Source of the DNA: an uncultured Oleiphilaceae bacterium
Lineage (GTDB): Bacteria > Pseudomonadota > Gammaproteobacteria > Pseudomonadales > Oleiphilaceae
Assembly: GCA_913060665.1 (NCBI GenBank)
Contig: CAJXUY010000007.1
Location: forward strand, 1 to 64,000
Reading direction: 5' to 3'
Length of the DNA: 64,000 nucleotides
In this document: one piece after another, positions 1 to 64,000 of the stretch
How the letters are laid out: each line of letters opens with the position of its first letter
Position numbering within the stretch: position 1 is the stretch's first letter
Notes under the pieces: generated by a model
Seen by the model: the letters and a program-made list of their open reading frames with translations, nothing else
Databases searched by the model: none
Told to the model about the DNA's origin: nothing
Position numbers and translations under genes: made by a program

Positions 1-78
1 AAATTAGTCATTAACTATGAAAGTCTAAATTTTACGTGGTCATGCAAAGCTCTCAGTTAATCTAATGAGGAAATCGTT

Positions 79-1086
79 ATGCCTAGAAAACAGCTTGCCT
101 ATAGCTTCAAAAATGAAGCGAAACAACAACTCAATTTAGACCTCTTAACATCTCATGCTCATGAATTAATTGCCGCCTACTTTGGTTTCTCAAGCCTTGC
201 GGGAATGGATTCTGACGGAGTTATACTCGAGTTCTCGAACATTGATGAGGACTGCTACAGCTTAGATGACGACGATGAGGTTGAGCCTGATAGGGTGTTG
301 TTTTATTCTCGAGCACAAAAGTTTGGATGCCCCGAGAGTAAACTAGAAGCTTTATTTCAGTTGCTGCTCCAATTAATCGAAAGTACTAACCTTCTATTCA
401 TATCGTACGGCAGCGATATTGACTATTCTTTAAGTGATAAAAATAAAGACGCTGTAGTTGGAATGTTTAAAAAAGGGCATTGCAACGCTGTCTTTTTACT
501 ACAGTGTGAGCGGCCGAAAGAATCAGATTTATACTGGTATAAACAAAAGCAAGCAGGGGAAAACGTTCCGGCGAATATGGCCGAGTTTGCAATTGAGTCC
601 GAGAAGAAATTTCTTGATTACCAATTATTCAGATCATCTTTACTATTGCTAGAAACCGCTGATAACTTATGTGCAGAGACTGCGTTGCTACTGGCTAAAC
701 ATGCAGATGAAGACCAAGAGCGCTTATATGTTCGAGCTGCTGAGTTAGGTTCATGTGAGGCAAAATCTGTTTTGGCTACAGGGTACGAATATAAAGAATG
801 GTTAGAACCAGCAGCTAAAGCTGGTTGTGCTAGTAGCCTGGAGCTTTTAGCGCGTCGAGCTGCAGATGGGGTTACTAATGAATCCGCATTTGAAGCTCAT
901 AAATGGATTTATCTATCTGAGCTATATGGCTACAACTTAACTCAGAGTACTGCAGATAATGATGAAGACTATGGCCCTGTTTTTGTCCTGTTCGAGGGGA
1001 TTGAGTTACCTAATATACCTGAAAAAGAAGTAGCTAAGGCGTTGGCGGTTGCCCAAAAAATTTACGCAGAAAATAGTCCGCGCTGA
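79..1086 (+). CDS. hypothetical protein with Sel1/TPR-like C-terminal half
   Basis: A 335-residue protein of unknown function. The ATG is preceded by a good Shine-Dalgarno sequence (GAGGAA, 7 bases upstream). No signal peptide or membrane segment is visible, so it is probably cytoplasmic. Residues 1-190 are acidic and unrecognised. Residues about 195-335 are Ala/Leu-rich short helices with phrases such as LYVRAAELGSCEAKSVLA and WLEPAAKAGCASSLELLA, which resemble Sel1-like repeats (a TPR relative used for protein binding), followed by a HKWIYLSEL helix typical of such arrays. The repeat call is my inference from spacing. It stands alone, followed by a hairpin shared with the convergent lipoprotein gene. 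Function not assigned. Confidence 0.6.
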   Translation: MPRKQLAYSFKNEAKQQLNLDLLTSHAHELIAAYFGFSSLAGMDSDGVILEFSNIDEDCYSLDDDDEVEPDRVLFYSRAQKFGCPESKLEALFQLLLQLIESTNLLFISYGSDIDYSLSDKNKDAVVGMFKKGHCNAVFLLQCERPKESDLYWYKQKQAGENVPANMAEFAIESEKKFLDYQLFRSSLLLLETADNLCAETALLLAKHADEDQERLYVRAAELGSCEAKSVLATGYEYKEWLEPAAKAGCASSLELLARRAADGVTNESAFEAHKWIYLSELYGYNLTQSTADNDEDYGPVFVLFEGIELPNIPEKEVAKALAVAQKIYAENSPR

Positions 1087-1190
1087 TTAACTGGCTGCAA
1101 TGGGTAGGGGTTATATGACATAGTTGGTGTAGGGGGGAGTAGTCTGTACTTGAAACTAATCGAGTCACCCCCCTAGCTTGCAGTATTCAA

Positions 1191-1224
1191 AAACACCGAG
1201 GATACTTTTGTACTCTCGGTGTTT
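1191..1224. terminator. bidirectional hairpin terminator
   Basis: A 10-bp perfect stem (AAACACCGAG / CTCGGTGTTT) with a 14-base loop lies between two convergent genes. The A-rich and T-rich flanks let it work in both directions. A second, weaker pairing (seven G's near 1130, C's near 1170) lies just before it. Confidence 0.6.
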
Positions 1225-1264
1225 AATTTATGCAATTGAAACTCACATGGTCTCAATAATCAAG

Positions 1265-2335
1265 TTATATTGAATATCCAGATATCAACCATTTATCTTC
1301 TGTAAATTTCATATCAACTCTTTTCAGATCAGTTCCTTTGAGTGCAACATAAGCAAAATCCCGTGTTTTCTTATTAGAATAATGGAACTTTTCTACTTCG
1401 ATATCAGCTAAGTTTGCTTTAACAAGTTTACTCGATGTTAAAGCGCGACTAGCAGAGCTCTTGCTTACCGTCACAGAGCTTAGCTTTCCCTGATTTTTAT
1501 TTTTAATTGCACTAACAAACTGGTCGACAATTTTTTGGAATTTTGAGAGCTGGTCTTCATACTCTTTTTGCACATCGCCAATTTCTTTTTGGATTGCTTC
1601 GATTCGTTGTTTGGCTGCATCCTGATAATCACTTGCTGGGTAACGTTTTAAGAATGACTGATAGGCCTCAATCCACCTTCCTTTTTCGCGATATCGTTTC
1701 TCACTCATCTTGGCTTCTTCATAGCCCATTTTTTCATATTTCTTTTGCTGTCTTTCTCTTGCTGCAACTTGTTCTTCTGCGGCCTTTCCTTCCAACTCCT
1801 TCAATATCAGGTGCAGCTCTTTGTTTTCAGGAAAGCTTTTTAGAAACTCTTTTACTTTCTTAAGTTTATTATACGATGAGCCTTTCATGTTTTTGACCGC
1901 ATCGACGGCACTGGCTTCCACATCACCTACTGCGAGAATATAGCCCTTCGCAGAAAATATACCGCCACTTTTGAGCATCAATAATGGCATCGAGTTATCC
2001 TTTACGGTTAATGCAAGCTCATAAAGATCTTCTTTTTCTTGAGGCGTAACCGAAAACTCAACTTTATTGCCTTTATTTAAGTCCATGCCCATTTGCACAA
2101 TAACCACTTTGTCAGCATCAAATTTCGGATCATGAACATAAATAGTTACTTTTTCCTTATCAATTTCAGATTTAATCAGACCTTTAAGGTTTTTTTGTTG
2201 GGGGTTGAGGGGTTTAACTTCTTCATAGCCATTGATAGTTTGTACAAATAACCCATAGGTCTCAAATTCTGGCTTAGGCTCGGAGCATGCCACCAACATG
2301 GTGACGAGAATTGAACATAAAATCCTTTTTAACAT
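1265..2335 (-). CDS. hypothetical lipoprotein with coiled-coil segment
   Basis: A 356-residue probable lipoprotein. The start at 2335 gives a clean lipoprotein signal (MLKRILCSILVTMLVACSEP, lipobox LVAC) and is preceded by GAGAG. An in-frame start 14 codons further upstream would bury the signal and was rejected. The mature protein has a beta-rich N-terminal half, then a highly charged helical stretch (about residues 195-270, rich in E, K, R and Q) likely to form a coiled coil. The short C-terminal domain ends in KWLISGYSI and resembles the beta-sheet tail of small NTF2-like lipoprotein modules. It should sit in the outer or inner membrane facing the periplasm. The family was not recognised, and no partner gene is adjacent. 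Confidence 0.6.
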   Translation of the reverse strand: MLKRILCSILVTMLVACSEPKPEFETYGLFVQTINGYEEVKPLNPQQKNLKGLIKSEIDKEKVTIYVHDPKFDADKVVIVQMGMDLNKGNKVEFSVTPQEKEDLYELALTVKDNSMPLLMLKSGGIFSAKGYILAVGDVEASAVDAVKNMKGSSYNKLKKVKEFLKSFPENKELHLILKELEGKAAEEQVAARERQQKKYEKMGYEEAKMSEKRYREKGRWIEAYQSFLKRYPASDYQDAAKQRIEAIQKEIGDVQKEYEDQLSKFQKIVDQFVSAIKNKNQGKLSSVTVSKSSASRALTSSKLVKANLADIEVEKFHYSNKKTRDFAYVALKGTDLKRVDMKFTEDKWLISGYSI

Positions 2336-3526
2336 TTTGGTTCTCTCAAGTAAGTTGAATATTAAAATTGTATCCATTTAGCATGAATGAAGGCTGAACC
2401 AAGACCTTAAAGTCCTGTAAAAACATCCTTCCATTCAGGCCTTAAATAATAACATTGTTTAGATAGAGACAAAGAGCGGGTAGAGGGCTACAGCATCACA
2501 AATTCTGATTTTTCGATGCGTATAAAGTAGCGTGATATGAGTGAGTAAAGCCCTACTATAATTAAATTCGGTGGAAGTTGTTTTCTGACTACTTGTTCAA
2601 TTGTTTCTCGCATTTAAGGGGGGTGTACTAAATCGATAGAATGTCCAATTCGCCTCAAACCTAGACCAAAAATATAAGCCTTGTAGTGATAACAAATAAG
2701 GGGGCGGTGGGAATAAAGTTTGAGCAAGTCTAAATATTTGCTTTCTCACACTAACTATTACCTCAAAAAAAGATCACTTTATTCTTATTAAATAAAAATA
2801 GCGTGTTTCAGCAACTAATTGAAATCACAACCCATTTGCTGCCTTAGATAGCAGGAGCCTGTTTAGGCAGAGAACGGCCAAAAGCAGTCATTGGGCATGC
2901 TGAAAATTGGTGAGGCGTAGCGCTGTCTTTTGGCGGAACTCTAACGCTTTTAAGTTGCCATAAAACCACTTGAAATTCAGTAACAGAAATCCTTTTCTTC
3001 TGCTGTAAATTATCTAAGTTGAGCCTCAATTATACATATTTTATGATTAAGCATCTCTTATTAACATGCCTAGCAATGTTAGGCCAGAATAGTTGCGACT
3101 TTGATCCCTAAACGGACAACCAAGATCGATACCACAAGTAATCACCGCAGCGAAAGATTTTTTTCTTCTTGAAGAAGCTTTTTTCACCCTTTCTTGTCGT
3201 GTATTTATATCAACTAAATCAACGTCAACTAAGAAGTCCTGCGCAGTAATAATTTAGCCCCTTATTATCTTATAGATCTTTAGAGGTAATATTTTGCTTC
3301 TGAGCTAGGCTGTATAGAGAATTAAATTTAAAGATTCAGTCAAGGTCGCTAGCTCAGATTAACAACATACAGGTATTTCAATAACCTTGTACGTGGGTGC
3401 TTATAATTGCTTTCCGATTTTGGTGTAAAGGTGTAAAGAGACAAAATATTTTCATCTAAAAATAATTATTCTGAATAGTTACCATTATTTTAATAAAGAA
3501 TTGCAGAAAGTGGAGTTTAATCACGT
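2336..3526. other. 1.2-kb AT-rich intergenic region
   Basis: No convincing gene is present. A 61-codon minus-strand frame (2844-3029) lacks a ribosome-binding site and recognisable content. The stretch just before 3527 is very AT-rich and presumably holds the promoter of the two-gene module, but I could not fix a -35/-10 pair. The low coding density is typical of an accessory region. Confidence 0.5.
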
Positions 3527-5161
3527 ATGAATAGTATTAATATTTTTATCAAAGAAAATGTAAAGAAAATAGGGCAAGGCGCACACGTTGCACCTGATAT
3601 CCCTGAAAAAAAATTAAATAATGCTATTGTTGCTTTCAAATGTGAAGACTTTTATGAATCCATATTGGCTATATATGATAATACCCTTATGGGCAGCTCA
3701 AAAGAGGGGTTAGTTTTTACTGGTGAAAAAATAATCTTTAATAGAGGGGAGCCTATTGAGTTTGCCTTTAATAGTCTTAAATCTATTGAACATATAAGAA
3801 ATGAAACTACAAATGAAAAGGGTAAAGTGAGTGTTGATGAATATATCATAATAGTCACAAAAGATAATGAAGATCATAAAATAACAGGGTTGAGAAGTGG
3901 GAGTTTTAGTTACAAGGAATTTTCAGTTTTATTGGATAAAATAATAACAGAGTTTGAAGATTACAAAGAAGAAGTTCAGGTAAAAACTATTATAGAAATG
4001 CCTCCAGAATTAAAGGTCGCATATTTAAAAGTTATCGTAAATATGGCATTTATAGATGACAAAATAATTGATGAAAAAGAATTGGCCGAGTTGTTTTTAC
4101 TTATGACAAGGCTTGAGTTGAATAAAGAATCAAGGTTTTCGATAAGGTCATACATTTCAGAGATAACAGAAGATACAATAGAACCTGTTAAAAGTTTACT
4201 TGATTTTATAAAAAACACTTCAGAATCAAGCCATTATAAATCTTTAATGATCTCATTGGTTAAAGATTTAATTAATGTATATTTCAGCACAAAAAATACG
4301 ATCGATAGAGATTTTTTGTTTTTAGAAGCCAATAGGGACTTATTTGATATATCTAATGAGGAAATTGATCTTGCATATTCTGCTGTGGAAAATGACTACA
4401 AGTTATTAACAGAGGATATAGATGATAGTGAAATTAAGAAAAACGCTAAGGAACTGGCTGCTAAAGCCGTTGCGGCTGGGACACCCTTGGCTGCTGTCTA
4501 TATTTCTGGTTCTGTAATTGGAATGTCAGCGGCAGGAATAACATCAGGTCTTGCAACTCTTGGCATGGGCATGGGTATGACAGGTGGTATAGCAGTTATT
4601 GGTGTCGTCGGTGTCATGTCCTATAAGGGTATGAAACATTTGACAGGTGCAAACGAATTAGATAGATATAAAACAAGAGAGTTAATGCTTCACGATGTGA
4701 TAAAGCAAACACAAAAAACAATATCATCAATCATTGATGATATTAATTATATAGTTAAGAAACTAAATGACACCATTTTAAATCATAGTGACCAAACAGA
4801 GAAAATAAAAAAGTTAGTAAAACTGGTCGCACAATTCCAAGGTGCAATGAAATCTGTTGATAACAAAGCAGAAAAATATAAAAATTCCGTTGAACGAATA
4901 CATTCCCCAAAAAATCTAGATATTGAGCGTCTTAAATCACTAACTGATTCCCCAACAAAAAAGAAAGTCTATGATTTTATAATTGAAAATTATGATAAAG
5001 AAGAAAATAGCTTTGTTTTAAAAGATAATATAACAACAGAAGTTTTAGATAAAATGGCAGAATTATTTGAAGTGTTGGGTTACTTTAACATGGATAATAT
5101 ATTGAAAGGGAAAGCAGCTGAAGGGATGAATAAGTTAAAAGGAAAATTGTTTGGTGGATAA
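3527..5161 (+). CDS. hypothetical protein: PH-like, TerB-like and Gly-rich membrane segments (module gene A)
   Basis: A 544-residue protein, first gene of a two-gene operon. Residues about 40-145 (ILAIYDNTLMGSSKEGLVFT, then alternating beta strands) look like a bacterial PH-like domain. Residues about 155-295 (ELKVAYLKVIVNMAFIDDKI, then acidic helices) resemble a TerB-like helical bundle. Residues 307-373 form a Gly/Ala/Met-rich hydrophobic stretch (SAAGITSGLATLGMGMGM) that could insert in a membrane. Residues 375-460 look like a long coiled coil. The C-terminus ends in a Lys/Gly-rich tail. Base composition is far more AT-rich than the chromosomal genes to the right, and codon use is A/T-ending, which suggests transfer. 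Spacing to the only plausible Shine-Dalgarno (GGAG) is long, about 11 bases. Domain calls are by eye. TerB-like domains recur in stress and phage-defence contexts, so a defence or membrane-surveillance role is a guess. Confidence 0.65.
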   Translation: MNSINIFIKENVKKIGQGAHVAPDIPEKKLNNAIVAFKCEDFYESILAIYDNTLMGSSKEGLVFTGEKIIFNRGEPIEFAFNSLKSIEHIRNETTNEKGKVSVDEYIIIVTKDNEDHKITGLRSGSFSYKEFSVLLDKIITEFEDYKEEVQVKTIIEMPPELKVAYLKVIVNMAFIDDKIIDEKELAELFLLMTRLELNKESRFSIRSYISEITEDTIEPVKSLLDFIKNTSESSHYKSLMISLVKDLINVYFSTKNTIDRDFLFLEANRDLFDISNEEIDLAYSAVENDYKLLTEDIDDSEIKKNAKELAAKAVAAGTPLAAVYISGSVIGMSAAGITSGLATLGMGMGMTGGIAVIGVVGVMSYKGMKHLTGANELDRYKTRELMLHDVIKQTQKTISSIIDDINYIVKKLNDTILNHSDQTEKIKKLVKLVAQFQGAMKSVDNKAEKYKNSVERIHSPKNLDIERLKSLTDSPTKKKVYDFIIENYDKEENSFVLKDNITTEVLDKMAELFEVLGYFNMDNILKGKAAEGMNKLKGKLFGG

Positions 5162-6677
5162 AAAACCTTATAAGAAAGATGAAGGTAATGCTTTAAAAGT
5201 TCAGAAGCATCAGCTAAAAGAGGCTGATGATAAAGTATCTGAAATAGATAGCCTTTTATCAAGTATTCTAAATGAGCAATCTGATAGTGATAGGCTGCTT
5301 GATAGCATGGTTGCTGAGATGGAGGGTTTGGTAAGCGATACAACTGCTGAGGTATCGCAAACTGTTTTTAATGAAACTCTAGAATCAATTGAAAAAGACT
5401 TAAATAGTGCTGGTAGCAATGTAACAATTCCGATTGTTTCAAAAATAGATCATATTGAGCTAGATGATGACTCTAGCTGGAGTGATTATCTTAATATGAT
5501 TGAAGATTACGGTTTCAAAAATAACCTTAATCTTAAGGAAGACCCTTTCCAGCATTTAATGACTAAGTCTCAGCAGGTAGAACTTCAAAAACGAATTAAG
5601 GATGATTTTACTCTAAAAAATGCTAATTGTGATCAGTATGATTACATGATTGCTGGCACCTGTGGTGTTATTGGTGGGCTAATTGATGTTCTATTTGTTG
5701 GAATGCCGGGTGATAGTAAATTAGGCAATATAACAGATGATGTAGCCAACAAAACCACAGAAAAATTTGCTTCACTTTTAGGCTGGGATAAGGAGAAAGC
5801 TCTTAATAAAGGTAGTAATACAACAAAAAGTGCGATTGGATTTTTAGAAAGAAAGTATGAAATAAATTACGATCAATCAACAACTCAAGGTGCCATTGCC
5901 AAGAGCGGCACTGGCGGGGCTGTAAAAAACCTTTCGAAAAATAACCACCACCTTAAAAGTCTGGGTCATTCGCCTGATATTGTAGGTTTGTTTTTTTCAA
6001 TTTTGAACCAGTTCACAGGTACCTCTACGTTTGTTAGTAATGGCAAAATAATAACTATTGATGCAAAAAAACATCAGTTACAAGGAGGTAACTTTATTGC
6101 AAAGATATTTTGTGGTTTTGCAAATTGGTTTGGTCATATCATGTCTGATTGGACTGGCTCATCTGGTGCAGGGGGTCGAGGTGCTGGAGTGCCGATACCT
6201 TTTTATAACCTATTTCAATTGATTAACTTTGGAAGGTTTGGAGAAAACGACAGAAAAACTTTTGCAATGATAACTAGTGAGGTTTTTGAAGAGGGCTATG
6301 ATTTTAGGCATGGAATGGCTATGGCAATTCCTGTGATCATCACAGAATTGCTAGTTAGGCTTATGTATACTATAAAGTCCCATTTCTATCATGATAAACC
6401 TTGGAAAGATTCTATTCCCAGAGCCAGTGTCCCTGAAGTTAGAAGAATGCTACTAGTCGGTCATGGTACACTTTGCTTAATTGATGGAGCAGATGCAGCT
6501 ATTCGGGCAAATGGTAATCTAGTTCAGTTTTTACTTAGAACTAATTTAATCGCATGGTCTAGAACTGGGAAACTTGCTTTAAAAGAACTGTCTGTTTGGT
6601 ATCACAGTGGTCACATAGATGCTGATATTGTTGATGAGTATTTGGATAATGAATATAAAAAAATGCTAAACGGATAG
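5151..6677 (+). CDS. hypothetical membrane-associated protein with conserved His/Asp motifs (module gene B)
   Basis: A 508-residue protein whose start overlaps the end of the previous gene by about 11 bases, so the two are translationally coupled. The start is non-ATG: TTG at 5151 or GTG at 5154, behind AAAAGGA; no in-frame ATG exists before residue 53. Residues 1-100 are acidic and helical. Residues 165-185 are a hydrophobic Gly-rich segment (GTCGVIGGLIDVLFVG). The core carries a polar, family-like block: HH at 266-267, LGHSPD at 271-276, a hydrophobic run (GLFFSILNQF), WFGHIMSD at 326-333 and GSSGAGGRGAGVPIPF. A second hydrophobic region lies at 388-410. From memory, the His/Asp block resembles a family of uncharacterised proteins scattered among distant bacteria, with no known function. 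It looks enzyme-like or metal-binding, but that is inference. Same AT-rich composition as its partner. Confidence 0.65.
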   Translation: MVDKKPYKKDEGNALKVQKHQLKEADDKVSEIDSLLSSILNEQSDSDRLLDSMVAEMEGLVSDTTAEVSQTVFNETLESIEKDLNSAGSNVTIPIVSKIDHIELDDDSSWSDYLNMIEDYGFKNNLNLKEDPFQHLMTKSQQVELQKRIKDDFTLKNANCDQYDYMIAGTCGVIGGLIDVLFVGMPGDSKLGNITDDVANKTTEKFASLLGWDKEKALNKGSNTTKSAIGFLERKYEINYDQSTTQGAIAKSGTGGAVKNLSKNNHHLKSLGHSPDIVGLFFSILNQFTGTSTFVSNGKIITIDAKKHQLQGGNFIAKIFCGFANWFGHIMSDWTGSSGAGGRGAGVPIPFYNLFQLINFGRFGENDRKTFAMITSEVFEEGYDFRHGMAMAIPVIITELLVRLMYTIKSHFYHDKPWKDSIPRASVPEVRRMLLVGHGTLCLIDGADAAIRANGNLVQFLLRTNLIAWSRTGKLALKELSVWYHSGHIDADIVDEYLDNEYKKMLNG

Positions 6678-7218
6678 CCGACTTTCTTTAAGCTTCAGTC
6701 CTCTCAATATGCCAGTTCGCACAGGAGGTTTCACTTACTTAAACCAGCCTCTAACAACGGACAAAGCCCCTCAAGTCTAAAGCACCTTGTATTGTCAGCT
6801 AAGAGTCTGCTGCTGACAAAAAATCGATAGCCCCTTTTCTTTGATTGGCCAAAACCAGCCCTTTAGATATGTGAGGAATTAGCTTCGGTCAACCATTGCT
6901 ATAGAGCAAAATCGATACTTTTTAAACAATTTGATCACAAAGTGATGTTTAAAGCAGTTCTGTGAACTTCAGTTTGATGATGCATTTCTGATAATTCACT
7001 CTGGTTATCGAAATATTACTCTTCTCCAGATTTTTCTTTAGCACAAAAGTTACTTGCAGTATTTAATGGGATGGATGTCAGATTTTTTTTAGTTAATTCA
7101 TTTATACTTACGGTGCATATACAGTTAAATCAATATGCTACGTATTTAATGTATTAAATACGCTCGAATAAACAAAACATAATAAACGATATAGTTGTAT
7201 CAATAGGGAATATATACA
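6678..7218. other. intergenic region after the two-gene module
   Basis: About 540 bases without a gene. It contains a 15-base word, TCAGCTAAGAGTCTG (6795-6809), that recurs exactly at 8724-8738. No clear poly-T terminator for the module was found. The last 100 bases are AT-rich and probably hold the promoter for the PEP-CTERM gene. Confidence 0.5.
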
Positions 7219-7920
7219 ATGAGAGTACCAATGGGAAAATCAATAATAAAAACAGGGATAATAGGGGCTGTACTGCTATTTTCAATGACCACAAATGCAT
7301 CGTTAATTGAGCATAATGGTTATGAACTGGATACAGACACAAACATCGTTACAGGTGCTGGACTAGAGTGGTTGCAGTGGGATGAGACTGTCGGCCATTC
7401 AATAGATAGCGCCCTAAGTAGTTACAGCGGTTGGAGGCTCGCCACAAACACTGAAATGTCATCATTGTATAATGATTTTTCTTTTGGGTTAACGTTTGAT
7501 GCTAATGAAAATACAGCGCAAAGTGTTAATCAGGCATTTACTGCAGATGAAAATTCTACAGCCAATAAATTTATTTCCATTTTTGGTGATACCTATAAAG
7601 CGGCTGGTTTTACATATAACTCCTCTGATCCATTTTCTCAGTCATTAGCCTTATTTGGGGGTGATAGCGATGGAGACTCTAAGTTTAATAGAGCAGAAGT
7701 GCACGACGACTATATAAATCATGTTACTAGCTTTGAATCTGCTGGTCGGGCATTTATAGATCTAGACAGCTTCTCTTCCCATTCAGCAAACCCTGCTAAC
7801 AGTGGTTATGGCATTGCTTTAGTGCGAGTTGCTTCCGTTCCTGAGCCTGGGTCACTTGCCTTGCTGGGTTTAGGTCTTGCAGGACTAAGTTTTACTCGTA
7901 AAAAACAGAGCAAACGTTAA
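7219..7920 (+). CDS. PEP-CTERM sorting-signal protein
   Basis: A 233-residue secreted protein. The N-terminus is a signal peptide (hydrophobic run IIKTGIIGAVLLF, cleavage near TNAS). The C-terminus has the full PEP-CTERM tripartite signal: VPEPGS near residue 207, a hydrophobic helix (LALLGLGLAGLSF) and a basic tail (RKKQSKR). This signal targets proteins to the exosortase EpsH/XrtA, which is tied to exopolysaccharide export. The body begins with a short strand and GLEWLQWDETVGHS, then SGWRLATNTEMSSLY, resembling the DUF1566/Lcl-type lectin-like fold common in such proteins. The start could be 7219 or the in-frame ATG at 7231. No exosortase is in the window. An Asp-rich DGDSKFNRAEVHDD stretch may bind calcium. 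Confidence 0.85.
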   Translation: MRVPMGKSIIKTGIIGAVLLFSMTTNASLIEHNGYELDTDTNIVTGAGLEWLQWDETVGHSIDSALSSYSGWRLATNTEMSSLYNDFSFGLTFDANENTAQSVNQAFTADENSTANKFISIFGDTYKAAGFTYNSSDPFSQSLALFGGDSDGDSKFNRAEVHDDYINHVTSFESAGRAFIDLDSFSSHSANPANSGYGIALVRVASVPEPGSLALLGLGLAGLSFTRKKQSKR

Positions 7921-7960
7921 TTTTACGTCTAGGGTAGAATTCTGGCAAAAAATTCAAATT

Positions 7961-8040
7961 AAAGAGCAACCAAATGCTATAGAGCTTCAGTTGCTCTTTA
8001 AAGAGGCCTCTATAAAGGTATAGAGGCCCTTTTACTTTTT
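7961..8040 (+). terminator. tandem hairpins, second a Rho-independent terminator
   Basis: The first hairpin pairs AAAGAGCAAC (7961-7970) with GTTGCTCTTT (7990-7999). The second pairs GGCCTCTATA (8005-8014) with TATAGAGGCC (8019-8028) around a 4-base loop and runs into CTTTTACTTTTT. The second is a good terminator for the PEP-CTERM gene. It lies only 20 bases before the next start, so it may also limit readthrough. Confidence 0.7.
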
Positions 8041-8059
8041 ACATAAAGGAATATTAATC

Positions 8060-8545
8060 GTGAACGCTAGAATAAACCAATCTGCACTAATGGTGTTTTT
8101 TATAGGCATCGTGTTGTTATCAGGCTGTACAGCAGTGCCTTTATTGCAAGAAGAGGATGCAAATTTTGATAAAATCACTAAATTTGAGCCAGAGAAGACC
8201 CGGTCTGTAATCTATATTCTTCGAGGGGTGGAATCTGATTTTCAAGGGCACGAGCTTTTTGTAGACGTAAATGGTGAGAGTGTTGCTACATTCCCTATGT
8301 CTTATAAAAGATTGGAATTAGGTCCTGGTGCAATTAATTTGGAACCGTCGATTCCAGGAGCTTTTTCTTTTGAAGAAGAAGAAAATTTTGATATTAAGGC
8401 TGGTGAAGTGTTTTTTGTAAGAATGGAGGCTCATGCTAGGCTCGGCATACCAAACACTGGCAGTGTAAAAAAAATACCTGCTGATCAAGCAAAGCAGATG
8501 ATCAAAGTTAATAAATTAAAACCACTAAACTCAGAAAGTATTTGA
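8060..8545 (+). CDS. hypothetical lipoprotein, DUF2846-like
   Basis: A 161-residue lipoprotein. It starts with GTG at 8060 behind a good AAAGGA. The signal is MNARINQSALMVFFIGIVLL with lipobox LSGC. The mature domain (residues about 45-150) starts with TRSVIYILRGV and continues HELFVDVNGESVATFPM, then a late AGEVFFVRMEA strand. This order is characteristic of the DUF2846 fold, a small beta-sandwich found in many periplasmic lipoproteins of unknown role. It is probably monocistronic. The family assignment is by pattern only. Confidence 0.7.
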   Translation: MNARINQSALMVFFIGIVLLSGCTAVPLLQEEDANFDKITKFEPEKTRSVIYILRGVESDFQGHELFVDVNGESVATFPMSYKRLELGPGAINLEPSIPGAFSFEEEENFDIKAGEVFFVRMEAHARLGIPNTGSVKKIPADQAKQMIKVNKLKPLNSESI

Positions 8546-9167
8546 AAATAGAAAGGACTTTTATCCTGTCCCCCAGAGCTCATGCTATTACATTAGGCGT
8601 ATTAGCTGGGTTCTAAAGCAGTGCTTTACAAGTTGAAGATTTACAGAACGTCATATGAGCGAGTTTTAGCAAGGTAACTTCTTATTCTCGCTATGTGATT
8701 TTTCAAATTAAAAATAGAAAATTTCAGCTAAGAGTCTGATGTTGATGGCCCAAGCTCAGGCAGTAAATGTCTCTAAAGGGCGAGATACTGACATATCAAT
8801 TATATTTATTGAATACCCGTTAACCATTTCGTGTTGGCGAATTAGTTTCTTCTAGTCATTGATACACCTAGCAGCCTTTCACTCTAATGGCTCAACTGTG
8901 TCATACCCACCTTTAATGTAAAAAATAAACAAACATATCAGACTGAAAATGAATGCAAGTACGTGAAATGCCACGCTTCGGCTAAGTCTTTGATTGACAT
9001 TGAAATACGGGGAATATCGCACAAATGACTGAATGTGCGAATTTTGTGCGAATATTTTACTTATTATAGACATAGTCTGACACACCAAAGTCCTGGTTGG
9101 ACTCTGGTAACCTCTTCAAATTCAGGGGTTTAGGTGTGTCTAGAAGTGTCAGTCTATGTTACTAATT
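8546..9167. other. intergenic region between lipoprotein gene and ssrA
   Basis: About 620 bases with no supported gene. It holds the second copy of the 15-base word TCAGCTAAGAGTCTG (8724-8738) and a long imperfect inverted repeat close to the ssrA 3' end. A 69-codon minus-strand frame (8879-9088) has a hydrophobic stretch but no supporting start signal. Confidence 0.5.
9071..9158. repeat. imperfect inverted repeat next to ssrA 3' end
   Basis: The left arm, CATAGTCTGACAC (9071-9083), matches the complement of the right arm (9146-9158) at 12 of 13 positions. An overlapping pair, GACACACC (9079-9086) and GGTGTGTC (9133-9140), also matches, and AAGTCC/GGACT(C) forms a small inner hairpin. It lies 10 bases beyond the tmRNA 3' end. 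It may be a transcription-end structure for ssrA or a recombination-site remnant. Confidence 0.45.
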
Positions 9168-9554
9168 TGGTGGAGACGGCGGGGATCGAACCCGCGTCCG
9201 TCAGCACTCTGCCATCGGCTCTACATGCTTAGATTCCGTTAATTAGTTTAACCTTCCACAGCCCAACGGGCAGGACGTGGTTGGCGATCTCAGTAAAATT
9301 TAGTAAAACGACCCTGAGTATGCCGCGTTACGATCCTGTTCTCAGTGACAGTCAGTAGCGCGATACAGGCACCTTGCTAAAGACCGTTAGGGTCGAAACC
9401 CTAAAAGTGTTCTTTCACTGCTTACGCAGCTAGTTGAGCACCGTAGTTGTCATCATTTGCAACTATAAGTTTACAACTTTGATTTTACGAGATTAGTTGT
9501 CATCTCGACATGCACCTTTGGTTTTGTTACCAGCGTCGAAGCCATGTCGTCCCC
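9168..9554 (-). ncRNA. ssrA: tmRNA (transfer-messenger RNA)
   Basis: This is the 387-base tmRNA that rescues stalled ribosomes together with SmpB. The 5' end (GGGGACGACATGGCTTCGAC) pairs with the 3' acceptor strand (GTCTCC before the encoded ACCA), forming the tRNA-like acceptor stem. The T-arm reads GGTTCGATCC. The resume codon GCA is at 9460 and the tag frame ends with TAA at 9422. It encodes the degradation tag ANDDNYGAQLAA, ending in the LAA signal recognised by ClpXP. smpB lies just upstream on the same strand. Ends were set by acceptor-stem pairing. Confidence 0.96.
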
Positions 9555-9565
9555 AAGGTTAATTA

Positions 9566-9595
9566 AGTATATAGGGGCGTTATGGCTGACTTCAA
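9566..9595 (-). promoter_or_regulatory. probable sigma-70 promoter of ssrA
   Basis: On the minus strand, TTGAAG (-35, 9590-9595) and TATACT (-10, 9566-9571) are separated by 18 bases. The -10 ends 11 bases before the mature tmRNA 5' end, leaving a very short 5' leader for RNase P to remove. Both hexamers are close to consensus. Confidence 0.5.
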
Positions 9596-9684
9596 GGGGT
9601 AACGAATAAAAAAGGATATTTGAATCTGATATAGGCTTCAGAGGTGTGAAGCCTATGTGTTGAACGAGAGACGTTAAGGTGAGG

Positions 9685-10164
9685 TTAAAGGCTTTTTTGC
9701 ATGGTACGTTGTTTCTCGCGGCTCCAGTCTTTTTCTTTCTCGGCGGCACGCTTGTCGTGTTGTTTCTTGCCTGTTACTAGTGCTATTTCACACTTTACCA
9801 AGTTACCGCTCCAGTATAGGGCAAGCCCTACGCAGCTGCGGCCGGTTTGGTTTATTTTAGCATTTATTTTGCTTATCTGTTTTTTATTTAATAGTAGCTT
9901 ACGTGTTCTGGTTGGGTCAGCAATGACATGAGTAGATGCGGTGGTTAACGGCGAAAAATGTGTGCCGTGTAACCAGGCTTCACCATTTTTTATCATCACG
10001 AAGGCATCGGTAAGTTGACACTTGCCCGCACGAAGGCTTTTTACTTCCCAGCCGGTGAGTACTAGACCTGCTTCAAATTTTTCTTCTATGTGGTAGTCGT
10101 GGCGAGCTTTTTTGTTTTGAGCGATGGTTCCGCTGCCGAGACTACTTTTTTTCTTTTTGGCCAT
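9685..10164 (-). CDS. smpB: SsrA-binding protein SmpB
   Basis: A 159-residue protein of the usual family length. It binds the tRNA-like part of tmRNA and carries it to stalled ribosomes. It opens with a basic tail (MAKKKKSS) and the diagnostic block [20 protein letters not shown], then [19 protein letters not shown] and [15 protein letters not shown]. The C-terminal tail ([20 protein letters not shown]) is the basic helix that enters the mRNA channel. It lies immediately upstream of ssrA on the same strand; this pairing is common in gammaproteobacteria and fits their joint function. Confidence 0.97.
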
Positions 10165-10406
10165 TGTCGTCTTTTATCTAGGAATTACTTAAGAAGGAGG
10201 GCTATTGTAACGCAACCTAAATAATAATCATGTGATATTTGCAAAATATCGGTGTTAGGTGACTCGTTTCGCTGACTTTAGTACGAATAATCTTATAGAA
10301 TTACCGCCTCTTTTGTTTCTAGCCACTTTTTAATTATCACAACGGTTACTGTTGGCGGGTATGAGGCATTTATACATGATCTCACAAGGATGTACAGCGA
10401 GTTTAT

Positions 10407-11891
10407 ATGCTGGGTAAACACGAAACGACTCACGGCTCTTGGAATAGTCAGCTAACATTTGTATTGGCTGCGACTGGGGCTGCTGTTGGCTTGGCGAACC
10501 TCTGGAAGTTCCCTTACTTGGCCGGTATGCATGGGGGCGGTTTTATTATTGCCTATGGACTTTGCTTATTGTTAGTGGGAATACCTATAGCGATGGCAGA
10601 AGTGGCATTGGGGCGCCAGGGGCGCAAAAGCCCTATTACCAGTGTGAATACGCTTGTGAGTAGTGCTGGCTCTGCGCGTGCTTGGAAAAGTATTGGCGTG
10701 TTATCTGTTGTGTCTGGTTTTTTAATTTTGGTGTTGTATTCAGTGGTTGGCGGTATGGCGCTAGCGTATGTGTTTTCGTCTGCATTTGGTGAGTTCGCTG
10801 GTGGTGGGCCTGCCAAGGTAGTTGATGTTCTTCGTCGGCTTCAATCTTCTCCTAGTTATTTCTCTTCGTGGCATACGTTGTTTCTATTATTAGTGGTTGT
10901 GGTGCTAGCGCGTGGTGTTAACAGAGGCTTAGAGCGTGCAGCCAGAATTTTGCTACCGTTGATGGTCGTGTTGATTGTGATCTTGTTGATGTTTTCGATT
11001 GAATACGGGTCGGTGACGCAGGGGGTTAACTTTCTATTTGCTATGAAAAAATTAACCCCTCAGGCATGGTTAGATGCTCTAGGGCATGCCTTTTTTACCC
11101 TTGGTATTGGTGCTGGGGCGATGATGGTGTATGGCGCGTATATGCCAAGTCGAGCAAAAATTGGTCGTTTGATGCTGATCGTGGCCCTGTTAGATTTAGC
11201 TATTGCAGTTGCAGCAGGTTTGGTTGTTTTTCCTATTCTGTTTGCCGGTAATTTAGCGCCAATTGCAGGGTTTGGGCTGGTTTTTCACTCAATGCCGTTA
11301 GCCTATAGTTCAATGGATGGCGGGCAGTTTATGAGTGTAATGTTTTTTGTGCTGGTGACGTTTGCCGCATGGAGCTCTGCGATTGCGGTTATGGAGCCTG
11401 CGGTGGCATGGTGTGTAGAGACGTTTAATGTTAACCGCCGGTTTGCGACGTTGATGGTGGCAGTGGCTGCATGGGGGGTGGGCGTTGCGGCTATATTATC
11501 CTTTAGCAGTTGGCAAAGTGTGCAGCTCTCCGGGATTAGTATTTTCAATGGACTTGATATTATTACTTCACGATTTTTATTGCCCTTGTGCGGTTTATTG
11601 ATTTCAGTGTATGTGGGTTGGGTGTTGCAAAAGGAGCTTATCGGTGCTCAGTTTGAGAACTATCAGCCTTGGTTTTTTAGTTTATGGCGTTTGATTCTCA
11701 GATGGTTTGCACCCGTTGCCGTTGTTACTATTTTTATAGCCAGCCTGTTTGAGTTGGGAGAGAATCTTTGTCAGAAGAAGGAGAGGGTATTTTGTTCGGG
11801 TTTTGATTCGAACTCAATGCCAGAGCGCCAAGACAGTGGTGATTTTAACCTGAAAGAGGATGCAGGTGTTGATAAGGTTTCCGCTGAATGA
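10407..11891 (+). CDS. sodium:neurotransmitter symporter family (SNF/NSS) transporter
   Basis: A 494-residue inner-membrane protein with about 11-12 hydrophobic helices. The N-terminus carries the family signature: SWNSQLTFVLAATGAAVGLA, then NLWKFPYLAG, which contributes sodium and substrate sites in LeuT-like proteins. It should import an amino acid or similar organic solute with sodium, but the substrate cannot be read from sequence. The C-terminus is a short hydrophilic tail. It is divergent from smpB and followed by ratA on the same strand after 156 bases. This conserved neighbourhood (transporter, ratA, rnfH) is seen in related marine bacteria, from memory. Confidence 0.88.
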   Translation: MLGKHETTHGSWNSQLTFVLAATGAAVGLANLWKFPYLAGMHGGGFIIAYGLCLLLVGIPIAMAEVALGRQGRKSPITSVNTLVSSAGSARAWKSIGVLSVVSGFLILVLYSVVGGMALAYVFSSAFGEFAGGGPAKVVDVLRRLQSSPSYFSSWHTLFLLLVVVVLARGVNRGLERAARILLPLMVVLIVILLMFSIEYGSVTQGVNFLFAMKKLTPQAWLDALGHAFFTLGIGAGAMMVYGAYMPSRAKIGRLMLIVALLDLAIAVAAGLVVFPILFAGNLAPIAGFGLVFHSMPLAYSSMDGGQFMSVMFFVLVTFAAWSSAIAVMEPAVAWCVETFNVNRRFATLMVAVAAWGVGVAAILSFSSWQSVQLSGISIFNGLDIITSRFLLPLCGLLISVYVGWVLQKELIGAQFENYQPWFFSLWRLILRWFAPVAVVTIFIASLFELGENLCQKKERVFCSGFDSNSMPERQDSGDFNLKEDAGVDKVSAE

Positions 11892-12047
11892 CACTTTGGG
11901 GTGAGTTACTTCTTGAAAGCAGTTAGAATAGCCTAATCAGGGGTCTTATTATTAAGATTTTTGATGTATGGGTGGAGGCCGTAAGGCGTTAAGTTATGAC
12001 GGCTATGCCCCCCTGATTTATTATTCGTTGATGATGTTGGTTTATTG

Positions 12048-12485
12048 ATGACCCATAGTATTGATCGAAGTGCGCTTGTATTTCACTCTTCTGAGCGCAT
12101 GTATAGTATCGTAAATGATATTGCCTCTTACCCTGCTTTTTTGCCTTGGTGTTCGGATGCGTTGATTGTCTCCCACGACGACCGGGAAATGGTTGCGACC
12201 TTAGGGGTTGCAAAAGGGTCTATGAGGCAGCAATTCACGACGCGTAACTGTTTTATTCAACAGAATGAAATTAAAATGGAGCTTGTTGAGGGGCCATTTA
12301 GGCACTTGTCTGGGGTTTGGCAATTCAAACCGCTTGAAACAACTGCCTGTAAAGTGATGCTGAAACTGGATTTTGATTTTGATAGTCAGTTGGCCAAAAT
12401 GGCGTTAGCATCGATATTCAACCAAGCAGCGAATACTATGGTCGATGCATTTTGTAAGCGAGCGAATGAGGTTTATGGGCGTTAA
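12048..12485 (+). CDS. ratA: RatA/COQ10-like START-domain protein
   Basis: A 145-residue single-domain protein of the polyketide cyclase/START fold. The opening (IDRSALVFHSSERMYSIVND) and IASYPAFLPWCSDALIV are characteristic of RatA (PasT, YfjG). The end, NQAANTMVDAFCKRANEVYG, is the long C-terminal helix. In E. coli the protein has been described as a toxin that hinders 70S ribosome assembly; eukaryotic relatives (Coq10) bind ubiquinone, and both roles are debated. ATG at 12048 is preferred over an adjacent TTG. Its 3' end overlaps rnfH, a widely conserved pair. Confidence 0.92.
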   Translation: MTHSIDRSALVFHSSERMYSIVNDIASYPAFLPWCSDALIVSHDDREMVATLGVAKGSMRQQFTTRNCFIQQNEIKMELVEGPFRHLSGVWQFKPLETTACKVMLKLDFDFDSQLAKMALASIFNQAANTMVDAFCKRANEVYGR

Positions 12486-12765
12486 TAAGGTAAAGGTTGA
12501 GGTTGCCTACGCAACACCGGAAGAGCAAAAAATTATTGTAGTCGATGTGGTGGTGGGTACGTCTATGTATGATGCGGTCGTTCAGTCAGGTATTACGAAT
12601 ACATTTCCTCAAATCAATTTAGATACTGACAAAATGGGGATTTTTGGTAAAGCGGTTAAAAAACCTAAAGAACATCAGATGGTTGAGGGGGATAGGGTAG
12701 AGATTTATCGCCCGCTCATTATTGACCCTAAACAAGCAAGGTTAAATAGAGCGGCCAAAAAGTAG
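12475..12765 (+). CDS. rnfH: RnfH family ubiquitin-like protein
   Basis: A 96-residue beta-grasp protein. The order VKVEVAYATPEEQKI, MGIFGKAVKK and GDRVEIYRPLIIDPKQAR is diagnostic of RnfH, which belongs to the ThiS/MoaD-like superfamily. Its cellular role is not settled. The chosen ATG at 12475 lies 3 bases after GAGG, and an in-frame ATG three codons upstream (12466) is the alternative. It overlaps ratA by 11 bases, so the pair is probably cotranscribed and coupled. Confidence 0.92.
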   Translation: MGVNKVKVEVAYATPEEQKIIVVDVVVGTSMYDAVVQSGITNTFPQINLDTDKMGIFGKAVKKPKEHQMVEGDRVEIYRPLIIDPKQARLNRAAKK

Positions 12766-12829
12766 GTTGGTTTTTCAGCGTGGTTTGCGGTGGTTGCAAC
12801 TATGCGGTACTAGCGGCAACCATATATTG

Positions 12830-13189
12830 TTAGTAAGCAGGGTTTTCGTCTAAAAGCTCGCCGGTGAAATGAGTATACTTGTTTTCATCAAAGTAGACGG
12901 TAATGAGTTGTTGTTTCGTTTTGCCGCCTGCGTACTGGTAAGTATATGCGTAGTTCTCAAGGCTTTCGTCGAACACATTATCGAGTAATGGGTTACCCAG
13001 AACAAAGTGCACTTGGCGTCTATTCATGCCTGGCTTGAGTTGGTCGAGCATGTCTTGGGTGATGATGTTGCCTTGTTGAATATTAATTTTATACACGCCC
13101 GGGAAAGAACAGCCGGTTGTACTGATCAATGTTGTGCTAAGCAACAAAATGAACATGGGAATGAGTATTTTGAAACGGATTTTTTGCAT
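12830..13189 (-). CDS. bamE: outer-membrane assembly lipoprotein BamE (SmpA/OmlA)
   Basis: A 119-residue lipoprotein component of the BAM complex that folds beta-barrel proteins into the outer membrane. The signal ends at lipobox STTGC. The mature part has FPGVYKINIQQGNIIT, then the helix motif LDQLKPGMNRRQVHFVLGNP, LLDNVF and YAYTYQYAGGK, all typical of SmpA/OmlA. Length is as usual. It is divergent from fur with about 130 bases between, the arrangement known for omlA-fur in pseudomonads, where the promoters are back to back. Confidence 0.95.
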   Translation of the reverse strand: MQKIRFKILIPMFILLLSTTLISTTGCSFPGVYKINIQQGNIITQDMLDQLKPGMNRRQVHFVLGNPLLDNVFDESLENYAYTYQYAGGKTKQQLITVYFDENKYTHFTGELLDENPAY

Positions 13190-13317
13190 CTGAAATCGAA
13201 TTCCACTATCTTTGGCGAATCTTTTGAATGATACCTGAAGTTATCGTTAACTGCGACGAGATATAAGGTATCAGGTAACTATTTTAATGTTTCGTCGAAT
13301 TTTAAAGCCTTTGGTGT

Positions 13318-13731
13318 ATGAGTATGGTCCAGGAAAATAATGAATTGCGTAAAGTAGGTCTAAAAGTCACCCTACCTCGCGTTAAAATTTTAAACATGCT
13401 TGAAAATGCTGATGATCATCATATGAGCGCTGAAGATGTTTATAAGGCGCTTTTAGATGCAGGCGAAGACGTTGGTTTGGCGACGGTTTATCGAGTGTTA
13501 ACTCAGTTTGAGAGTGCTGGCTTGATTTTGCGTCATAACTTTGAAGGCGGGCATGCTGTTTTTGAAATGGCGACCGATGATCATCATGATCACATGGTTT
13601 GTGCGCAGTCGGGTAAGGTTATTGAGTTTTGTGATCCTGTTATCGAGCGTAGGCAGTACGAAATTGCAGAAGAGCATGGCTTTGAGCTAATAGATCACAG
13701 TCTTACGTTGTATGTTAAGCCGAAGAAGTAG
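13318..13731 (+). CDS. fur: ferric uptake regulator Fur
   Basis: A 137-residue iron-responsive repressor. The N-terminal winged helix includes LRKVGLKVTLPRVKIL, HMSAEDVYKALLDAGEDVGL and ATVYRVLTQFE. The C-terminal dimerisation domain has the metal-binding GHAVFEMATDDHHDHMVC stretch. The CxxC structural zinc site of E. coli Fur is absent (the second Cys is Ser), as in the shorter pseudomonad-type Fur, and a later Cys appears in VIEFCDP. It is divergent from bamE and convergent with recN. Either ATG at 13318 or 13324 could be the start, and the ribosome-binding site is weak. Confidence 0.96.
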   Translation: MSMVQENNELRKVGLKVTLPRVKILNMLENADDHHMSAEDVYKALLDAGEDVGLATVYRVLTQFESAGLILRHNFEGGHAVFEMATDDHHDHMVCAQSGKVIEFCDPVIERRQYEIAEEHGFELIDHSLTLYVKPKK

Positions 13732-13789
13732 TATGTTAAACTCAGGAAGTAGGGGTTTACCAAGTCGCTTTTAATCATTTTTGTCACTT

Positions 13790-13812
13790 GCATGAGCATT
13801 AGTTGCTCATGC
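13790..13812. terminator. hairpin between fur and recN
   Basis: A 9-bp perfect stem (GCATGAGCA / TGCTCATGC) with a 5-base loop overlaps the recN stop codon in the convergent fur-recN junction. It lacks a strong T-tract on either side, so termination is possible but not certain. Confidence 0.4.
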
Positions 13813-15501
13813 TTCCATTGGGCTTGCATTAAGCATTTCCCGTGCATGAGCGAGGGTTTGTTCCGTCATATTGATCCCGCCTAGCATTCGTGCAACCTCT
13901 TCTGTTCGACCCTCTTGATTCAGTAGTGTGATTTTCGAATGAGTCTCTTTCTTGTTAGTCTGTTTGCTAACAAATAGGTGATGATGACCTTGGGAGGCGA
14001 CTTGAGGTTGGTGGGTTATGCAGAGGGCTTGTCCTTTTTTGCCTAAGGCTCTCAGTAGTCTGCCTACTACTTCTGCGGTACCTCCCCCAATACCCACGTC
14101 TACTTCATCAAATACGAGGGTGGGGATGGCCGATGTTTGAGCAGTCACAACTTGTATGGCTAGGCTGATGCGTGATAGCTCTCCACCGGATGCGACTTTG
14201 TTAAGTGGTTTGGGTGGTTGCCCTGGGTTGGCGCTTACCAGAAATTCAATTTCTTCTTGGCCGTGTCGGGTGAATACGTTCTTGGGAAGAGGGGTTATTT
14301 GTGTAATGAACTTAACCGATGGCATGCCTAACTCAGATAATTGATGTGCAATTTTCTTATCGAGGGATAGTGCTGTTTTGGTTCGTGCTTGGCTAAGTTT
14401 TTTGGCGGAGATTACATATTTTTCAGCGAGCTTAGCGGTTTCTTCGCTTAGTGTTTCGATATTGTCGTCGCCCTCTTCAAATGACTTTAGTTCATTTGAT
14501 AGTGCTTGATGAAGTGTGGGTAGCTCTTCGGCGGTCGTTTTATGCTTGCGGGCCATTTGATAGATCGCACTTAATCGCTCGTCTACTTCTTGTAGTCGGT
14601 TTGGGTCAATTTCAAAGCTATCAATAAAACCTCGAATGCTATGACCCGCTTCTTCAACTTGTATGAGTGCTTCTGATAGTAAATTTTGAGCGTCGAAAAG
14701 TGCCTCATGCTTGACTGGAAGAGACTCCAATGTATGAAGTGCGTGAGAAAGTATTGACTGTACTGTGGGGTCGCCTTCACTGCAGGATTGAAGTACTTCG
14801 TGTCCACTACTTAATAGTTGTTCTGCGTGGCTGAGTGACTGCTGTTCTTTTTCAAGTTCGGATAACTCACCTGGCATAAGCCCTAGTTCGTTAAGCTCTT
14901 TGACTTGATATTTGAGTAGTTGAAGTCTAGCGTCTTGTTCTTCTTGGTTGTTCTGTAATTGTTTAAGCTTTTGTGCCTTCTCTGACCACCGCTTATAGTG
15001 TGTTGCGACCGCTAGGGTTGAGCTCTTTAGGGATCCGTATTCATCAATCAAGCGACGATGAGTTTCCTTTTTTAATAGAGATTGGTGTTCGTGCTGGCTA
15101 TGGATGTCTATTAGCATTTCGCCCACTTCGCGTAGGTTACTTAGTGCACTGGGTTGGCCGTTAATATAACCTCTGGATCGACCTTCGCTGGTAATGACTC
15201 TGCGGAGGATGCACTCATGTTGGTTGTCTAGGTCACTGTTGTTATTGAGGTCGTTGGCTTGAAGCCAGTTTTTTGCGCTTGGGATGTTGCTAATATCAAA
15301 TACTGCTGAAATGTCTGTTCTGTCAGCGCCATGTCTAACTAGGCCGCTGTCGGCTCTGTCGCCGAGCGTGAGACCTAGTGCGTCTAGGATGATGGATTTA
15401 CCTGCACCTGTTTCTCCGGTGATAACGCTCATGCCGCGTTCAAAGAACAGTTCAACGTGATCGGCGATGGCCAGGTTGTCCACTGTAAGTTGAGTTAGCA
15501 T
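13807..15501 (-). CDS. recN: DNA repair protein RecN
   Basis: A 564-residue SMC-like ATPase that acts in double-strand break repair with RecA. The Walker A motif GETGAGKS is at residues 29-36, after LTQLTVDNLAIADHVEL. The middle is a long coiled coil with the conserved RGYINGQP and DIHSQHEHQSLL blocks. The end has VASGGELSRISLAIQVV (ABC signature), LVFDEVDVGIGGGTAEVVG (Walker B/D loop) and CITHQPQVA. The start at 15501 follows GGAG by 6 bases and matches family N-termini; a start 11 codons upstream is less likely. It is divergent from grpE. Confidence 0.97.
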   Translation of the reverse strand: MLTQLTVDNLAIADHVELFFERGMSVITGETGAGKSIILDALGLTLGDRADSGLVRHGADRTDISAVFDISNIPSAKNWLQANDLNNNSDLDNQHECILRRVITSEGRSRGYINGQPSALSNLREVGEMLIDIHSQHEHQSLLKKETHRRLIDEYGSLKSSTLAVATHYKRWSEKAQKLKQLQNNQEEQDARLQLLKYQVKELNELGLMPGELSELEKEQQSLSHAEQLLSSGHEVLQSCSEGDPTVQSILSHALHTLESLPVKHEALFDAQNLLSEALIQVEEAGHSIRGFIDSFEIDPNRLQEVDERLSAIYQMARKHKTTAEELPTLHQALSNELKSFEEGDDNIETLSEETAKLAEKYVISAKKLSQARTKTALSLDKKIAHQLSELGMPSVKFITQITPLPKNVFTRHGQEEIEFLVSANPGQPPKPLNKVASGGELSRISLAIQVVTAQTSAIPTLVFDEVDVGIGGGTAEVVGRLLRALGKKGQALCITHQPQVASQGHHHLFVSKQTNKKETHSKITLLNQEGRTEEVARMLGGINMTEQTLAHAREMLNASPMEA

Positions 15502-15640
15502 GAGTGGCTCCGTTAAATTGACTATTGTTGACATGTTTGGATATACAGTAGTATGGCGAAAATTGGTATGGAGTCAATATCTGTAGTTTTAAAAATCAAA
15601 AAAATATTAAACGCAGTGTTAAATAGGTTAAAAAATAGCC

Positions 15641-15669
15641 CTTGAAACTGCGAAAGAGGAGCCCCATAT
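15641..15669 (+). promoter_or_regulatory. sigma-32 (RpoH) heat-shock promoter of grpE-dnaK-dnaJ
   Basis: CTTGAAA (15641-15647) and CCCCATAT (15662-15669) are separated by 14 bases, essentially the sigma-32 consensus. It lies about 60 bases before the grpE start. The -10 is embedded in a palindrome, GAGCCCCATATAGGGCTC (15659-15676), that would also form a hairpin. Confidence 0.85.
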
Positions 15670-15726
15670 AGGGCTCTTGAATAAATGATTTCGGTTTAAT
15701 GGCATAAAAGAGCGGGAGAGCACTGA

Positions 15727-16350
15727 ATGAGTGTAGATGAAGAGAAGGTTGACAATAATCCTGAGCAAACCCCACATGAGCATGAAGTTTTAGATGCCGA
15801 AGTGGAGCTGGATGTTCAACCTGCAGACGCTGAAGAAGCTGAAGCTACGCCAGAAGGTGATAAAGATTGGCAAAAAGAGGCGTTGGTGCTTCAAGAGCAA
15901 ATCTCTGGGTTAAAAGATCAGGCGTTACGAGCAACGGCTGACGCACAGAACATAAGGCGACGAGCTGAAAAGGATGTCGAGAAGGCGCATAAATTTGCCT
16001 TGGAGAAATTTTCTAAAGAGTTGCTGCCAGTGGTAGATGGTTTAGAGAAAACAATTGAAAGTTGTCAGTCTGATGAGGGCGAAAAAAACGTTCTGATCGA
16101 AGGTGTCGAAATGACGCTATCTATTCTGACGTCAGGTTTGAAGAAGTTTAGTGTTGAGCAAGTAGACCCTGTAGGCGAACCGTTTGACCCTGCGCTTCAT
16201 GAAGCGATGTCAATGGTAGATGCGCCTGATGCGGAGCCAAATTCAGTTATTGCGGTGATCCAGAAGGGATATACCTTGAATGGGCGCTTGATTCGCCCGG
16301 CAATGGTCATGGTGGCAAAAGGTTCTGCAAAAATAGACGAAAAGGCTTGA
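15727..16350 (+). CDS. grpE: nucleotide exchange factor GrpE
   Basis: A 207-residue co-chaperone that releases ADP from DnaK. The acidic, low-complexity N-terminus (residues 1-50) is followed by a long coiled coil with QALRATADAQNIRRRAEKDV, the family hallmark, then KFSKELLPVVDGLEKTIE. The C-terminal beta domain has GEPFDPALHEAMSMV and the terminal signature GYTLNGRLIRPAMVMVAK. The ribosome-binding site is GGGAG. First gene of the heat-shock cluster behind the sigma-32 promoter at 15641; dnaK follows after 96 bases. Confidence 0.97.
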   Translation: MSVDEEKVDNNPEQTPHEHEVLDAEVELDVQPADAEEAEATPEGDKDWQKEALVLQEQISGLKDQALRATADAQNIRRRAEKDVEKAHKFALEKFSKELLPVVDGLEKTIESCQSDEGEKNVLIEGVEMTLSILTSGLKKFSVEQVDPVGEPFDPALHEAMSMVDAPDAEPNSVIAVIQKGYTLNGRLIRPAMVMVAKGSAKIDEKA

Positions 16351-16446
16351 AAAAAAACAATTGAGGCCAATATAAGTCAGTAATCCAATTGAGTCTGACT
16401 TTTCGACTGAATAGAATTAATACGAAATTAGGTTAGGAGTATATAA

Positions 16447-18369
16447 ATGGGCAAGATAATAGGTATCGATTTAGGAACAACCAACTCATGTGTTGCTATC
16501 CTTGATGGCGAAAAAGCACGTGTAATTGAGAACGCAGAAGGCGATCGCACTACGCCCTCTATTGTTGCTTACACTGATGATGAGGTGTTAGTAGGTCAGT
16601 CTGCAAAGCGTCAGTCTGTTACTAACCCAACCAATACGTTATTCGCAATCAAGCGTTTGATTGGCCGCCGTTTTGAAGATGATGTTGTACAGAAAGACAT
16701 CAAAATGGTGCCGTACAAAATCACTAAAGCAGACAATGGTGATGCTTGGGTTGATATAAAGGGTGACAAGAAGGCGCCACCTCAGGTTTCTGCTGAAATT
16801 CTTAAAAAGATGAAGAAAACAGCTGAAGATTATTTAGGTGAGTCAGTAACTGAGGCTGTTATTACGGTTCCTGCTTACTTTAATGATTCGCAGCGTCAGG
16901 CAACTAAAGATGCGGGTCGTATTGCTGGCTTAGAAGTTAAGCGTATTATCAACGAACCTACTGCGGCTGCATTGGCATACGGTCTAGATAAGCGTGGTGG
17001 CGATTCTACTATTGCTGTTTATGATCTTGGTGGTGGTACTTTTGATATCTCTATCATTGAAATAGCTGATGTTGATGGCGAAATGCAGTTTGAAGTATTG
17101 GCGACAAACGGTGATACGTTCTTGGGTGGTGAAGATTTCGATTTACGTTTGATTGAATATCTTGCGGCAGAATTTAAGAAAGATAGCGGTATCGATTTAA
17201 CGGGTGACCCGTTAGCGATGCAGCGTCTAAAAGAAGCGGCTGAAAAAGCTAAAGTTGAGCTCTCTAGCTCACAGCAGACTGATGTTAACTTGCCTTACAT
17301 TACTGCAGATGCAACAGGCCCTAAGCACCTTAACGTTAAAGTGACACGTGCTAAGTTGGAATCTTTGGTTGAAGAGTTAGTTACGCGTAGTTTAGAGCCT
17401 TGCAAAATGGCACTTAAAGATTCTGGTTTAAGTGCTTCTGAGATTGATGATGTGATCTTGGTTGGTGGTCAGTCGCGTATGCCAATGGTTCAGCAGCAGG
17501 TTGAAGCTTTCTTCGGTAAAGAGCCGCGTAAAGATGTTAACCCTGATGAAGCTGTGGCAATTGGTGCTGCGATTCAGGCTGGCGTATTATCTGGAGATGT
17601 AACTGACGTATTGTTGCTTGATGTTACACCGTTGACCTTGGGTATTGAGACCATGGGTGGCGTAGCAACTTCATTGATCGACAAGAATACAACGATTCCT
17701 TCTAAGAAGTCTCAGGTGTTCTCGACTGCAGATGACAATCAGTCAGCAGTAACGATTCACGTCGTTCAGGGTGAGCGTAAGCAGGCGGCACAGAATAAGT
17801 CGTTAGGTCGTTTTGACTTAGCTGATATTCCACCAGCGCCGCGTGGAATGCCTCAAATTGAGGTGACCTTTGATATTGATGCAAACGGTATATTGAACGT
17901 TTCAGCAAAAGATAAGGCGACGGGTAAAGAGCAGTCTATCGTGATCAAGGCGTCTTCTGGTTTGTCTGATGATGAAGTTGAAAACATGGTTCAGGATGCT
18001 GAAAGCCATGCTGAAGAGGATCGTAAGTTCGAAGAGCTTATTACTGTTCGAAATCAGGCTGACGGCATGATTCATGCGGTTAAGAAAACACTAGAAGAAG
18101 CCGGAGATAAGGCTACAGCAGAAGAGAAAGAGCAGATTGAAACCGCTATCGCTGAGCTTGAAGAGGCTATTAAGGGTGATGACAAGGATGATATCGAAGC
18201 TAAAACTCAGAAGCTAACAGAAGCTTCATCTAAGTTGGCTGAAAAGCTATATGCCGAGCAAGCTCAGCCTGCTGAAGGTGCTCAAGCTGCACCTGAAGGC
18301 GAAAGTGCAGAATCACAAGAAGATGTGGTTGATGCAGAGTTTGAAGAAGTGAAAGAAGACAAACAGTAA
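16447..18369 (+). CDS. dnaK: molecular chaperone DnaK (Hsp70)
   Basis: A 640-residue Hsp70 that binds exposed hydrophobic peptides in an ATP-driven cycle with DnaJ and GrpE. The phosphate-binding motifs [17 protein letters not shown] (N-terminus), [17 protein letters not shown] and [14 protein letters not shown] of the ATPase domain are intact. Then come the linker [13 protein letters not shown], the beta-sandwich peptide-binding domain and the helical lid. The tail is acidic and ends near [10 protein letters not shown], the type of tail that contacts co-chaperones. Length matches the family. Codon use is that of a highly expressed gene. Ribosome-binding site TTAGGAGT. Confidence 0.99.
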
Positions 18370-18427
18370 AATAAAGACTTAGTCACCTGCTCTATCGGGT
18401 GGTTAAGGTCTGGGTTATACTGTATGG

Positions 18428-18465
18428 CAATAGCGCGGGGGTTTTACTCCCGCGTTGTGCTATTG
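18428..18465 (+). terminator. hairpin between dnaK and dnaJ
   Basis: CGCGGG (18434-18439) pairs with CCCGCG (18449-18454) within a longer interrupted stem (CAATAG ... CTATTG). There is no T-tract, so it is more likely an RNA-stability or partial attenuation element that sets the dnaK:dnaJ ratio than a full terminator. Confidence 0.4.
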
Positions 18466-18567
18466 AGCAAATAGAGATTTAAACGTAGATTGAGAGTGGT
18501 TGTGTTGGGCCAATTTAGGCCTGATAGGCGCTCTCAGCTACCAGAACCGAAGCGCAGCAGAGCACCT

Positions 18568-19704
18568 ATGTCAAAGCGAGATTATTACGAGATCCTCGGC
18601 GTGTCAAAGTCCGCGGATGAGAAAGAAGTTAAAAAAGCCTATCGACGACTGGCGATGAAGTTCCATCCCGACCGAAACCCTGATGACCAGGATGCGGAGA
18701 ACAAGTTTAAAGAGGCGACTGAAGCCTACGAAGTTCTCTCTGACTCGGAAAAACGAGCCGCCTATGATCAATATGGTCATGCTGGTGTTGATGGAAGTGC
18801 TGGGGGTGGCTTTGGTGGCGGAAACGGTAATTTTAGCGATATTTTTGGTGATGTTTTCGGTGATATATTTGGCGGCGGTGGTGGAGGCGGCGGACGCAGT
18901 CGAACCGCTCGTGGTGCTGACTTAAGATATACGTTGGATTTGGATTTAGAGGATGCGGTTAAAGGTACGACCGTAAAAATTCGAGTGCCCACACAGGTTG
19001 AGTGTAAAGAGTGTGATGGTAGTGGGGCAGAGAAGGGCTCGAAGCCTGAGACTTGCGGTACCTGTCATGGGGCTGGTCAGGTGCGTATGCAGCAGGGTTT
19101 CTTCTCTGTTCAGCAAACGTGCCCTCATTGTCGTGGGCGCGGAAAGGTTATTAAGAAACCGTGTAAGAGTTGTCACGGCGTAGGGCTAAAAGAAGAGCAG
19201 AAAACGCTTTCTGTTAAGGTTCCGGCGGGTGTTGATACTGGTGATAGAATTCGTCTTGCGGGAGAGGGAGAGGCAGGAGCGCAAGGTGGGCCTTCTGGCG
19301 ATTTGTATGTGCAGATTGCTGTTAGAGAGCATGCTATTTTTGTAAGGGATGGTAAAAACTTATACTGTGATGTGCCTATTACATTTGTTGATGCGGCATT
19401 GGGTGGTGAGCTTGAAGTGCCGACGTTGAATGGTCGCGTTAAGCTTAAGGTGCCTGCGGAGACTCAAACGGGTAAGTTGTTTAGATTGCGTGGTAAGGGT
19501 GTAGCTCCCGTTCGTGGAGGGGGTGCAGGCGATCTACTTTGTCGTGTGACCGTAGAGACTCCGGTAAATCTTAATAAGAAGCAAAAGGAAATGCTGAGGG
19601 AGTTGCAGGCAACGATGGAGTCTGGCGGTGATAGTCAGCATGCTCCTCATAAGCACTCATGGTTTGAGGGTGTGAAAAACTTCTTTGAAGATATGAAGTT
19701 TTAA
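18568..19704 (+). CDS. dnaJ: chaperone protein DnaJ (Hsp40)
   Basis: A 378-residue class I J-protein that delivers substrates to DnaK and stimulates its ATPase. The J-domain (residues 1-70) has [20 protein letters not shown] and the HPD motif in KFHPDRNP. A Gly/Phe-rich linker follows (residues 75-125, ending in a run of Gly). The zinc-finger domain has four CxxCxGxG repeats: [24 protein letters not shown] and CKSCHGVG. The C-terminal substrate-binding domain is intact. The ATG at 18568 matches the conserved N-terminus; longer in-frame translation upstream does not. A strong terminator follows. Confidence 0.98.
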
Positions 19705-19744
19705 GTATTGGGGTTTAAATTGTAGGTATCGGAGTTAGAAAAAT

Positions 19745-19769
19745 CGGGGCTAGAGGCCCCGTTTTTTTT
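19745..19769 (+). terminator. Rho-independent terminator after dnaJ
   Basis: CGGGGC (19745-19750) pairs with GCCCCG (19756-19761) around a 5-base loop and is followed by eight T's (19762-19769). It ends the grpE-dnaK-dnaJ unit. Confidence 0.9.
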
Positions 19770-19771
19770 GA

Positions 19772-20620
<849 letters not shown>

Positions 20621-20741
20621 GTGTGTTGGTTTTGAATTTCAGGTTTAAAAGAGTTAATTGATTCGTGGACATGAACATGTGAAAACAGTAAAATGATAGA
20701 GTTTGAGTGTGGCTAAGAAACTTTGGCTTTGTTTGTTAGGT

Positions 20742-20807
20742 ATGCTCGGGTTCAATAAATATGCAGAGCGTAAGTCGTATTTGAACTGTTACTGGAATTC
20801 ACAATAA
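20742..20807 (+). CDS. putative 21-residue leader peptide upstream of carA
   Basis: A short frame starts with ATG at 20742, runs [18 protein letters not shown] and three more residues, and stops with TAA exactly where a strong terminator hairpin begins. The position of the stop against the hairpin is what a translation-coupled attenuator needs. The upstream AGG is only 2 bases from the ATG, so the ribosome-binding site is poor. A ten-codon GTG frame (20707-20739) lies just before it. Three Tyr and two Arg codons are present, but no long control-codon run. I recall leader-peptide ideas for pseudomonad carAB but cannot cite them. Unproven. Confidence 0.35.
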
Positions 20808-20846
20808 AAAGCGAGATGGGGTGTTTTTCCCCATCTCGCTTTTTTT
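20806..20846 (+). terminator. strong intrinsic terminator / attenuator before carA
   Basis: A 12-bp perfect stem, AGCGAGATGGGG (20810-20821) with CCCCATCTCGCT (20829-20840), has a 7-base loop and is followed by six T's. It sits about 50 bases before the carA ATG, inside the presumed dapB-carA transcript, so it could end dapB transcription or act as an attenuator for carAB. Confidence 0.85.
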
Positions 20847-20896
20847 ACAAATTGAATCGGTGTTTTATAAGCCCTGCCAATCGATTTAAAGAGGAA

Positions 20897-22033
20897 ATGG
20901 CGTTGACTAAACCTGCAATTCTTGCCCTTGAAGATGGAAGTATCTTTGAGGGGGTTTCTATCGGTGCAAATGGGCAATCTAGCGGAGAAGTGGTTTTTAA
21001 TACATCCATGACTGGTTATCAGGAGATCCTGACTGACCCATCCTATGCCCGCCAGATTGTAACCCTGACCTATCCACATATTGGTAACACAGGGGTTAAT
21101 TCTGAAGATGTTGAGTCGGACTCTGTTTCGGCTGCAGGTCTCGTAATTCGTGATTTACCCTTAGTGGCTAGTAATTGGCGCTCAGAGAAGTCTCTCGATG
21201 CCTACCTTACTGAAAATAATATTGTCGCCATTGCGGATATTGATACTCGTCGTTTAACCCGAATTCTTCGTGAAAAAGGGGCTTTAAATGGCTGTATCAT
21301 TGCGGGCGACGCTATATCGGAGGGGGCCGCGTTGAGCGCAGCTAAGGAGTTCCCTGGACTGAAAGGGATGGACTTAGCTAAAGAGGTGACTCGATCTGAT
21401 ATTTCATCTTGGGATGAGTCAAGCTGGGATTTGGCTTCGGGTTACGGAAAAAATGAAGATCAGTCATTTCACGTTGTTGCCTATGATTTTGGTGTAAAGC
21501 ACAACATTCTGAGAATGTTGGCTGATCGTGGTTGTCGTTTGACAGTTGTTCCTGCTCAGACGCCTGCAGCTGACGTGCTGGCGATGAATCCTGATGGCGT
21601 TTTCTTATCTAATGGCCCTGGTGATCCAGAACCATGTGATTATGCTATTGTCGCTATCAACGAAATACTGTCTGCTAAAGTGCCTGTTTTTGGTATATGT
21701 CTAGGTCATCAGTTATTAGCATTAGCGAGTGGCGCTCAAACTCTGAAGATGAAGTTTGGGCATCATGGTGCAAACCATCCTGTGCAATGCTTAGCTGATG
21801 GGACTGTCATGATTACCAGTCAGAATCATGGTTTTGCGGTTGATGAAGCATCATTGCCTGATTATATAGAGGCGACTCATAAGTCTTTGTTTGATGGTTC
21901 CTTGCAAGGTATTCGCAGAACAGATACTCCAGCATTTAGCTTTCAGGGTCATCCTGAAGCAAGCCCTGGGCCTCATGATGTTGCACCATTGTTTGACCAG
22001 TTTATTGAGCTGATTAAAACGTATCGTTCGTAG
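20897..22033 (+). CDS. carA: carbamoyl-phosphate synthase small chain (glutaminase)
   Basis: A 378-residue subunit that hydrolyses glutamine and channels ammonia to CarB, feeding arginine and pyrimidine synthesis. The N-terminal domain has [15 protein letters not shown] and [20 protein letters not shown]. The class I glutaminase triad is present: Cys268 in [11 protein letters not shown], and His352 and Glu354 in [10 protein letters not shown]. The ATG at 20897 follows GAGG by two bases, a tight spacing, and matches family N-termini; the frame stays open further upstream into the terminator and was not used. carB follows after 207 bases with no intervening gene, unlike some pseudomonads. Confidence 0.98.
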
Positions 22034-22240
22034 TCATTTTAATGACTGCTTGAATGAAGGTTTGTGGGTGGTAGTTGTTAGAAGGATCTGCTTCTGCGGT
22101 TATCGCTCAAGTGATCAGCCATGCGATTTTACGCCGTCTTCTTGTGTTTGTTCATGAGAAATGATGGCAACGTTTATTGACTGAGGCGCTCTTTATTAGT
22201 GTGACCTCGGATTAAAACAGATATAGATGGATTGAATTCT

Positions 22241-25200
22241 ATGCCAAAGCGTACCGACCTTAAGAGTATTTTGATTTTGGGTGCTGGCCCGATTGTTATT
22301 GGTCAGGCCTGTGAATTTGACTATTCTGGAGCGCAGGCTTGTAAAGCTCTTAGAGAGGAGGGTTTTCGGGTCATACTGGTTAACTCGAACCCTGCGACTA
22401 TTATGACTGACCCTGCGATGGCAGACTCTACCTATATAGAGCCTATTACATGGAAAACAGTTGAGAAAATTATAGAGAAAGAGCGTCCAGATGCTGTATT
22501 ACCGACGATGGGTGGCCAAACTGCTCTGAATTGTGCGTTAGATTTGGAGCGTCATGGCGTTCTGGAAAAGTACAGTGTTGAAATGATCGGTGCCGATGCT
22601 GACGCTATAGATAAAGCGGAAGATCGAGAGCGCTTTGATAAAGCGATGAAAGCAATTGGCCTGGATACGCCACGTTCTGCTATTGCTCATAGCATGGAAG
22701 AATCTCTTCAGGTGTTAGATAATTTGGGATTCCCTTGTATTATTAGACCTTCTTTTACGATGGGTGGAACCGGTGGTGGAATCGCCTACAATCGTGACGA
22801 GTTTGAAGAAATTTGTGCGCGCGGATTGGATTTGTCTCCTACCAGCGAATTGTTGATTGATGAGTCGTTGATTGGTTGGAAAGAGTATGAGATGGAGGTC
22901 GTACGCGACCGAAACGACAACTGTATTATTGTCTGTGCCATTGAAAACTTTGATGCAATGGGTGTTCATACTGGTGATTCGATTACCGTTGCACCAGCGC
23001 AAACATTGACCGACAAAGAATATCAGATTATGCGTAATGCATCGTTGGCTGTGTTGCGAGAGATTGGTATCGAAACGGGCGGGTCAAACGTTCAGTTTGG
23101 TATTAATCCAGAAGATGGTCGGATGGTCATCATCGAGATGAATCCACGGGTTTCACGCTCATCTGCATTGGCATCTAAAGCAACGGGTTTTCCTATTGCA
23201 AAGATAGCGGCGAAGCTGGCGGTTGGTTACACGCTGGATGAGCTTCAAAATGATATTACGGGTGGAGCGACGCCAGCATCATTTGAGCCGTCTATCGATT
23301 ATGTTGTAACTAAAATTCCTCGTTTTACATTCGAGAAGTTCCCTCAAGCGGATAAGCGTTTAACCACTCAGATGAAATCAGTGGGTGAGGTAATGGCTAT
23401 TGGTCGAACGTTCCAGGAATCTATTCAAAAAGCATTGCGTGGTCTTGAGGTCGGTGCGTCAGGGTTTGACCCCATGCAGGATCTGTCAGCTGACGATGCT
23501 CGTGAAAGTTTGATTCGTGAAATGAAGACGCCAAGTGCAGAACGTGTGTGGTATGTTGGTGATGCGTTTCGTGCGGGTATGACAGTCGAAGAGATATACG
23601 AATATTCCGGCATCGACCCTTGGTACTTGGTGCAGATTCAAGATTTGATTCAGGATGAAGCGAGGGTCGCTCAGCTAGGTAAAGCTGATATGACCAAAGA
23701 GCTTATTTATAAGCTTAAGCGCAAAGGGTTTTCAGACACACGTTTGGCAGACTTGATGGATGTTTCGGAAAAAGAGTTCAGAAAGCTTCGTCATGACTTA
23801 AAGGTTCGCCCTGTTTATAAGCGTGTAGATACCTGTGCGGCTGAGTTTGCTTCTTCAACGGCCTATATGTATTCGACCTATGAAGAAGAGTGTGAAGCGG
23901 ATGTGACTGATCGTGAAAAAATAGTCGTTATTGGTGGTGGGCCGAACCGTATCGGACAAGGTATCGAGTTTGACTATTGCTGTGTGCACGCAGCGCTGGC
24001 CATGAAAGAAGACGGTTATGAAGCGATCATGATTAACTGTAACCCTGAAACCGTTTCAACTGACTATGATACGTCTGATCGACTTTATTTTGAGCCAATT
24101 ACCTTAGAAGATGTTCTAGAAATTATTGACCTTGAAAAACCCAAAGGGGTGATAGTTCACTATGGTGGGCAGACACCTCTAAAGCTGGCTCGAGGCCTTG
24201 AGGAGGCTGGTGTTCCTATCATCGGAACATCGCCTGATGCTATTGACCGAGCAGAAGATCGTGAACGCTTTCAGCGTATGATTCAGCGTTTAAATATTCT
24301 TCAGCCACCTAATGCTACGGTTAGAAGCCTTGAAGAGGGTATTGTTGCTGCGAAGGAAATTGGTTACCCGTTGGTTGTTAGGCCTTCCTATGTATTGGGT
24401 GGGCGAGCAATGGAAATTGTCTATAGTGAAGCCGAGTTAACTAAATACATGCGTGAAGCGGTTAGCGTTTCTAATGATAGTCCTGTATTGCTTGATCACT
24501 TTCTTAACGCAGCGATAGAAGTTGATATTGATGCGGTGAGCGATGGCAAACAAGTTGTTATTGGCGCTATTATGCAGCATATAGAGCAGGCGGGTGTTCA
24601 CTCTGGTGACTCTGCATGTTCATTGCCTCCTTATACTTTGGCGGCTGATGTTCAGGATGAAATGCGAGAAATCGTTAAGCGTATGGCGATCGAGTTGGGT
24701 GTTGTTGGCTTGATGAATGTTCAATTGGCTTATCAGGATGGTGAGATTTATGTGATCGAGGTGAACCCTCGCGCATCTAGAACGGTCCCGTTTGTATCGA
24801 AAGCAATAGGGGTTTCGTTGGCTAAAATTGCGGCTCGTTGTATGGCGGGTACTTCACTTGAGGCTCAGTCGTTTACGACAGAAATAATCCCCACGCATTT
24901 TAGTGTGAAAGAGTCGGTATTCCCTTTCAACAAGTTCCAGGGTGTTGACCCTATTCTTGGTCCAGAGATGAAGTCAACGGGAGAGGTTATGGGGGTTGGC
25001 GATAGCTTTGATGAAGCGTTTGCTAAAGGAGCCCTTGCTGCTGGTGAAATTTTACCGACGGGAGGTTCAGTCTTTATCAGTGTGCGTGATGTTGATAAAG
25101 AGGCTGCTGTTACTTTAGGTAAGGACTTGGTGGACGCTGGCTTTAAGTTAGTGGCAACGAGTGGAACTGCGAAGGCATTAAAGGAGGCAGGTCTTACGGT

Positions 25201-25447
25201 TTCATCGATCAATAAAGTTAATGAGGGTCGACCTCATATTGTTGATGCAATCAAGAATGATGAAATTGATTTAATTATTAATACAACCGAAGGGCGTCGT
25301 GCGATTGCCGACTCCTCTCAGATTCGTCAGTCTGCGCTGCAGCATAAAGTTACTTACACGACTACGTTGGCGGGCGGTGAAGCATTTTGCCGCGCGATTA
25401 AATTTGGACCAGAGAAGCTGGTAAGGCGTTTGCAAGATCTGCACTAA
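22241..25447 (+). CDS. carB: carbamoyl-phosphate synthase large chain
   Basis: A 1068-residue synthetase that makes carbamoyl phosphate from bicarbonate, ammonia and two ATP. Two homologous ATP-grasp halves are visible, each opening with a nucleotide loop ([40 protein letters not shown]) and each with [14 protein letters not shown] and a [31 protein letters not shown] core. The C-terminal ~130 residues are the MGS-like allosteric domain that binds UMP, IMP or ornithine, ending [18 protein letters not shown] at 22241 is preferred to a TTG three codons earlier. It forms the car operon with carA; greA follows after a terminator. Confidence 0.98.
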
Positions 25448-25490
25448 GCTATCCATTTAAACTGAGACCTGCTCTCGGGCAGGATCTCGG

Positions 25491-25525
25491 AGCCTCACTT
25501 GATATTATTGAGTGGGGCTTTTGTA
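25491..25525 (+). terminator. probable terminator after carB
   Basis: AGCCTCACT (25491-25499) pairs with AGTGGGGCT (25511-25519; one G-U pair) around an 11-base loop, followed by TTTTGTATTTT. Confidence 0.7.
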
Positions 25526-25608
25526 TTTTATGTCTTACTAATTTATAAGATTGCGCTCTTGTTAAGGTTGTTACCGAAAGAGAGTGTATTATTCAAGGTT
25601 GAATTATA

Positions 25609-26085
25609 ATGAATAGAATTCCAATGACTGTTCAGGGTGAAAAATCCCTTCGAGAAGAAATTCAAAAGCTTAAGGGTGAAGATCGACCCCGTGTAATAGA
25701 AGCAATAGCTGAAGCGAGAGCGCATGGCGATTTGAAAGAGAACGCTGAGTATCATGCCGCAAGAGAACAGCAGAGCTTTATTGAAGGTAGGATACTAGAA
25801 GTTGAGTCAAAGCTATCTCAATCACAGGTAATTGATGTCACTAAAATTGAAAAGAGCGGTAAGGTTATTTTTGGTACTACTGTGAACTTAATCAATGTCG
25901 ATACCGATGAGAATCTTCGCTACCAAATTGTGGGTGAAGATGAGGCCGACATTAAAGGTGGGAAGATCTCTATCTCGTCACCGATTGCACGAGCTTTAAT
26001 TGGCAAAGAAGAGGGTGAGATTGTAGCTGTTCAGATACCGAGCGGCACGGTAGAGTACGAGATTGATGAAGTGTTGCACGTATAG
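25609..26085 (+). CDS. greA: transcript cleavage factor GreA
   Basis: A 158-residue factor that reactivates arrested RNA polymerase by stimulating RNA cleavage. The N-terminal coiled coil has [18 protein letters not shown] and the acidic tip region [20 protein letters not shown], with the Asp and Glu that enter the polymerase channel. The C-terminal FKBP-like domain has the [16 protein letters not shown] motif and ends YEIDEVLHV. carB-greA adjacency is the known pseudomonad arrangement. Its length is the family norm. Confidence 0.98.
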
Positions 26086-26123
26086 TGTTTATAGCTGTAG
26101 AGGGCTTAACACTTTTGCAGTTT

Positions 26124-26172
26124 CGACATTAAAAAGAAGCTTTAGCACCCGTGATACTTCTTTTTAATGTCG
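26124..26172. terminator. bidirectional terminator between greA and yhbY
   Basis: A 16-bp perfect stem (CGACATTAAAAAGAAG at 26124-26139 with its complement at 26157-26172) and a 17-base loop. The A/T-rich stem supplies a T-tract for either strand and separates two convergent genes. Confidence 0.75.
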
Positions 26173-26183
26173 TGTGGGTCAAA

Positions 26184-26486
26184 CTATCTGAGCAGATTAG
26201 ATAGTTTGGGATTGGGTTGTTCGGCGTTTCGCAAAATAATGGCAACCTTGCCTATCGTTTGAACTAATGTTGCCTGGGTTTGCTGGCAAAGTTCGTTAAT
26301 CATGGCTGTTCTGTCGTCTCGGTCGTTTAACGCAACTTTAACTTTGATGAGTTCATGATCTTCTAATGCTCGGTTGAGTTCTTGAAGTAATCCTTCGCCT
26401 AGTCCTTTGTCGCCGACAATGATAACGGGGCTGAGTGAGTGTGCAATTGCACGATACTGCTTTTTTTGTGCGGCGGTTAATGTCAT
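26184..26486 (-). CDS. yhbY: ribosome-assembly RNA-binding protein YhbY (CRS1-YhbY)
   Basis: A 100-residue CRM-domain protein. It starts MTLTAAQKKQYRAIAHSLSP at 26486 behind GAGAGA, then VIIVGDKGLGEGLLQELNRA with the GxxG RNA-binding loop, HELIKVKVALNDRDDR and TIGKVAIILRN. E. coli YhbY associates with pre-50S particles. The frame extends upstream over the divergent rlmE start, but the conserved N-terminus sets the shorter protein. The head-to-head yhbY/rlmE pair is conserved across gammaproteobacteria. Confidence 0.96.
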   Translation of the reverse strand: MTLTAAQKKQYRAIAHSLSPVIIVGDKGLGEGLLQELNRALEDHELIKVKVALNDRDDRTAMINELCQQTQATLVQTIGKVAIILRNAEQPNPKLSNLLR

Positions 26487-26612
26487 CTTTGTCTCTCTTA
26501 ATGTTAAGCGTTCAAGCTTATGATTATCTATCTGGATGGCCGGTATTCTATCAGTTGCAGACAAATGGTTAAATGAGTTCAGTGTTTGATTATTTATATG
26601 AGGAACTAAGTT

Positions 26613-27233
26613 ATGGCTCGCTCTAAGTCCAGCCCTCAATGGTTAAAGGAGCATTTTGATGATCCTTATGTGAAATTGTCCCAGAAAGAGGGGTATCGAA
26701 CGCGCGCAAGCTATAAATTAATTGAGCTGCATGAAAAGGATCGATTATTCAAATCAGGAATGACGGTGGTTGATTTGGGTGCTGCTCCTGGTGGTTGGTC
26801 TCAAGTTGCTGTTAAGTATGTAGGTGACAAGGGGCGGGTCGTGGCAAGTGATATTTTGCCTATGGACTCTATCGCCGGTGTCGACTTTGTACAGGGCGAC
26901 TTTACCGAGCAAGAGCCTTTTGATCGCATCCTTGAATTACTAGGTAATCAAAAGGCAGACCTTGTAATTTCAGATATGGCCCCCAATATGAGTGGGTCAG
27001 CATCGGTTGATATTCCTCGTGCCATGTACTTGATTGAATTGGCCTTGGATATGGCTGATCAAGTTCTGAAGCCGGGAGGGACTTTTGTAGCGAAAGTTTT
27101 TCAGGGGGAAGGGTTTGACGGCTTGATTAAGCAAATGAGAGAGAGGTACTCCAAGGTCTATAGTAGAAAACCTGATGCATCTCGTGCGAGGTCGAGAGAG
27201 GTTTACCAAATTGGCGCGGGCTTCAAAGGATAA
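26613..27233 (+). CDS. rlmE: 23S rRNA (uridine-2'-O) methyltransferase RlmE (FtsJ/RrmJ)
   Basis: A 206-residue heat-inducible methylase that modifies U2552 (E. coli numbering) of 23S rRNA on the 50S subunit. Features are [20 protein letters not shown] (substrate side, catalytic Lys), the SAM-binding loop [26 protein letters not shown], the catalytic Asp region [12 protein letters not shown] and the catalytic Lys of [19 protein letters not shown] ribosome-binding site precedes the ATG. It lies upstream of ftsH, as in E. coli, with 109 bases between. Confidence 0.97.
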
Positions 27234-27342
27234 TAAAAATTATCTAATTTAATGTTTTGTGAACTGGCTTGGCTGGCCAACATGTAGTATGTTTGGAAAG
27301 TCTAAATGTAATGAATTTTAAAAAGGTTGAGAGGGGTCTCTC

Positions 27343-29271
27343 TTGAACGATATGGCAAAGAATTTAATTCTCTGGTTGATCATAGCTGCAGTACTACTAA
27401 CCGTCTTTAATAACTTTAGTATGAATCGCTCAGCTGAGCCGATGGAGTACTCTCAGTTTGTGTCTATGTATGAAACTGGGCAGGTTCGAAAGGTGGTTAT
27501 TGATGGTCTTCGCATAGAAGGATACCGCCCTGACGGAACCAAGTTTGAGACTGTTCGTCCAAGCGCCCCTGATCTAAATTTAATCGATGACTTGCTTAAG
27601 TATAAAGTAGCTATCGAAGGTAAAGAACCTGAGACTCAAAGTATTTGGACTCAGTTATTAGTTGCGTCATTTCCTATACTTGTCATTATCGCGGTATTTA
27701 TGTTCTTTATGCGCCAAATGCAAGGCGGTGGCGGTGGCAAAGGCCCGATGTCTTTTGGTAAAAGCAAAGCTCGTTTGATGAGTGAAGATCAAATAAAAAC
27801 AACGTTTGCCGATGTTGCTGGCGTTGATGAAGCCAAAGAAGATGTTAAAGAGTTAGTTGAGTTTCTTCGAGATCCTAGCAAATTTCAAAGACTGGGCGGA
27901 AAGATCCCTCGCGGTGTTTTAATGGTGGGGCAGCCGGGTACAGGTAAGACGCTTTTGGCAAAGGCCATTGCAGGTGAAGCGAAGGTGCCTTTCTTCTCGA
28001 TTTCCGGTTCAGACTTTGTAGAAATGTTTGTGGGTGTGGGTGCGTCTCGTGTAAGGGATATGTTTGACCAAGCCAAGAAACAATCGCCTTGTATTATCTT
28101 TATTGATGAGATCGATGCTGTTGGTCGGCACCGCGGTGCAGGTGTGGGTGGTGGCCATGATGAGCGTGAGCAAACACTTAACCAGTTGCTAGTTGAAATG
28201 GATGGTTTTGAAGGTAACGAGGGCGTCATTGTCATTGCAGCGACTAACCGTCCAGATGTTCTTGATCCTGCATTACTAAGGCCTGGTCGATTTGATCGGC
28301 AGGTTGTGGTTGGGTTGCCGGATATTCTAGGCCGAGAGCAGATCTTAAAAGTTCATATGCGTAAGGTGCCTTTGGGTGATGATGTTGAGCCCGTATTTAT
28401 TGCTAGAGGAACTCCGGGTTTCTCAGGTGCAGACTTGGCCAACTTGGTGAATGAGGCTGCACTATTTGCAGCAAGAGCAAACCGTCGTACGGTATCTATG
28501 TCTGAGTTCGAATTGGCTAAAGATAAGATTATGATGGGCGCTGAACGTAAATCAATGGTGATGTCTGAAGATGAAAAGCGTAATACAGCTTACCATGAAG
28601 CAGGGCATGCTATTGTAGGGCGGCTAATGCCTGAGCATGATCCTGTTTATAAGGTAAGTATTATTCCTCGTGGTCGAGCGTTGGGTGTTACCATGTTTTT
28701 GCCAGAGGAAGACCGATATAGTCATAGTCGTCGCTTTTTGATTAGTCAAATTTGTAGCTTGTTTGGTGGTCGTATAGCGGAAGAGCTTACGCTAGGTGTT
28801 GATGGTGTTACGACTGGAGCATCGAACGATATTAAGCGCGCAACAGAGTTATCTCGCAGTATGGTTACTAAGTGGGGGCTGTCTGCCAAGTTAGGGCCGC
28901 TGATGTATGACGAAGATAGCGAAGAGGTGTTTTTAGGACGTTCAGCGGGGGCTCCTGCAAAAGTCTTTGCTCCTGAAACGGCTCAGAGAATTGATGAAGA
29001 GATTAGAAAGATAATCGACGATTGTTATGCTGCGGCAGAAAAAGTACTTGTTGATAATATGGATAAGCTTCATATGATGGCCGATGCCCTGATGAAGTAT
29101 GAGACCATTGATTCTGGTCAGATAGACGACATCATGGATGGAAGTGAGCCTAGACCTCCAAAAGGATGGGGTGATGGCGAGCCAAAGGGGCCTGCATCTA
29201 AAGGTAGTGTTGACCCAGAACCTCAGTCCTCAGCAAAGGATGATATTGGGGGCGCAGCCGGAGAGCTTTAA
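27343..29271 (+). CDS. ftsH: ATP-dependent zinc metalloprotease FtsH
   Basis: A 642-residue membrane-anchored AAA+ protease that degrades LpxC, sigma-32 and damaged membrane proteins. Two transmembrane helices are present (about residues 6-26 and 104-123), with a periplasmic domain between. The Walker A at 196-203 reads GQPGTGKT, where GPPGTGKT is usual. Walker B ([12 protein letters not shown]), the SRH motif ([20 protein letters not shown]) and the zinc site HEAGH (418-422) are intact. The TTG start at 27343 has a GAGGGG six bases upstream and gives [11 protein letters not shown], like the longer E. coli form; ATG at 27352 is the alternative but is 15 bases from that site. Confidence 0.97.
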
Positions 29272-29291
29272 GCTTAACAGCTGCAACTTAT

Positions 29292-29316
29292 AAAGGCGCG
29301 AACTTATCGCGCCTTT
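29292..29316 (+). terminator. hairpin after ftsH
   Basis: A 10-bp perfect stem (AAAGGCGCGA / TCGCGCCTTT) with a 5-base loop, 43 bases before folP. The following sequence has few T's, so it may only partly terminate and allow ftsH-folP readthrough. Confidence 0.55.
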
Positions 29317-29358
29317 AGCATTTCTAACGATTCAAAATCTGCCGTATTGGTACTCCGC

Positions 29359-30180
29359 ATGAAGTTTTCTTGTCAGGCGCTAGACCTGTCTAAGCCCAGA
29401 GTGATGGGCGTTCTAAACATGACTCCAGATTCGTTTTCAGATGGTGGGCGTTATAATTCACTTGATGCAGCACTTTTTCAGGCTGAGAGTATGGTCAATG
29501 CGGGCGCTAGTTTTATCGATGTAGGAGGAGAGTCTACCCGTCCCGGTGCTGTCAAGGTTTCGCTCGCTGAAGAGTTGGAGCGGGTTTGTCCGGTTGTTGA
29601 GTTGATTAAGAAAAATTTAGATGTCGTGGTTTCTGTTGACACTAGCTCGCCCGAAGTGATGGTTGAGTCAGTAGGGTTAGGGGTAGGCCTTATTAATGAT
29701 GTGAGGGCGCTACAGTGCGAAGGTGCAAAACAGTCGGTGGTTAATTTAGGGGTGCCTGTATGTCTGATGCATATGCAGGGAGTACCTGAAACCATGCAGG
29801 ACAACCCTCAATATGGTTCAGTAGTAGACGTGGTTGAGTGTTACCTACTTGAACGTGCGAATCATCTTATTGAGTCTGGGTTTGATAGCGAGAAGATTAT
29901 AATTGACCCCGGTTTTGGTTTTGGTAAAACGCTTTCGCATAACCTACAGTTACTTAATGCGATTGATAGGCTTGTGCTTAATGGGTATCCCGTTCTGGTG
30001 GGGATGTCGAGAAAGTCGATGATTGGTACCATTTTAGATAAGCCTATAGGTGAAAGAATGATTGGAAGTATTGCTGCGGCAACTATTGCAGCATACAAAG
30101 GCGCCTCTATTATTAGGGTGCATGATGTAAAAGAAACGGTTGATGCTATGTCTGTTGTGCAGGCGTTGTTTGAGGAGTGA
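29359..30180 (+). CDS. folP: dihydropteroate synthase FolP
   Basis: A 273-residue TIM-barrel enzyme that joins p-aminobenzoate to the pterin in folate synthesis; it is the sulfonamide target. The signatures PRVMGVLNMTPDSFSDGGRY (pABA loop), ASFIDVGGESTRPGA, VSVDTSSPEV, INDVRAL and IIIDPGFGFGKTLSHN are all present, and the C-terminus has GSIAAATIAAYKGASIIRVH. ATG at 29359 is chosen over an in-frame TTG four codons upstream. Ribosome-binding site is weak. It is followed after 3 bases by glmM, the standard ftsH-folP-glmM order. Confidence 0.97.
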   Translation: MKFSCQALDLSKPRVMGVLNMTPDSFSDGGRYNSLDAALFQAESMVNAGASFIDVGGESTRPGAVKVSLAEELERVCPVVELIKKNLDVVVSVDTSSPEVMVESVGLGVGLINDVRALQCEGAKQSVVNLGVPVCLMHMQGVPETMQDNPQYGSVVDVVECYLLERANHLIESGFDSEKIIIDPGFGFGKTLSHNLQLLNAIDRLVLNGYPVLVGMSRKSMIGTILDKPIGERMIGSIAAATIAAYKGASIIRVHDVKETVDAMSVVQALFEE

Positions 30181-30183
30181 GTA

Positions 30184-31527
30184 ATGAGTGTAAGGAAATA
30201 TTTTGGTACTGATGGCATTCGGGGTAAGGTTGGTGAGGGTGCCATCACGCCTCAGTTTATGCTCAAGCTGGGATGGGCTGTGGGTCATGCGTTTAAGGAA
30301 CAGGGGCAGCGTGGTAAGGTTTTAATAGGTAAAGATACGCGTTTATCGGGTTATATGTTTGAGTCTGCATTGGAGGCGGGTCTTTCCGCTGCTGGTGTTG
30401 ATGTTGGGTTGCTAGGGCCTATGCCAACGCCCGCCATTGCATATTTGACTCGTACATTTAGGGCGTCTGCAGGTATCGTAATCAGCGCTTCGCATAATCC
30501 TCACTATGATAACGGAATAAAGTTCTTCTCTCGGGAAGGGTTTAAATTAGATGATGCTTTGGAGCATAAAATAGAAACGTTATTGGAGAGTGATATTGAA
30601 GTGGTGGAGTCTGCTCATTTGGGTAAGGCTTCCCGTATAGAGGATGCAGCTGGTCGTTATGTAGAGTTTTGTAAAAGTACTGTGCCCTATAATATGTCGC
30701 TTGAAGGTCTGAGTATTGTGTTGGATTGTGCGCATGGGGCTACTTATCATGTAGCACCGTCGGTCTTTACTGAGCTGGGTGCAAAAGTGAGCACGTTGGG
30801 TGTTGAGCCAAATGGTTTAAACATCAATAAAGATGTCGGATCTACGAGTCCGGGGCAACTTGTAAAGGCTGTTTTAGAGCAGGGTGCTGATTTGGGTATA
30901 GCCTTTGATGGTGATGGTGACCGGGTTGTAATGGTTGATCATAAAGGTGAGGTAGTCGATGGGGATGAGTTGATTTACGTTATCGCACGTAATCGGCATC
31001 GTGGTGATCGCTTAGGTGGAGGGGTGGTTGGTACGTTAATGACTAACTTTGGTGCTGAGCTCGCTTATCAAGAGATGGGTGTCCCATTTGTCAGGGCTAA
31101 TGTTGGTGATCGATATGTAATGGAGAAGCTGGTTGCCAATGAGTGGTTACTGGGGGGAGAAGGTTCAGGTCATATACTTTGCTTGGATAACTCTACCACC
31201 GGGGACGCGATAATCTCTGCGCTGCAAGTGTTAATCGCTATGTGGGAAGAGGAGAAGACGCTTCATGATCTCAAGGATGGGATGAACAAGCTCCCACAGA
31301 CCATGATTAATGTAAAGGTTGCACAAAAATTTGACCCCGTAGCACACCCTGATATAGCAAAAGCGATTGAGTTTGCAGAGCAGCGGTTTGCAGGTGAGGG
31401 GCGTGTCTTGCTGCGCCCTTCAGGGACTGAGCCTGTTATTAGGGTTATGGCTGAAGGGCGAGATGAGAAAGAGGTAATAGATATTGTGTCTGCGCTCGCA
31501 AAAGAAGTCGAAAGTGCAAAAATATAA
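30184..31527 (+). CDS. glmM: phosphoglucosamine mutase GlmM
   Basis: A 447-residue enzyme converting glucosamine-6-P to glucosamine-1-P for UDP-GlcNAc, and so for peptidoglycan and LPS. The N-terminus [15 protein letters not shown] is typical. The phosphoserine loop is [19 protein letters not shown] with the active Ser at 103. The metal loop is [14 protein letters not shown], and the phosphate-binding loop near the end is [14 protein letters not shown]. It follows folP by 3 bases, behind GAGGAG/GAGTG, so the two are cotranscribed. Confidence 0.98.
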
Positions 31528-31667
31528 GGGTTGCTAGCTATAATTGACTGTTACTAAATAACAGATGCCATTTACCTCGCTTCACATAAAAAAACGCAGT
31601 GGCGAGCACTTGTAAGTTGTAATTAACTCGGTTAGTATTTGCGCCTTCTTAAATGGTGGTACAGATA

Positions 31668-32420
31668 ATGCGCCGTAAGATTGTAGCTGGTAACTGGAAA
31701 ATGAACGGAACTCGTCAAATCGCTAAAGATTTGGCGGTGGGTGTATCCGCTATTGTGGAAGGCCTAGATAAGTCTGTTGAGGTGTTAATAGCACCCCCTT
31801 TTATATTGATGGCAGATGTAGTAGCTCAAATTTCTTCAGATGTTAATTTGGCTTCACAAAATGTCTCTGGCTTTGATAATGGTGCGTTCACCGGAGAAGT
31901 GTCTGCAGATATGTTGGTTGGCTTTGGATGCAGCTACAGTATTGTGGGGCATTCGGAGCGTCGAGCGTTATTTGGTGATACTAACGAAGTCGTTTCCGCA
32001 AAAGTAGCGAAGTGTATCGACAAGAATATTCAGCCGATATTGTGTGTTGGTGAAACTCTCGAAGAAAGAGAGTCCGGTAAAATATTCGAGGTCGTCGGTA
32101 GTCAGTTGCGAGCGGCGTTGAAGGGTTTGAGCCAAGTACAGTTAGGCAAAGTTGTTATTGCTTATGAGCCAGTATGGGCGATAGGAACTGGAAAGACGGC
32201 AACACCTGAGCAAGCTCAGGAAGTGCATGAGTTTATTAGGCGTGAGATTGCTGTTATTGATAAAGCAGTTTCAGATGTTATTTCCATTATTTATGGTGGT
32301 AGTGTCAATGCCGGAAATGCGAAGAACCTTTTCGCTATGGCTGATATTGATGGGGGGCTGATTGGTGGTGCCTCGTTGAAACTTGAAGAATTTGAAGTGA
32401 TTTGTAAGGCGATAGGTTAA
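31668..32420 (+). CDS. tpiA: triosephosphate isomerase
   Basis: A 250-residue TIM-barrel enzyme interconverting dihydroxyacetone phosphate and glyceraldehyde-3-P. The N-terminal IVAGNWKMNG holds the catalytic Lys. The GHSERRALFGD motif gives the catalytic His, and AYEPVWAIGTGKTATPEQAQ the catalytic Glu and flexible loop; IIYGGSVNAGNAKNL closes the phosphate site. ATG at 31668 fits the family start better than ATG at 31653. It is separated from secG by 4 bases. The glmM-tpiA-secG order is standard in gammaproteobacteria. Confidence 0.98.
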   Translation: MRRKIVAGNWKMNGTRQIAKDLAVGVSAIVEGLDKSVEVLIAPPFILMADVVAQISSDVNLASQNVSGFDNGAFTGEVSADMLVGFGCSYSIVGHSERRALFGDTNEVVSAKVAKCIDKNIQPILCVGETLEERESGKIFEVVGSQLRAALKGLSQVQLGKVVIAYEPVWAIGTGKTATPEQAQEVHEFIRREIAVIDKAVSDVISIIYGGSVNAGNAKNLFAMADIDGGLIGGASLKLEEFEVICKAIG

Positions 32421-32424
32421 TAGT

Positions 32425-32811
32425 ATGGAATGGTTAGAGACGATAGTTCTTGTGGTTCATGTGCTGGTCTCTGTTGGCCTGATAGGATTGGTCCTTTTAC
32501 AGCAGGGTAAGGGTGCCGATGCGGGGGCTTCATTTGGTGGCGGTGCATCGCAGACTGTATTTGGAAGTGAGGGTAGTGGAAACTTCATGACTAAAACAAC
32601 TTCGTTGTTAGCGTTTGTGTTTTTTGTGACTAGCTTTTCGTTGGCTATTTTTGCTAAACAGCACTCAAAAGTAGCGGTTGATCAAGGAATTGCGGTGCCT
32701 AGTGTTAATGAAGTGGTTCCGGTGGATGCGGACAATGCATTAGGTGCTGAATTGGAAGCGCCTCAGTTAGAGACTCAAGAAGAAGGATCTGTTGCTCCTG
32801 AATTGGAGTGA
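32425..32811 (+). CDS. secG: preprotein translocase subunit SecG
   Basis: A 128-residue inner-membrane protein that assists SecYEG-mediated export. Two transmembrane helices (about residues 4-25 and 50-72) flank the conserved cytoplasmic loop LLQQGKGADAGASFGGGASQ, then VFGSEGSGNFMTK. The C-terminal tail (75-128) is acidic and low in complexity, typical of the family. It follows tpiA by 4 bases, so it is probably cotranscribed with it; tRNA-Leu follows 14 bases later. Confidence 0.96.
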   Translation: MEWLETIVLVVHVLVSVGLIGLVLLQQGKGADAGASFGGGASQTVFGSEGSGNFMTKTTSLLAFVFFVTSFSLAIFAKQHSKVAVDQGIAVPSVNEVVPVDADNALGAELEAPQLETQEEGSVAPELE

Positions 32812-32825
32812 TATTTAAAAGTTTA

Positions 32826-32911
32826 GCCGAAGTGGTGAAATTGGTAGACACGCTACCTTGAGGGGGTAGTGCTCTTTGGGCGTGCCGGTTCAAGTCCGGC
32901 CTTCGGCACCA
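32826..32911 (+). tRNA. tRNA-Leu (anticodon GAG)
   Basis: An 86-base class II tRNA including the encoded CCA. The acceptor stem GCCGAAG pairs with CTTCGGC. The anticodon stem is CTACC/GGTAG with loop TTGAGGG, so the anticodon is GAG (reads CUY leucine codons). The long variable arm (TGCTCTTTGGGCGT) is as expected for leucine tRNA, and the T-loop is GGTTCAAGTCC. Position after secG matches the conserved order. Confidence 0.98.
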
Positions 32912-32918
32912 AACTAAA

Positions 32919-32948
32919 GCGACTTGAGTATCTCAAGTCGCTTTTTTT
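32919..32948 (+). terminator. Rho-independent terminator after tRNA-Leu
   Basis: GCGACTTGAG (32919-32928) pairs with CTCAAGTCGC (32932-32941) around a 3-base loop and is followed by seven T's. Confidence 0.92.
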
Positions 32949-33093
32949 GGTTTTATGGGCGTATAGGCTCTTAAAGATTAAAGGGTGTTTTCTTGACCGT
33001 GTAGGTTAGTGGGAATATAATGCCTCGATTGAATTACGGGTGTTTTTTTATATCTCGTGAAATTGCAGAGATTTGTAGAGAAAGTTACATACG

Positions 33094-33137
33094 TCTGCAG
33101 TAATGGTTACAGATATCTGCAGTAATGGTTGCAGAAA
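33094..33137 (+). repeat. 22-bp tandem duplication
   Basis: Two head-to-tail 22-base copies, 33094-33115 and 33116-33137, share their first 15 bases (TCTGCAGTAATGGTT) and differ at two of the remaining seven. They sit directly before a strong terminator in the tRNA-Leu to rimP spacer. Function unknown. Confidence 0.8.
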
Positions 33138-33141
33138 TCTT

Positions 33142-33172
33142 GCAAAAAGCCCCTCATGAAGGGGCTTTTTGC
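33142..33172 (+). terminator. strong hairpin terminator upstream of rimP
   Basis: A 13-bp perfect stem (GCAAAAAGCCCCT / AGGGGCTTTTTGC) with a 5-base loop. The T-run is inside the stem. It insulates the rimP-nusA-infB unit from the secG-tRNA side, or acts as a leader attenuator if the promoter lies upstream of it. Confidence 0.8.
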
Positions 33173-33241
33173 TAGTTTAAGATGGGCGATTACGGCCCAT
33201 TTTTTATTTGTGCTGAAAATTAGTGGTCTCGGAGTATTATA

Positions 33242-33700
33242 TTGTCCGGAAAACAACGGTTGCTTGATGAAATGATCCGCCCAGTAGTTGAAGGCTTAGG
33301 CTTTGAATTCTGGGGGATGGAGTTTGTGTCTCAAGGTAAGCATTCAGTGTTAAGAGTGTTTATCGATAGTGAAAACGGCATCATGCTGGAGGATTGCGAA
33401 GTCGTAAGTCGACAAGTGAGTGGTGTGATGGATGTAGAAGACCCTATTGCAGGTGAGTATGCATTAGAAGTCTCTTCTCCGGGTATGGATCGACCATTGT
33501 ATACGCTGGACCAGTTTGAGCGCTATGCAGGGCATAAGGTGAGCTTAAAGCTCCGAATGCCTTTTGATGGAAGAAGAAAGTTTGAAGGTGTGCTGAAAGG
33601 TATTGAAGGCAATGATGTTGTCATTGTGGTTGAAGATAGCGAATATCTTTTTCCTGTTGATAGCATCGATAAAGCTAACGTTGTACCACAGTTTGATTAA
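33242..33700 (+). CDS. rimP: ribosome maturation factor RimP
   Basis: A 152-residue factor for 30S subunit assembly. The two-domain pattern is visible: [67 protein letters not shown], then the C-terminal barrel ending [14 protein letters not shown]. The TTG start at 33242 has CGGAG seven bases upstream and gives the family-typical N-terminus; no ATG fits. First gene of the rimP-nusA-infB operon. Confidence 0.95.
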
Positions 33701-33720
33701 ATGGTTTTGAGGGCAACGCA

Positions 33721-35214
33721 ATGAATAAAGAAATATTGCTAGTTGTAGAAGCGGTATCCAACGAGAAAAATGTCGATAAAGATGTCATTTTTGAAGCTAT
33801 CGAGTTGGCGCTGGCTATGGCAACAAAGAAACGATACGACGAAGAAGAAACAGTAGATATCTACGTTACTATTGATCGTAAAACAGGCGAATATGAAGCG
33901 TTCCGTCGTTGGACTGTGGTAGATAATGATACCGTACCTGGGTTAGGTGATGATTTAACCTTGGAAGAAGCTCATGAAATTAATCCTGAATTACAGCCAG
34001 GAGATATCCACGAAGAGCAAGTAGAGTCAGCGGCTTTTGGACGGATCGGTGCTCAGGCTGCGAAACAGATTATTGTGCAGAAAGTTAGAGAAGCCGAGCG
34101 CGCTAGAATTGTTGACAGCTATCGTGAGAAGGTCGGCGAGTTGGTGTCTGGTACCGTGAAGAAAGTGACCAGAGATAACGTTATCGTTGATCTAGGTAAT
34201 AACGCAGAAGCACTTTTACCTAGAGACAACCTCATCCCAAAAGAAATTTTTAGGATGGGTGATCGTGTTAGGGCTTTGCTTGGGGAGATTAGTACAGAGG
34301 GCCGTGGGCCTCAGCTAATTCTTAGCCGCACCAGCTCTGATATGTTGATTGAGCTGTTTAAAATTGAAGTTCCAGAGATCGCTGAAGAGGTTATTGAGAT
34401 TAGAGCCGCTGCAAGAGATCCAGGTTTGAGATCTAAAATTGCAGTTAAAACTAATGATGGTCGAATTGACCCCGTTGGTGCTTGCGTAGGAATGCGTGGG
34501 GCTCGAGTGCAAGCCGTTTCTGGAGAGTTTGGAAATGAGCGAGTTGATATTGTTCTTTGGGATGATAACCCCGCTCAACTTGTTGTAAACGCAATGGCAC
34601 CTGCTGAAGTCGCCTCGATTGTAGTTGATGAAGATACTCACTCTATGAGTGTTGCGGTTGCAGAAGAAAACCTAGCGATGGCGATTGGTCGTGGCGGTCA
34701 AAATGTTAGACTTGCTAGCGAATTGACTGGCTGGGTTCTGAATGTGATGACTGAAGACGAAGCGGGCCGCCAGAAGGAAGAAGAGGTGGGCCGTTTTGTT
34801 GAGAACTTTATCGAAGCCCTTGATGTAGATGAAGGTTTGGCCTCAGAGCTTGTTGAAGAAGGCTTTACTTCATTAGAAGAAATTGCATATGTTCCTTTAG
34901 AGGAAATGGTCGCAATTGACGGTTTTGATGAAGACTTAGTCGAAGAGCTTAGACGACGAGCAAAAGATAAGCTGTTAAACCAGGCTATTGCGTCTGAAGA
35001 AGCGCTTGAAGGAAGCGAGCCTGCGAAAGATCTTTTGGAAATGGATGGAATGGAGCGACACCTAGCATTTGTTCTCGCCAGTAGAGGTATTGTTTCAATG
35101 GAAGATCTTGCTGAGCAATCGGTTGACGATCTTATCGATATTGAAGGCATCGACGAAGAACGTGCCGGCCAATTAATTATGACGGCTCGAGCACCCTGGT
35201 TTGAAAACCAGTAG
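33721..35214 (+). CDS. nusA: transcription termination/antitermination factor NusA
   Basis: A 497-residue RNA-polymerase-binding protein. The N-terminal domain begins [20 protein letters not shown]. An S1 domain follows ([20 protein letters not shown], about residues 137-200), then two KH domains with [17 protein letters not shown] and [19 protein letters not shown]. The C-terminus has two acidic helix-hairpin-helix repeats (about 365-420 and 440-495), the gammaproteobacterial form that contacts alpha-CTD and N. It sits between rimP and infB, behind GAGGGC. Confidence 0.98.
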
Positions 35215-35241
35215 TAGTGGCGAGAAGTAGGAGGACAAATA

Positions 35242-37758
35242 ATGTCAGAAGTTACCGTAAAGAAGCTCGCCGAAGATGTTGGCGCTCCCGTCGACCGTTT
35301 GTTGAAGCAAATTCAGGCCGCGGGTCTTAAGCACACTTCAGAAGCTGACGTAATGTCGGCTGATGAAAAGCAAACGCTGTTGTCATTTCTGAAAAGAAGC
35401 CATGGCGAATCTGATGCAGAAGCAAAGAAAATTACTCTGAAACGTAAGACGACTAGCACGCTTAAAGTAGCTGGCATGCAGGGTAAGACTAAAACAGTTA
35501 ATGTTGAAGTACGTAAAAAGCGTACCTATGTTAAGCGCAGTGAAGCGACTGTTGATGTAGAAGCTGAAAAGCAGAAGCAGCAGGAAGAAGAGCTAGCACT
35601 TAAGAAAGCTGAAGAAGCGAAAATACAGGCCGAAAAAGCGCGTAATGATGCGGCTGCTAAGAAACTAGCAGAAGAGCAAGCTCAACTCGCCAAAACAGCC
35701 GGAAAAGATCAGCCTGCAGCACCTTCTAACGAACGAAAGCATAGAAGCCCTGAAGCGGCCCCGAAAAAAGCGCATGCTCCATCTAAAGATGATGCTAAAA
35801 AAGGTCATAAGAAAAAAGGGCGTGGCGATAATGACGAAAATGAAACTCGACAGCGTCGTGAAAAAGCCAAAGCGGCTAATAAGGGTGGAAGAAAAGGTAC
35901 ACTCGTTTCATTGACTGGGGATGAAGAGTCTCGTCATCGTAAATTGCGTAATAAAAAGAAGTCGAAGGTTGATAGAGATCATCAGTTTGAAAAGCCTACG
36001 GCGGCTCAAATTCATGAAGTAGAGGTTCCTGAAAGCATTACTGTTTCAGAGCTTTCTTCAAGAATGAATGTGAAGGGCTCTCAAGTTGTTAAGGTTCTGT
36101 TTGGTCTTGGTGTAATGGCCACTATTAATCAGACAATAGATCAGGAAACAGCGACGTTAGTCGTTGAAGAAATGGGTCACACAGCTAAATTGATTCAAGA
36201 CGATGCTATTGAAGCTAACATTATTGAGTCAATTGATTATAAGGGTGAAGAAGTCACTCGAGCGCCTGTTGTAAGCGTAATGGGTCACGTTGACCACGGT
36301 AAAACATCGCTACTCGATTACATTCGTCGTGCGAAAGTCGCAGATGGTGAGTCGGGCGGTATTACCCAGCATATCGGTGCTTATCATGTTGAAACAGGGC
36401 ATGGAATGATTTCGTTCCTGGATACCCCTGGGCATGCCGCGTTTACCGCTATGCGAGCGCGTGGTGCCAGCAGCACCGATATCGTTATTTTGGTGGTTGC
36501 AGCCGATGATGGTGTTATGCCACAGACTGAAGAAGCTGTTCAACATGCTCGTTCAGCGGGTGTACCAATTATCGTGGCGATTAACAAAATTGATAAAGAA
36601 GGTGCAGACTCAGATAGAGTTAAGAATGAGCTTTCTGCAAAAGATGTTATTCCTGAAGATTGGGGTGGTGATGTTCAGTTTGTAGAAGTTTCAGCACATA
36701 CCGGCCAAGGTATTGATGAGCTTCTGGATGCGGTACTGCTTCAGTCAGAACTTCTAGAGCTTAAAGCTGTACCTTCTGCTCCAGCAAAAGGTGTTGTCGT
36801 TGAAGCGAGCTTGGATAAAGGCCGTGGAGCTGTATCGACGGTACTGATTCAGAACGGAACCTTGCGCCAGGGTGATGTCGTTATTGCAGGTATGTTCTTT
36901 GGTAAAGTTAGAGCGATGCTGGACGAGAACGGAAAGAAAGTCTCGGAAGCAGGTCCATCCATTCCGGTCGAGATCTTAGGCTTAAATGGTACGCCTGATG
37001 CAGGTGATGACTTTATTGTTGTACCTGATGAGAAGCGTGCTCGTGAAGTAGCAAACTTCCGTCAAGGTAAATACCGTGATGTTAGATTCCAGCGTCAGCA
37101 GTCTGCTAAGCTTGAGAATCTATTCCAAGGTATGGGTAAAGATGAAGTTAAGAACCTTAATATCGTTCTTAAGACCGATGTTCGCGGTTCACTAGAGGCA
37201 CTTACGGCCGCTCTTGCGGAGATTGGTAACGAAGAAGTCCAGGTTAAAATCGTATCAAGTGGTGTTGGTGGAATAGCTGAGACTGATGCTAACTTGGCCC
37301 TTGCGACGAATGCTGTAATCATTGGTTTCAACGTGCGTGCAGACGCAACCGCGAAGAAAGTGATTGATGCTGAAGGTATGGACCTTCGCTACTATAGCGT
37401 TATCTACGACATTATTGATCATATCAAACAGGCGCTTACAGGCATGTTGGCTCCAGAGTTTAGAGAAGATATTGTCGGACTTGCAGAAGTACGTGATACG
37501 TTCCGATCGCCTAAATTTGGCCAGGTAGCTGGTTGTATGGTGACTGAAGGGACTATTTACCGAAATAAACAGATCCGCGTTCTTCGTGATAATGTTGTTA
37601 TTTTTGAAGGTGAGCTGGAATCACTTCGTCGCTTTAAAGATGATGTTAACGAAGTTCGCTCTGGTACCGAATGTGGTATTGGTGTTAAGAACTATGACGT
37701 TAAAGTCGGCGATAAAATTGAAGTGTTTGACTCTGTAAGAGTTGAAAGAAGTCTTTAG
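35242..37758 (+). CDS. infB: translation initiation factor IF-2
   Basis: An 838-residue GTPase that positions initiator tRNA on the 30S subunit. The N-terminal IF2-N module ([20 protein letters not shown]) is followed by a long charged Lys/Glu/Ala linker (about residues 95-250). A second IF2-N module precedes the G domain: [14 protein letters not shown] (G1), [12 protein letters not shown] (G2), [10 protein letters not shown] (G3), [10 protein letters not shown] (G4) and VSAHTGQG (G5). Domains II to IV end in [17 protein letters not shown]. An AGGAGG ribosome-binding site lies 27 bases after nusA. A long linker like this often hides an internal start for a shorter isoform; I did not fix one. 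Confidence 0.98.
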
Positions 37759-37770
37759 TTTTTCGAGTTT

Positions 37771-37794
37771 GGCGCCTCATGAATTTGAGGCGCC
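37771..37794 (+). terminator. hairpin after infB
   Basis: A 9-bp perfect GC-rich stem (GGCGCCTCA / TGAGGCGCC) with a 6-base loop but almost no T-tract. It may be a partial terminator or processing signal in the infB-rbfA spacer. Confidence 0.5.
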
Positions 37795-37846
37795 TTATCA
37801 ACTAGTTCACTAGTTGCGTTGGTTAAAATAGCTAAATAGAGAATAT

Positions 37847-38269
37847 ATGCCTAAAGAATTTAGTCGTACCCAAAGAATCGCAGATCAGATACAGCGCGAA
37901 CTTGCTCAGTTAGTTCAGACTGGATTAAAGGATCCTCGTATTGGTATGGTCACGATCAATGACGTCAGAGTCAGTCGTGATATGGGGTATGCCGATGTGT
38001 ACATTACAGTTCTGACAGCGGAAGAGCTAAATGAGCATTCCGAAGAGATTAAGTTGACGCTTGAAGTGCTTAACAAAGCGGCGGGTTTCTTACGGAATGA
38101 GCTAGGGCGTGCAATTCAAATCAGAATGGTACCTCACTTGAGGTTTTACTTTGATAAAACCGTCGGTGAAGGTCGTAGAATGTCTACGCTCATTGATCAG
38201 GCTCGTACTAAAGATCAAGCGCTTGCCGACAAAAATACTGGTTTTTCTACTGATGAGCCTGAGGGTTAG
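37847..38269 (+). CDS. rbfA: 30S ribosome-binding factor RbfA
   Basis: A 140-residue KH-like cold-shock protein for 16S rRNA 5' end maturation. It starts MPKEFSRTQRIADQIQRELA, continues LVQTGLKDPRIGMVTINDV, VSRDMGYADVYITVL, and ends the domain with LRFYFDKTVGEGRRMSTLID. The Asp/Glu-rich tail is as in relatives. It lies between infB and truB as in most gammaproteobacteria. Confidence 0.97.
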   Translation: MPKEFSRTQRIADQIQRELAQLVQTGLKDPRIGMVTINDVRVSRDMGYADVYITVLTAEELNEHSEEIKLTLEVLNKAAGFLRNELGRAIQIRMVPHLRFYFDKTVGEGRRMSTLIDQARTKDQALADKNTGFSTDEPEG

Positions 38270-38274
38270 ATCTT

Positions 38275-39213
38275 TTGGGGCGTAGGAAAAAAGGTCGTAA
38301 GATCAGTGGCGTTCTGCTTCTAGATAAACCAACCGGTATTACATCTAATAAAACTCTGCAAAAAGTGCGTTGGTTGTTTGACGCAAATAAGGCAGGGCAT
38401 ACAGGGAATCTAGACCCGCTAGCTACTGGGGTTTTGCCGATTTGTTTTGGTGAGGCAACTAAATTCTCTCGTTATCTGCTTGATGCAGATAAAGCCTATC
38501 GTACTACTGCTAAACTCGGCATTATCACTGATAGCGGTGATAGTGATGGTAATGTGCTTGAAACAAGACCTGTTGGTGAGATTCAGCGTGAATACTTGCA
38601 GGCCATTATTGATCGATTTGTGGGTGATATAAAACAGCTTCCCCCTATGTACTCTGCTCTTAAGCATAACGGTAAACCGTTATACGAATATGCCCGCGCA
38701 GGGATAGAAATAGAGCGAAAAATTCGCACGATCAAAATATATAAAATCGAGTTGCTCGATATTAGAGAGGGCGAGTTTGATCTTGAGGTTTATTGTAGTA
38801 AGGGCACTTATATTCGAACATTAGTAGAAGATATTGGTGCGATATTAGGTTGTGGAGCGCATGTTTCAATGCTCCGGCGTATTGAGGCTGGATCATTCCC
38901 CTTAGCGCAAACGGTGACTATTCAGCAGTTAGAAGTATTGCAAGAAAGTGAAGGAGCATCATCGTTAGACCCTTTTTTGCTGCCGATTGACATAATGTTG
39001 GACGGATTTAAACGTGTTTGTTTAAATAATGAACAAACCGGCTCGATTTTACAAGGGCAAGCGGTTAGAATAGCCCATTCTTTGGCGCCTGGTTTAGTTC
39101 GTCTGTATGCTGATAGCGATAAACTGGGCGAACGATTTATCGGCATGGCCGAGATAATGGACGATGGTGAAATTGCACCGCGTCGATTAGTAAACTTCGA
39201 ATCTAGTGATTAG
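38275..39213 (+). CDS. truB: tRNA pseudouridine-55 synthase TruB
   Basis: A 312-residue enzyme forming pseudouridine 55 in the T-loop of tRNAs. The N-terminus GVLLLDKPTGITSNKTLQKV and the catalytic block AGHTGNLDPLATGVLPIC (catalytic Asp) are present, followed by LDADKAYRTTAKLG, PPMYSALKHNGKPLYEYAR and YCSKGTYIRTLVEDIG. The C-terminal PUA-like domain has HSLAPGLVRLYADSD. The start is TTG at 38275, with GAGGG nine bases upstream, six bases after the rbfA stop; no ATG suits. Confidence 0.96.
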   Translation: MGRRKKGRKISGVLLLDKPTGITSNKTLQKVRWLFDANKAGHTGNLDPLATGVLPICFGEATKFSRYLLDADKAYRTTAKLGIITDSGDSDGNVLETRPVGEIQREYLQAIIDRFVGDIKQLPPMYSALKHNGKPLYEYARAGIEIERKIRTIKIYKIELLDIREGEFDLEVYCSKGTYIRTLVEDIGAILGCGAHVSMLRRIEAGSFPLAQTVTIQQLEVLQESEGASSLDPFLLPIDIMLDGFKRVCLNNEQTGSILQGQAVRIAHSLAPGLVRLYADSDKLGERFIGMAEIMDDGEIAPRRLVNFESSD

Positions 39214-39285
39214 ATCGAAAGTTCAGTAGCTGTAAATATGCGCGGTTACTGAAAAACTAAACTCATGCATATTTAGGAGACTAAG

Positions 39286-39555
39286 ATGGCTTTAAGTGCC
39301 GATGAAAAATCAAAAGTTGTAAGTGAGTACCAGCGTGTAGAAGGCGATACGGGTTCTCCAGAAGTTCAAGTTGCATTGTTGACGGTTAACATCAACAAAT
39401 TGCAAGGTCACTTCAAAGAGAACAAGCAGGATCACCATTCACGCCGCGGTCTTATTCGCATGGTTAACCAGCGTCGTAAGCTGCTTGACTACCTGAAGAA
39501 GAAAGATGCTAGCCGTTATGTTGATCTAATCGCTCGACTTGGTCTACGTCGTTAA
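39286..39555 (+). CDS. rpsO: 30S ribosomal protein S15
   Basis: An 89-residue ribosomal protein that binds 16S rRNA in the central domain. [60 protein letters not shown] and [12 protein letters not shown] are the standard S15 helices. Ribosome-binding site GGAG, codon use of a highly expressed gene. It is followed by a strong terminator and then pnp, as in E. coli. Confidence 0.99.
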
Positions 39556-39649
39556 GACTCAGGCATGATACGACTTGTCAAAGACTGCGCGTCATACTCG
39601 TTGTTCTCATAGACTTGTTGTGCTGCTTTCATAGACTCGTTGTATAGGT

Positions 39650-39693
39650 ACCGGATTATTCTTTTATAGGGGTAATCCGGTATTTTTTTTTTG
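39650..39693 (+). terminator. Rho-independent terminator between rpsO and pnp
   Basis: ACCGGATTA (39650-39658) pairs with TAATCCGGT (39673-39681) and runs into an A followed by eleven T's. Confidence 0.88.
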
Positions 39694-39756
39694 TGCTAAG
39701 GTGTTATGGTTACACTTCATCTATATAAGATGATTTTTCAGCAAGGGTTTTGCTAG

Positions 39757-39807
39757 CCTATTAGTTCTACTAGCGTATTAGTTTTACTAGAGTAGCAGTC
39801 TTACTAG
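39757..39807 (+). repeat. three 17-bp tandem repeats in the pnp leader
   Basis: Three contiguous 17-base units (39757-39773, 39774-39790, 39791-39807) each end in TACTAG; the first two differ at only a few positions (e.g. CCTATTAGTTCTACTAG and CGTATTAGTTTTACTAG), while the third diverges more in its first half. GCTAG/CTAGC at 39752-39774 can also pair. They lie 89 bases before the pnp start, where E. coli pnp has its RNase III-processed leader. Confidence 0.75.
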
Positions 39808-39895
39808 AAAGTACTTATTTGGTGTTATTTCGGCTGATGTAAGCCGTTATAGCAGGTTGGAACTGGGATATATAAAACAATTGACAGGAGCCGTC

Positions 39896-41995
39896 GTGAC
39901 TACGGTAACAAAAACTTTTAAATACGGTAATTCTACAGTGACCTTGGAAACAGGTCGCATCGCGCGTCAAGCAACAGGCGCTGTACTTGTGTCAGTCGAT
40001 GACACCTCTGTTTTAGTGGCAGTAACCGCTGCAAAAAGCACGAGACCAGGACAAGACTTCTTTCCATTGTCTGTTCACTATCAGGAAAGAAAATATTCAG
40101 TAGGTAAAATTCCGGGTGGTTTCATCAAGCGTGAAAACCGTCCAAGCGAAAAAGAGACTCTGACGTCTCGTTTGATTGACCGTCCTATTCGTCCTCTTTT
40201 CCCTAAAGGCTTCATGAATGAAGTACAGGTTGTTTGCCAGGTTATGTCTGCAAATAAGACCCAGGATGCTGATATCGCCGCGATGATTGGTGTTTCTGCT
40301 GCTCTAAGTATTTCTGGAATCCCTTTTAAAGGCCCAATTGGTGCAGCGCGTGTAGCGTTTACAGATGAAGAAGGTTATGTGTTGAACCCTTCTTACGAGC
40401 AGTTAGAGTCATCATTGCTTGATATGGTTGTGGCCGGTACTAAAGATGCTGTACTAATGGTTGAGTCTGAAGCTAAAGAGCTAACTGAAGATGAAATGCT
40501 AGGCGCAGTACTGTTTGCGCATCAGGAAATGCAAGTAGTGGTTGATGCTGTTTCTGAGTTTGCTGCAGAAGCAAGCAAAGAGAAGTGGGACTGGAAGCCT
40601 GAAGAGGTTAATCAGACGCTTCTTGATGCGGTTAAAGCTGGATACGCTGATCAGGTTAATGAAGCTTATACTATTAGTGACAAAATGGCGCGCTACAGTC
40701 GTTTAGGTGAGATTCGCACTGAAGCGGTAGAAAAACTTGCAGGTGACGAAGAAGGTCAGGCAAGTGCTGATGATGTAAAAGGTTTCTTTAGTAAGCTTGA
40801 AAAAAATATCGTACGTACACGTATTATCAAGGGCGAACCTCGTATTGATGGTCGAGATACGAAAACCGTTCGTGGCGTTAACGTAGAAGTCGGTGTTTTG
40901 CAAAATACTCACGGTTCTGCACTCTTTACGCGTGGCGAGACGCAAGCAATTGTGACCACTACTCTGGGTACAGCACGAGATTCTCAGTTGGTAGAGACTT
41001 TACAAGGCGAGCAAAAAGAAGCATTTATGCTTCACTATAACTTCCCTTCATACTCTGTTGGTGAGTGTGGACGTATGGGTGCGCCAGGCCGTCGTGAGAT
41101 TGGTCATGGAAAATTGGCCAGTCGTGGAATGCAGGCCGTTCTTCCGACTCAAGAAGAGTTCCCCTATGCAGTTCGTGTAGTGTCAGAGATTACTGAATCT
41201 AACGGTTCAAGCTCGATGGCCAGCGTATGTGGTAGTAGCTTGGCTCTGATGGATGCAGGCGTTCCTCTTAAAGCACCTGTAGCCGGTATTGCTATGGGCT
41301 TGGTTAAAGAAGGCTCTGAATTTGCAGTATTGACTGACATCTTGGGTGATGAAGATCACCTGGGCGATATGGACTTTAAAGTGGCTGGTACAGCGGAAGG
41401 TGTAACAGCACTTCAGATGGATATCAAGATTGAAGGTATCACTGAAGAGATCATGGAAATTGCATTAGAGCAGGCTCAAAATGCACGTATCGAAATCTTG
41501 GGCGAAATGAACAAGGTTATCGAAACGTCACGTGAGAAGGTTTCTGATAAGGCGCCTTCAATGCACAATCTTAAGGTTCATCCTGATAAGATTCGTGACA
41601 TCATTGGCAAGGGTGGAGCGACTATTCGCTCTATCTGTGAAGAAACCGGTGCATCTATCGATATCGAAGATGATGGCTCGGTTCGAGTTTACGCGGATAC
41701 ATTAGAAGGCGCAGAAGCCGCTATCAATCGTATCAACGAAATCACAGCCGAAGCTGAAGTAGGTGCTGTGTACGAAGGTAAGGTTGAGCGTATCGTTGAT
41801 TTCGGTGCGTTTGTTAATATCTTGCCGGGTAAAGATGGTCTTGTACACATTTCTCAGATCTCTCAAGAGCGTATTGAGAATGTTAAAGATGTGCTTTCTG
41901 AAGGTCAGATGGTTAAGGTTAAAGTGCTTGATGTTGATGCACGTGGCCGAATCAAATTGACGATGAAAGGTCTTGAAGAGGGTGCAGAAGGTTAA
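39896..41995 (+). CDS. pnp: polyribonucleotide nucleotidyltransferase (PNPase)
   Basis: A 699-residue phosphorolytic 3'-to-5' exoribonuclease and degradosome partner. Two RNase PH-like halves are visible: the first with [20 protein letters not shown] and [15 protein letters not shown], the second with [35 protein letters not shown] and [16 protein letters not shown] domain ([20 protein letters not shown]) and an S1 domain ([20 protein letters not shown]) follow. The start is GTG at 39896, five bases after ACAGGAG; the frame stays open upstream but lacks conservation. Autoregulation through the leader is expected from E. coli. Confidence 0.98.
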
Positions 41996-42009
41996 TTCTG
42001 CCTCTACTT

Positions 42010-42040
42010 AAAAAGGGAGCCTATATGGCTCCCTTTTTTA
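42010..42040. terminator. bidirectional terminator after pnp
   Basis: A 12-bp perfect stem, AAAAAGGGAGCC (42010-42021) with GGCTCCCTTTTT (42027-42038), and a 5-base loop. It serves pnp on one strand and overlaps the stop of the convergent hydrolase gene on the other. Confidence 0.92.
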
Positions 42041-42919
42041 TTGGTTTGAATAATATTCAATGAACTTAAGTGTGTAGTCGATATATCCCATCGAGGCGAA
42101 TGTAGCGGTATGCGGAGTATCGGTAACAAGAAATTCTTTAGGTTCAGATGCTTGCTGGTAGATTGATTGGCCATGATGAAAAGGGATAATAATATCGTGA
42201 GTGCTATGAATGACGAGCAACGGTATAGGTGCAATTTGATATAGGTGGTTATCAGAGTCATACCGTGAAGGTATTAGCCATGAAAGTGGGTACTGTAGTG
42301 GCCAGGTTAGCCAGACATCACTTAGCTTCTCATTTGCAATCCCCCTGAAGCTGGGGAAGCCAGCGTCAACAATAATGCCATTAACATGAGTGTCTAATCC
42401 TACAGAGTGACTAGCGAAGCTTAATGTAAGTGCGGCCCCCAAGCTTTGCCCCAGAATAAATACATCACGTGGTTTTTTAGCTTGTTGTGATACAACCCAT
42501 TCATAACCTTTCTTGACGTCAACAAGAGCACCTTGCAGGTCAGGACTGCCGGTAGACTTTCCAAAACCTCGGTAATCTAATGCAAATATTTCATACCCAG
42601 CCTCGACAAGCCACACAACACTCCCTATATGCGTGCTGATGTTTTCAGCGTTGCCGTGGAGAAAGTAGATAATGCCTTTGCTTTCCCCAATAGGTTTTAG
42701 GTGCCAGCCATGGATGGTCTCGCCATCGGCAGTTTTCAAATAGATATCATCGAAGTCTATATTGGCTTGTTTGGGGTTAAAGTAATGAGTTTTTTCAGGA
42801 AAAAAGAACAAACTACTACAACCACTTAAATTTAAAAATGCAATAGATAGTAAAAGACAAAGTATAGAGCGGTAGCATGGAAATGGTTTGTGGCTAGCGA
42901 CAAGGTATTGTGTGGGCAT
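42038..42919 (-). CDS. alpha/beta-hydrolase lipoprotein (Bem46/ABHD13-like)
   Basis: A 293-residue probable lipoprotein hydrolase. The start at 42919 gives a hydrophobic signal ending in lipobox LSGC; a longer in-frame start exists 19 codons upstream. The alpha/beta-hydrolase elements are in order: oxyanion-loop HGNAEN, the strand FALDYRGFGKSTG, the nucleophile elbow GQSLGAAL (Ser), the acid in HSTHDIIIPF (Asp), and the His in DTPHTATF. The pattern matches the Bem46/YfhR group of serine hydrolases with unknown natural substrate. It should face the periplasm. Confidence 0.85.
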   Translation of the reverse strand: MPTQYLVASHKPFPCYRSILCLLLSIAFLNLSGCSSLFFFPEKTHYFNPKQANIDFDDIYLKTADGETIHGWHLKPIGESKGIIYFLHGNAENISTHIGSVVWLVEAGYEIFALDYRGFGKSTGSPDLQGALVDVKKGYEWVVSQQAKKPRDVFILGQSLGAALTLSFASHSVGLDTHVNGIIVDAGFPSFRGIANEKLSDVWLTWPLQYPLSWLIPSRYDSDNHLYQIAPIPLLVIHSTHDIIIPFHHGQSIYQQASEPKEFLVTDTPHTATFASMGYIDYTLKFIEYYSNQ

Positions 42920-43303
42920 GGTTAGGTTTCGAGTTGTGGTGGTGGAAAAACTATAAGTTCCTATACTGCGTAACACTATCCTAAAACACCTATAAAAACC
43001 TACTGTTTATGTTGATTTTGTTTGCTATATCAGGATTGTTCTACTTTAATTCAGGGTAGCCACTTGAAAAGATGATGTTTTTTTGGGACGATCTCTTTCG
43101 AAGGAACGGCTATTGAAAAGTCTGCTGTGACCAGCGACCGAGAAATAGAAAAGGTTAATTTATAGGTTGTTCACTCCCTGTATATAAAATAGCGTTGGTA
43201 CGTTTTGTTATATAGTGGGTGAATACTGTGGGCTAGTCTAACATTTCAAATGTAGTACATCGATTCGATGACATGCAATGAATGATAAGTAAGAGGAATT
43301 ACG
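42920..43303. other. intergenic region, divergent promoters
   Basis: About 380 bases between the divergent hydrolase and DUF3015 genes. No gene or strong hairpin was seen. Confidence 0.4.
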
Positions 43304-43786
43304 ATGAAAAGATTTTTATTAGCAACAAGTTTAATGGCAGCTTCTTTATCTGCGTCTGCGGTTGCTCCTGGTGGCGATAGCTGTGGTTGGGGTAACATGT
43401 TTTTTGACGGGCAATCAGGCCTTCCTAGTCATGTTATTGCTTCTATTACCAATGGTACTTCAGGAAACGCTACATTCGGCATGACCAGTGGCACGAACGG
43501 TTGTTCGGCTAATGGCACGCTTACATACGGTGGCAAGTCTATGATTGACATGTCTAGCATCATGACTGAGTTTTCAGAAGATGTTGCTCGTGGCCATGGT
43601 GATGCATTGACGACTGTTGCTGTAGCGCTAAATGTTGAAGCGGAAGATCGCCAGGTTTTTGATGCGGTAATGCATGAAAACTTCGCGGTTATTTTCCCAA
43701 GTGAAAATGTAACCGCTGAAGACGCAATGATGTCTGTATTGAAAGTGATGAAGTCTGATGCTCGTTTAAGCAAGTACGCGGCTTAA
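43304..43786 (+). CDS. DUF3015 family periplasmic protein
   Basis: A 160-residue exported protein. The signal peptide MKRFLLATSLMAASLSASA is cleaved before VAPGGDSCGWGNMFFDGQSG, which with SNGTSGNATFGMTSGTNGC is the DUF3015 signature (two conserved Cys, likely a disulphide). The second half is helical (MTEFSEDVARGHGDALTTVA). The ribosome-binding site AAGAGGAA is strong. The family function is unknown; relatives I recall are often encoded next to a DUF4105 protein, as here. A hairpin with a UUCG loop follows. Confidence 0.9.
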   Translation: MKRFLLATSLMAASLSASAVAPGGDSCGWGNMFFDGQSGLPSHVIASITNGTSGNATFGMTSGTNGCSANGTLTYGGKSMIDMSSIMTEFSEDVARGHGDALTTVAVALNVEAEDRQVFDAVMHENFAVIFPSENVTAEDAMMSVLKVMKSDARLSKYAA

Positions 43787-43795
43787 TCATCTTCT

Positions 43796-43830
43796 AAAGA
43801 ATACCTGCTTCGGTAGGTGTTCTTTATCTG
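43796..43830 (+). terminator. UUCG-tetraloop hairpin after the DUF3015 gene
   Basis: A 13-bp stem (with two G-U pairs) closes on a C-UUCG-G tetraloop, from 43796 to 43825, followed by a weak T-tract. It may limit readthrough into the DUF4105 gene. Confidence 0.65.
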
Positions 43831-43961
43831 TTATCTGCGCTTTTGCCGTATAATTAGTTGTCTTTGTCTCGTTACTCATATCATAATATCGCTTTATTGG
43901 GATAGTGCCACACACCTAAAAGCACTTATTTATTCTTCTACTCTTCCAAGTTCTCATATAT

Positions 43962-45863
43962 ATGCACCGTATTTTTTTGTTGTTGTCTCTTCTATTGTTA
44001 GGCGGGTTGTCAGGGTTTAATGTACTTGCTGATACTGGCGTCGCTAGTCAGCCTCATTATGTTGAGTTAGTTAAGCAGAAGGCGGCTACTCTAAGGCTTT
44101 CTGAAGAGGATACATGGAGGAGGCTACTACATTTTCGGCGTGACTATTTTTCAGCTACAGGCGTTAGTAGTTATGTAGATGATGAGACTTACTTTTATTC
44201 TGATGATGGATTTTTCGATGCTGAGAGCGAGCTCCAGGCCACGATAGATGCCTTGTTTATTGAGGATGGCCTTGATAATCAACACGCACAATGTCGTTTT
44301 GTGTATCGGTTTAAGTGGCTCACTAGCCAGCTTAAGCTAGATGCGGCAAAAATGCCTGCTGCAAGTTGCACCGACTATGCTGAGTGGAGGGCGCAGGTTA
44401 ATGCGCATTCGGTATCTCTTATATTTCCCGCTACGGCGTTAAACAGTCCCTCTTCAATGTTTGGGCATACACTCCTTCGGTTTGATCCAAAGGACATAGA
44501 GGGAGGCTCTGACTGGTTATCTTATGCGCTTAATTTTGGTGCCAATATTAACAATGATGATAACTCTGTATCGTTTGCGTTTAGAGGGTTGGCTGGAGGT
44601 TATCCTGGCGTATACAACATGATGCGCTACTTCGAGAAAATAAAAGAATACAACCGAATGGAGAACCGTGATATCTGGGAGTATAAATTGAACTACACCC
44701 CAGAAGAAGTTGACTTGATTTTAACCCATGTATGGGAGCTCAAGGACATCAACTTTGATTATTATTTTTTCGATGAAAATTGTGCGTTTAGGCTACTGGA
44801 GCTATTAGAGCTTGTAAGACCTGAAGTCAACCTTACAGAACGTTTTAAGCTTGATGCAATACCCACCAATACCGTTAGGGCTGTCGTTGAAGAAGGTTTG
44901 GTTGAGAGCACCTATTTCAGACCATCGGAACTTGCTGAACTTCATGCTCGCATTAACTCCCTACCTAAATCGATTCAGCGCCTAGGCAAAGAGTTGTCGA
45001 ATGATATTGGCATGATGGATACACCAGAATTTAGCACGCTGAGTCAGGAGCAAAAAGGCGAAGTGGTGCAAATAGCTTATAGCTATTTGCGCTATGAGCA
45101 GCTTCAAATTCCACGTAATGAGGCGATGGCCAAGAGAAGTTATCAGCTATTGTTGGCGTTGAATAAACTATCGTCAAAAAAGGTTGTGGTTGATAGGCCG
45201 GATGCGCCGGAAACAGGGCACAAAACCATTACTGCTGGCGTCTCTCTAGGTGAGCGGAATGATGATGTATTTCAGCAAGTTAATTATCGGGTTACCTATC
45301 ATGACCTGCTAGACAATGAGAAGGGCTATTTGCGTGGTGCTCAAATTATTTTGTTTAATACAGAAGTGCGACACTACAATGATGGCGGGTTAAAATTCAA
45401 TCGATTTGATGTGGTTGATATTACATCGTTATCTAAAAGGAATATGTTTCTTAAACCTCTTTCCTGGAAGGTCCAGTTCGGTTATGAAAGGGTGTATAGC
45501 CGTGACGAAGAGGTCGGTGTTTTCCAGTTAAACGGTGGAGCAGGGCATAGTTATGAGCTGTCAGACAGTGTTGAGCTGTTTGGGATTTTAACGGGGCGCA
45601 TTGAGCATAACAAGCAATTTAACTCGATTATTGAGCCGGCCATTGGGGTTGAAGCCGGTCTGCTCTATTACTCACCGATCGGAACACAAAAAATAGACCT
45701 GTCGGGCTCGCAGTTTTTAAATGATGATTACCGTATGAGAGCAGAATTTGCCCAGAATTTTAATTTAGGGGTTGATCATGCACTGAGGTTATCGTTAGCT
45801 CAAGAATGGCATAACGATGATGATTTTTATGACATATCGTTAGGGTACCGGTATTATTTCTAA
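43962..45863 (+). CDS. DUF4105 (Lnb-type) periplasmic protein with beta-rich C-terminus
   Basis: A 633-residue exported protein. A signal peptide (residues 1-23) precedes the DUF4105 domain (about 130-300), whose motifs are visible: VSLIFPATALNSPSSMFGHT (conserved His), LNFGANINNDDN, GLAGGYPGVYNMMRYFEKIK and YYFFDENCAFRLLELLE (conserved Asn-Cys). These resemble an NlpC/P60-like cysteine amidase core, from family descriptions. Residues 400-633 alternate short strands, ending in the aromatic ISLGYRYYF typical of an outer-membrane beta-barrel. The ribosome-binding site is weak. It is probably paired with the DUF3015 gene upstream. Confidence 0.88.
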   Translation: MHRIFLLLSLLLLGGLSGFNVLADTGVASQPHYVELVKQKAATLRLSEEDTWRRLLHFRRDYFSATGVSSYVDDETYFYSDDGFFDAESELQATIDALFIEDGLDNQHAQCRFVYRFKWLTSQLKLDAAKMPAASCTDYAEWRAQVNAHSVSLIFPATALNSPSSMFGHTLLRFDPKDIEGGSDWLSYALNFGANINNDDNSVSFAFRGLAGGYPGVYNMMRYFEKIKEYNRMENRDIWEYKLNYTPEEVDLILTHVWELKDINFDYYFFDENCAFRLLELLELVRPEVNLTERFKLDAIPTNTVRAVVEEGLVESTYFRPSELAELHARINSLPKSIQRLGKELSNDIGMMDTPEFSTLSQEQKGEVVQIAYSYLRYEQLQIPRNEAMAKRSYQLLLALNKLSSKKVVVDRPDAPETGHKTITAGVSLGERNDDVFQQVNYRVTYHDLLDNEKGYLRGAQIILFNTEVRHYNDGGLKFNRFDVVDITSLSKRNMFLKPLSWKVQFGYERVYSRDEEVGVFQLNGGAGHSYELSDSVELFGILTGRIEHNKQFNSIIEPAIGVEAGLLYYSPIGTQKIDLSGSQFLNDDYRMRAEFAQNFNLGVDHALRLSLAQEWHNDDDFYDISLGYRYYF

Positions 45864-45884
45864 GGCGATGCTGATAGCCGAAAT

Positions 45885-45926
45885 ACGTGTAGGGGCCCCA
45901 AAGTGATGCTCTTACACGTTATGTGT
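45885..45926. terminator. hairpin between convergent DUF4105 and livF genes
   Basis: ACGTGTAGG (45885-45893) pairs with CTTACACGT (45911-45919; one G-U pair), followed by TATGTGTTTTT on the plus strand. Confidence 0.55.
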
Positions 45927-45941
45927 TTTTAAACTCTGGCT

Positions 45942-46643
45942 CTATCCGCCTAGATAAGCCTTTCGAACGTCTTCATTTACTAGCAAATTATCGCCAGTAT
46001 CCTGAAGTACCACCTCTCCGTTTTCGAGAACATAACCCCTATCAGCCAGTCGTAGTGCTTGGTTTGCATTCTGTTCAACTAAAAATACGGTCATGCCTTC
46101 ATCTCTTAGTTGTTCGATAATTTCGAAAATTTGATTGATGATGATAGGCGCTAAACCTAGTGATGGTTCATCCAGAAAAATCATGCGGGGTTTGGTCATG
46201 AGTGCCCGACCAATTGCCAGCATTTGTTGCTCGCCTCCGGACATCGTGCCGCTGCGTTGACTTTGTCGCTCTCGTAATCGAGGAAACAACTTGAAAACAT
46301 GTTCCAGAGTTGACTCAAATTCCTGCTTGTTAGTAAAGAATCCACCCATATGGAGATTTTCAAGTACCGTTAGCCCTGCGAATACGCGGCGACCTTCGGG
46401 TACGATGGCTAAACCGCTCCGCATGATGTCAGGTGTGTTTGCTTGAGTGATATCGTTGCCTTCAAACAAGATTTTACCGGAGCTGGCTCTAGGGTCTCCG
46501 CACACCGTCATAAGTAGTGTTGATTTGCCTGCACCGTTGGCACCGATTAGAGAGACAATCTCGCCTTCTTTGACCTCTAGTGAGACACCCTTTAATGCTT
46601 CAATCTTACCGTAATGGGTATGTACGTTTTGTAGCTTGAGCAT
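45942..46643 (-). CDS. livF: branched-chain amino-acid ABC transporter ATP-binding protein LivF
   Basis: A 233-residue ATPase of the high-affinity leucine/isoleucine/valine importer. Walker A is IGANGAGKSTLL, the Q-loop region reads DITQ, the signature MSGGEQQMLAIGRALM, and Walker B is MIFLDEPSLGLAP, followed by the H-loop region VFLVEQNANQALRL, where Gln replaces the usual His, as is normal in LivF proteins. It begins right after the livG stop with no gap. Last gene of livJ-livHMGF. Confidence 0.96.
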   Translation of the reverse strand: MLKLQNVHTHYGKIEALKGVSLEVKEGEIVSLIGANGAGKSTLLMTVCGDPRASSGKILFEGNDITQANTPDIMRSGLAIVPEGRRVFAGLTVLENLHMGGFFTNKQEFESTLEHVFKLFPRLRERQSQRSGTMSGGEQQMLAIGRALMTKPRMIFLDEPSLGLAPIIINQIFEIIEQLRDEGMTVFLVEQNANQALRLADRGYVLENGEVVLQDTGDNLLVNEDVRKAYLGG

Positions 46644-47411
46644 TTACACCTCTCCCAAGTAAGCTTTGATGACGTCTGGGTTGGCCCTGATTTCGTCAGG
46701 TGTACCAGAGGCTAGTGGTTGGCCTTGATTGATCACGTAAATTCTATCTGATATGCCCATAACCAAATTCATGTCATGTTCAATCAGTAAAATTGAGACG
46801 TTATAATCTTCTTTCAGGCTAACAATTAGCTCATCAAGCTCTTTTGTTTCTTTAGGGTTAAGCCCTGCAGCAGGTTCGTCGAGCATCAAGAGCCCTGGTT
46901 CGGTTACCATGCATCGCGCAATTTCGAGTCTTCTCTGCTGGCCGTAGGCGAGGTTACCTGCGTCCCTGTTTGCGAACTCTAATAGATTTACTTTCTTTAG
47001 CCAGTAGACGGCTCTATCAATGGACTTCTGCTCTTTCTTTCGATAAGACGGAGTCTTAAAAAGGCCTGAAAGCAAGTTGGTATTCACATGTCTATGCTGC
47101 GCAACCAGCAGGTTTTCAATAACCGTCATTTGACTAAATAGTCGAACATGCTGGAATGTTCTCACCATGCCGAGACGACTGATTTTGTAGTCAGCCAAAG
47201 CATGAATTTCTTGCCCTTTATAGTTGATATTTCCGCCTGTCGGGGTATAGAAGCCACTGATGCAGTTAAAAACAGTGGTTTTGCCTGCGCCATTTGGCCC
47301 AATAACAGAAATAATCTCGCGCTCTTCAACATCGAGGGATACGCCATTAACGGCTAGAAGGCCGCCAAATCGCATTGATAAATCTCTAACTTTTAGCATC
47401 GACTCAGCCAT
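46644..47411 (-). CDS. livG: branched-chain amino-acid ABC transporter ATP-binding protein LivG
   Basis: A 255-residue ATPase partner of LivF. Walker A is [20 protein letters not shown]; the LivG-specific [19 protein letters not shown], the signature [15 protein letters not shown], Walker [14 protein letters not shown], and the H-loop [14 protein letters not shown] are present. The C-terminus is of family type ([13 protein letters not shown]). Its ATG overlaps the end of livM by 8 bases, so translation is coupled. Confidence 0.97.
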
Positions 47412-48672
47412 TGGTCAGCTCCATATGTCTACGTTTCATTGGGAGCAAGCCCTGTGGTCGCCAGATCATCATTAGTACCATCATTAAACCAAACATCAAC
47501 ATACGGTACTCCTGAAACTCTCGAGCAAGTTCTGGAAGTACGGTCATGGCAACTGCTGCCAGTATTATTCCGAGTTGAGAGCCCATTCCGCCTAGCACGA
47601 CAATTGCGAGAATGATTGCAGACTCAATAAACGTGAATGATTCAGGGCTGATAAACCCTTGTCTTGCTGAGAAGAACGCGCCTGCAAAGCCTGCGAATGA
47701 TGCACCTATAGTGAAGGCAGAAAGCTTAATAATCGTTCTATTCAACCCTAATGAACGACAGGCAATCTCATCTTCACGAAGGGCTTCCCAGGCTCTACCA
47801 ACGGGCATGCGCATGAGTCGCCTAATAACGAATATGGTGAATAGGACCAGTAGCAGGGCGAGTAAGTAGAGGAATATAACTTTGTAGCCACTGTTGTAAT
47901 CTATGCTAAAGAACTCGTGAAATGGTACATTGCCTTCTTCTTTTGCTCTGCGTCCAAACTCCAAACCAAATAGTGATGGTTTTGGGATGCTTCCGATACC
48001 ATTCGGTCCGCCAGTTAGGTGAGTCCAGTTGTTAAGCAGTATGCGGATGATTTCGCCAAACCCGAGTGTGACGATGGCTAGATAGTCACCCCTTAGCCGG
48101 AGGACTGGGAACCCCAGAATAAACCCGAAGATAGCTGCGAACAATCCTGCTAGCGGCAGGCAAACCCAGAAAGATAGGCCGAAGTACTGGTACAGTAATG
48201 CGTAACTGTATGCGCCAACGGCATAGAATGCTACGTATCCGAGGTCTAATAGCCCCGCCAAGCCGACAACGATGTTTAATCCTAATCCAAGCATGACATA
48301 GATTAATACTAGTGTGGCAAGGTCTACATTACCTCTAGAAGCAAAGAACGGCCAGACTAGCGCTAGCGCAACAACGATAAGTGTAAATAGCTTCTCGCGT
48401 TTATCTCTCTGAGATTGTGAGCGTGCCGCAGGCGAGCTATAGGCTTTTTTGGGGAGTGGGATGCTCTTGGCTACTGCGACAATATTACTTTTCCACAGCT
48501 GGAAGAAAAATACCGCGAGTGATGCGAGTGCGATATAGCCTAGTGTTTTTGTGTCAGCACCTTCAAGCCCAAGTGTTAAGCCATCGGCAACAATACTTAA
48601 TCCCAGCAACGGAAAGGCCAATACGAAGGTAACAATACCTGCAATTAATGCAGGAAAAAATTTATCTTTCAT
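47404..48672 (-). CDS. livM: branched-chain amino-acid ABC transporter permease LivM
   Basis: A 422-residue inner-membrane permease. An extra N-terminal region of about 95 residues (two hydrophobic helices, then a basic segment [16 protein letters not shown]) precedes the transport core; this is the long LivM form of pseudomonads and enterics. The core has [53 protein letters not shown] and [12 protein letters not shown]. It shares one base with the livH stop (TAATG) and overlaps livG by 8 bases. Confidence 0.96.
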
Positions 48673-49601
48673 TAAATCTTCTCCACCTCTGGTTTTCCGA
48701 GCAAGCCAGTCGGACGGAATAATAAAATAAGTATCAACAACCCGAATGAGACTACGTCTTTGTATTCAGAACTGAAGTAGGCAGAAGTCATACTTTCTGT
48801 GACACCTAGCAGCAGCCCTCCGAGCATAGCGCCTGGAATGCTACCGATGCCGCCTAGTACGGCAGCCGTGAATGCTTTTAGACCGGCTATAAAACCAATA
48901 TAAGGATTAGTCACCCCGTAATATAAGCCTAACAGAAGCCCAGCAACGGCTGCTAATGCTGCCCCGATAACAAATGTGAGCGAAATGATTCTGTTGGTGT
49001 TGATACCTAGCAGGCCGGCCATCTTCATGTCTTCTGATACCGCTCGACAAGCACGCCCCATGCGAGACCTCGCAATGAATAGTGTGAGTCCGCCCATGGT
49101 GATAAACGTTGCGATAAAAATGAATAGTTGCATATACGATAAAGATGCCTGAAACCCTTCTGGAGGACCGAAGCTCCAACCGCCCTGTATTAGCGATGGC
49201 ATAGCAATATCTCGTGAGCCTTGGGCTATTCTCACATAGTTTTGTAGAAATATAGACATACCAATCGCCGAGATTAATGCGATCAATCGGTTACCACCTC
49301 TAACCGGCCGGTAGGCGATTCTTTCTATTGCCCATCCGTAAGTACTTGAGATAAACATTGAAACTGCGAGTGTAATAATAAGGATGAGTGGCAGGTATTC
49401 GATTCCGAGTAGCGGGATCAAACCGCTAATGGCGATAAATGATATATAGGTTCCGATCATGTAAATTTCGCCATGAGCAAAATTAATCATGCCGATAATG
49501 CCATACACCATGGTGTAACCTATTGCGATTAACGCATAGGTGCTACCTATAGTAAGGCCATTCAGCAATTGCTGAATGAAGTAGAGGGCTGTTTCTAACA
49601 T
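48672..49601 (-). CDS. livH: branched-chain amino-acid ABC transporter permease LivH
   Basis: A 309-residue permease with about eight hydrophobic helices. The N-terminus [20 protein letters not shown], then [19 protein letters not shown], is diagnostic, with [19 protein letters not shown] (EAA-like loop) and [20 protein letters not shown]. It starts the livHMGF block after a terminator that follows livJ. Confidence 0.97.
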
Positions 49602-49690
49602 TAATAGGCTCCAGTCTCTGTTAAACTATTCGGCGCTGTACACTGGGTAATTGCCACCCAAAACAACCTTGTTTTAAAGATGTCAATGAT

Positions 49691-49729
49691 ACAAAAAAAC
49701 ACCCTTCTTTTTACAAAAGAGGGTGTTTT
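49691..49729 (-). terminator. terminator/attenuator between livJ and livHMGF
   Basis: On the minus strand the stem AAAACACCC/GGGTGTTTT, extended by two further pairs, is followed by a run of T's. It probably lets the abundant binding protein be made in excess over the permease and ATPase subunits. Confidence 0.75.
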
Positions 49730-49749
49730 GTTTTTAGTACTTTAGGCGC

Positions 49750-50868
49750 TTACTCAGCGAGCGTTTTGCTGCCATCTGCATGCCATTGGTAAACGACAAA
49801 ATCAAAGTTCTTCAAATCACCTTTTTCGTCAAACTGAATATCTCCAGTGGGCGTTTTAAAGGTCATTTCGCGCATTGCTTTTTGCATCTTTTCTGTATCG
49901 GTTGAGTTTGTTTTCTTCATGGCATCAGTCATGATTTGTACTGCAGAGTATGCAGTTAAAACAAACGCGCCACTCGCGTCTTGGTCTTTTGCTTTAAAAG
50001 AGGCTACTAGATCAGCATTTTCAGGGCGTTGATCAAAGCTTGGTGGCAATGTTACTAATAATTGCTCAGAAGCAGGGCCGGCAATGGCGCTGAGATCTTT
50101 GTTGCCAACGCCTTCTGGGCCCATAAACTTAGCGGTAAATTTTTTCTCTGCTGATTGACGAAGAATCAAGCCTAACTCTGGGTGGTAACCACCGTAATAA
50201 ACAAAATCAACGCCTTCTTTTTGCATTTTTGCAATTAGAGAAGAGAAGTCTTTGTCGCCAGCGGTAATACCTTCATACATGACAACGTTAACGCCTTTGC
50301 TTTCAACTGTTTGCTTAACCGCGTTTGCAATACCTTCTCCGTATTGCTGCTTGTCGTGAATGATGGCCATTTTGGTAGGCTTTACTTTATCTGCTATATA
50401 GTTGCCTGCAGTAGGTCCCTGATGGCTGTCTAGGCCAATGGTACGAAATATCATTTGGTAGCCGCGAGCGGTAATATCAGGGCTAGTAGATGCTGCTGTT
50501 ACCATCATAATGCCTTCATCTTCATAAATATCTGAAGCGGGCTGGGTAGAGCTAGAACATAAGTGGCCTACAACATAGCGAACACCATCATTAACTATTT
50601 TGTTGGCTACTTGCACGGCTTGTTTTGGGTCGCAAGCATCATCGTAGATAACGCTTTCTAGCTGCATTCCATTAACACCGCCTGCTTCATTGATTTTGGC
50701 AATGGCCATTTGAGCGCCGATCATCTGCATGTCGCCGTATTGTGCAACAGGCCCTGTGACTGGCCCGGCAAGACCGATCTTTAAGGTTTCTGCTTGAGAT
50801 AGTGTTGCTGCCCCCATCATCATTAAAGACGCACTAAAACCCAGAAGCTTCTTGTTCACTTTTTTCAT
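49750..50868 (-). CDS. livJ: branched-chain amino-acid ABC transporter substrate-binding protein LivJ/BraC
   Basis: A 372-residue periplasmic binding protein. The signal peptide (LLGFSASLMMMGAATLSQA) is followed by ETLKIGLAGPVTGPVAQYGD, the standard N-terminus. VVGHLCSSSTQPASDIYEDE (substrate pocket Ser/Thr, disulphide Cys), YQMIFRTIGLDSHQGPTAGN and DFVYYGGYHPELG match the Leu/Ile/Val group. The ligand is probably Leu/Ile/Val, inferred from family. First gene of the operon; the BraC/LivJ symbols are equivalent here. Confidence 0.95.
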   Translation of the reverse strand: MKKVNKKLLGFSASLMMMGAATLSQAETLKIGLAGPVTGPVAQYGDMQMIGAQMAIAKINEAGGVNGMQLESVIYDDACDPKQAVQVANKIVNDGVRYVVGHLCSSSTQPASDIYEDEGIMMVTAASTSPDITARGYQMIFRTIGLDSHQGPTAGNYIADKVKPTKMAIIHDKQQYGEGIANAVKQTVESKGVNVVMYEGITAGDKDFSSLIAKMQKEGVDFVYYGGYHPELGLILRQSAEKKFTAKFMGPEGVGNKDLSAIAGPASEQLLVTLPPSFDQRPENADLVASFKAKDQDASGAFVLTAYSAVQIMTDAMKKTNSTDTEKMQKAMREMTFKTPTGDIQFDEKGDLKNFDFVVYQWHADGSKTLAE

Positions 50869-51239
50869 TATTAAGATCCTGATATTTCAAATGATTGTAT
50901 TTACAGGTGTGGACCACCCTGGTCGGTATTTCCGCTGATTAAACGTTCGGCCCCGACAAACTATATGAGTGCTTTATACTCTAGGGAGCCATTGGTCATC
51001 AATCTTACAAACATTGCAGATTGATGAAAAGCTCGAAAATTATAACGGTTATTTAAGCAAGCTTATGTCAGGTTCCTTATATTGCAAGTTGGATTGCTGA
51101 TGTACGCTGAATAATCTTTTTTTTCAATAGGTTAAGAAAAATTTTATTAAAACCTGTGTATATGATGCACATATAAATTAGCAGAGAATAAAGTTTAGTT
51201 GTGCTACGTGTTGCTTTGCGTTATTGATATCTAGAACCC
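50869..51239. other. liv promoter region
   Basis: About 370 bases upstream of livJ on the minus strand, AT-rich. I see no firm operator. It must hold the liv promoter. Confidence 0.4.
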
Positions 51240-51761
51240 TTATTGCTGTATATTAATTCTGTTTTCGGGGAGAGCCATCAAGTCAAATGCTTGTTTTACT
51301 TTTATCGAGTCGCTAGCGGAGTCTACTTTAAATATAATGTGTGATGATGTTGTGCGCTTACCTGATGAAAAAATGAGGTCAAAGGTCTGAACGTCTGCTT
51401 TTGCTGGAATGCTAATGCTTGCATTTCTTCTTTTTATACCTGTGCCTTGACGACGGATAGTGGCATTCTCGAGATCTAGTTCACTCATTTCAAAAAGCTT
51501 ATATTCATTCGAAAATTTGGCATGCACGAATTTGTTGAAGGTGGAGCTGTAAAAAACCTTTTCGCCATAGTTTAGCTTGTTGTTAACGTACTCCAAAGTC
51601 GATTGCCAGCTACCCTGAGTGTTCGTTTGTGAAGGGCTTAACCCCGACATTTCTGATTTTAATATATCGGCGGGATTATCGGGGTTGGTGTCGATAATAT
51701 TGACCGTTGAACAGCCGTATAGCGCGATTAGAGTCATTAGCGCTCCGAATATTAATTTCAT
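51240..51761 (-). CDS. hypothetical lipoprotein
   Basis: A 173-residue lipoprotein. The signal MKLIFGALMTLIALYGCSTV has lipobox LYGC. The mature region (residues about 50-165) is a mix of strands and short helices, including WQSTLEYVNNKLNYGEKVFY and TFDLIFSSGKRTTSSHIIFK. No family was recognised. The ribosome-binding site AAGGAT sits seven bases before the ATG. It is alone between the liv and hemerythrin units. Confidence 0.65.
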   Translation of the reverse strand: MKLIFGALMTLIALYGCSTVNIIDTNPDNPADILKSEMSGLSPSQTNTQGSWQSTLEYVNNKLNYGEKVFYSSTFNKFVHAKFSNEYKLFEMSELDLENATIRRQGTGIKRRNASISIPAKADVQTFDLIFSSGKRTTSSHIIFKVDSASDSIKVKQAFDLMALPENRINIQQ

Positions 51762-52212
51762 CTTTATATCCTTTTATAAATCATAGGGCATATTGCTAGC
51801 TAGAGATGTTGATACTTCTTACTATGCAAGGCTAATGCAATATCTTGCAATTTAAATAAACAACTATCTATAAGGTATCAAATGAACGGTGAAACTTATA
51901 TGAATAAAAGGCATAAAAAAAGGCACATAAGTTGCGAGAAACCTAGTGCCTAAAGCTCTTCTCAGATGACAAGTAAGAAATTAAGTAAATTCAATAAGCC
52001 TATTTTAGCGATCTAATGGTTGTATGAAATAGGTGATTATCCCTATATGGCATTTTAAGTGGCTCAGGGGGGGAATTTCTTTCTGAGTTGAGTTGATTTA
52101 AATCATTTAGATTTTGGCTGTAGTTTTCGATACTCATGCTCAACAAATTGAATTGTCAAAACTATATTTATCAAAACAACATTTACCAAAACATCAATGA
52201 GGCTTATCAGCC
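51762..52212. other. intergenic region with FNR-type box and minus-strand terminator-like hairpin
   Basis: About 450 bases. On the minus strand a GGCAC/GTGCC stem (51921-51951) followed by seven T's (51914-51920) looks like a terminator with no annotated gene upstream of it. The FNR box at 52093 lies near the right end. Confidence 0.5.
52093..52106 (+). promoter_or_regulatory. FNR/Anr/Dnr-type operator
   Basis: TTGATTTAAATCAT matches the consensus TTGAT-N4-ATCAA at nine of ten fixed positions. A site centred at -41.5 would put the -10 at 52129-52134, where GATACT (four of six consensus bases) lies. This is the class II activator layout, fitting the oxygen/NO-related genes downstream. Confidence 0.65.
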
Positions 52213-52650
52213 ATGTCTTCTATATCAGAACTAATGACCGACGATCATCGTGGTTGCGATGAGATTTATGCGAGTGCTGAAGAGGCTATCGCTGAAGGTA
52301 AATTCGACGAAGGGTTAAGTCTTTGGATGAACTTTTGCGCTAGGATTGAGCAGCACTTTACGCTTGAGGAACAGGCGCTCTTTCCTGCGTTTGAAGAAGT
52401 GACAGGTATGCAAGCGGGTCCAACACTGGTTATGCGTGGTGAACATTTGCAAATGCGTGAGATGTTTAAATCAATCACGTCTGCCATTGACGCAAAAGAT
52501 ACTGATGAGGCGCTAGGGCAATGCGAGTCGCTAATGATTTTCATGCAGCAGCACAACATGAAAGAAGAGCAGGTTTTGTACCCGATGCTCAATGACACTT
52601 TACCCAAGGAGGATACAGTGTACAAAATTAGTGAAGCATTGGTGGCATAA
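52213..52650 (+). CDS. hemerythrin-domain protein
   Basis: A 145-residue four-helix-bundle protein that should bind a non-heme di-iron centre. The spaced ligands are visible: DDHRG (H12), EQHFTLEEQ (H48, with E52/E53), RGEHLQ (H78) and QQHNMKEEQVLYPML (H114, E118). Such proteins sense or buffer oxygen, NO or iron, or repair iron-sulphur clusters; the exact role is not readable. It is the first gene of a likely three-gene operon with DUF2249 and a subunit-I-like membrane protein, behind the FNR box. Confidence 0.9.
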   Translation: MSSISELMTDDHRGCDEIYASAEEAIAEGKFDEGLSLWMNFCARIEQHFTLEEQALFPAFEEVTGMQAGPTLVMRGEHLQMREMFKSITSAIDAKDTDEALGQCESLMIFMQQHNMKEEQVLYPMLNDTLPKEDTVYKISEALVA

Positions 52651-52659
52651 GATTAGTTT

Positions 52660-52926
52660 ATGGATGGGTGTAGAGTGAAGATTATTGATTTGGATGTGAG
52701 TGATCTGGAACCTCCTGAACCCTATAGCCTCGCGGTACAGTGTCTTGCTACGCTGCCTGACGATGTCGTACTTAATATGATGCACCGCCAAGAACCTTTT
52801 CCGCTATATCAAACAGCGGATGAAATGGGCTTTTTACACCAAACAATTTATCCTGCTGACGGTGTTATACACATCTATTTTTGGCACAAAAGTAACCGCG
52901 CAGCGGCAAACCAATTTTCTAAGTAA
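52660..52926 (+). CDS. DUF2249 domain protein
   Basis: An 88-residue small protein. LDVSDLEPPEPYSLAVQCLA and LPDDVVLNMMHRQEPFPLYQ are the DUF2249 signature. The fold resembles TusA/SirA-like sulphur carriers, but the Cys is not at the usual position here. DUF2249 genes are commonly found beside hemerythrin, NO-reductase or nitrite-reductase genes under anaerobic control. Starts nine bases after the hemerythrin gene; the start could be ATG at 52660 or GTG at 52675. Confidence 0.88.
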   Translation: MDGCRVKIIDLDVSDLEPPEPYSLAVQCLATLPDDVVLNMMHRQEPFPLYQTADEMGFLHQTIYPADGVIHIYFWHKSNRAAANQFSK

Positions 52927-52929
52927 ACG

Positions 52930-54288
52930 ATGTGTGATTGGCCCCCTATGAATCGCGATACCCCACTAAATTTTGATTTTGTACCGTACTGGACAATACC
53001 TTTCCGTTTTTTTCTAACCGCTCCGTTATTTGCCCTGATTGCGGGTATGGCATTGAGTGTTTTGGGAGGGATGTTGCTGTTTGGTAGTGACACAGCTCTA
53101 TGGCAGAGTCGGTGGTTTAAAGAGGTGATACTCACGCTTCATTTAGTCACTATTGGTACGGTTACGATGGTGATGGTGGGTGCATTGTTTCAAGTTACAT
53201 CTGTTGTAGGTGGGTGTTTACTCCCTGGTGGTAAGGTTGTACCTGCATCGGTATATGGTTGCCTGACCTTGGGGGTGATGCTGTTTTCGATTGCAATGTT
53301 GAATGATATTGCGTGGTTGTTTGCGGCTGCTGCATGTTTGCTCGTACTGGGGCTGATGATATTAGCCGTGTGTGGGTTGTTGGCAGTGAGTCGTGCTCAT
53401 CGCAGTTCGCCGACATTAATGGCGATGCGGTTATCGCTTATCTCATTGTTAGTGATGATTGCGGTGGGGGGGGGCTTGCTACTAATGCACGGTTATCCCG
53501 AGATCGTCGGCTTTGATCGTAGGTGGACTGATTTTCATTTGCTATGGGGTCTGGCCGGCTGGGTTGGTTTATTAATAATGGGGGTAAGCTTTCAAGTCAT
53601 CCCAATGTTTCATGTAACGCCCTCGTTTAACTTGAATTTTCAGCGGTGGACACCTGTTGTCACGTTTTTAACCCTTGTCGCCGCGAGTGTAATTGATTTC
53701 TTTTATGCTGGGGGCGCTGTTTCGTCTGCCGCAAAGGGCTTATTGTTAGCGTGTTTTGGTGTATATGGCATACAGGTGTGGAGGCTTTTAAATAAGCGAA
53801 AACGAAAGATTGAAGATGTAACGGTGATGCTCTGGAAAACGGCTATTAGTTCGCTAATGGGATTTATGGTTATTCAAGTGGTTCTTGAATGTGGGTGGTT
53901 CGGCATCGTTAATGAGAAGGCATGGCTTTTGAATGGTGTCTTATTGGTATTTGGCGTTATTGTGTCTGTTCTCGGAGGGATGTTGCAGAAAATAATACCC
54001 TTTCTTTCGTACCTTCATATGCAGCGTTTTTGTGCTGGTAACTTTGAAGCAATTAAGTCATTGCCGCACATGAGGGCTATCTTGCAGATTAAGCATTCGA
54101 GATACTTTTATCGATTACACCTGAGCAGTTTGTTGTTTTTGATGCTGATGATTCTAGTGCCTGAAGTAACGCTGGTAGCAGGTTTATCTCTTTGTCTTGA
54201 GTTTTCGTTGTTATTTTATATGACTGCAAGAGTTGCTGTCATGGTATGGAAAGCAGAACGTAATAGCTTAGTAGTTAACGTCCCATGA
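52930..54288 (+). CDS. polytopic membrane protein, heme-copper oxidase subunit I-like
   Basis: A 452-residue membrane protein with about 12 hydrophobic helices. Conserved positions resemble a degenerate subunit I: TLHLVTIGTVTMVMVGALFQ (H71), DFHLLWGLAGWVGLLIMGVS (H203), FQVIPMFHVTP (H228) and IPFLSYLHMQ. Family members lie beside DUF2249/hemerythrin genes in other proteobacteria, from memory, and none is characterised to my knowledge. Loss of several canonical heme ligands makes a catalytic oxidase or NO reductase unlikely; a heme-, NO- or metal-related role is inferred. Starts 3 bases after DUF2249; its end overlaps the convergent gene by 14 bases. Confidence 0.8.
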   Translation: MCDWPPMNRDTPLNFDFVPYWTIPFRFFLTAPLFALIAGMALSVLGGMLLFGSDTALWQSRWFKEVILTLHLVTIGTVTMVMVGALFQVTSVVGGCLLPGGKVVPASVYGCLTLGVMLFSIAMLNDIAWLFAAAACLLVLGLMILAVCGLLAVSRAHRSSPTLMAMRLSLISLLVMIAVGGGLLLMHGYPEIVGFDRRWTDFHLLWGLAGWVGLLIMGVSFQVIPMFHVTPSFNLNFQRWTPVVTFLTLVAASVIDFFYAGGAVSSAAKGLLLACFGVYGIQVWRLLNKRKRKIEDVTVMLWKTAISSLMGFMVIQVVLECGWFGIVNEKAWLLNGVLLVFGVIVSVLGGMLQKIIPFLSYLHMQRFCAGNFEAIKSLPHMRAILQIKHSRYFYRLHLSSLLFLMLMILVPEVTLVAGLSLCLEFSLLFYMTARVAVMVWKAERNSLVVNVP

Positions 54289-54808
54289 TAGACACTGCTC
54301 CGTTAACCTGAAGATTTCCAAATGTGTAGTCCCCTCTGAAGGGGGGGCTTGCAGAATGCCCCGCCTGTTCGATCTGAACTCGCTGAATTTGAACATCTTG
54401 ATTGATGGAAAGCACGTTATCGTTGTATGAGGAACTGTTTAGGTTGGCTTTTTCATCATAATAAAGCGTAGCAGTGTTATTTTGTCCGTTGGTACGTTCA
54501 CTAATTTTAAATGTAGAAACACTATCTTGTGGGTTTATGGCAGAAGGGGTTAATGATGTATTGTTTCGAGACTCTAATGCTTGGTCAACTTCAATATAGT
54601 TAGCTGAGATCGATGCTTGTTTTTGGGGGGCGGGTTTGTTGGTTGTATCGCCTGATGCAGATGAGCCCATAATGTTAAGTACATTGCCACTTACTGCAGA
54701 TACATTACCTAGGTCGGACTCGCTCATTGGTTCGGCACTTTGAACTGCGGTGCTTAGCATGATGCTTACCAATGCAGCACTGAAAATAATCGTGTTAACT
54801 TTATACAT
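54275..54808 (-). CDS. hypothetical exported protein
   Basis: A 177-residue exported protein. The start at 54808 gives a signal peptide (MYKVNTIIFSAALVSIMLST, cleavage near VQSAEP); a GTG five codons earlier (54823) is possible. Just after the cleavage site comes MSESDLGNVSAVSG, similar to a short N-terminal motif of exported repeat-rich surface proteins. The rest is Ser/Asn/Thr-rich, with TFKISERTNGQNNTATLYYD and SYNDNVLSINQDVQIQRVQI. No domain recognised. Convergent with the membrane protein, overlapping it by 14 bases. Confidence 0.55.
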   Translation of the reverse strand: MYKVNTIIFSAALVSIMLSTAVQSAEPMSESDLGNVSAVSGNVLNIMGSSASGDTTNKPAPQKQASISANYIEVDQALESRNNTSLTPSAINPQDSVSTFKISERTNGQNNTATLYYDEKANLNSSSYNDNVLSINQDVQIQRVQIEQAGHSASPPFRGDYTFGNLQVNGAVSIMGR

Positions 54809-55592
54809 GTTTATGCCACTCACTCTTGATTGGTCTTAGCAGCCAATACAGACGACCACAATAAACGCTCTTTAGTGAACGTAAACGAACTTATTGCATG
54901 TTGAGGAACTATATTAACAGCTCAGGCTGACTTATAGAATGCAGGGATTGTTAAATGTGAGCAGGTGTGGATTATTGTTTACTCACAAGCTAGCGTTTGC
55001 TGGATATTAAAGACTCTCGACGCGCCTGATATTTTGTATTATAACGGAGTTGGTTTAACTAAAAGAGGTTAGTCGAAAACACCACAAACGTGCTGACTCT
55101 AATCAAAACGGTATGCAACTCTCAGTGGCGTAATCCGTTTAATTAAATAATCTCCCCAAGTTGTTTATTTCATTAAGCAAAAAATAGGAATCGGCCTACA
55201 ATATATGAATAACGAACACTTATTAACGGTTTATTTTCAGTAATTCGGCGATAACCATACATAAAACATGTTTAAAAATGTTGGTTAATCTAAACCGTGG
55301 GCGCATTATAAATAAAGAAAAGCACGGAATGTTAGCGTGAGCCAATCATAAAAATAATAGGCTCGTAATAGATAACCTGGCCAGATCTGACAGGTTGCCA
55401 AGGGACAAACAGTAATAGTGGGCGAGTCAGCAATTCTATTGGTTGTGATGGGGCATACGTGAGTACGCCGGATTACAGCATGGTTTTGACTACTCATTGC
55501 ATTTTAGCGTGTTAGACGTACTCGACATTTATTGACTATGGGCGCGTCATACACAACCGTAATTACGTTATGAGATCCAGTAGGAGTAAGTG
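54809..55592. other. long intergenic region upstream of aceE
   Basis: About 780 bases with no gene I can support. It must contain the aceE promoter. I searched for a PdhR-type operator and found no convincing match. A short minus-strand frame (55306-55497) has no support. Confidence 0.5.
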
Positions 55593-58253
55593 ATGCACGA
55601 GGATTCAGATCCGATTGAAACCCGGGAATGGTTAGAATCACTAGAATCGGTGATCGACAACGAGGGGGTTGATCGGGCCCACTATTTATTAACACGTCTT
55701 TCCGAACGAGCTACACGAGATGGCGCCCAGTTGCCATACTCCATCACCACCCCCTTTAGAAACACCATACCACCGACTAAAGAAGCACGGATGCCTGGCG
55801 ACTTGTTTATGGAACGCCGAATTCGGTCACTGATTCGTTGGAATGCGCTAGCGATGGTTCTACGCGCTAATCAACGACCCGGAGAATTAGGCGGTCACAT
55901 TTCTACCTTCTCTTCTATTGCTACGATGTATGATGTGGGCTTTAACTACTTCTTTAACGCTGGTAATGAGTCTCGTGATTCTGATTTGATTTATATTCAA
56001 GGCCATTCTGCGCCTGGTATTTATGCCCGCTCGTTTCTAGAAGGGCGGATCTCTGATGAGCAGATGGATAACTACCGCAACGAAGTCGATGGCAACGGGT
56101 TGTCGTCATACCCGCACCCTTGGTTGATGCCTGACTACTGGCAGTTCCCAACCGTATCGATGGGGTTAGGTCCGCTACAAGCGATCTATCAAGCCCACAC
56201 CATGAAGTATATGCACAACCGTGAATTGGTCGATAACTCAGACCGAAAGGTCTGGTGCTTTATCGGCGATGGTGAGACTGATGAGCCAGAATCACTAGGT
56301 GCCATATCACTGGCAGGCCGAGAAAAGCTAGATAACCTGATTTTTGTCGTGAACTGCAACCTGCAGCGTTTGGATGGCCCGGTTAGGGGGAATGGTAAAA
56401 TTATCCAGGAGCTTGAAGGTGTATTTCGTGGTGCAGGCTGGAATGTTATCAAAGTGGTTTGGGGGCGGCACTGGGATACCCTGTTTGACAATGACACCAA
56501 TGGGGCGATGCAAAAAGTCATGGATGAGTGTGTCGATGGCGACTTACAAAACTTTAAAGGCAATGGCGCGGCTTATACCCGTAAGCATTTTTTCGGCAGA
56601 TCGCCTGAGTTGTCAAAACTGGCAGAGAGTTTAACGGATGAAGATATTGCTCAGCTAAACCGAGGCGGGCACGACCCCTATAAAGTGTATGCGGCTTATC
56701 ATGAAGCGGTTAAAACCAAGGGGCAGCCGACTGTGATTCTGACTCATACCATTAAAGGGTACGGCTTTGGAAAAGCAGGCGAAGCACAGAACGCAACACA
56801 TTCGTTGAAAAAACTGGATATGGATACGCTCAAATCATTCCGAGACCACTTCGGTATTCCATTGAATGATGAAGAGTTGAAAGACATTCCTTATTATCGA
56901 CCCCCTGCGGATAGTCCGGAAATGCTCTATATGCGTAAGCGCCGAGAGAATCTAGGGGGGTTTTACCCGAAAAGGCGAAAAGACAGCCGGCCATTAACGA
57001 TCCCAAGCCTCGACGTATTTGAAGCGCAGTTGAAAGGGTCTAACGGTCGAGAAATATCGACTACGATGGCGTTCGTGCGTATCCTTTCAACCTTAACCAA
57101 AGATAAGCGTATTGGTAAACGGATTGTACCGATCGTACCCGATGAAGCGCGTACCTTTGGTATGGAGGGAATGTTCCGGCAGTTGGGGATTTATACCTCT
57201 GAAGGTCAGAAGTATATACCCCATGATCGCGAGCAGATGATGTATTATCGCGAAGACGCCAATGGGCAAATACTAGAAGAGGGTATTAATGAAGCAGGTG
57301 CCATGGCGGCTTGGGCTGCCTGTGCAACGGCATATAGTACCAGTGACTTTCCTCTTATTCCGTTCTACACATTTTATTCGATGTTTGGTTTTCAGCGTGT
57401 AGGTGACCTTTGTTGGGCTGCTGGTGATATGCGTGCTCGAGGCTTTTTGATGGGAGGCACGGCAGGTCGAACCACACTCAATGGAGAAGGGTTGCAGCAC
57501 CAAGATGGCCATAGTCATATTTTGGCCGGCACGGTGCCAAACTGTGTGGCGTATGACCCTGCGTATGCTCACGAACTGGCAGTGGTGATTCAGGATGGCA
57601 TGAGAAGAATGTACGCAGAGAATGAAAGCGTTTATTACTACATCACCATTATGAACGAAAACTACGAACAACCACCCATGCCAGGGGGGGCCGAAGAAGG
57701 CATTATAAAAGGCATGTACCTGCTGGAAGGTGTTAAGGCTAAAGGTAGGGGTAAAAAAGCACATGTCCAGTTATTAGGTAGTGGCACGATTTTGAATGAG
57801 GTGAGAGCGGCAGCGCAATTGCTGGCAGAAGACTTTGGTGTCGGCTCTGACATATGGAGTGTGACCAGCTTTAACGAGCTCGCACGAGATGGCCAGCATA
57901 TTCGTAGATGGAACATGCTGCACCCCGAAGAGAAGGAAAAAGAGTGCTATGTCACGGCTTGCCTTAAAGATCAAAAAGGCCCGGTGATTGCGTCTAGCGA
58001 CTATATCAAACTATACGGCGAGCAAATTAGGGCGATGGTGCCGACTGACTATACGGTATTGGGTACGGATGGCTTTGGTCGCAGTGATACTAGAGAAAAA
58101 CTACGGCACTTCTTTGAAGTTGACCGATACTTTGTAGTGGTGGCAGCCTTGCAAGCGCTGTCGAAGCGCGGTGATATTGATCAGACGCTTGTGATTGAGG
58201 CGATGAGAAAATATAACATCGACCGAAACGTGCCAAACCCAATCACCCGCTAA
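55593..58253 (+). CDS. aceE: pyruvate dehydrogenase E1 component (homodimeric type)
   Basis: An 886-residue thiamine-diphosphate enzyme that decarboxylates pyruvate and passes the acetyl group to E2. SDPIETREWLESLESVIDNE is the E2-contacting N-terminus. The ThDP motif is FIGDGETDEPESLGAISLAG, then FVVNCNLQRLDGPVRGNGKI. Substrate-region stretches AFVRILSTLTKDKRIGKRIV, EARTFGMEGMFRQLGI and LMGGTAGRTTLNGEGLQHQD are intact. ATG at 55593 follows AGGAG; the adjacent GTG is less likely. Followed by aceF with 31 bases between; lpd is not in the window, as is normal in pseudomonads. Confidence 0.98.
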   Translation: MHEDSDPIETREWLESLESVIDNEGVDRAHYLLTRLSERATRDGAQLPYSITTPFRNTIPPTKEARMPGDLFMERRIRSLIRWNALAMVLRANQRPGELGGHISTFSSIATMYDVGFNYFFNAGNESRDSDLIYIQGHSAPGIYARSFLEGRISDEQMDNYRNEVDGNGLSSYPHPWLMPDYWQFPTVSMGLGPLQAIYQAHTMKYMHNRELVDNSDRKVWCFIGDGETDEPESLGAISLAGREKLDNLIFVVNCNLQRLDGPVRGNGKIIQELEGVFRGAGWNVIKVVWGRHWDTLFDNDTNGAMQKVMDECVDGDLQNFKGNGAAYTRKHFFGRSPELSKLAESLTDEDIAQLNRGGHDPYKVYAAYHEAVKTKGQPTVILTHTIKGYGFGKAGEAQNATHSLKKLDMDTLKSFRDHFGIPLNDEELKDIPYYRPPADSPEMLYMRKRRENLGGFYPKRRKDSRPLTIPSLDVFEAQLKGSNGREISTTMAFVRILSTLTKDKRIGKRIVPIVPDEARTFGMEGMFRQLGIYTSEGQKYIPHDREQMMYYREDANGQILEEGINEAGAMAAWAACATAYSTSDFPLIPFYTFYSMFGFQRVGDLCWAAGDMRARGFLMGGTAGRTTLNGEGLQHQDGHSHILAGTVPNCVAYDPAYAHELAVVIQDGMRRMYAENESVYYYITIMNENYEQPPMPGGAEEGIIKGMYLLEGVKAKGRGKKAHVQLLGSGTILNEVRAAAQLLAEDFGVGSDIWSVTSFNELARDGQHIRRWNMLHPEEKEKECYVTACLKDQKGPVIASSDYIKLYGEQIRAMVPTDYTVLGTDGFGRSDTREKLRHFFEVDRYFVVVAALQALSKRGDIDQTLVIEAMRKYNIDRNVPNPITR

Positions 58254-58284
58254 TGAGTACTGACCCTATATTGAGGAGCTTGAG

Positions 58285-59898
58285 ATGAGTAAGAGTGATA
58301 TCAAGGTTCCCGACATTGGTGGCAGTACCGATGTCGAGGTAATTGAATTATGTGTTGCCGCAGGTGACACGATTGCAGTCGATGATGTGGTTATCGTACT
58401 GGAATCAGATAAGGCAACTATGGAGATCCCTGCATCAGATGCAGGTGATGTGTTAGAAATGAAGCTGGCGGTAGGCGATAAAGTCTCTGAAGGTGATGTT
58501 ATTTTGGTGATAGAGGCATCGGCTGAACCTAGCTCGGAACCGGCTGATAAGGCTGAGTCTGACACGAAAGATACTGAGGTCGAGCCCGAAATCGCACAGC
58601 CGTCAGCGTCAGAGTCGCGATTAGAGGTGGTATCGGTGCCCGATACCGGCGGCTCAGGTAAGGTGACAGTGGTTGAAGTGTCGATTAAGGTTGGTGACCA
58701 AGTCGCGGTGGAAGATACACTTATTGTATTGGAGTCAGATAAGGCGACCATGGAGATACCGTCACCCCATGAAGGTACGGTTGAAAAGTTGTTGATCAAA
58801 GAAGGAGATATCGTCGGCACGGGTGATTCGATTGCGGAAATGAGTATCAAGAGTGGCGATGTAGTCGCAGTCGATTCAGTTCAGAGCGAAAGCCAGAACA
58901 CGCCAGCCGTTTCTCAACCTGCAGCCGTTTTGCCCAAAGCCGATTTGAGTAGTCGAAAAGAAATCGCTGCTATTGTCGAACCGGGCATTGACCATAAGGT
59001 GCATGCCGGACCAGCTGTGCGCAAAGTGGCTAGAGAATTTGGTGTCGAACTAGCTCAGGTAACAGGTAGTGGACCAAAAGGTCGCATCTTAAAAGAAGAT
59101 GTTCAATCGTTTGTTAAGGCAAGGTTAAGGCAGGGGCCAGTTTCAGCAGGTACAGTAGGGCATGGTATTCCGTCTGTCACCCTACCGGACTTTAGCCAGT
59201 TTGGGCCAATAGAACGTTCTCCGTTAAGTCGCATTCATAAACTGACTGCGGAAAATATGCACAAAAGTTGGTTAAATGTCCCTCATGTGACTCAGTTTGA
59301 TGATGCTGATATCACCGATATGGAAGCCTTTAGAAAAGCCCAAAAAGCGGCCGCCGAGTCTAAAGGGACGAAGCTTACTCCTTTACCGTTTATTCTAAAA
59401 GCCTGCGCTTATGCGATGAATCAGTATCCTCAGTTTAATGTCTCGATTGATATGGACTCTCATGAGCTGATCCAGAAACGATATGTGAACATTGGTGTAG
59501 CAGTTGATACCCCAGAAGGGTTGGTGGTTCCAGTGATTCGGGATGTCGATAAGAAAAGCCTCTGGGAGTTAGCGGAAGAGTGTATTGAACTAGCCGGAAA
59601 AGCCAAAAGCAAGAAACTAAAACCCGCTGAAATGCAGGGTGGATGTTTTACGATATCAAGCTTGGGTAGTGTCGGCGGTACGGCTTTTACGCCGATCGTC
59701 AATACACCTGAAGTAGCTATTCTAGGTCTGTCGAAAGCGTCCATTAAGCCGGTATGGGATGGTGGGGAATTTGTGCCGCGTTTGATGCTGCCATTGTCGT
59801 TATCTTATGATCATAGGGCTGTGAATGGCGCAGATGCCGCGCGATTTACAACGCTACTCGGTGTACTGCTAGGGGATTTAAGGCAGCTTCTGTTGTAG
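58285..59898 (+). CDS. aceF: pyruvate dehydrogenase E2, dihydrolipoamide acetyltransferase
   Basis: A 537-residue E2. Two lipoyl domains carry the swinging-arm lysines in ESDKATMEIP (K43 and K153), joined by an Ala/Glu-rich linker. A peripheral-subunit-binding domain (about 240-273; HAGPAVRKVAREFGVELAQV) follows. The catalytic domain (about 310-537) has the DHRAVNG motif (H510), with Asn in place of the more usual Asp, as in pseudomonad E2. Start behind GAGGAG. It makes the complex core with AceE. Confidence 0.97.
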   Translation: MSKSDIKVPDIGGSTDVEVIELCVAAGDTIAVDDVVIVLESDKATMEIPASDAGDVLEMKLAVGDKVSEGDVILVIEASAEPSSEPADKAESDTKDTEVEPEIAQPSASESRLEVVSVPDTGGSGKVTVVEVSIKVGDQVAVEDTLIVLESDKATMEIPSPHEGTVEKLLIKEGDIVGTGDSIAEMSIKSGDVVAVDSVQSESQNTPAVSQPAAVLPKADLSSRKEIAAIVEPGIDHKVHAGPAVRKVAREFGVELAQVTGSGPKGRILKEDVQSFVKARLRQGPVSAGTVGHGIPSVTLPDFSQFGPIERSPLSRIHKLTAENMHKSWLNVPHVTQFDDADITDMEAFRKAQKAAAESKGTKLTPLPFILKACAYAMNQYPQFNVSIDMDSHELIQKRYVNIGVAVDTPEGLVVPVIRDVDKKSLWELAEECIELAGKAKSKKLKPAEMQGGCFTISSLGSVGGTAFTPIVNTPEVAILGLSKASIKPVWDGGEFVPRLMLPLSLSYDHRAVNGADAARFTTLLGVLLGDLRQLLL

Positions 59899-59921
59899 TT
59901 AATATGAGTATTGGTGTTGAT

Positions 59922-59950
59922 AAAAATGCCCCAAAATGAGGGGCATTTTT
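59922..59950. terminator. bidirectional terminator after aceF
   Basis: An 11-bp perfect stem, AAAAATGCCCC (59922-59932) with GGGGCATTTTT (59940-59950), and a 7-base loop, between convergent aceF and thioesterase genes. Confidence 0.9.
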
Positions 59951-59983
59951 ATTGATTTTTAAATGTTAATAGTGCCGTAATAA

Positions 59984-60544
59984 TTAAGAGTTTCGGTACT
60001 TTTGGAACTCAGCGTCTATTTCTGCATCGGTCATAGTGTCGTAGTTGCCAATCCAGGTGTCATGAACTTCTTTGAGCCTTTTATCGTGCTCTTTACGTAG
60101 TTCTTTACGCAGTTTTGCGGCGATATAGCGGCCTTTTTGGCGGTCACCTTGAAAATCTAGTGGTGGTACTGGGCTGGATTTTCCATTTTTATCGACCGCA
60201 ACCATGGTGAAATAACAGCTATTGGTATGTCGCTTTTCGTGGGTGTGAATGTCTTCTGCCACTACTTTTACGCCGACTTCCATCGAGGTGTTACCGACGT
60301 AATTCACGGAGCTGTAAAAGGTCACGACTTCACCTATTTTAATCGCTTGCTTAAAGGTCACTTGATCTACTGACAGTGTGACGGCGTATTGCCCACTGTA
60401 CCTTGCTGCACAGGTGTAGGCGACTTGATCTAAAAGCTTTAAAAGATTGCCCCCGTGTACGTTACCTGAGAAGTTAGCCATATCGGGTGTCATCAACATG
60501 GTAAAAATAACGGGTTCATTTGACCCGTAAAGTGTATCGGCCAT
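59984..60544 (-). CDS. acyl-CoA thioesterase (hotdog fold, BACH/YciA-like)
   Basis: A 186-residue hotdog-fold enzyme that hydrolyses acyl-CoA. MTPDMANFSGNVHGGNLLKL holds the GNVHGG active-site stretch, and LDQVAYTCAARYSGQYAVTL the hotdog helix; then VDQVTFKQAIKIGEVVTFYS and NTSMEVGVKVVAEDIHTHEK are the remaining strands. The last ~50 residues are a charged helical tail. Substrate chain length cannot be predicted. Confidence 0.9.
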   Translation of the reverse strand: MADTLYGSNEPVIFTMLMTPDMANFSGNVHGGNLLKLLDQVAYTCAARYSGQYAVTLSVDQVTFKQAIKIGEVVTFYSSVNYVGNTSMEVGVKVVAEDIHTHEKRHTNSCYFTMVAVDKNGKSSPVPPLDFQGDRQKGRYIAAKLRKELRKEHDKRLKEVHDTWIGNYDTMTDAEIDAEFQKYRNS

Positions 60545-60790
60545 GGCCTCAATCCTTGCAAGTGTGTCTACTGTTAACGTGGGGGCAGTTTAACAGGTTA
60601 TCTTCGATCGAGTAATAACTCTGTATAGCGGGGCGCTAAAAAATTAGTCGAGCGAGCTCATGTCACTTAACTGGGTGTAATGTGCAGCGAACCATTGGAG
60701 TGCATGTTGATAGATAAAGTGAGCCGTAAGTAATATCCTGTAGCGCTGATTAATGTTAATAACATGTTAAAACTAAATAGAGGGTTTTCT

Positions 60791-61237
60791 ATGCAAATAA
60801 TAAACATCGGGTTAACACTGTTAGTGCTCAGCCTTTTTTCTGGTACGGCGTCATCTGGGTCGCAAGGTAGAAATGGCGAGGGGCAGCCACTTGATAGTCG
60901 CATTGAAAAATTTGTACAAAAGACCTGTGGTAACGATACGGCTTGCATAGAAAAGAAACGCGCAGAGTACTCTGAACGTATGACGAAATATAAACAGCAT
61001 GTTCATAAAAAGTGCGGTGATGATAAAGCCTGCAGAGACGATATGCGAGCAAAGTATATGCAGCGCCGAGCGAAGCGTGAGGAACGAGTTGCTCAGCATT
61101 GTGGCGATGATGAGGCCTGTCGTGATGAGTTGCGTGAAAAGTACAGTTTAAAAATGAAAGAAGCTCGGGAAAAATGCAGTGATGAGAAGGCGTGTTGGAA
61201 AGCGTTCTATAAAGAGAACAAACCTAAAGATGATTGA
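60791..61237 (+). CDS. hypothetical secreted protein with four Cys-pair repeats
   Basis: A 148-residue exported protein. The start at 60791 follows GAGGG and gives a signal peptide (MQIINIGLTLLVLSLFSG, cleavage near TASS). The mature part is highly charged and carries four CX5C pairs, CGNDTAC, CGDDKAC, CGDDEAC and CSDEKAC, at residues 46/52, 75/81, 104/110 and 129/135. The first three are exactly 29 residues apart, each followed by a Lys/Arg/Glu helix (for example RDDMRAKYMQRRAKREERVA). This looks like a disulphide-stapled helical repeat; function unknown. No family recognised. Confidence 0.75.
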   Translation: MQIINIGLTLLVLSLFSGTASSGSQGRNGEGQPLDSRIEKFVQKTCGNDTACIEKKRAEYSERMTKYKQHVHKKCGDDKACRDDMRAKYMQRRAKREERVAQHCGDDEACRDELREKYSLKMKEAREKCSDEKACWKAFYKENKPKDD

Positions 61238-61286
61238 GAATAGTTCTGATTGTATGGGTTCGTAATCAGTTTGAGGCTACCAAGAG

Positions 61287-62714
61287 ATGATGAGCAACGT
61301 GCTTAGTCAAACATATGTTTTTATTGACCTAGAGACAACCGGAGGTAGCCCTCCTGGGGACCGAATTATTGAAATCGGGCTTAAAAAGGTTATTGATGGA
61401 CAGGTTGTTGATGAGTGGCAATCGTTGGTTAACCCTCAACAAACAATCCCTCCCTTTATTGAAAACTACACAGGTATTTCCAATCAAATGGTGCAGGGTG
61501 CGCCGTTATTTTCTGCAATTGCCGATACGTTCAAAAGCAAGCTTGAGGGTGCCGTTTTTGTAGCGCATAACGCTCGCTTTGACTATAGTTTTGTGAAAAG
61601 TGAGTTTCGTCGAATCAACGAATCATTCTCTGCTAAAGTTCTCTGCACGGTTAAACTATCTCGACAGCTTTATCCTCAATATATTAAGCATAGTATGGAT
61701 GCGTTAATCGCTAGGCATAATTTGGCGGCTGGTCCACGCCATAGAGCCATGGGTGATGTAGATTCAATGCTGGCATTTTTTCTTCATGCGCTTTCAGAAT
61801 GCGGCAAGGGTGAAGTTGAAGGTGTGATAGGCAAAATTCTCAAGCGTCCAAGTTTACCGTCATATCTTCCGCCTGACTCATTGGACGAGCTACCTCAAAC
61901 TTCGGGTGTTTACCGTTTTTTCGGAGAGGGCGATGTGTTGCTGTATGTGGGGAAAGCGAACAATATCTATCAGCGAGTGATGTCCCACTTTATGTCTGAT
62001 CACAGCACTGCAAAAGGTGTGGTGATGTCGCAAAGTGTAAGGCGTATTGAGTGGACGGAAACAGCAGGTGAATTAGGTGCGCTGTTGCTAGAACTGCAGC
62101 AAATAAAAACACTAAAGCCTGTCCATAATAAACGTTCTCGATCGGTGAACAGTCTTCATTCATATACGTTAATTCCGAATAAAAAAGGTTATTTAACACT
62201 TCAGCCAGTGCAAAAGGTTGATGTGACACGGTTGCATGAATTTTACGGTCTTTTCAAAACTAAAAAGATAGCAGAGAAAGCGCTTCAGGGTATCAATTCA
62301 ACTAATGAATTATGTGCAAAACTAATCGGGTTAGATAAAGGTCAAGGAGCTTGCTTTCAGTATAAGCTTGGTCGTTGCAAGGGCGCTTGTGTTGGCGAGG
62401 AGGATATGAGTCGGTATAACTTAAGAATGCAGATTGCATTTCACTCGCTACAACTTAAAAAATGGCCTTATAAAGGCGCTATTGCAGTAAAGGAATATCA
62501 GTCTTTCATCGGGAAAACAGATATTCATATAATTTATGGGTGGATTCACTTAGCCACGGTTAATAGTGATGTAGAAGTTGATGATTTTAATGTACGTGAA
62601 CAGGTGAGCGCTTGTTTGGAGGGCGACTATCCATTTGACGCAGATGCCTATAGGGTTATGGCAAAGAGCCTCTCTGCACCCAAAAACAAGCTTACTATTA
62701 TTGAATGCCGTTAG
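61287..62714 (+). CDS. DnaQ-like exonuclease fused to GIY-YIG (UvrC/Cho-like) nuclease
   Basis: A 475-residue two-nuclease protein. Residues 8-175 are a DEDDh exonuclease: FIDLETTGG (D14, E16), VFVAHNARFDYSF and PRHRAMGDVDSM (His, Asp). Residues about 205-290 are a GIY-YIG domain (SGVYRFFGEGDVLLYVGKAN and the RRIEWTETAGELGALLLELQ helix). A Cys cluster follows (GACFQYKLGRCKGACVGEE). Relatives with this order are known in gammaproteobacteria and resemble the E. coli Cho nuclease of excision repair; the job is probably DNA damage repair. A signal-free cytoplasmic protein. Confidence 0.88.
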   Translation: MMSNVLSQTYVFIDLETTGGSPPGDRIIEIGLKKVIDGQVVDEWQSLVNPQQTIPPFIENYTGISNQMVQGAPLFSAIADTFKSKLEGAVFVAHNARFDYSFVKSEFRRINESFSAKVLCTVKLSRQLYPQYIKHSMDALIARHNLAAGPRHRAMGDVDSMLAFFLHALSECGKGEVEGVIGKILKRPSLPSYLPPDSLDELPQTSGVYRFFGEGDVLLYVGKANNIYQRVMSHFMSDHSTAKGVVMSQSVRRIEWTETAGELGALLLELQQIKTLKPVHNKRSRSVNSLHSYTLIPNKKGYLTLQPVQKVDVTRLHEFYGLFKTKKIAEKALQGINSTNELCAKLIGLDKGQGACFQYKLGRCKGACVGEEDMSRYNLRMQIAFHSLQLKKWPYKGAIAVKEYQSFIGKTDIHIIYGWIHLATVNSDVEVDDFNVREQVSACLEGDYPFDADAYRVMAKSLSAPKNKLTIIECR

Positions 62715-62947
62715 TGCGGTACAGGTGATTACAAAAACATTCTCCCACCTCATTTAAAGGTTTTTATGCTATGGATACTTGCCATTACAGAAAAAAATGG
62801 TAATCCTTCCAACTAGCGGCTTTAATTAAAGAGTAGTTTGCAGGTTAATTGGTAATAAGAAAGTGTGAGTTTTACTTATTTCGAATTTGGACAAAGCTAT
62901 AGGTTTGAGTATCAATAGAGATAAAGGGCCGGTGGCATAGGAGTTTT

Positions 62948-64000
62948 GTGGGTTCTATCCGTTTTAAAACACTGAGGGCGCTCCTGGTGTTTTGCAGCGT
63001 ATTGATGTCGTCTGCCCATGCGGAGAACTTCGTTCATCCAAATAAAAGTGCGAGCTTTGATCAGTATCAGCTTAAATTGGCCTTAGGTCCTTACATCGAG
63101 TATCTGGAAGATGCAGAAAGCAGGTTGATGATAGGGAATATTCTGCAAACCCCTATTGAAGCATGGACAGAAAATACTGACTCCACCCCAAATTTCGGGT
63201 ATACCAATAGTTCATATTGGTTTCGGCTCTCTTTGCATAATGCCTCGCAACAAGATGAGCTATCCCGATTATTGGTAATTGACTACCCTCTCATCGATCA
63301 TATTGAGTTCTTTCGTGTCAGAAATGGTGTGGTGATAGATCAGTACTCAACTGGTGATAAACTCCCGTTTTCGCAGCGACCTGTCGAGCATCGAAATTTT
63401 ATTTTTCCTCTGGACTTTTATGCGGGTGAGACAAATGAAGTCTATTTTCGTATTGAAAGCAGTGGTGCGATTCAGGTGCCGCTTTCAATTTGGGAGCCGC
63501 AACAATTCTTTATAGACGATCAGTCTGAGTTAGTTCGTAAAAGCATATTTTACGGTGTTTTGTCAGTAATGGTGTTGTTCAACTTCTTTTTGTTCTTTTC
63601 ACTCAAGGAAGCGCCGTACTTTTATTATGTAATGTTTGTCTTTTCGTTTTTACTGACCCAATCGGCGATGCATGGGATAACCTACCAGTATCTTTGGCCG
63701 AGGTTTCCTGCTGTGCAGGAAATGGCCGTATTGCTCGGGGTGCCGGGCTGTGTGTTGTTTACGTCTCTATTTAGTCGCAGTTTTTTATCGTTAGCGCATC
63801 ATGCTCCGCGAATGGATCTATTTTTCAAGGTCACCGCTACGCTGGGAGCATTAAACATATTGGCGGCCTTTGTGTTGCCTTATCGTTTGGTGACGACATC
63901 CGCCGTGTTTATGGTTGCCGTGGTGAGTTTAGGCTGCATATTTATAGGCCCCTACCTGTGGATGAAAGGACATAAAATTGCTCGCTTCTTCACGATCGCC
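62948..64000 (+). CDS. 7TMR-DISM sensor protein, N-terminal part (cut by the window end)
   Basis: Open from GTG at 62948 (AGGAG close upstream) to the window end, 351 codons, no stop. A signal peptide (LRALLVFCSVLMSSAHAENF) precedes a 7TMR-DISM extracellular domain: LGPYIEYLEDAESRLMIGNI, NFGYTNSSYWFRLSLHN and YPLIDHIEFFRV. From about residue 195 a run of hydrophobic helices (SIFYGVLSVMVLFNFFLFFS and later ones) is the 7TM-DISM module. Such proteins usually end in a GGDEF, EAL or histidine kinase domain; that part is missing here, so the output is unknown. Confidence 0.85.
   Translation, partial: MGSIRFKTLRALLVFCSVLMSSAHAENFVHPNKSASFDQYQLKLALGPYIEYLEDAESRLMIGNILQTPIEAWTENTDSTPNFGYTNSSYWFRLSLHNASQQDELSRLLVIDYPLIDHIEFFRVRNGVVIDQYSTGDKLPFSQRPVEHRNFIFPLDFYAGETNEVYFRIESSGAIQVPLSIWEPQQFFIDDQSELVRKSIFYGVLSVMVLFNFFLFFSLKEAPYFYYVMFVFSFLLTQSAMHGITYQYLWPRFPAVQEMAVLLGVPGCVLFTSLFSRSFLSLAHHAPRMDLFFKVTATLGALNILAAFVLPYRLVTTSAVFMVAVVSLGCIFIGPYLWMKGHKIARFFTIA

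Follow-up and report, generated by a model that had tools for sequence, protein, structure and literature searches.

Two overlapping genes at the start of the window (the whole stretch of 64,000 nucleotides analysed, from an uncultured Oleiphilaceae bacterium) raise the question of whether they form an undescribed defence module or a copy of a known one, and of what such a module would do at this site. A sequence-only reading had called the pair uncharacterised and the best candidate here for an undescribed system. This judgement has to be withdrawn, as the pair is Bunzi, which is included in PADLOC-DB 2.0.0 (2023) and has been named in papers since 2023.

Identity and composition of the gene pair

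3527-5161, + strand: bnzA, encoding BnzA of Bunzi, 544 amino acids (PADLOC PDLC03833)
5151-6677, + strand: bnzB, encoding BnzB of Bunzi, 508 amino acids, TTG start as listed (PADLOC PDLC03834)

The genes follow one another in the order bnzA to bnzB on the + strand with an overlap of 11 nt, and their GC contents of 0.311 (bnzA) and 0.361 (bnzB) compare with 0.443 across positions 9685-64000. The closest gene-like open reading frames lie at 1265-2377 (- strand) and 7219-7920 (+ strand), leaving flanks of ∼1.1 and ∼0.5 kb, so that the earlier description of two overlapping, isolated and AT-rich genes was accurate. In the PADLOC scan, BnzA matches PDLC03833 with E 6.9e-171 (residues 1-537 of 544 against profile positions 1-539 of 544) and BnzB matches PDLC03834 with E 2.8e-197 (residues 8-507 of 508 against positions 9-502 of 504). 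All residues invariant in the BnzA and BnzB alignments are kept in the window copy, and internal stops are absent. Bunzi, composed of BnzA and BnzB, was reportedly first described by Millman et al. in 2022. The identities of the A and B proteins covary (r 0.949 over 23 pairs, a value reached in 0 of 2000 permutations), and the pair is therefore more than a chance association, given near full-length profile matches with E < 1e-170 and this covariation. The gene pair is very probably an intact Bunzi anti-phage system, its defence role being assigned by family and location; this grading covers the identity and role of the pair, mechanism excluded. Since the pair is a named defence system, the locus needs no discovery campaign.

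The nearest relative found is a Sulfurimonas copy, with 65% (BnzA) and 67% (BnzB) identity. The pair occurs in one of five genomes of the genus and, convincingly, in one of 369 of the class sample; two further class-level BnzB matches (L002 and L003, E 8-9e-4, partial) were treated as chance. Neither protein matched a Pfam or NCBIfam family above cut-off, including nuclease and NTPase families, the best PHROGs match of either was no better than E 0.04, and searches of solved-structure sequences, with single sequences and with profiles, gave none at E ≤ 0.1. The PADLOC profile PDC-M09A matched neither protein, the neighbour of the window BnzB being BnzA, and a promoter and terminator scan of the locus gave signals at chance level, none above it.

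Genomic site beside the tmRNA gene

2536-8910: segment missing between the corresponding flanking pieces of genome G371 (flank comparison)
2893-6790: cargo segment differing from genome G372 (flank comparison)
9168-9554, - strand: tmRNA gene (ssrA), 3′ end toward the island, probable integration site (ARAGORN)

Comparison with other genomes of the genus places the pair within a variable region next to ssrA. Genome G372 is 99.7% identical over positions 51-2892 and 98.8% identical over 6791-9596, and carries 17.75 kb of other genes in place of the Bunzi cargo. In G371, the flanking pieces lie ∼7 bp apart (window 1189-2535 and 8911-9173 correspond to G371 35551-34206 and 34198-33937), an integrase adjoins ssrA, and 28 bp of the ssrA 3′ end recur ∼28 kb away. 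Such a second copy was seen in G371 only, none being present in the window at ≤5 mismatches; as the contig starts at window base 1, a copy may lie farther out. The boundary segments of the exchanged cargo, searched as multicopy repeats, are single copy in the genome. Defence genes are present at the ssrA-adjacent site in all five genomes of the genus, with a different set in each (a count of the ssrA site only). Comparable ssrA-associated defence hotspots are cDHS2 in Pseudomonas aeruginosa (PMC10250203) and hotspot 9 in Escherichia coli (PMC10121019). In each of the five genomes of the genus, the site beside the tmRNA gene carries its own defence set, and one genome combines near-identical flanks with other cargo.

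It is highly probable that the Bunzi pair is exchangeable cargo of a tmRNA-adjacent island. Its lateral acquisition, already proposed from the sequence, is likely. BnzB of the window clusters with Campylobacterota/Mariprofundaceae copies (support 99/97), and the flanks in G372, with other cargo between them, are >98% identical. The phage-defence role suggested by the same reading is likewise backed by the Bunzi family match and the ssrA-side location. A housekeeping module of the envelope-stress or tellurite type, with no part in defence, could be read from the hydrophobic segments and from a TerB-like domain, which is itself not conclusive; this is extremely improbable in view of the near full-length Bunzi match, the location in an ssrA defence hotspot and the sparse distribution of the pair in the genus and the class sample. 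Neither protein matches a housekeeping family, a match that the sequence-only reading had named as fatal to its proposal.

Probable domain architecture of BnzA

3563-3949, + strand: probable bacterial PH-like fold, BnzA residues 13-141 (AlphaFold model, VIA matches)
4004-4351, + strand: helical bundle, possibly TerB-like, BnzA residues ∼160-275 (VIA, DUF533)
4466-4651, + strand: Gly/Ala/Met-rich hydrophobic stretch, presumed membrane hairpin, BnzA residues 314-375 (KD, pLDDT, alignment)
4670-4900, + strand: two long helices, coiled-coil-like, BnzA residues 382-458 (AlphaFold secondary structure)

The best VIA matches of the BnzA N-terminus are two bacterial PH domains, 3dcx (Z 8.3, 104 aligned residues, 3.0 Å) and 3hsa (Z 8.2), followed by a tied third match at Z 7.9 and mostly other PH-like folds at Z 6-7; bPH_3 was weakly matched in 1 of 22 BnzA sequences. 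The adjoining bundle resembles 2h5n, a TerB-like structure, with Z 6.8 over 130 of 132 residues, a score in the range (Z < 8) that by the tool's own warning may reflect a common arrangement, and the aligned range of 37-330 makes the bundle limits approximate. DUF533 was weakly matched (E up to 0.1) in 3 of 22 BnzA sequences, the window copy not among them, and TerB (PF05099) is listed for Bunzi in PMC10952713. Of the features claimed for protein A, the PH-like fold is probable, the Gly/Met-rich stretch and the long helices stand, and the evidence for the bundle as possibly TerB-like is weaker, being supportive and not conclusive. The stretch at residues 314-375 contains 19-mers with KD 1.77 and 1.54 and is conserved in the BnzA alignment, with pLDDT < 50 at residues 332-375 of the AlphaFold model; a 19-mer with KD of at least 1.6 occurs in all 22 BnzA sequences.

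Conserved core of BnzB

5166-5339, + strand: long N-terminal helix, BnzB residues 6-63 (AlphaFold model)
5631-6545, + strand: conserved core, BnzB residues 161-465 (alignment A3, window copy included)

The hydrophobic segment and conserved polar core noticed in protein B were both borne out. Eight polar or charged residues (D164, D179, D241, H266, H273, H329, D333, and N465) are invariant in the alignment (64 of 64 sequences), persisting down to 24% identity, and D161, D384, E399, and R403 are kept in >90% of the 64. The top hydrophobic 19-mer of the window copy has KD 1.92 at residue 166, and a 19-mer with KD of at least 1.6 is present in 64/64 sequences. Wimley–White (WW) octanol values for the helices are mixed, and the helices could alternatively assemble into a channel or pack as a soluble bundle. 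A Pfam scan of the 64 sequences gave 16 families, each weak and in one sequence apiece, with none common to more than one; Foldseek gave nothing significant (best E 1.0 against the PDB and 0.05 against a viral library), and the best VIA match (Z 6.4, the AglB helices), a common helical arrangement, was not significant either. These missing fold matches do not demonstrate a new fold. With no shared Pfam family, PDB sequence or significant fold match, the suggestion of an enzyme function comes from conservation. The list of conserved residues, together with the comparison of partners, gives direct mutagenesis targets for Bunzi.

The YdjM/DUF457 family of membrane-bound metal hydrolases is placed in the phospholipase C/P1 nuclease clan. 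The order of motifs in BnzB (Asp, H..H, HxxxD, then a Gly/Pro-rich stretch) is alike by eye, which suggested that BnzB might be a divergent relative, but this was rejected at the profile level: the hhalign probability is 0.3%, the score of 13.5 compares with a median of 12.2 and a maximum of 19.8 for 60 column-shuffled decoys, and 10 to 21 of 40 decoys reach or exceed the observed score across nine settings. PF04307 is also absent from the 16 families weakly matched, and such a relationship is very unlikely.

Possible mechanism

The mechanism of Bunzi is listed as unknown in a 2026 review. The hydrophobic segments of BnzA and BnzB point to membrane association of both, in keeping with the membrane link proposed earlier. 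As a tentative model, held as a whole at well below even chances, BnzA may be a membrane-linked sensor or scaffold and BnzB a membrane-associated, metal-enzyme-like protein. The PH-like and TerB-like domains of BnzA would be cytosolic and accompanied by the coiled coil, and its glycine-rich hydrophobic hairpin would lie in or enter the inner membrane. BnzB would be a helical protein whose invariant Asp/His cluster forms a metal-dependent enzyme, acting perhaps on a lipid or a different phosphoester. Once set off by phage infection, BnzA would release or focus BnzB, with or without hairpin insertion, and the membrane of the infected cell would fail before phage production. Alternatively, a non-suicidal BnzA-BnzB membrane complex might keep phage DNA from entering or act at some other early step, which would suit the hydrophobic segments of both proteins, with their putative membrane association, and the lack of any nuclease or NTPase family above cut-off; it leaves the enzyme-like invariant residues of BnzB unexplained, has nothing else specific against it, and is unlikely.

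Pairing and varied partners

The tight coupling claimed from the overlap holds across homologues, which do occur together, contrary to the outcome that the sequence-only reading had named as refuting it: wherever BnzB is matched over nearly its full length (24 of 24 loci), BnzA lies directly upstream, in the same order as in the window, a count that leaves out one locus with a broken frame (L030) and includes three in which BnzA is only partly seen (L017 and L021 at contig ends, L025 with an interrupted frame). BnzB is found in 491 plasmid records against two for BnzA, and BnzB-like cores accompany varied partners, mostly bearing a Gly/Ala-rich hydrophobic stretch. An adjacent gene with such a segment was found at 77 of 104 BnzB loci compared with 34 of 722 control (other) open reading frames, by a threshold fixed only after the partner loci data had been viewed. 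A 165-aa partner on a Salmonella plasmid matches BnzA residues 301-413 only, the PH and TerB parts being missing. In Lactiplantibacillus plantarum (L007), a BnzB-like gene (BnzB E 1.1e-100) is immediately followed by an M09A-like partner (E 2.1e-70), and 35 loci, this one among them, have a downstream partner of that size and position. In hhalign comparisons with the hydrophobic part of BnzA, the upstream partners of 281-368 aa gave 92.2% against 9.9% for the reversed control, and the downstream M09A-like type 14.6% against 79.6%; as Gly/Ala composition alone can yield such values, common ancestry of these parts with BnzA is left undecided. The downstream M09A-like partners are clearly related to the upstream partners of 281-368 aa.

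Gly-rich hairpins of this type occur in membrane-active proteins. BnzA could accordingly be the killer, its hairpin forming a pore or destabilising the membrane, and BnzB a regulator, sensor or antitoxin-like restrainer; the recurrence of a Gly/Ala-rich hydrophobic neighbour, even without PH and TerB parts, speaks for this, but BnzB is the more widespread protein on plasmids and bears an invariant Asp/His set not needed by a pure regulator, which leaves the idea rather unlikely. There is a reasonable chance, if one not quite even, that membrane-linked defence modules form a wider family with BnzB as its constant, enzyme-like core. The partner would be exchangeable, the hairpin a shared output or anchor, and the PH/TerB part one of several sensor heads, with BnzA in Bunzi, M09A-like proteins downstream, hairpin proteins of 281-368 aa upstream, and a bare hairpin plus coil on enterobacterial plasmids and viral contigs. 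If so, BnzB would represent a new class of membrane-associated enzyme. The BnzB-like cores with differing partners and the invariant Asp/His set are the less well-known aspects of the system.

Comparison with known systems

Both window proteins match Bunzi nearly end to end, with the same order, strand and overlap and a hotspot location, and the window copy has no architectural difference from the PADLOC profiles. Shango of P. aeruginosa and E. coli contains TerB, to which the possibly TerB-like bundle of BnzA would correspond, and lies in core defence hotspots (PMC10250203), but it has three genes with a helicase and an ATPase, neither of which is in the window pair. PDC-M09, a PADLOC phage-defence candidate, shares with Bunzi the Gly/Ala-rich hydrophobic stretch of the M09A-like partner beside the BnzB-like gene of L. 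plantarum; this partner is downstream and does not match the PH/TerB part of BnzA, and the M09B models match the BnzB-like protein there weakly (E 0.005). Short-partner modules, represented by L011 from an enterobacterial plasmid and by L104, L105, L110, and L111 from viral contigs, combine a BnzB core with a protein of 165-208 aa that resembles BnzA in its hairpin part (profile E 3.8e-12 for the plasmid and 1e-6 to 3e-8 for the viral contigs); the partner is without PH and TerB parts, and the BnzB-like proteins are ∼24-29% identical.

Identity of the gene pair

The two overlapping genes described in the sequence-only reading were recovered exactly as described by an ORF reading of the window, in the same direction and with an overlap of 11 nt:

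3527-5161, + strand: gene A (bnzA), ORF of 544 aa
5151-6677, + strand: gene B (bnzB), ORF of 508 aa, TTG start as listed

Their AT-richness was likewise confirmed, with a GC content of 0.311 (A) and 0.361 (B) against 0.443 for 9685-64000, and a GC3 of 0.248 and 0.265 against 0.444 for smpB. The suggestion of an uncharacterised, undescribed system was not borne out, since both proteins match the Bunzi profiles of PADLOC-DB near full length, gene A as BnzA (E 6.9e-171, residues 1-537 on profile positions 1-539 of 544) and gene B as BnzB (E 2.8e-197, residues 8-507 on profile positions 9-502 of 504). Judged by these matches, the pair is an intact copy of Bunzi, a kind already known, whose founding paper is reportedly that of Millman et al. 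in 2022. Outside a defence library the pair looks uncharacterised, because neither protein reached the cut-off of any Pfam or NCBIfam family, and the PHROGs search gave nothing better than E 0.04. Among the papers listed for BnzB or PDC-M09 (a PADLOC phage-defence candidate), and among those listed for TerB with anti-phage, membrane or Shango, none showed a mechanism for Bunzi; a 2026 review files it, along with many other systems, as 'Unknown' (PMC12926258), and in another source TerB (PF05099) is given for both Bunzi and Shango (PMC10952713). The locus itself adds little new; of moderate interest are the way BnzB changes partners and the hotspot that holds the pair.

Pairing and partners of BnzB

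Scanning genome contigs with a BnzB profile turned up 195 relatives (the best 80 carried forward), and viral contigs contributed another 16. Near full-length matches were present in 25 loci (L016-L038, L041, and L096), and after removal of L030, with a broken B frame, BnzA sequence lay directly upstream in 24/24, the ends overlapping in 18; it is only partly seen in three of these, because the contig stops (L017, L021) or the frame is interrupted (L025). The homologues thus do occur together as a pair. Across 23 pairs (L037 left out), A and B rise and fall together in identity (r 0.949), a value matched by 0 of 2000 permutations.

Partners were counted in 104 loci with a BnzB-like gene (3 of 107, L030, L098, and L100, were dropped for broken or partial frames), a partner being a neighbouring gene on the same strand whose product has a hydrophobic, Gly/Ala-rich segment of 40 residues. 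Such a segment occurred in 77/104 loci versus 34/722 other ORFs of at least 100 aa in the same loci, a comparison with thresholds chosen after a first look at the loci, a control per ORF rather than per locus, and loci that stem from related sequences, near-copies among them.

Partner types of BnzB-like genes
BnzA-size, upstream: 24 loci
362-403 aa, downstream: 35 loci (L007, the one scanned, PDC-M09A-like)
281-368 aa, upstream: 10 loci (L009, the one scanned, weakly PDC-M09A-like)
184-208 aa, upstream: 5 loci
Others: three loci (L045, L052, L107)

The short partner type resembles the hairpin part of BnzA (hhalign 96.7% vs 53.6% for the reversed control). Between the 281-368 aa type and the downstream type kinship is clear (100%), but for a relation of either to BnzA the values point opposite ways: 92.2% vs 9.9% reversed for the former, 14.6% vs 79.6% reversed for the latter. 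The PDC-M09A-like protein of L007 lies downstream of the BnzB-like gene; the window partner, BnzA, lies upstream. In L107, a viral contig, a 459-aa partner upstream of 4647 carries its hairpin on the C-terminal side, and its long N-terminal part, absent from short partners, is perhaps another sensor head.

Among the 27 loci without the segment, 8 are near the end of the available stretch, L018 and L025 carry BnzA or part of it below threshold, and in the remaining 17 the neighbours are small ORFs upstream or genes of other kinds. Small ORFs (~70-130 aa) precede the BnzB-like gene in L010, L013, L014, L099, L101-L103, L106, and L109; lacking the hydrophobic segment, they may represent a further partner type.

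Protein anatomy and working model

In the AlphaFold model of BnzA (22 sequences; mean pLDDT 80.6), residues 13-141 matched bacterial PH domains (3dcx, Z 8.3; 3hsa, Z 8.2), with 4tyz tied at 7.9, and the TerB-like structure 2h5n gave a weaker match (130 of 132 residues aligned, Z 6.8). With Foldseek alone, no E value fell below 0.07, so both are matches at the level of fold, the second a weak one. A Gly-rich, hydrophobic, mostly low-confidence stretch (~314-375), the presumed membrane hairpin, is followed by long helices up to residue 458. Of the earlier domain sketch, the hydrophobic stretch and the long helices hold up, the PH-like fold is likely, and the TerB-like part is weak. That the hairpin itself forms a toxic pore is considered unlikely.

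The BnzB model (64 sequences; pLDDT 87.8, pTM 0.70) is nearly all helix, a long N-terminal helix preceding the core. The hydrophobic segment and conserved polar core noted earlier were both found: hydropathy gives a membrane-like segment in 64/64 sequences, D164, D179, D241, H266, H273, H329, D333, and N465 are identical in 64/64, window included, and D161, Y240, S332, D384, E399, and R403 exceed 90%. Sequence, profile, and structure searches detected no known family or fold for BnzB; a relationship to YdjM/DUF457, with a similar motif order, failed the homology test. The invariant Asp/His set and membrane-like helices could fit a metal enzyme.

The best-supported working model, held tentatively, is that BnzA would serve as a membrane-linked sensor or scaffold and BnzB as a membrane-associated, enzyme-like effector, the membrane of the infected cell failing as the end point. 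It ranks above the toxic pore and above a block of DNA entry by Bunzi, which seems more doubtful still.

Origin and plasmid copies

In a 36-row BnzB tree, which carries a long-branch warning for L006/L008 and L011, all distant from the window copy, the latter clusters with six rows, five from Campylobacterota and one from Mariprofundaceae (99/97), separate from Vibrio, Photobacterium, Aeromonas, Morganella, and Shewanella. BnzA occurs in 1/5 genomes of the genus and BnzB in 3/369 of the class sample, two of these (E 8-9e-4, partial profile) being discounted. Because of this placement and rarity, the lateral acquisition proposed earlier is likely, though not proven.

A BnzB-like stretch is present on 491 of 72,556 plasmid records, 436 of them conjugative and most from Enterobacter, Salmonella, Klebsiella, Citrobacter, and Escherichia, versus 2 records matching window BnzA. 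The one enterobacterial plasmid locus inspected (L011, 4154-6044) encodes a 165-aa hydrophobic hairpin protein and a 462-aa BnzB-like protein. Bunzi is reported from Salmonella IncHI1 plasmids (PMC11305592), and these calls might, as a guess, be of the short-partner type. An Acetobacter plasmid (L015, 4623-6101) carries a BnzA-like gene, possibly a decayed copy, with an extra N-terminal part and truncation after the hairpin; an IS30 transposase adjoins it, and no BnzB-like gene is among the annotations of the inspected stretch.

The tmRNA-side defence hotspot

The pair lies among the following features:

1265-2377, - strand: lipoprotein-like ORF, 370 aa
7219-7920: PEP-CTERM protein, from family search
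8060-8545: small probable lipoprotein
9168-9554, - strand: tmRNA gene (ssrA)
9685-10164, - strand: smpB, named by sequence and position beside the tmRNA gene

The tmRNA tag, ANDDNYGAQLAA, is of the beta/gamma-proteobacterial type. The PEP-CTERM protein, inside the island, has a weak Lcl_C domain match and is 100% identical to its copy in the sibling genome G372.

The tmRNA side of the region is variable across the genus. Window 51-2892 and 6791-9596 are 99.7% and 98.8% identical to G372, and what lies between these flanks is, in the window, a 3.9 kb segment carrying Bunzi and, in G372, 17.75 kb of other genes; beyond the tmRNA gene, 9707-11761 is only 71% identical. Against the G372 loci L143 and L144, from another species of the genus, window 51-9596 has flanks ~99% identical and identity drops sharply near the tmRNA start, to ~71-75% from 9707 on, so a recent exchange probably took in the tmRNA gene.

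Defence genes lie on the tmRNA side in 5/5 genus genomes (window 2536-9168; L139-L145), the siblings being represented by a PADLOC scan of chosen large ORFs at the ssrA site only (19 proteins and the G371 integrase). The set differs in each: Bunzi in the window; in G369, Ssp and Pbe genes in the interval that separates ssrA from the lipoprotein gene; in G370, where the lipoprotein gene was not found, a PtuA-like ATPase, HmaA, and the Wadjet genes JetA, JetC, and JetD next to ssrA; SIR2-HerA, IetS-like, and type IIG restriction genes in G371, with an integrase adjoining ssrA and, ~28 kb off, 28 bp that repeat the ssrA end; and, in place of Bunzi in G372, ZorA2/ZorB2-like genes (L144, 2538-4054) with two tandem nSTAND1 NTPases (747/717 aa; L143, 11167-16101, - strand). 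By its gene content, the stretch that follows the tmRNA gene downstream is a hotspot for defence genes within the genus. Elsewhere, ssrA flanks cDHS2 of P. aeruginosa (PMC10250203) and E. coli hotspot 9 sits at ssrA (PMC10121019).

PADLOC gave almost no match for the one L143 nSTAND1 protein scanned. Over the first 60 residues the two proteins hardly differ, and they are a possible candidate for an undescribed NLR-like defence pair.
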